Source: Candidatus Zhuqueibacterota bacterium
GTDB taxonomy: Bacteria; SM23-31
Direction of reading: 5' to 3'
Assembly (NCBI GenBank): GCA_022562855.1
Contig: JADFON010000016.1
Span: 1 to 13,293, forward strand
Length of the DNA: 13,293 bases
Shown in pieces: positions 1 to 13,293 of the stretch; the first letter of the stretch is position 1, and each line of letters opens with the position of its first letter. The notes under the pieces were generated by a model. It searched no databases and was not told where the DNA came from. It saw only the letters and a program-made list of their open reading frames with translations. The translations under genes were made by a program, and so were the position numbers.

Positions 1-13
1 ATAGAAATATTAA

Positions 14-190
14 ACAACACTATCGTGTAAAATGCACCCTACACATCAAAACAGTTTCCGCCCCTCGCAAAAGTGAGTGTTGTCTAACCTTAGAACTTCG
101 TAGTTCGGGCAAGCCCCCTTTACCCGGGTCGTCCCCGACCCGCCACGTGAGTGGTCACTATGTGATTAGGGACGACTCACGCCATGTAAC
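14..190. other. GC-rich island with many inverted repeats; unclassified structured element or ncRNA
   Basis: No coding frame of note is present. The stretch is clearly richer in G and C than the AT-rich DNA after it. It contains several perfect inverted repeats: ACAACACT (14-21) with AGTGTTGT (76-83); GAACT (93-97) with AGTTC (102-106) around a TCGT loop; CGGGTC (125-130) with GACCCG (137-142); GTCGTCCC (128-135) with GGGACGAC (169-176); and CGTGAGT (146-152) with ACTCACG (175-181), the last enclosing a smaller TCAC/GTGA stem (155-158/161-164). Some pairs are mutually exclusive: bases 128-130 and 175-176 are shared by competing stems. GTGAGTG also occurs twice directly (73-79 and 147-153). 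I do not recognise it as tRNA, 5S rRNA, tmRNA, RNase P, SRP RNA or a familiar riboswitch. It could be a structured RNA on either strand, or a folded DNA site of a mobile element. Confidence 0.45.
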
Positions 191-212
191 ACGCACAAAA
201 GCTACATTTAAT

Positions 213-241
213 TTGACATTAATGCAATTATTACCTATACT
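213..241 (+). promoter_or_regulatory. Candidate sigma70-type promoter P1, distal, upstream of the S41 protease
   Basis: A perfect -35 hexamer TTGACA (213-218) is followed after exactly 17 bases by TATACT (236-241), five of six matches to the -10 consensus. Transcription would start near 248 and give a leader of about 270 bases before the protease ATG at 518. It lies just right of the GC-rich island, so the island would not be part of this transcript. The match is good, but AT-rich DNA produces such matches by chance and the promoter rules of this lineage are unknown. Confidence 0.45.
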
Positions 242-416
242 TGAATGCTACTCTATACCAGAAAAAATAATATAGCCAAGATTAAAAACAATGTCAACTT
301 GTTTGCATGACTGATTTTAGAGTAGGTTTAAAGGAATGACTTTATCACAAATTTTAATTAATTCCAAAATGAAACAAAACAAGATTTTTTTAGTATATAA
401 TTGATAGAATTATTCT

Positions 417-446
417 TTGTTATCAACTGTTTTGTATAATTATAAT
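417..446 (+). promoter_or_regulatory. Candidate promoter P2, proximal, for the S41 protease
   Basis: TTGTTA (417-422, four of six matches to the -35 consensus) is followed after 18 bases by TATAAT (441-446). A second TATAAT sits immediately before it (435-440). The start would fall near 453, giving a short leader of about 65 bases. Apart from P1 and P2, bases 201-517 are AT-rich and show no coding frame or RNA gene that I can support. Confidence 0.35.
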
Positions 447-517
447 GAGCGTTACCGGGAGCGATAAAAAACCGAACCGTTCCTCAAAGTTAGCATTTAC
501 ATATAAGGGAGATTTAT

Positions 518-2131
518 ATGAATTTCCGCCGGATAATATTATTGAGTTTTGTATCTGTTTTAACGGTATCATTAATATTTTTCAGTTTTCGTGTTACCGA
601 CGCATTTGATACTCAGGCCGAAATCTATCAAAAAACGAGAATATTTACCAGCATTCTCCTGAAAATTATAGATGAATATGTTGATGAAAAAGATCCGGAC
701 GTTCTTCTTGACAGGGCGATCGCGGCTCTAATGGAGGATCTTGATCCGCATAGCAATTTTGTGGGTCCGAGAGCTTTCGAAAATATGTCCGAGCGGATTA
801 TGGGTTATCAGGGGATCGGAATTCAATTTCGAATGATTGAAAATAAGATTACCGTTATGCGCGTTCTCAGGGATGGTCCATCTGAGCGTGCCGGGCTTAA
901 AATGGGGGATAGAATAATCAAAATAGAGGGCGAAAACGCAATAGGTATGGAGCAAGCCGAAGTACCGATTCTGCTAAAAGGTCCGACGGGAACACGGGTC
1001 AATGTAACACTTGAACGACCCGGTATAGGTGAAATCGATGTATCAATTACGCGCGGACAGGCTTTTTTAGAATCCGTTAAATATTATTTTATGCTTGACG
1101 ATGTCACCGGTTATATACATTTAGAGACTTTTTCCCGCACAAGTTCGAGTGAAATGGATCGTGCCTTGCGGCATTTACAGGGTCAAGGTATGGAAAGATT
1201 GGTATTCGACCTGCGTGAAAATACCGGCGGTCTTCTTCCGCAGGCAATCGAGGTTGCCGACAAATTTCTCGGCGGTAACAAATCTATCGTAAAAACTAAG
1301 GGAAGAATCCCGTCGTCCAACGGTGAGTTTAATTCAACTGACAGTCCCGCCGACATAAAAGTTCCCATGATAGTTCTCGTTGATGAACAGTCGGCGAGCG
1401 CTTCGGAAATCGTATCCGGCGCGCTGCAGGATTGGGACAGGGCTCTCATTGTCGGGAAAACTACATTCGGCAAAGGTCTTGTCCAATCGCAAACCCAATT
1501 CGATGACCGGTCTGCTTTGCTGCTGACCATCGGCAGATGGTACACGCCGCTGGGAAGACTAATTCAGAAAGATTATACAAACAAATCCCGTCAGCAGTAC
1601 AGACAGGATGCCGCGAGTGAATCCTTTAACCTCGAAAATAGACAGAGAGAAGACAGACCGACCTTTACCACGCCAATGGGAAGAACGGTTTACGGCGGGG
1701 GTGGAGTCACTCCTGATATTGACCTGGAATCCAATTTTGTGTTGTCCCCGGCTTATTATATGCTCACACCTTCGGTAAGAGCCTTACTTCAAAATAATCA
1801 AAGTTATGAGCCGTATTTTCAATATGGACAGGATTTTGCCGTAAAAAATGCAGACAGATGGTCATCGGCAAGGGAGTTCGTGGAGGATTATGCATTAGAA
1901 GGCGCCGAATATGACAGTTTTATACAATTCTTAAATGACAAGAATATGAATTTTGATGAACAGGACTTTGACGATGAATCAAAAGTAATTCTCGAGTGGA
2001 ATGTCAGGAACCGGATAGCCGAATTTTTGTGGGGAGACGAGGGCAAAATGATTTCTGCGGCGAAAGATTATGAGGCGCTTATGAACGCTCTTGAATATTT
2101 TCCTGAGGCAGAAAAATTAAGCAAAAATTAA
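518..2131 (+). CDS. S41 family carboxyl-terminal processing protease (CtpA/Prc-like) with PDZ domain
   Basis: Encodes 537 residues. The start ATG follows a clear ribosome binding site, AAGGGAGA (505-512), five bases upstream. Residues 4-25 form a hydrophobic signal/anchor segment after RR, so the enzyme should face the periplasm. A short helical region (31-90) precedes a PDZ domain (about 95-168, including the GIGIQF segment and the G-x-R-AGLK-GD turn), which binds unstructured C-termini of substrates. The S41 catalytic domain follows: DLRENTGG (231-238, family usually DLRxNxGG), SASASEI with the likely nucleophile Ser292, and GKTTFGKGLVQ with the general base Lys319. GRWYTPLGRLIQ (339-350) and the GGGGVTPDI segment (393-401) are also typical of the family. 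The C-terminal tail of about 135 residues is acidic and unassigned. Such proteases trim or degrade periplasmic proteins. The gene stands alone and converges on the leftward block. The family is certain; the substrate is not. Confidence 0.95.
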   Translation: MNFRRIILLSFVSVLTVSLIFFSFRVTDAFDTQAEIYQKTRIFTSILLKIIDEYVDEKDPDVLLDRAIAALMEDLDPHSNFVGPRAFENMSERIMGYQGIGIQFRMIENKITVMRVLRDGPSERAGLKMGDRIIKIEGENAIGMEQAEVPILLKGPTGTRVNVTLERPGIGEIDVSITRGQAFLESVKYYFMLDDVTGYIHLETFSRTSSSEMDRALRHLQGQGMERLVFDLRENTGGLLPQAIEVADKFLGGNKSIVKTKGRIPSSNGEFNSTDSPADIKVPMIVLVDEQSASASEIVSGALQDWDRALIVGKTTFGKGLVQSQTQFDDRSALLLTIGRWYTPLGRLIQKDYTNKSRQQYRQDAASESFNLENRQREDRPTFTTPMGRTVYGGGGVTPDIDLESNFVLSPAYYMLTPSVRALLQNNQSYEPYFQYGQDFAVKNADRWSSAREFVEDYALEGAEYDSFIQFLNDKNMNFDEQDFDDESKVILEWNVRNRIAEFLWGDEGKMISAAKDYEALMNALEYFPEAEKLSKN

Positions 2132-2150
2132 ATCCGGTCTTTTATTTTTT

Positions 2151-2185
2151 AAAAAAGGAGCGCAGTGAAATGTGCTCCTTTTTTT
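2151..2185 (+). terminator. Rho-independent terminator after the S41 protease, probably bidirectional
   Basis: GGAGCGCA (2157-2164) pairs with TGTGCTCC (2171-2178) around the loop GTGAAA: eight pairs including one G-U. Seven T follow (2179-2185). Six A precede the stem (2151-2156), so the reverse transcript also has a hairpin followed by a U run, with one A-C mismatch in its stem. It lies 20 bases past the protease stop and about 120 bases past the stop of the convergent YchF-like gene, so it can serve both. Confidence 0.9.
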
Positions 2186-2222
2186 ATTCAAAAAATTGAC
2201 TACTTGAATGAAATTGCTATTT

Positions 2223-2304
2223 GAGAGTGTTTCATAATTTGAATGACCATATCCATTGTCATGCTGAGTTCATGGCGGCCGATAAATAATTATGCAACGC
2301 TCTC
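2223..2304. mobile_element. 82-bp MITE-like element or insertion-sequence remnant with 17-bp terminal inverted repeats
   Basis: GAGAGTGTTTCATAATT (2223-2239) and AATTATGCAACGCTCTC (2288-2304) are inverted repeats matching at 15 of 17 positions. They enclose 48 bases with no reading frame. TTT flanks both sides (2220-2222 and 2305-2307), a possible 3-bp target duplication, though weak in AT-rich DNA. The right end stops one base before the stop codon of the YchF-like gene (2306-2308), between that gene and its probable terminator. The inside includes GTCATGCTGAG (2259-2269), which resembles a motif I associate with dispersed repeats in FCB-type genomes (from memory). It could instead be a long imperfect hairpin with no mobile origin. 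Confidence 0.45.
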
Positions 2305-2305
2305 T

Positions 2306-3388
2306 TTAGATATTAAATCTGACCAATATTAGGTCGCCTTCCTTTACAATGTAGTCTTTACCTTCGAGTCTAAGACAGCCGTTTTCTTTACATTTAGCAA
2401 TGCTGCCATATTTGACAAAATTATCGTATGTAATTACTTCTGCTCGTATAAATCCCCGTCCGATGTCGGAATGGATAGCGCCGGCAGCATTGTTGGCAGC
2501 AGTACCTTCCGGAATAATCCAACTTTGTGCTGAGGGTTCTCCTGCCGTCAGAAACCGAATGAGCCTGATTGTATCCATGAGCACAGTTGCTATTTTTTCA
2601 CCGGCAGTTTCCTCTATCCCGAGTTCTTTTCTAAATTCTATTTGTTCTTCTTCGGACAAATCCAGGATTTCCTGCTCTGTCCGGCAGCAAATTGCCTCAA
2701 AAGCTCCTTTTTGCGCAGGAAACCTACTTTCCAAACGCTCGATCCATACCGAAGAATTTTGAATCTCTTCTTCATCTATGTTGATTATAGTTACCCGGGG
2801 TTTGATGGTAAGAAATTGATAACCTCTTAATAATTTTTCGCTTACACTATCTAATTCGAGTACACTTAAAGGGTTTTCGTTTTCGAGAGTTTCTTTGCAT
2901 TTTTCAAGTAATTCAACCTCTCCCGGCTGACAAAAATCGGGAGATTTAGTCTTCATTTTTTCTATTCTTTCAAGACGGTTTTCGACAATAACAAGATCGA
3001 TAAGCACCAGTTCGGTATCGAGGTTTATTTTTTCCGCCATAGGATCCGGGACAGGCAGATTGGTAGGGACAGCCGGATTTGTGAATTGTCGTACTACCTG
3101 GATGAGCGCATCGCAGTTTTTAGCCTCATCAAGAATTTTTGACGAAACGGGTTCAACAGCGTTGTCTATTGTGAATAAGGGAGGTAAATCAAGAATTTCA
3201 AACGAAGGATGGACCTGCTTTTTTGAATTACATATTTTTTGTAGAATTTCGAGTCTGCTGTCGAGCGTTGTAAAAATACCGTGTATTGCAGAATCCGACC
3301 GGTCGAGTTCGGTTTCATGTCTTCCCGTAAGCATAGAAAACAATGTTGATTTTCCAGAGTTTTTAAGTCCTATTAAGCCTATTTGCAT
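2306..3388 (-). CDS. YchF/Obg-like translational GTPase family protein with a divergent G domain
   Basis: Encodes 360 residues, close to the usual YchF length. The P-loop GLKNSGKST (7-15) is intact. The YchF-type N-x-x-E that replaces NKxD is seen as NIDE (203-206), which in this family permits ATP as well as GTP. Residues about 130-190 are helical, as in the YchF coiled-coil insertion. The C-terminal TGS-like (DUF933) domain is very well preserved from about 285 to the end, including GTAANNAAGAIHSDIGRGFIRAEV (read around 295-318) and LRLEGKDYIVKEGD (339-352). Oddly, the G3 site reads DLPP (67-70) where YchF has D-x-x-G, and the switch region before it is also unlike the family. The start ATG lies inside the last ten bases of the glutaredoxin-like gene (ATGCAAATAG overlap), implying translational coupling. 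Role by family: ribosome-associated NTPase, possibly stress-related. A non-standard or weak hydrolase is possible. Confidence 0.85.
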   Translation of the reverse strand: MQIGLIGLKNSGKSTLFSMLTGRHETELDRSDSAIHGIFTTLDSRLEILQKICNSKKQVHPSFEILDLPPLFTIDNAVEPVSSKILDEAKNCDALIQVVRQFTNPAVPTNLPVPDPMAEKINLDTELVLIDLVIVENRLERIEKMKTKSPDFCQPGEVELLEKCKETLENENPLSVLELDSVSEKLLRGYQFLTIKPRVTIINIDEEEIQNSSVWIERLESRFPAQKGAFEAICCRTEQEILDLSEEEQIEFRKELGIEETAGEKIATVLMDTIRLIRFLTAGEPSAQSWIIPEGTAANNAAGAIHSDIGRGFIRAEVITYDNFVKYGSIAKCKENGCLRLEGKDYIVKEGDLILVRFNI

Positions 3389-3636
3389 CGGAGTAACTTC
3401 TCCCGTAATTTTATCTCGTCAATGATATATTTAAATGCCATTTTGTTTCCAATGAAGACAACGGGAATTTTCTCCTTAAATTTTTCGAAAATCTTTTTGT
3501 CTTCGGTAATATCAATTTTTTCCAAATGAACCGGTATATCCCGAGCCACTTTCTCTATGATTGCAAGAGCTTTTGTGCACAGAGAGCAATCTTCTTTTGT
3601 GTAAAGCTGAACTAAGATCCGATTTTTAGATTCCAT
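3379..3636 (-). CDS. Small glutaredoxin-like/thioredoxin-fold protein
   Basis: Encodes 85 residues. It opens with a beta strand and the redox motif YTKEDCSLC, giving a C-x-x-C pair at Cys17 and Cys20. The segment KIPVVFIGNK (55-64) carries the cis-proline loop and the strand after it, as in glutaredoxin-like DUF836 proteins, whose size also fits. Known members of the fold exchange thiols and disulfides in the cytoplasm; no signal peptide is seen here. A further Cys lies near the C-terminus (Cys84). The gene begins 12 bases after tsaD and overlaps the YchF-like gene by 10 bases, so the three are almost certainly co-transcribed. The specific partner is unknown. Confidence 0.8.
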   Translation of the reverse strand: MESKNRILVQLYTKEDCSLCTKALAIIEKVARDIPVHLEKIDITEDKKIFEKFKEKIPVVFIGNKMAFKYIIDEIKLREKLLRCK

Positions 3637-3648
3637 GATTTGCAGGCG

Positions 3649-4662
3649 CTAAGAAAGGCTGACCGACTCTAAGGAAAGTGAAGGCAAAGCGGAAAATGTA
3701 AGTTCATCGGATTCCGACCGCATAAATCTATGATACCCGACATACGCAATCATTGCGGCATTATCCGTACAATATTCCGGGGAAGGAATGAAGAGCGAAA
3801 GGCTGCTATTATCCGAGTGGGATTGCAATACTTCTTTTAAGGTACTGTTGGCAGCGACTCCTCCACCCACAACAATTCTATCGATATTATATTCTTTGGC
3901 TGCCCGAATAGTTTTTCCGACCAAGGTATCAACTGCCGCCATCTGGAAACTTGACGCAATATCCGCTTTATGACGCACAATGTCTTCTTCCGACAAGTCG
4001 TCCAGATAATAAAGAACCGAGGTTTTTAACCCGCTAAAGCTAAAATCAAAGTTGTCACTTTTTAATGCCGGGCGCGGAAACCTGTAAAAGTCCGGGTCGC
4101 CCTCCTTGCTCAATTTATCAATAACGGGACCACCAGGGTACTCCAAACCGAGCATCTGAGCAATTTTATCAAACGCCTCTCCTACAGCATCGTCCAACGT
4201 CTGCCCTAATAGCGAATAATCTCCGAAGTCCCGTACTAACCACAACTGTGTATGCCCTCCGGAAATAATTAACCCGATAAATGGCGTGGACAATTCAGGA
4301 TATTCAAAGACCGGCGACCAAAGATGAGCTTCTATATGATTGACACCTATAATCGGAATATCCAGTGCAAAGGAAGCTGCCTTTGCAAAGGAAATTCCCA
4401 TTAAAAGAGAACCGGCGAGTCCCGGACCTCTCGTTACAGCAATTCCTTCAACATCTTTCCATGTAATATCTGCTTCATCAAGCGCCTTCCGGATAACCGG
4501 AATAATGAAACGGAGGTGCTCCCGTGACGCTAATTCCGGTACCACACCGCCGTATTCTTTGTGAATTTCCTGTGTGGTAACGATATTCGCCAAAACCGTG
4601 CTGCCGTCATACAATGCTGCAGCGGTTTCATCACAAGAGGTTTCAATTCCTAAAACTATCAT
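3649..4662 (-). CDS. tsaD: tRNA N6-adenosine threonylcarbamoyltransferase TsaD (Kae1/Gcp family)
   Basis: Encodes 337 residues, the standard bacterial length, in the ASKHA fold. TsaD transfers the threonylcarbamoyl group from threonylcarbamoyl-AMP to A37 of ANN-decoding tRNAs, together with TsaB and TsaE (not in this window), in the cytoplasm. Diagnostic features run in order: GIETSCDETAAAL (5-17), GGVVPELASREH (38-49), the metal-binding NHIEAH with His109 and His113, the ISGGHTQL nucleotide loop (133-140), the DDAVGEAFDKIA segment (157-168), the SFSGLKT segment (208-214), GGGVAANS (266-273) and CTDNAAMIAY with the metal ligand Asp300. Nothing is missing. It lies downstream of the YbbR gene after an 88-base gap and just upstream of the glutaredoxin-like gene. 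Confidence 0.97.
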   Translation of the reverse strand: MIVLGIETSCDETAAALYDGSTVLANIVTTQEIHKEYGGVVPELASREHLRFIIPVIRKALDEADITWKDVEGIAVTRGPGLAGSLLMGISFAKAASFALDIPIIGVNHIEAHLWSPVFEYPELSTPFIGLIISGGHTQLWLVRDFGDYSLLGQTLDDAVGEAFDKIAQMLGLEYPGGPVIDKLSKEGDPDFYRFPRPALKSDNFDFSFSGLKTSVLYYLDDLSEEDIVRHKADIASSFQMAAVDTLVGKTIRAAKEYNIDRIVVGGGVAANSTLKEVLQSHSDNSSLSLFIPSPEYCTDNAAMIAYVGYHRFMRSESDELTFSALPSLSLESVSLS

Positions 4663-4750
4663 CTCTGTTTATATTTACTATTTCTCAATCGATATGTTTT
4701 TGCATTTACCATTCCGGAGATATAATATACATAATCCCTCTACCAAAAAC

Positions 4751-5710
4751 TCATTTCACGATAACCGTGATATTTTTTGGCGTCAATTCGCTGCTGATAA
4801 TGTGTTCGGGGAATTGCAAATTGACCAAGGCAAAATACTCTCCCCCCTTTACCCAATTTTCGTCGAACATAACGGTTGCAATAAAATCGTCAATGATAAG
4901 TTCTTTAATATAATCATTGCCGCCTTTGACATAGACCGTTACTATAGACGGTCTGAAATCCACTTCATAATTTGGCGGTACCCTAACCGCCCGTACAGGT
5001 ATGTTGCCAATTTGGTTTTCACCGATTAACTGAACATCGATTGACATTTTCACATTTCCGGCGGAGTATTTGACAATTCCCAAATGCGGATTCTCCAATT
5101 CGATTAAATCAGAATAATCTTTGTTTTTGTTTTCAAATGTCTTCGGGACGGTCAGCACTTCCTGCATTGTCATAACCACCCTTCCCGGTCCGGTAATGGT
5201 CACGGAATCCGGTTCAAATTCGGTTTTACCTACCTGTATATAACCTTCTCTTGTCGACCTCTGTATATTTTTGTCGCTTACCGGAAGAAGCCGTGAAACA
5301 ACATTGTCAAGAACTACTGAAATTGTGTCCGGGTAAACTATACTGTTTACCGATATTGCGTCCTCAAAACCACGGGGAAGCGTTACCCAGTCTACAAAAT
5401 CCCTCGTTAAAATATTGAAATTATATGTTTTTGCATCCAAGTCTATGTTAAATTTTAAATCCGATTTCCAGAATAAGCGAATCCATAGCAGATCCCATCC
5501 TTTTCCCGTTAAGTTTACGATTACAGTTTCAGGGAGAGGAGAAGCAAGCGTCTTACCCGGCTGCAAATTCATAACTTCGATCGAGCCTTTTATTTCCGTA
5601 TTAAAGGTACCGTTAAGGGCTACATAAATCCATAAAAAACAGGCTAACGTAAGGGCGCCGATTTTTGCTCCCGGTTTGTTTCGAAGTTTTTTTGGACTTT
5701 TTGCTTCCAT
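4751..5710 (-). CDS. YbbR-domain membrane protein (CdaR-like)
   Basis: Encodes 319 residues. A basic N-terminus (KSPKKLRNKPGAK) is followed by one transmembrane helix (about 16-34, ending LWIYVALNG) and a long extracytoplasmic beta-rich part. That part reads as about three YbbR-like repeats (roughly 35-140, 141-230 and 236-319). Typical signatures are the DSVTITGPGRVV stretch (168-179), NIPVRAVRVPPNYEV (236-250), and the SIVTVYVKG type strand near 255. In Firmicutes, CdaR proteins of this family regulate the diadenylate cyclase CdaA, usually encoded next door. No cyclase gene lies beside this one, so its partner is unknown. No strong ribosome binding site precedes the ATG. The family call is good; the function is open. 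Confidence 0.8.
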   Translation of the reverse strand: MEAKSPKKLRNKPGAKIGALTLACFLWIYVALNGTFNTEIKGSIEVMNLQPGKTLASPLPETVIVNLTGKGWDLLWIRLFWKSDLKFNIDLDAKTYNFNILTRDFVDWVTLPRGFEDAISVNSIVYPDTISVVLDNVVSRLLPVSDKNIQRSTREGYIQVGKTEFEPDSVTITGPGRVVMTMQEVLTVPKTFENKNKDYSDLIELENPHLGIVKYSAGNVKMSIDVQLIGENQIGNIPVRAVRVPPNYEVDFRPSIVTVYVKGGNDYIKELIIDDFIATVMFDENWVKGGEYFALVNLQFPEHIISSELTPKNITVIVK

Positions 5711-5759
5711 TTATGATTCAGTTGACATGCATTAGTGATTTTTTTCAGTATTTTTCTTC

Positions 5760-5788
5760 AATGTACAAAGTACCGAAATACAAATCAA
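5760..5788 (-). promoter_or_regulatory. Weak candidate promoter for the YbbR-tsaD-Grx-YchF genes
   Basis: Read on the minus strand, TTGATT (5788-5783) is followed after 17 bases by TACATT (5765-5760). Each hexamer matches the sigma70 consensus at four of six positions. It lies in the 153-base gap between the glycosyltransferase and YbbR genes, the natural place for a promoter of the last four genes. The match is weak. Confidence 0.25.
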
Positions 5789-5863
5789 ACAATTTTTAAG
5801 TCAGAAATATTCGGAAAGCGTATTATCTTACTTTCTATAAGCAGCTTTCACCGGCTCAATATA

Positions 5864-6739
5864 TTATTTTTTCCGGAAAGGCACCAGAACAATTCGAACA
5901 CAAGCGGTTGAAACAAGCGCTATAGAAGCAAGTAAATTCGGCACAAACCAATACCACTGCCGAAAGTACTTTCTAAGATATCTTACATACGACCAATGCG
6001 AAGATAGTATCATTCTGACTGCTTTTTGTTTTACGCTGTGACCAACAAAATGGGTAATCTTTGCGTCCGGCAAAAAGTAAGCGTTCATTCCGTGTTCAAA
6101 AAACCGCTTGCATAAATCCACATCGTTAAAGAACATTCTAAATTGTTCGTCCAGATAGCCAACCGAATCAATGTCTTTTTTTCGCATCATCAATGCCGCG
6201 CCCATTGGCTGATCCACTACTCGTGATTCATTGTGGTCGAAATAACCCATTTTCCAACCATCGAAAACACGGTTTCCGGAAAAAACTATATCGAAACCTA
6301 ACAGCCTGAAAAGCAGTGAAAAGTGATCAGGAAATTCCCTGCACGAAGGAATTATTTCTCCAGCTTTGTTGAGATGCTGTGGCGCTGCTATTCCAATATC
6401 CGGTTTATCATCCAAAAAAGATACCATTGTCTGAAAAAAACCTTTGTGGATTACCGTATCAGGATTCAGGATGAGTACATATTTTCCTTTTGAAATCGTT
6501 AATCCCTGGTTAACTGCGCGTGCAAAGCCAAAGTTGAACAAGTTTTCAATTAACCGGATTTTTTCAGGATTATCCTTAAGAATGACCTTTATAGCCGATA
6601 CCGTAGCATCTTCGGATTGGTTGTCTATTACAATGATTTCACTGGTATGTGAGTTTAAATCCTTAATTAAGGAATGAATGCAACCTGAAATTGTTGATTC
6701 GTTGTTATACGTAACGATAAGGCAGGAGATATCCGGCAT
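5864..6739 (-). CDS. Family 2 glycosyltransferase (GT-A fold, rhamnosyltransferase-like)
   Basis: Encodes 291 residues. The opening SCLIVTYNNESTISGCI (5-21), the IIVIDNQSEDAT nucleotide-binding segment (35-46), NFGFARAVNQGL (69-80) and the metal-binding NPDT (92-95, the DxD-equivalent) mark a GT2 enzyme that transfers a sugar from a nucleotide-sugar donor. QPMGAALMMRKKDID (177-191) and FFNDVDLCKRFFEHG (203-217), with the catalytic acidic pair region, resemble rhamnosyltransferase-like enzymes of cell-surface polysaccharide synthesis. A hydrophobic helix near the C-terminus (about 265-287) followed by basic residues suggests membrane attachment on the cytoplasmic side. The start ATG is one base after the aminopeptidase stop (TGA-C-ATG), so translation is probably coupled. 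Donor and acceptor cannot be read from the sequence. Confidence 0.88.
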   Translation of the reverse strand: MPDISCLIVTYNNESTISGCIHSLIKDLNSHTSEIIVIDNQSEDATVSAIKVILKDNPEKIRLIENLFNFGFARAVNQGLTISKGKYVLILNPDTVIHKGFFQTMVSFLDDKPDIGIAAPQHLNKAGEIIPSCREFPDHFSLLFRLLGFDIVFSGNRVFDGWKMGYFDHNESRVVDQPMGAALMMRKKDIDSVGYLDEQFRMFFNDVDLCKRFFEHGMNAYFLPDAKITHFVGHSVKQKAVRMILSSHWSYVRYLRKYFRQWYWFVPNLLASIALVSTACVRIVLVPFRKK

Positions 6740-6740
6740 G

Positions 6741-7823
6741 TCAATATAAAATGGATAGTTCAGTAGATATATCGGTCAGGACATTTACGCCCGACCCTTC
6801 AATGCTTACAACATTTTCTATTCGAACGCCATATTTGTCAGAAATATATATACCGGGTTCAACCGTAAAAACGTTTCCAATGGCTAACTCATCTTCGCTC
6901 AGAGGGGATATTTTCGGCATTTCATGGATTGAAAGTCCCACCCCGTGCCCTGCCGCGTGTCCAAAATAATCGCCATAGCCGAATTCTTTTATTACATTAC
7001 GCGCAAATGCATCTATTTCTTTTCCACCTTTACCGACTTCTATTCCGGCAATTGCCGTCTCAAGGGCGTTCCGAACAGCATTATGGATGCGCAGAAAATC
7101 ATCAGGAGGATTGCCAAAGTAAAGACAACGCGAGAAATCGGCATGATATCCCTCAATTACCGATCCGAAATCAAGTTGTATGTTTTCGCCTTTTCTTAGT
7201 TTTGTTTTCCCCGGAACTCCATGCGGCAGGGCGGTATTTTTTCCAAACAGCACTATCGGATTGAACGAATCTCCCTCGCCACCTTTTTTTTTGATTTTGT
7301 ACGATATTTCTGCAGCTATATCCGACTCTGTTACATTTTCCCTGAAATATGGCTTTATTTCATCAAATACTTTTAAAGTAATATCACATGCTTTTCTTAT
7401 TGACAATATTTCCCCGGGTGATTTCTTAGACGCTATTTTATCTAAGGTTCCGTCAAAAGGCAGCAGCGAAGAACCCGGATTGCTTGTTATAACTTCCGAC
7501 AGATTCTGATAACTGTTATAGGTAATATAATCCGATTCGAAACCAAAGGTGTTAAACCGGTTAAATTCCGTAATTTCCTTAATACTATTGATAAGACTGC
7601 CGTCAGCAAGTATTATTTTATCGTATTGCACCTCTTTTTCAGCCTGATCTTTATAACGAAAATCCGTAATAAAATATACTGCGCTATTCGTGATAATACC
7701 GAGACCGTTTGATCCTGTAAAGCCGAGAAGATATCTTAAGCTGGAGGGCTTGATTATTAGGAATGCGTCTAATTCATTGGAGGACAAGAAATGACGTAGA
7801 TCTTGAATTCGATGTTCAAGCAT
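6741..7823 (-). CDS. Xaa-Pro aminopeptidase/dipeptidase, M24B family (PepP/PepQ-like)
   Basis: Encodes 360 residues in two domains: a creatinase-like N-terminal domain (1 to about 135, with LRYLLGFTGSNG at 29-40) and the pita-bread catalytic domain. All five dinuclear metal ligands are present: Asp218 (QLDFG), Asp229 (HADFSR), His293 (GHGVGLSIHE), Glu322 (FTVEPGIY) and Glu336 (VRIENVV). The usual accessory histidines are His201 (LPHG) and His300. It should remove N-terminal residues preceding proline, or split Xaa-Pro dipeptides, in the cytoplasm; no signal peptide is seen. Length and N-domain are like the short PepQ/YpdF type, so aminopeptidase versus prolidase cannot be settled. The start overlaps the end of the TPR gene by 8 bases (ATGCTTGA). 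Confidence 0.93.
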   Translation of the reverse strand: MLEHRIQDLRHFLSSNELDAFLIIKPSSLRYLLGFTGSNGLGIITNSAVYFITDFRYKDQAEKEVQYDKIILADGSLINSIKEITEFNRFNTFGFESDYITYNSYQNLSEVITSNPGSSLLPFDGTLDKIASKKSPGEILSIRKACDITLKVFDEIKPYFRENVTESDIAAEISYKIKKKGGEGDSFNPIVLFGKNTALPHGVPGKTKLRKGENIQLDFGSVIEGYHADFSRCLYFGNPPDDFLRIHNAVRNALETAIAGIEVGKGGKEIDAFARNVIKEFGYGDYFGHAAGHGVGLSIHEMPKISPLSEDELAIGNVFTVEPGIYISDKYGVRIENVVSIEGSGVNVLTDISTELSILY

Positions 7824-10302
7824 TCATTTTTTTCTTTATTTCCGAAATTTTGTCATCTATTTTTTCATTTTCAGGTTCTTTTTCTTTGAGCTTCTCAAAG
7901 ACATGTAAAGCTTTCTCATATTTTTCCTGGGAAAAATATATTTCGCCCAGGGTCATTGTTGTTATTTCATGACCTTCTTCACCCTGTTCATCTTCATCAT
8001 CATCGATTGGTTCCAGTTCATCAATCTCCTGGTCTCTCAAATTAATCGCTTCCTCACCTTGCTCCTCAGCCGCAACTTCCCCGGATGATCCATCGGCGGA
8101 TGAAACATCTTCTACACCAATTTTTAAGTCAAGTTCTTCGGTTCCTTCACCTTCCACCGGAACATCGTCACTCATTGAGACATCTTCCTCAGAGGCAAGA
8201 CTTTCATCAAAATCGTCATCCAAAAAATCGGAATAGTCGGCGCCTGAATCACCTTCAGCTCCATCTTTTTCAGGAGAAACCTCCTTAACCTCACCACCGT
8301 CTTCTTTTTCGACCATCGCCGCCAATTCCTCTTCTTCATCGTCGATACTATCTGCGGCATCTTCATCACTTGCCAAATCTTCAGCGTCCGAATTCACGCT
8401 CTCGATTGTTTCATCATCCGCCGCTTCGCTTTCTTTTTCAGATTCTAAATCGTCAGGAGAAACACCGGTCATTTCCTCGTCCATTTTTATAGTTTCTTCT
8501 GAAATATCCGATGTTTCGGTTTCAGTTTTCTCCTCATCCAATTCTATCGATTCATCAATTTCAAAGTCTTTTTCCAGGTCCAGCGATTCTATAACCGGCT
8601 CTTCGGCTTCTTCAGAATCATCCTCATCAAAGCTAACCTCAACATCTTCTTCAGATTGCATATATTCGTCAAATGACGCCTCGTCTTCTTTGGAGTCCGA
8701 ATCCATAAGTAAGTCTTCAGCGGTTACCGCACCGTCTTCCATGTCTTCTGCACTGCCGCCCGCCTCTTCCTCCGTTCCTTCCTGTGCTTCAGTATCGGAA
8801 CCCTCTTCATCTTCCGAGACGAATTCAAGGGCATCTTCATCGAGATCTGTAGCGGTTATGTCACTTTCCACGACAACTTCTTCAGAATCTAAAGACAAAT
8901 CTCCCGACTCTTCCTTTTCAGCGCTCTCCAAATCAGGTGCTGTTTCGTCAGCTTCTTCGGGTGAAATTGTTATTTCTTTTTCGGAATCCAAGTCAGAATC
9001 TTCACCGATTTCAGACTTGATTTCCGGCTCACCGGATTCATCTTCTATGGAAACTTCCTCGAGATCATCTTCGGGTTCGATGGTGACAATTTCCTCATCA
9101 TCATCAAGGGAACTCTCGGCTTCCCCTGCGGAGACTTCACTTTCCACCGGTTCTTCACCTGAATCCACATCGACCGATATTTCTTCATCCTCTAATTGCG
9201 CTTCATCCAATGATTCGGTTTCGGATTCATCCTGCTCCAATTCCACGGTTTCATCACCGGTATCCAATTTTGAATCTTCTTCCTTGTCAACTTCTTCGAG
9301 TGAATCATCCTCAAAAGAGAGGTCTTCTGCTTCTTCTTCCGCTATTTCAAGGGATTCTGTATCTTCAAGCGTCCCCTCACCCTCTTCAGCTTCGCTTTCG
9401 CCCCCGGCTTCTTTGGACTCCGGATCAAGACCGCTTTCTCCGGTCTCTTCATCGGTAGAGACTTCTGCGGATAACTCTTCCTCACCCTCGGCAATAGTCG
9501 CGGCATCCTCAAGAGTATCGGCTTCTTCCGGAGATTCCGCTTCGGATTCTTCCAAATCTTCAGCCGGCTGAGTCAAAATATCTTCGGGAGCCTCTACCGT
9601 TTCAGTTCCCGAAATACCGGTATCTTCTTCCTGCCCTTCCGATTCAATCTCCGGTGTTTCTCCGACTGATTCATCAGGTTTTATTTCCGATTCAACCTGC
9701 ACCGATTCGTCCGCCTCGATCTCTGTTTCTTCCTGTGCGCCTTGCTGATCGTCAACGGTTACCGTTTCATCCGCTAAAGTTTCTCCTTCAGCAGATTGCT
9801 CTTCTTCCATAACGACGGACGTATCCTTATCCGAAGCCATTTCAGATTCAGATTCTTCTACAGCTACTTCTTCATTCCGGTCACTGAAGGAATCGGCAAC
9901 ACCAAGATCTTCCAAAAGGTTTTCTGCTTCCTTGTTTAACGGGTCAGCCTGAATCAAATTTCTGAGATGTTCCTCTGCCGATGCACTGTCGCCTTCGCCG
10001 CTGTAAATTTTTCCTATGAGTTTATTAGCCACGATATTATATGGGTCGAACGTAAGTATGCGGTACAGCTCCTCTCTTGCCTGCTCTTTCATCGACGCCT
10101 CAAGATAGCATTTTGCCATGACAAGACGACCGGTTATATAGTAAGGATGATCCTGAAGCCCCTGTTCGCAAATTTCAATCGCTTTTTCAAGCTCATCATT
10201 TTTGAGCCTGGTATCAGCTAACCGCGCAAAGAGAATAGACCCCTTCTCTTTGGAAATACGCTTTTCCAAAAACTTGATTTCTTTTTTTAAATTTTGCTCC
10301 AT
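7816..10302 (-). CDS. Giant acidic TPR protein with an Asp/Glu-rich disordered centre
   Basis: Encodes 828 residues. Residues 1-20 are a charged helix. Three tetratricopeptide repeats follow (about 21-54, 55-88 and 89-122, with A/G-Y and DP signatures such as the LTFDPYNIVANKLIGKIY segment at 83-100). From about 140 to 780 the protein is almost wholly Glu, Asp, Ser, Thr, Ala, Val and Gly, with very few aromatic or basic residues, and should be disordered and strongly negative. The last 47 residues return to a TPR (from TMTLGEIYFSQEKYEKALHVF, about 781-814) and end in a lysine-rich helix. No signal peptide or membrane helix is visible, so it is probably cytoplasmic. The reading frame is unbroken across the repetitive part. 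The layout faintly recalls FimV (acidic stretch plus C-terminal TPR), but LysM and membrane segments are absent. Function unknown; a scaffold is a fair inference. It heads the TPR-aminopeptidase-glycosyltransferase group. Confidence 0.8.
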   Translation of the reverse strand: MEQNLKKEIKFLEKRISKEKGSILFARLADTRLKNDELEKAIEICEQGLQDHPYYITGRLVMAKCYLEASMKEQAREELYRILTFDPYNIVANKLIGKIYSGEGDSASAEEHLRNLIQADPLNKEAENLLEDLGVADSFSDRNEEVAVEESESEMASDKDTSVVMEEEQSAEGETLADETVTVDDQQGAQEETEIEADESVQVESEIKPDESVGETPEIESEGQEEDTGISGTETVEAPEDILTQPAEDLEESEAESPEEADTLEDAATIAEGEEELSAEVSTDEETGESGLDPESKEAGGESEAEEGEGTLEDTESLEIAEEEAEDLSFEDDSLEEVDKEEDSKLDTGDETVELEQDESETESLDEAQLEDEEISVDVDSGEEPVESEVSAGEAESSLDDDEEIVTIEPEDDLEEVSIEDESGEPEIKSEIGEDSDLDSEKEITISPEEADETAPDLESAEKEESGDLSLDSEEVVVESDITATDLDEDALEFVSEDEEGSDTEAQEGTEEEAGGSAEDMEDGAVTAEDLLMDSDSKEDEASFDEYMQSEEDVEVSFDEDDSEEAEEPVIESLDLEKDFEIDESIELDEEKTETETSDISEETIKMDEEMTGVSPDDLESEKESEAADDETIESVNSDAEDLASDEDAADSIDDEEEELAAMVEKEDGGEVKEVSPEKDGAEGDSGADYSDFLDDDFDESLASEEDVSMSDDVPVEGEGTEELDLKIGVEDVSSADGSSGEVAAEEQGEEAINLRDQEIDELEPIDDDEDEQGEEGHEITTMTLGEIYFSQEKYEKALHVFEKLKEKEPENEKIDDKISEIKKKMNA

Positions 10303-10330
10303 TTCCCCATCTCATTGTTCAGAATATTTA

Positions 10331-10359
10331 AATATAACAAACTTATTAAGTACAAACAA
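10331..10359 (-). promoter_or_regulatory. Candidate promoter for the TPR-aminopeptidase-glycosyltransferase genes
   Basis: On the minus strand, TTGTTT (10359-10354) is followed after 17 bases by TATATT (10336-10331), with three of six and five of six consensus matches. It sits in the 130-base gap between lptE and the TPR gene, 29 bases before the TPR start codon. The spacing is ideal but the -35 is poor. Confidence 0.35.
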
Positions 10360-10380
10360 AGTATAATTTTCCGATTTAAG

Positions 10381-10396
10381 CGCCGCAAATTCGGCG
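10381..10396. other. Small GC hairpin between lptE and the TPR gene
   Basis: CGCCG (10381-10385) and CGGCG (10392-10396) form a five-pair stem with a six-base loop. It lies 36 bases past the lptE stop, in AT-rich DNA. No T run follows it on the minus strand, so it is at best a weak terminator or an RNA end-protecting stem for the lptE message. Confidence 0.35.
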
Positions 10397-10432
10397 AACA
10401 TTTCAAGCAAATTAATCCCTCGCCGCAACAAG

Positions 10433-10933
10433 CTACCATCCTGAAACTATTTTGTTAGATATATCCCGAATCAATTGAACAAGCGCATCGTTAATCGCCT
10501 GTTCACGTTCAGAAACAGGATCCTTATAAAATCCCACACCGGTGAAGCTTTCGGAGACAAGTACTTTCCCTGTTTTTTTTTCTTCAAATTTTATCCGAAC
10601 ATTCACGCGTAATTCCCATTGCTGTGCTTCTTCCGCCTTAGTTAACGCAGTAGGAACATCTTCAATCGATTCTATCACACCATTCAGCACTGCATCCGCC
10701 TGGTTTATTCCCACAACCCTGAGTATGTTTTCATCCTGGAAATATCCTATCATCAAATTTTGCAGCTTTTCCCGGACCTGTACTTCTTTTGTACGGTCGG
10801 TAAATAATGGAATGGAAATCGTCTCCACTCCGGGAAGTCCCTGACCGGTAAAAGAATAATACCAACAGTAAAGAAACGATACCGGCAAGATACAAACGGT
10901 TAAAACGATTTTCTTTTTTGTACTATTTTTCAT
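10433..10933 (-). CDS. lptE: LptE-like LPS-assembly (lipo)protein
   Basis: Encodes 166 residues from the ATG at 10933. An upstream in-frame ATG would extend the frame far into the sigma-54 activator gene, so the start seven bases after that gene's stop was chosen. A lysine-rich start and hydrophobic stretch (9-22) lead to Cys23 and the family signature YYSFTG (25-30). LP and the strand TISIPLFTDRT (38-48) follow. Other LptE-like segments are GINQADAVLNGVI (75-87) and the strand-rich WELRVNVRIKFEEKKTGKVL (read 106-125). LptE plugs and helps assemble LptD, the outer-membrane LPS translocon. The lipobox is unusual: FLYC puts Tyr at -1, where Gly, Ala or Ser is normal, so lipidation is uncertain. 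Placement directly behind a sigma-54 activator matches what I know from Bacteroidetes-type genomes. Confidence 0.8.
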   Translation of the reverse strand: MKNSTKKKIVLTVCILPVSFLYCWYYSFTGQGLPGVETISIPLFTDRTKEVQVREKLQNLMIGYFQDENILRVVGINQADAVLNGVIESIEDVPTALTKAEEAQQWELRVNVRIKFEEKKTGKVLVSESFTGVGFYKDPVSEREQAINDALVQLIRDISNKIVSGW

Positions 10934-10940
10934 AACCGAT

Positions 10941-12074
10941 TTAGAGTTTCCCCAGTTTTCTATACAGAGTTCTTTCGCTAAAACCAAGCGCCCGGGCAGC
11001 CAGCCTCCTGTTTCCATTAAATCGACGTAAAGCTTCCTGGATGAGATCGGATTCGGCTTTTTCAACAGAAATATCATCGAACGATTCCCCCGAAACATCA
11101 ATAAGCTCGGAAATATCCTTTATCGGCTGATCATAAAGTGTCGACACATCAGATTTTCTTCGCACCATTTTCATAGTATCCAGAATCATGCTCTTCAAAT
11201 CCGAAATATCGGCTCGGACACCCAATAATGCCCGGTAAATCAGCTCTCTTTCCGCCTGGTCTGCCGTTTTATTGACATATACGGGCAATCCGCTCACACC
11301 CGCATGACTATTGCGAATGCTCTCCGGCAAATCCGAAACTTCAATTTTCTTCCCTTTATTTAACAGCACCAGGCTTTCGAGAAGATTCTTTAACTCTCTA
11401 ATATTTCCTGGCCAGGAATAATTTCGAAATAATCCTAAAATTTCTTCGCTGATTTTTTCCTGTATCATTCCATATTTTTTTTCGAGTAAATCTACGAATT
11501 TTTCGACCAACAAATCGATGTCGCCTCCACGATCCCTTAACGGTGGGAGATCAATTGTTACCATTTTCAAACGGTAATACAGGTCTTCGCGAAAATTTCC
11601 TTTTTGGACCTCCTGATCGAGGAGTTTATTTGTCGCGGCTAAAATCCTGGCGTTAGAATTCATCGCCCGCGTTCCGCCCACCCTGATAAATTCTCCCGAT
11701 TCCAGAACCCGGAGCAATTTTACCTGCGTTCTCAAACTCATTTCAGCGATTTCGTCAAGAAAAATGGTTCCGTTGTCAGCCATTTCAAAGTATCCTTTTC
11801 TCTGTGAAACCGCTCCGGTGAAAGAACCCTTTTCATGTCCGAATATTTCACTTTCAAGAATGCCCTCAGGAATAGCGCCGCAATTGACAGACACCATTTC
11901 GCCGGAAACGCGATGACTATTATCATGAATCGCACGCGCCACTATTTCCTTTCCCGTTCCGCTTTCACCTTGAATCAGGATTACTACGTCAGTACCGGCG
12001 ACTTTCTCAATAATGTCTAAAACATCCAGAATTTTTTCGGATGTTCCTACAATTCCCCATTTCTCAGTTTTCAT
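10941..12074 (-). CDS. Sigma-54-dependent transcriptional activator (AAA+ and Fis-type HTH, no receiver domain)
   Basis: Encodes 377 residues. The AAA+ domain starts almost at the N-terminus (about 5-235): Walker A GESGTGKE (36-43), the sigma-54 contact loop GSFTGA (83-88, usually GAFTGA), Walker B TIFLDE (103-108), sensor I ATN (147-149), the arginine-finger region FREDLYYRL (161-169) and sensor II WPGNIREL (221-228). A linker of about 110 residues (240-345) contains a possible coiled coil (RALLGVRADISDLKSM, 281-296). The C-terminus (about 344-375, ending ARALGFSERTLYRKL) is a Fis-type helix-turn-helix. With no receiver, PAS or GAF domain, signal input is not visible. It may be controlled by abundance or by a partner, as in PspF-type activators. 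Downstream lptE is seven bases away and likely co-transcribed. No convincing -24/-12 promoter was found in the window, so its targets are unknown. Confidence 0.92.
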   Translation of the reverse strand: MKTEKWGIVGTSEKILDVLDIIEKVAGTDVVILIQGESGTGKEIVARAIHDNSHRVSGEMVSVNCGAIPEGILESEIFGHEKGSFTGAVSQRKGYFEMADNGTIFLDEIAEMSLRTQVKLLRVLESGEFIRVGGTRAMNSNARILAATNKLLDQEVQKGNFREDLYYRLKMVTIDLPPLRDRGGDIDLLVEKFVDLLEKKYGMIQEKISEEILGLFRNYSWPGNIRELKNLLESLVLLNKGKKIEVSDLPESIRNSHAGVSGLPVYVNKTADQAERELIYRALLGVRADISDLKSMILDTMKMVRRKSDVSTLYDQPIKDISELIDVSGESFDDISVEKAESDLIQEALRRFNGNRRLAARALGFSERTLYRKLGKL

Positions 12075-12127
12075 CTTGACGCTATATCTATAAATTTAAG
12101 AATTTTAATCATTTTCTTCCTAATATT

Positions 12128-13222
12128 TCACGGTTGATACAACCGTTTTGCCCCTTTTAATCCAATATCGGTCCGGTAGTAAGCCTTCTCAAAATTAACG
12201 GATTCGACCAGGAAATACGCTTGCTCTATTGCCCAATTCAAATCTTCGTTCAAGGCATTCATACAGAGCACCCTCCCCCCATTAGTGTACATTTTGCCGT
12301 TTTTAATTATGGTCCCTGCGTGAAATATCTTTTGTTTTGGAGAAAGATACACATCGTCAAGCCCGAAAATCTCCTTGCCCTTTTCATATTTATCAGGGTA
12401 TCCGCCTGACGCAATTACCACACCCACAGAATACCAGGGGGTTATTTTTAAGTTGATATCACTTATTGTTTCATCAATTGTTGCATCGAATAATTCTACG
12501 ATGTCGTTCTCAATAAGCGGCACAACCACCTGCGTTTCGGGATCGCCAAACCTGCAATTAAACTCAACTACTTTTGGACCCGATTCGGTTACCATAAGTC
12601 CTGCATACAATAATCCTTTATAAGGATGCCCTTCGGCGCGCAACGCATCGAGCACCGGTTTGATAATAGTTTTGCTTATTTTGTACAGCAAATCGTCATC
12701 TGCAATCGGGGCGGGAGCGTACGCCCCCATTCCCCCGGTATTAGGTCCTTTGTCGTCATTGTATACCGGTTTATGGTCCTGGGATGACGGCAGCATCAGG
12801 AAATCTTTGCCATCTGTCAGGACAAAAATTGAAACCTCTTCTCCGGTCATGAATTCTTCAATTACCACACTGTTTCCCGCATCCCCGAACGATTTGTCGA
12901 CCATAATCGACTTTACAGCCTTTACCGCTTCCTCTTCCGTTTTACAAACAAGCGCCCCCTTTCCGGCTGCAAGACCGTCAGCTTTTACGACTATGGGTGT
13001 TTTTCGGTTTTTCAGATAGCTCAAAGCCTCTTCAGAGTCTTTAAAATTCTGAAGTTTTTGTTCGAAATTTAATTCACCAAGCTCGGCTTTTAACTCTTCT
13101 ATTAATTTAGCTTGGTTTTCAAAGTGAAGTTTTTTTACACATTCTTGCCAATGCTCCTCGGGTTCTTTCAGGAGATAAGCACGAGAATCAAAATCAAGTG
13201 GAAATACAATATGTCGCTTCAT
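12128..13222 (-). CDS. purD: PurD-like phosphoribosylamine-glycine ligase lacking its N-terminal domain (chimeric N-terminus)
   Basis: Encodes 364 residues against about 420-430 for normal PurD. From residue 61 it is a clear PurD ATP-grasp enzyme: IVVKADGLAAGKG (77-89), IEEFMTGEEV (121-130), SSQDHKPVY (146-154), GPNTGGMGAYAPAP (159-172), EFNCRFGDPETQ (220-231), ASGGYP (271-276) and TNGGRVLC (313-320). It should form GAR from phosphoribosylamine, glycine and ATP in purine synthesis. However, the PurD N-domain, with its GGREHA nucleotide-fold start, GPE motif and the stretch up to about E. coli residue 120, is absent. Residues 1-60 (MKRHIVFPLDFDSRAYLLKE and a charged helix) are unlike it. Other frames of this region show no PurD N-terminus. 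It is probably inactive or altered as drawn, or an assembly chimera. Confidence 0.85.
   Translation of the reverse strand: MKRHIVFPLDFDSRAYLLKEPEEHWQECVKKLHFENQAKLIEELKAELGELNFEQKLQNFKDSEEALSYLKNRKTPIVVKADGLAAGKGALVCKTEEEAVKAVKSIMVDKSFGDAGNSVVIEEFMTGEEVSIFVLTDGKDFLMLPSSQDHKPVYNDDKGPNTGGMGAYAPAPIADDDLLYKISKTIIKPVLDALRAEGHPYKGLLYAGLMVTESGPKVVEFNCRFGDPETQVVVPLIENDIVELFDATIDETISDINLKITPWYSVGVVIASGGYPDKYEKGKEIFGLDDVYLSPKQKIFHAGTIIKNGKMYTNGGRVLCMNALNEDLNWAIEQAYFLVESVNFEKAYYRTDIGLKGAKRLYQP
13043..13222 (-). other. Foreign 5' segment joined in frame to purD
   Basis: These 60 codons encode a start with FPLDFDSR followed by an amphipathic charged helix rich in E, K, L and Q. They do not resemble the PurD Rossmann-like start. 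I count about 34% G+C here against about 48% in purD at 12721-13020. The join falls at QNFKDSEEAL (residues 58-67), where PurD itself commonly has a similar sequence (E. coli has YQNFTEVEPAL), so microhomology may lie at the junction. It is probably the beginning of another gene, possibly of an uncharacterised protein family. I cannot name it from the sequence. Confidence 0.6.
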
Positions 13223-13293
13223 TATATTTTATCTTTAGAAATCAATATTGACATATAGATCGTACACGTAAAATACCTGTTTTTCTAATGCTC

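Follow-up and report, generated by a model that had tools for sequence, protein, structure and literature searches.

Whether a purD reading frame in which about 60 unrelated codons stand in place of the N-terminal domain represents a real gene fusion or a chimeric join is the question raised by the locus described here. The frame lies close to the end of the analysed stretch of DNA (hereafter, the window), which is a complete contig (C390; 13,293 nt) of a draft genome of 2.51 Mb, distributed over 491 contigs and 80% complete.

Domain content of the composite reading frame

The frame encodes 364 amino acids with no break; the PurD (phosphoribosylamine--glycine ligase) sequence starts from about residue 58, while the first 57 codons or so are of a non-PurD type (Table 1). 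The ATP-grasp domain (GARS_A, Pfam PF01071) was matched only from residue 56 (profile positions 19–194, E = 1.9e-73), whereas the match to the C-terminal domain (GARS_C, PF02843) was full-length (E = 1.4e-29); both domains are present above the curated cut-offs, and residues ~58–364 are those of an ordinary PurD. The match to the NCBIfam equivalog TIGR00877 (purD; 374 bits versus a cut-off of 288) starts at model position 121 out of 425; thus, the N-terminal domain of PurD is missing from the frame. This domain (GARS_N, with the MKILVxGGGGREHA start) is absent from the window because it lies elsewhere in the same genome, at the end of contig C241. The comparison of residues 1–60 with the intact PurD of a relative did not retrieve any real match, the best local alignment embedding 13 residues (E = 3). 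These partial family matches, together with the lack of similarity to the relative's PurD, confirmed the original prediction of a purD frame lacking its N-terminal domain and starting with unrelated residues; the unbroken frame and the join at QNF-K are also as it described them.

The same prediction relied on a difference in G+C content between the head (about 34%) and the purD body (about 48%). The contrast does exist (33.3% and 45.0%, respectively), but its use as strong evidence was rejected, since about 9% of all the 183-base stretches on C390 are as low in G+C as the head; taken alone, it is weak evidence.

Table 1. Coordinates of the features discussed in the text (positions refer to the window).
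Feature	Position	Strand	Evidence
Composite ORF of 364 aa, very probably spurious: 5' end of an unrelated gene plus purD without its N-terminal domain	12128..13222	-	Family matches; comparison with the PurD of G001
True purD part, with the GARS ATP-grasp and C domains; continues on C241:1-397	12128..13052	-	Pfam/NCBIfam matches; 69% identity to G001 PurD 119-425; G001 gene order
Region overlapping C241:1-38 (35/38 identical); the purD 5' part of C241 begins there	13015..13052		Sequence comparison
Exact 13-base word TTTAAAATTCTGA in both contigs, QNFK on the - strand; very probable join point of the chimera	13040..13052		Sequence comparison
Foreign head: start (~57 codons) of an unrelated gene for a conserved hypothetical protein	13053..13222	-	38-41% identity to 278- and 324-aa proteins
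Stretch presumed to lie upstream of the foreign gene, to the contig end	13223..13293		25% G+C

The 5' part of purD and the gene order in relatives

The original prediction proposed a search of the genome for a second, complete purD. Searching it with the PurD ATP-grasp family retrieved the first bases of C241, a contig that begins inside purD. The purD part of this contig codes for 132 amino acids (MKILVIGGGGREHAL...TADYQNFKYSEKALSF), is open at the contig end and corresponds exactly to the piece absent from the window; uvrB adjoins it. A search of this genome also retrieved the overlap between C241:1-38 and the window (92% identity, E = 1e-8), and the similarity between the two contigs ends right after TTTAAAATTCTGA; on both of them, this word is read as QNFK in the frame of purD. 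Each of the three mismatches in the overlap changes an amino acid; they may represent either strain differences or errors at the contig ends. No foreign sequence was found at the end of C241.

The organization of the locus was then compared with that of related genomes; gene names derive from the reading of the translations, except for that of purD, which rests on matches to family models. In a genome of the same family (G001), one contig (C166) harbors in a single row uvrB (only its end), purD, a sigma-54-type activator gene, and the genes for an LptE-like lipoprotein, an acidic TPR protein and an Xaa-Pro-type peptidase; purD is intact there (428 aa, starting MKILVVGGGGREHAL). The window holds the last five genes of this row in the same order and C241 holds uvrB and the purD start; hence, the G001 order is that of C241 joined to C390. 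Moreover, the sequence identity to G001 is similar for the genes of C241 (72% for UvrB and 73% for the N-terminal part of PurD) and of C390 (69% for the PurD body and 72% for the activator), which implies that both contigs are equally distant from G001. A genome of the same class (G003) shares the downstream order, and its purD runs upstream as an ordinary PurD until the contig end. The fused architecture was found in none of the relatives: no purD match among 40 relatives spans the whole head, and nearly all the matches begin at residue 54 or later; the strong ones do not reach further back than query residue 40 and mostly start between 54 and 65. The comparison of the locus in relatives, also proposed with the original prediction, therefore yielded an intact purD in G001 and the 364-residue architecture in no relative searched.

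According to this gene order (uvrB-purD-activator), C241 and C390 should adjoin in the genome; the assembly contains no such scaffold link. The very acidic protein encoded beside purD, the activator gene and the LptE-like gene, a position that is conserved, consists of 828 residues in the window (7816-10302, minus strand), 707 in G001 (L047:3735-5858) and at least 605 in G003 (L048:2-1816). In all three, the TPR-like N-terminus is conserved, as is a motif at the C-terminus (ATMTLGEIYISQ..); between them lies a long, Glu/Asp-rich and poorly conserved middle region.

Origin of the foreign head

The foreign sequence represents the last 241 bases of C390. Over their whole length, the first 62 codons of the head can be aligned with the N-terminal part of proteins from an unrelated and unnamed family (conserved, hypothetical), including a protein of 278 aa from genome G458 (41% identity) and one of 324 aa encoded by a plasmid of Bradyrhizobium septentrionale (WP_166217214.1; 38% identity). 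The full-length members of this family run on past the join (NFIDLGP, NVTDLGP; NFxDLGP..) into a long conserved region, whereas the head keeps only their first ~57–62 residues and lacks the long conserved remainder. This implies that, in its last ~241 bases, the window contains the 5' end of another gene together with its upstream region, cut at the join.

The search for a full-length homolog of residues 1–60 was thus fruitful in G458 and on the Bradyrhizobium plasmid and not in this genome, where no other part of this family was found; the continuation of the foreign gene is known from other genomes only. Pattern-based scans retrieved no relative of the head from collections of genome contigs and viral contigs, and none of the Bradyrhizobium protein from the genome contigs. 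Probing Pfam, NCBIfam and PADLOC with the 61-residue head gave nothing significant; furthermore, no homolog was detected in phages, in the other five genomes searched of the phylum, or in 398 genomes of one other phylum.

A probable chimeric contig end and the alternative scenarios

The two halves of purD, the terminal overlap, the gene order of G001 and the identity of the head favor the idea that the composite frame is a chimeric contig end, i.e., an assembly artefact, and that purD is ordinary and full-length in the organism; we consider this reading very probable (about 0.94). The three mismatches in the overlap count against it, as C241 and C390 may stem from different strains or have ends of poor quality. 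The true continuation of purD lies elsewhere, on C241, and the join falls in a word common to both contigs, near a contig end. Of the two scenarios originally proposed, the chimeric join close to a contig end is strongly supported by the 5' part of purD on C241, the 38-base overlap and the intact order in G001; the deletion between two genes with the same direction is contradicted, since the purD N-terminus and uvrB, which it would have removed, are both present in the genome.

In this scenario, the real purD would be located between uvrB and the sigma-54-type activator gene, and the draft assembly would have broken within it. The C390 side would have been extended through the 13-base TTTAAAATTCTGA into the ~241 bases of the unrelated gene; the frames of the head and of purD would agree by chance over the common QNFK codons, so that the chimeric ORF stays open. 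The organism most likely harbors an ordinary and complete purD, and the join probably arose during library preparation or assembly (by a template switch, a chimeric read or a low-coverage extension) rather than in a cell. In DNA amplified by MDA, chimeras are known to be primed at 2–21 shared nucleotides (Lasken and Stockwell 2007, PMC1855051). The C390 join resembles them in lying at a short word (13 bases) shared by unrelated sequences, and they would be a direct parallel if the DNA of this genome had been amplified; most MDA chimeras are inverted or intramolecular.

Among the alternatives, a real in-frame fusion, generated by recombination or deletion in a minority strain, with C241 representing a strain with intact purD, appears very improbable. 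The three mismatches in the overlap allow for two strains and the frame continues across the join; however, uvrB and the purD N-terminal part, which a deletion would have eliminated, are both in the genome, the foreign part stops with the contig after 241 bases, and no further piece of the foreign gene exists in the genome. The product, moreover, would lack the PurD N-terminal domain, an architecture found in no relative searched. Less probable still is the insertion into purD of a mobile element that brought in the foreign gene; C390 and C241 would then be the two sides of this insertion and the overlap a target-site duplication. It is true that the two contigs are interrupted at one and the same position of purD and overlap briefly there, but foreign sequence is missing from the end of C241, a duplication of 38 bases would not usually show three differences, and the 241 bases contain neither a recognizable transposase nor a terminal repeat; the N-terminus of the foreign gene, moreover, would need to have joined the interrupted gene precisely in frame. 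The least credible scenario of all is that PurD really exists here in a shortened form, its lost N-terminal domain being replaced by a new one. Only the open frame speaks for it; the head corresponds to the N-terminal portion of another protein of 278–324 aa, cut mid-protein, a normal PurD N-terminus exists on C241, and G001, of the same family, has an ordinary PurD.

The preferred reading, i.e., the chimeric contig end, entails a caution: an in-frame chimera at the end of a contig can mimic a gene fusion, and anyone taking the composite ORF as real would wrongly describe a purine-pathway enzyme as truncated. Read correctly, it links two contigs of the draft genome, C241 and C390.

At the other end of the window (70-201) lies a dispersed, G+C-rich repeat of roughly 100–130 bases, able to fold into hairpins, which had no match in Rfam. 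BLAST retrieved 22 further sites in the genome (75–96% identity), several of them less than 200 bases from contig ends; this repeat may help to explain the fragmentation of the assembly.
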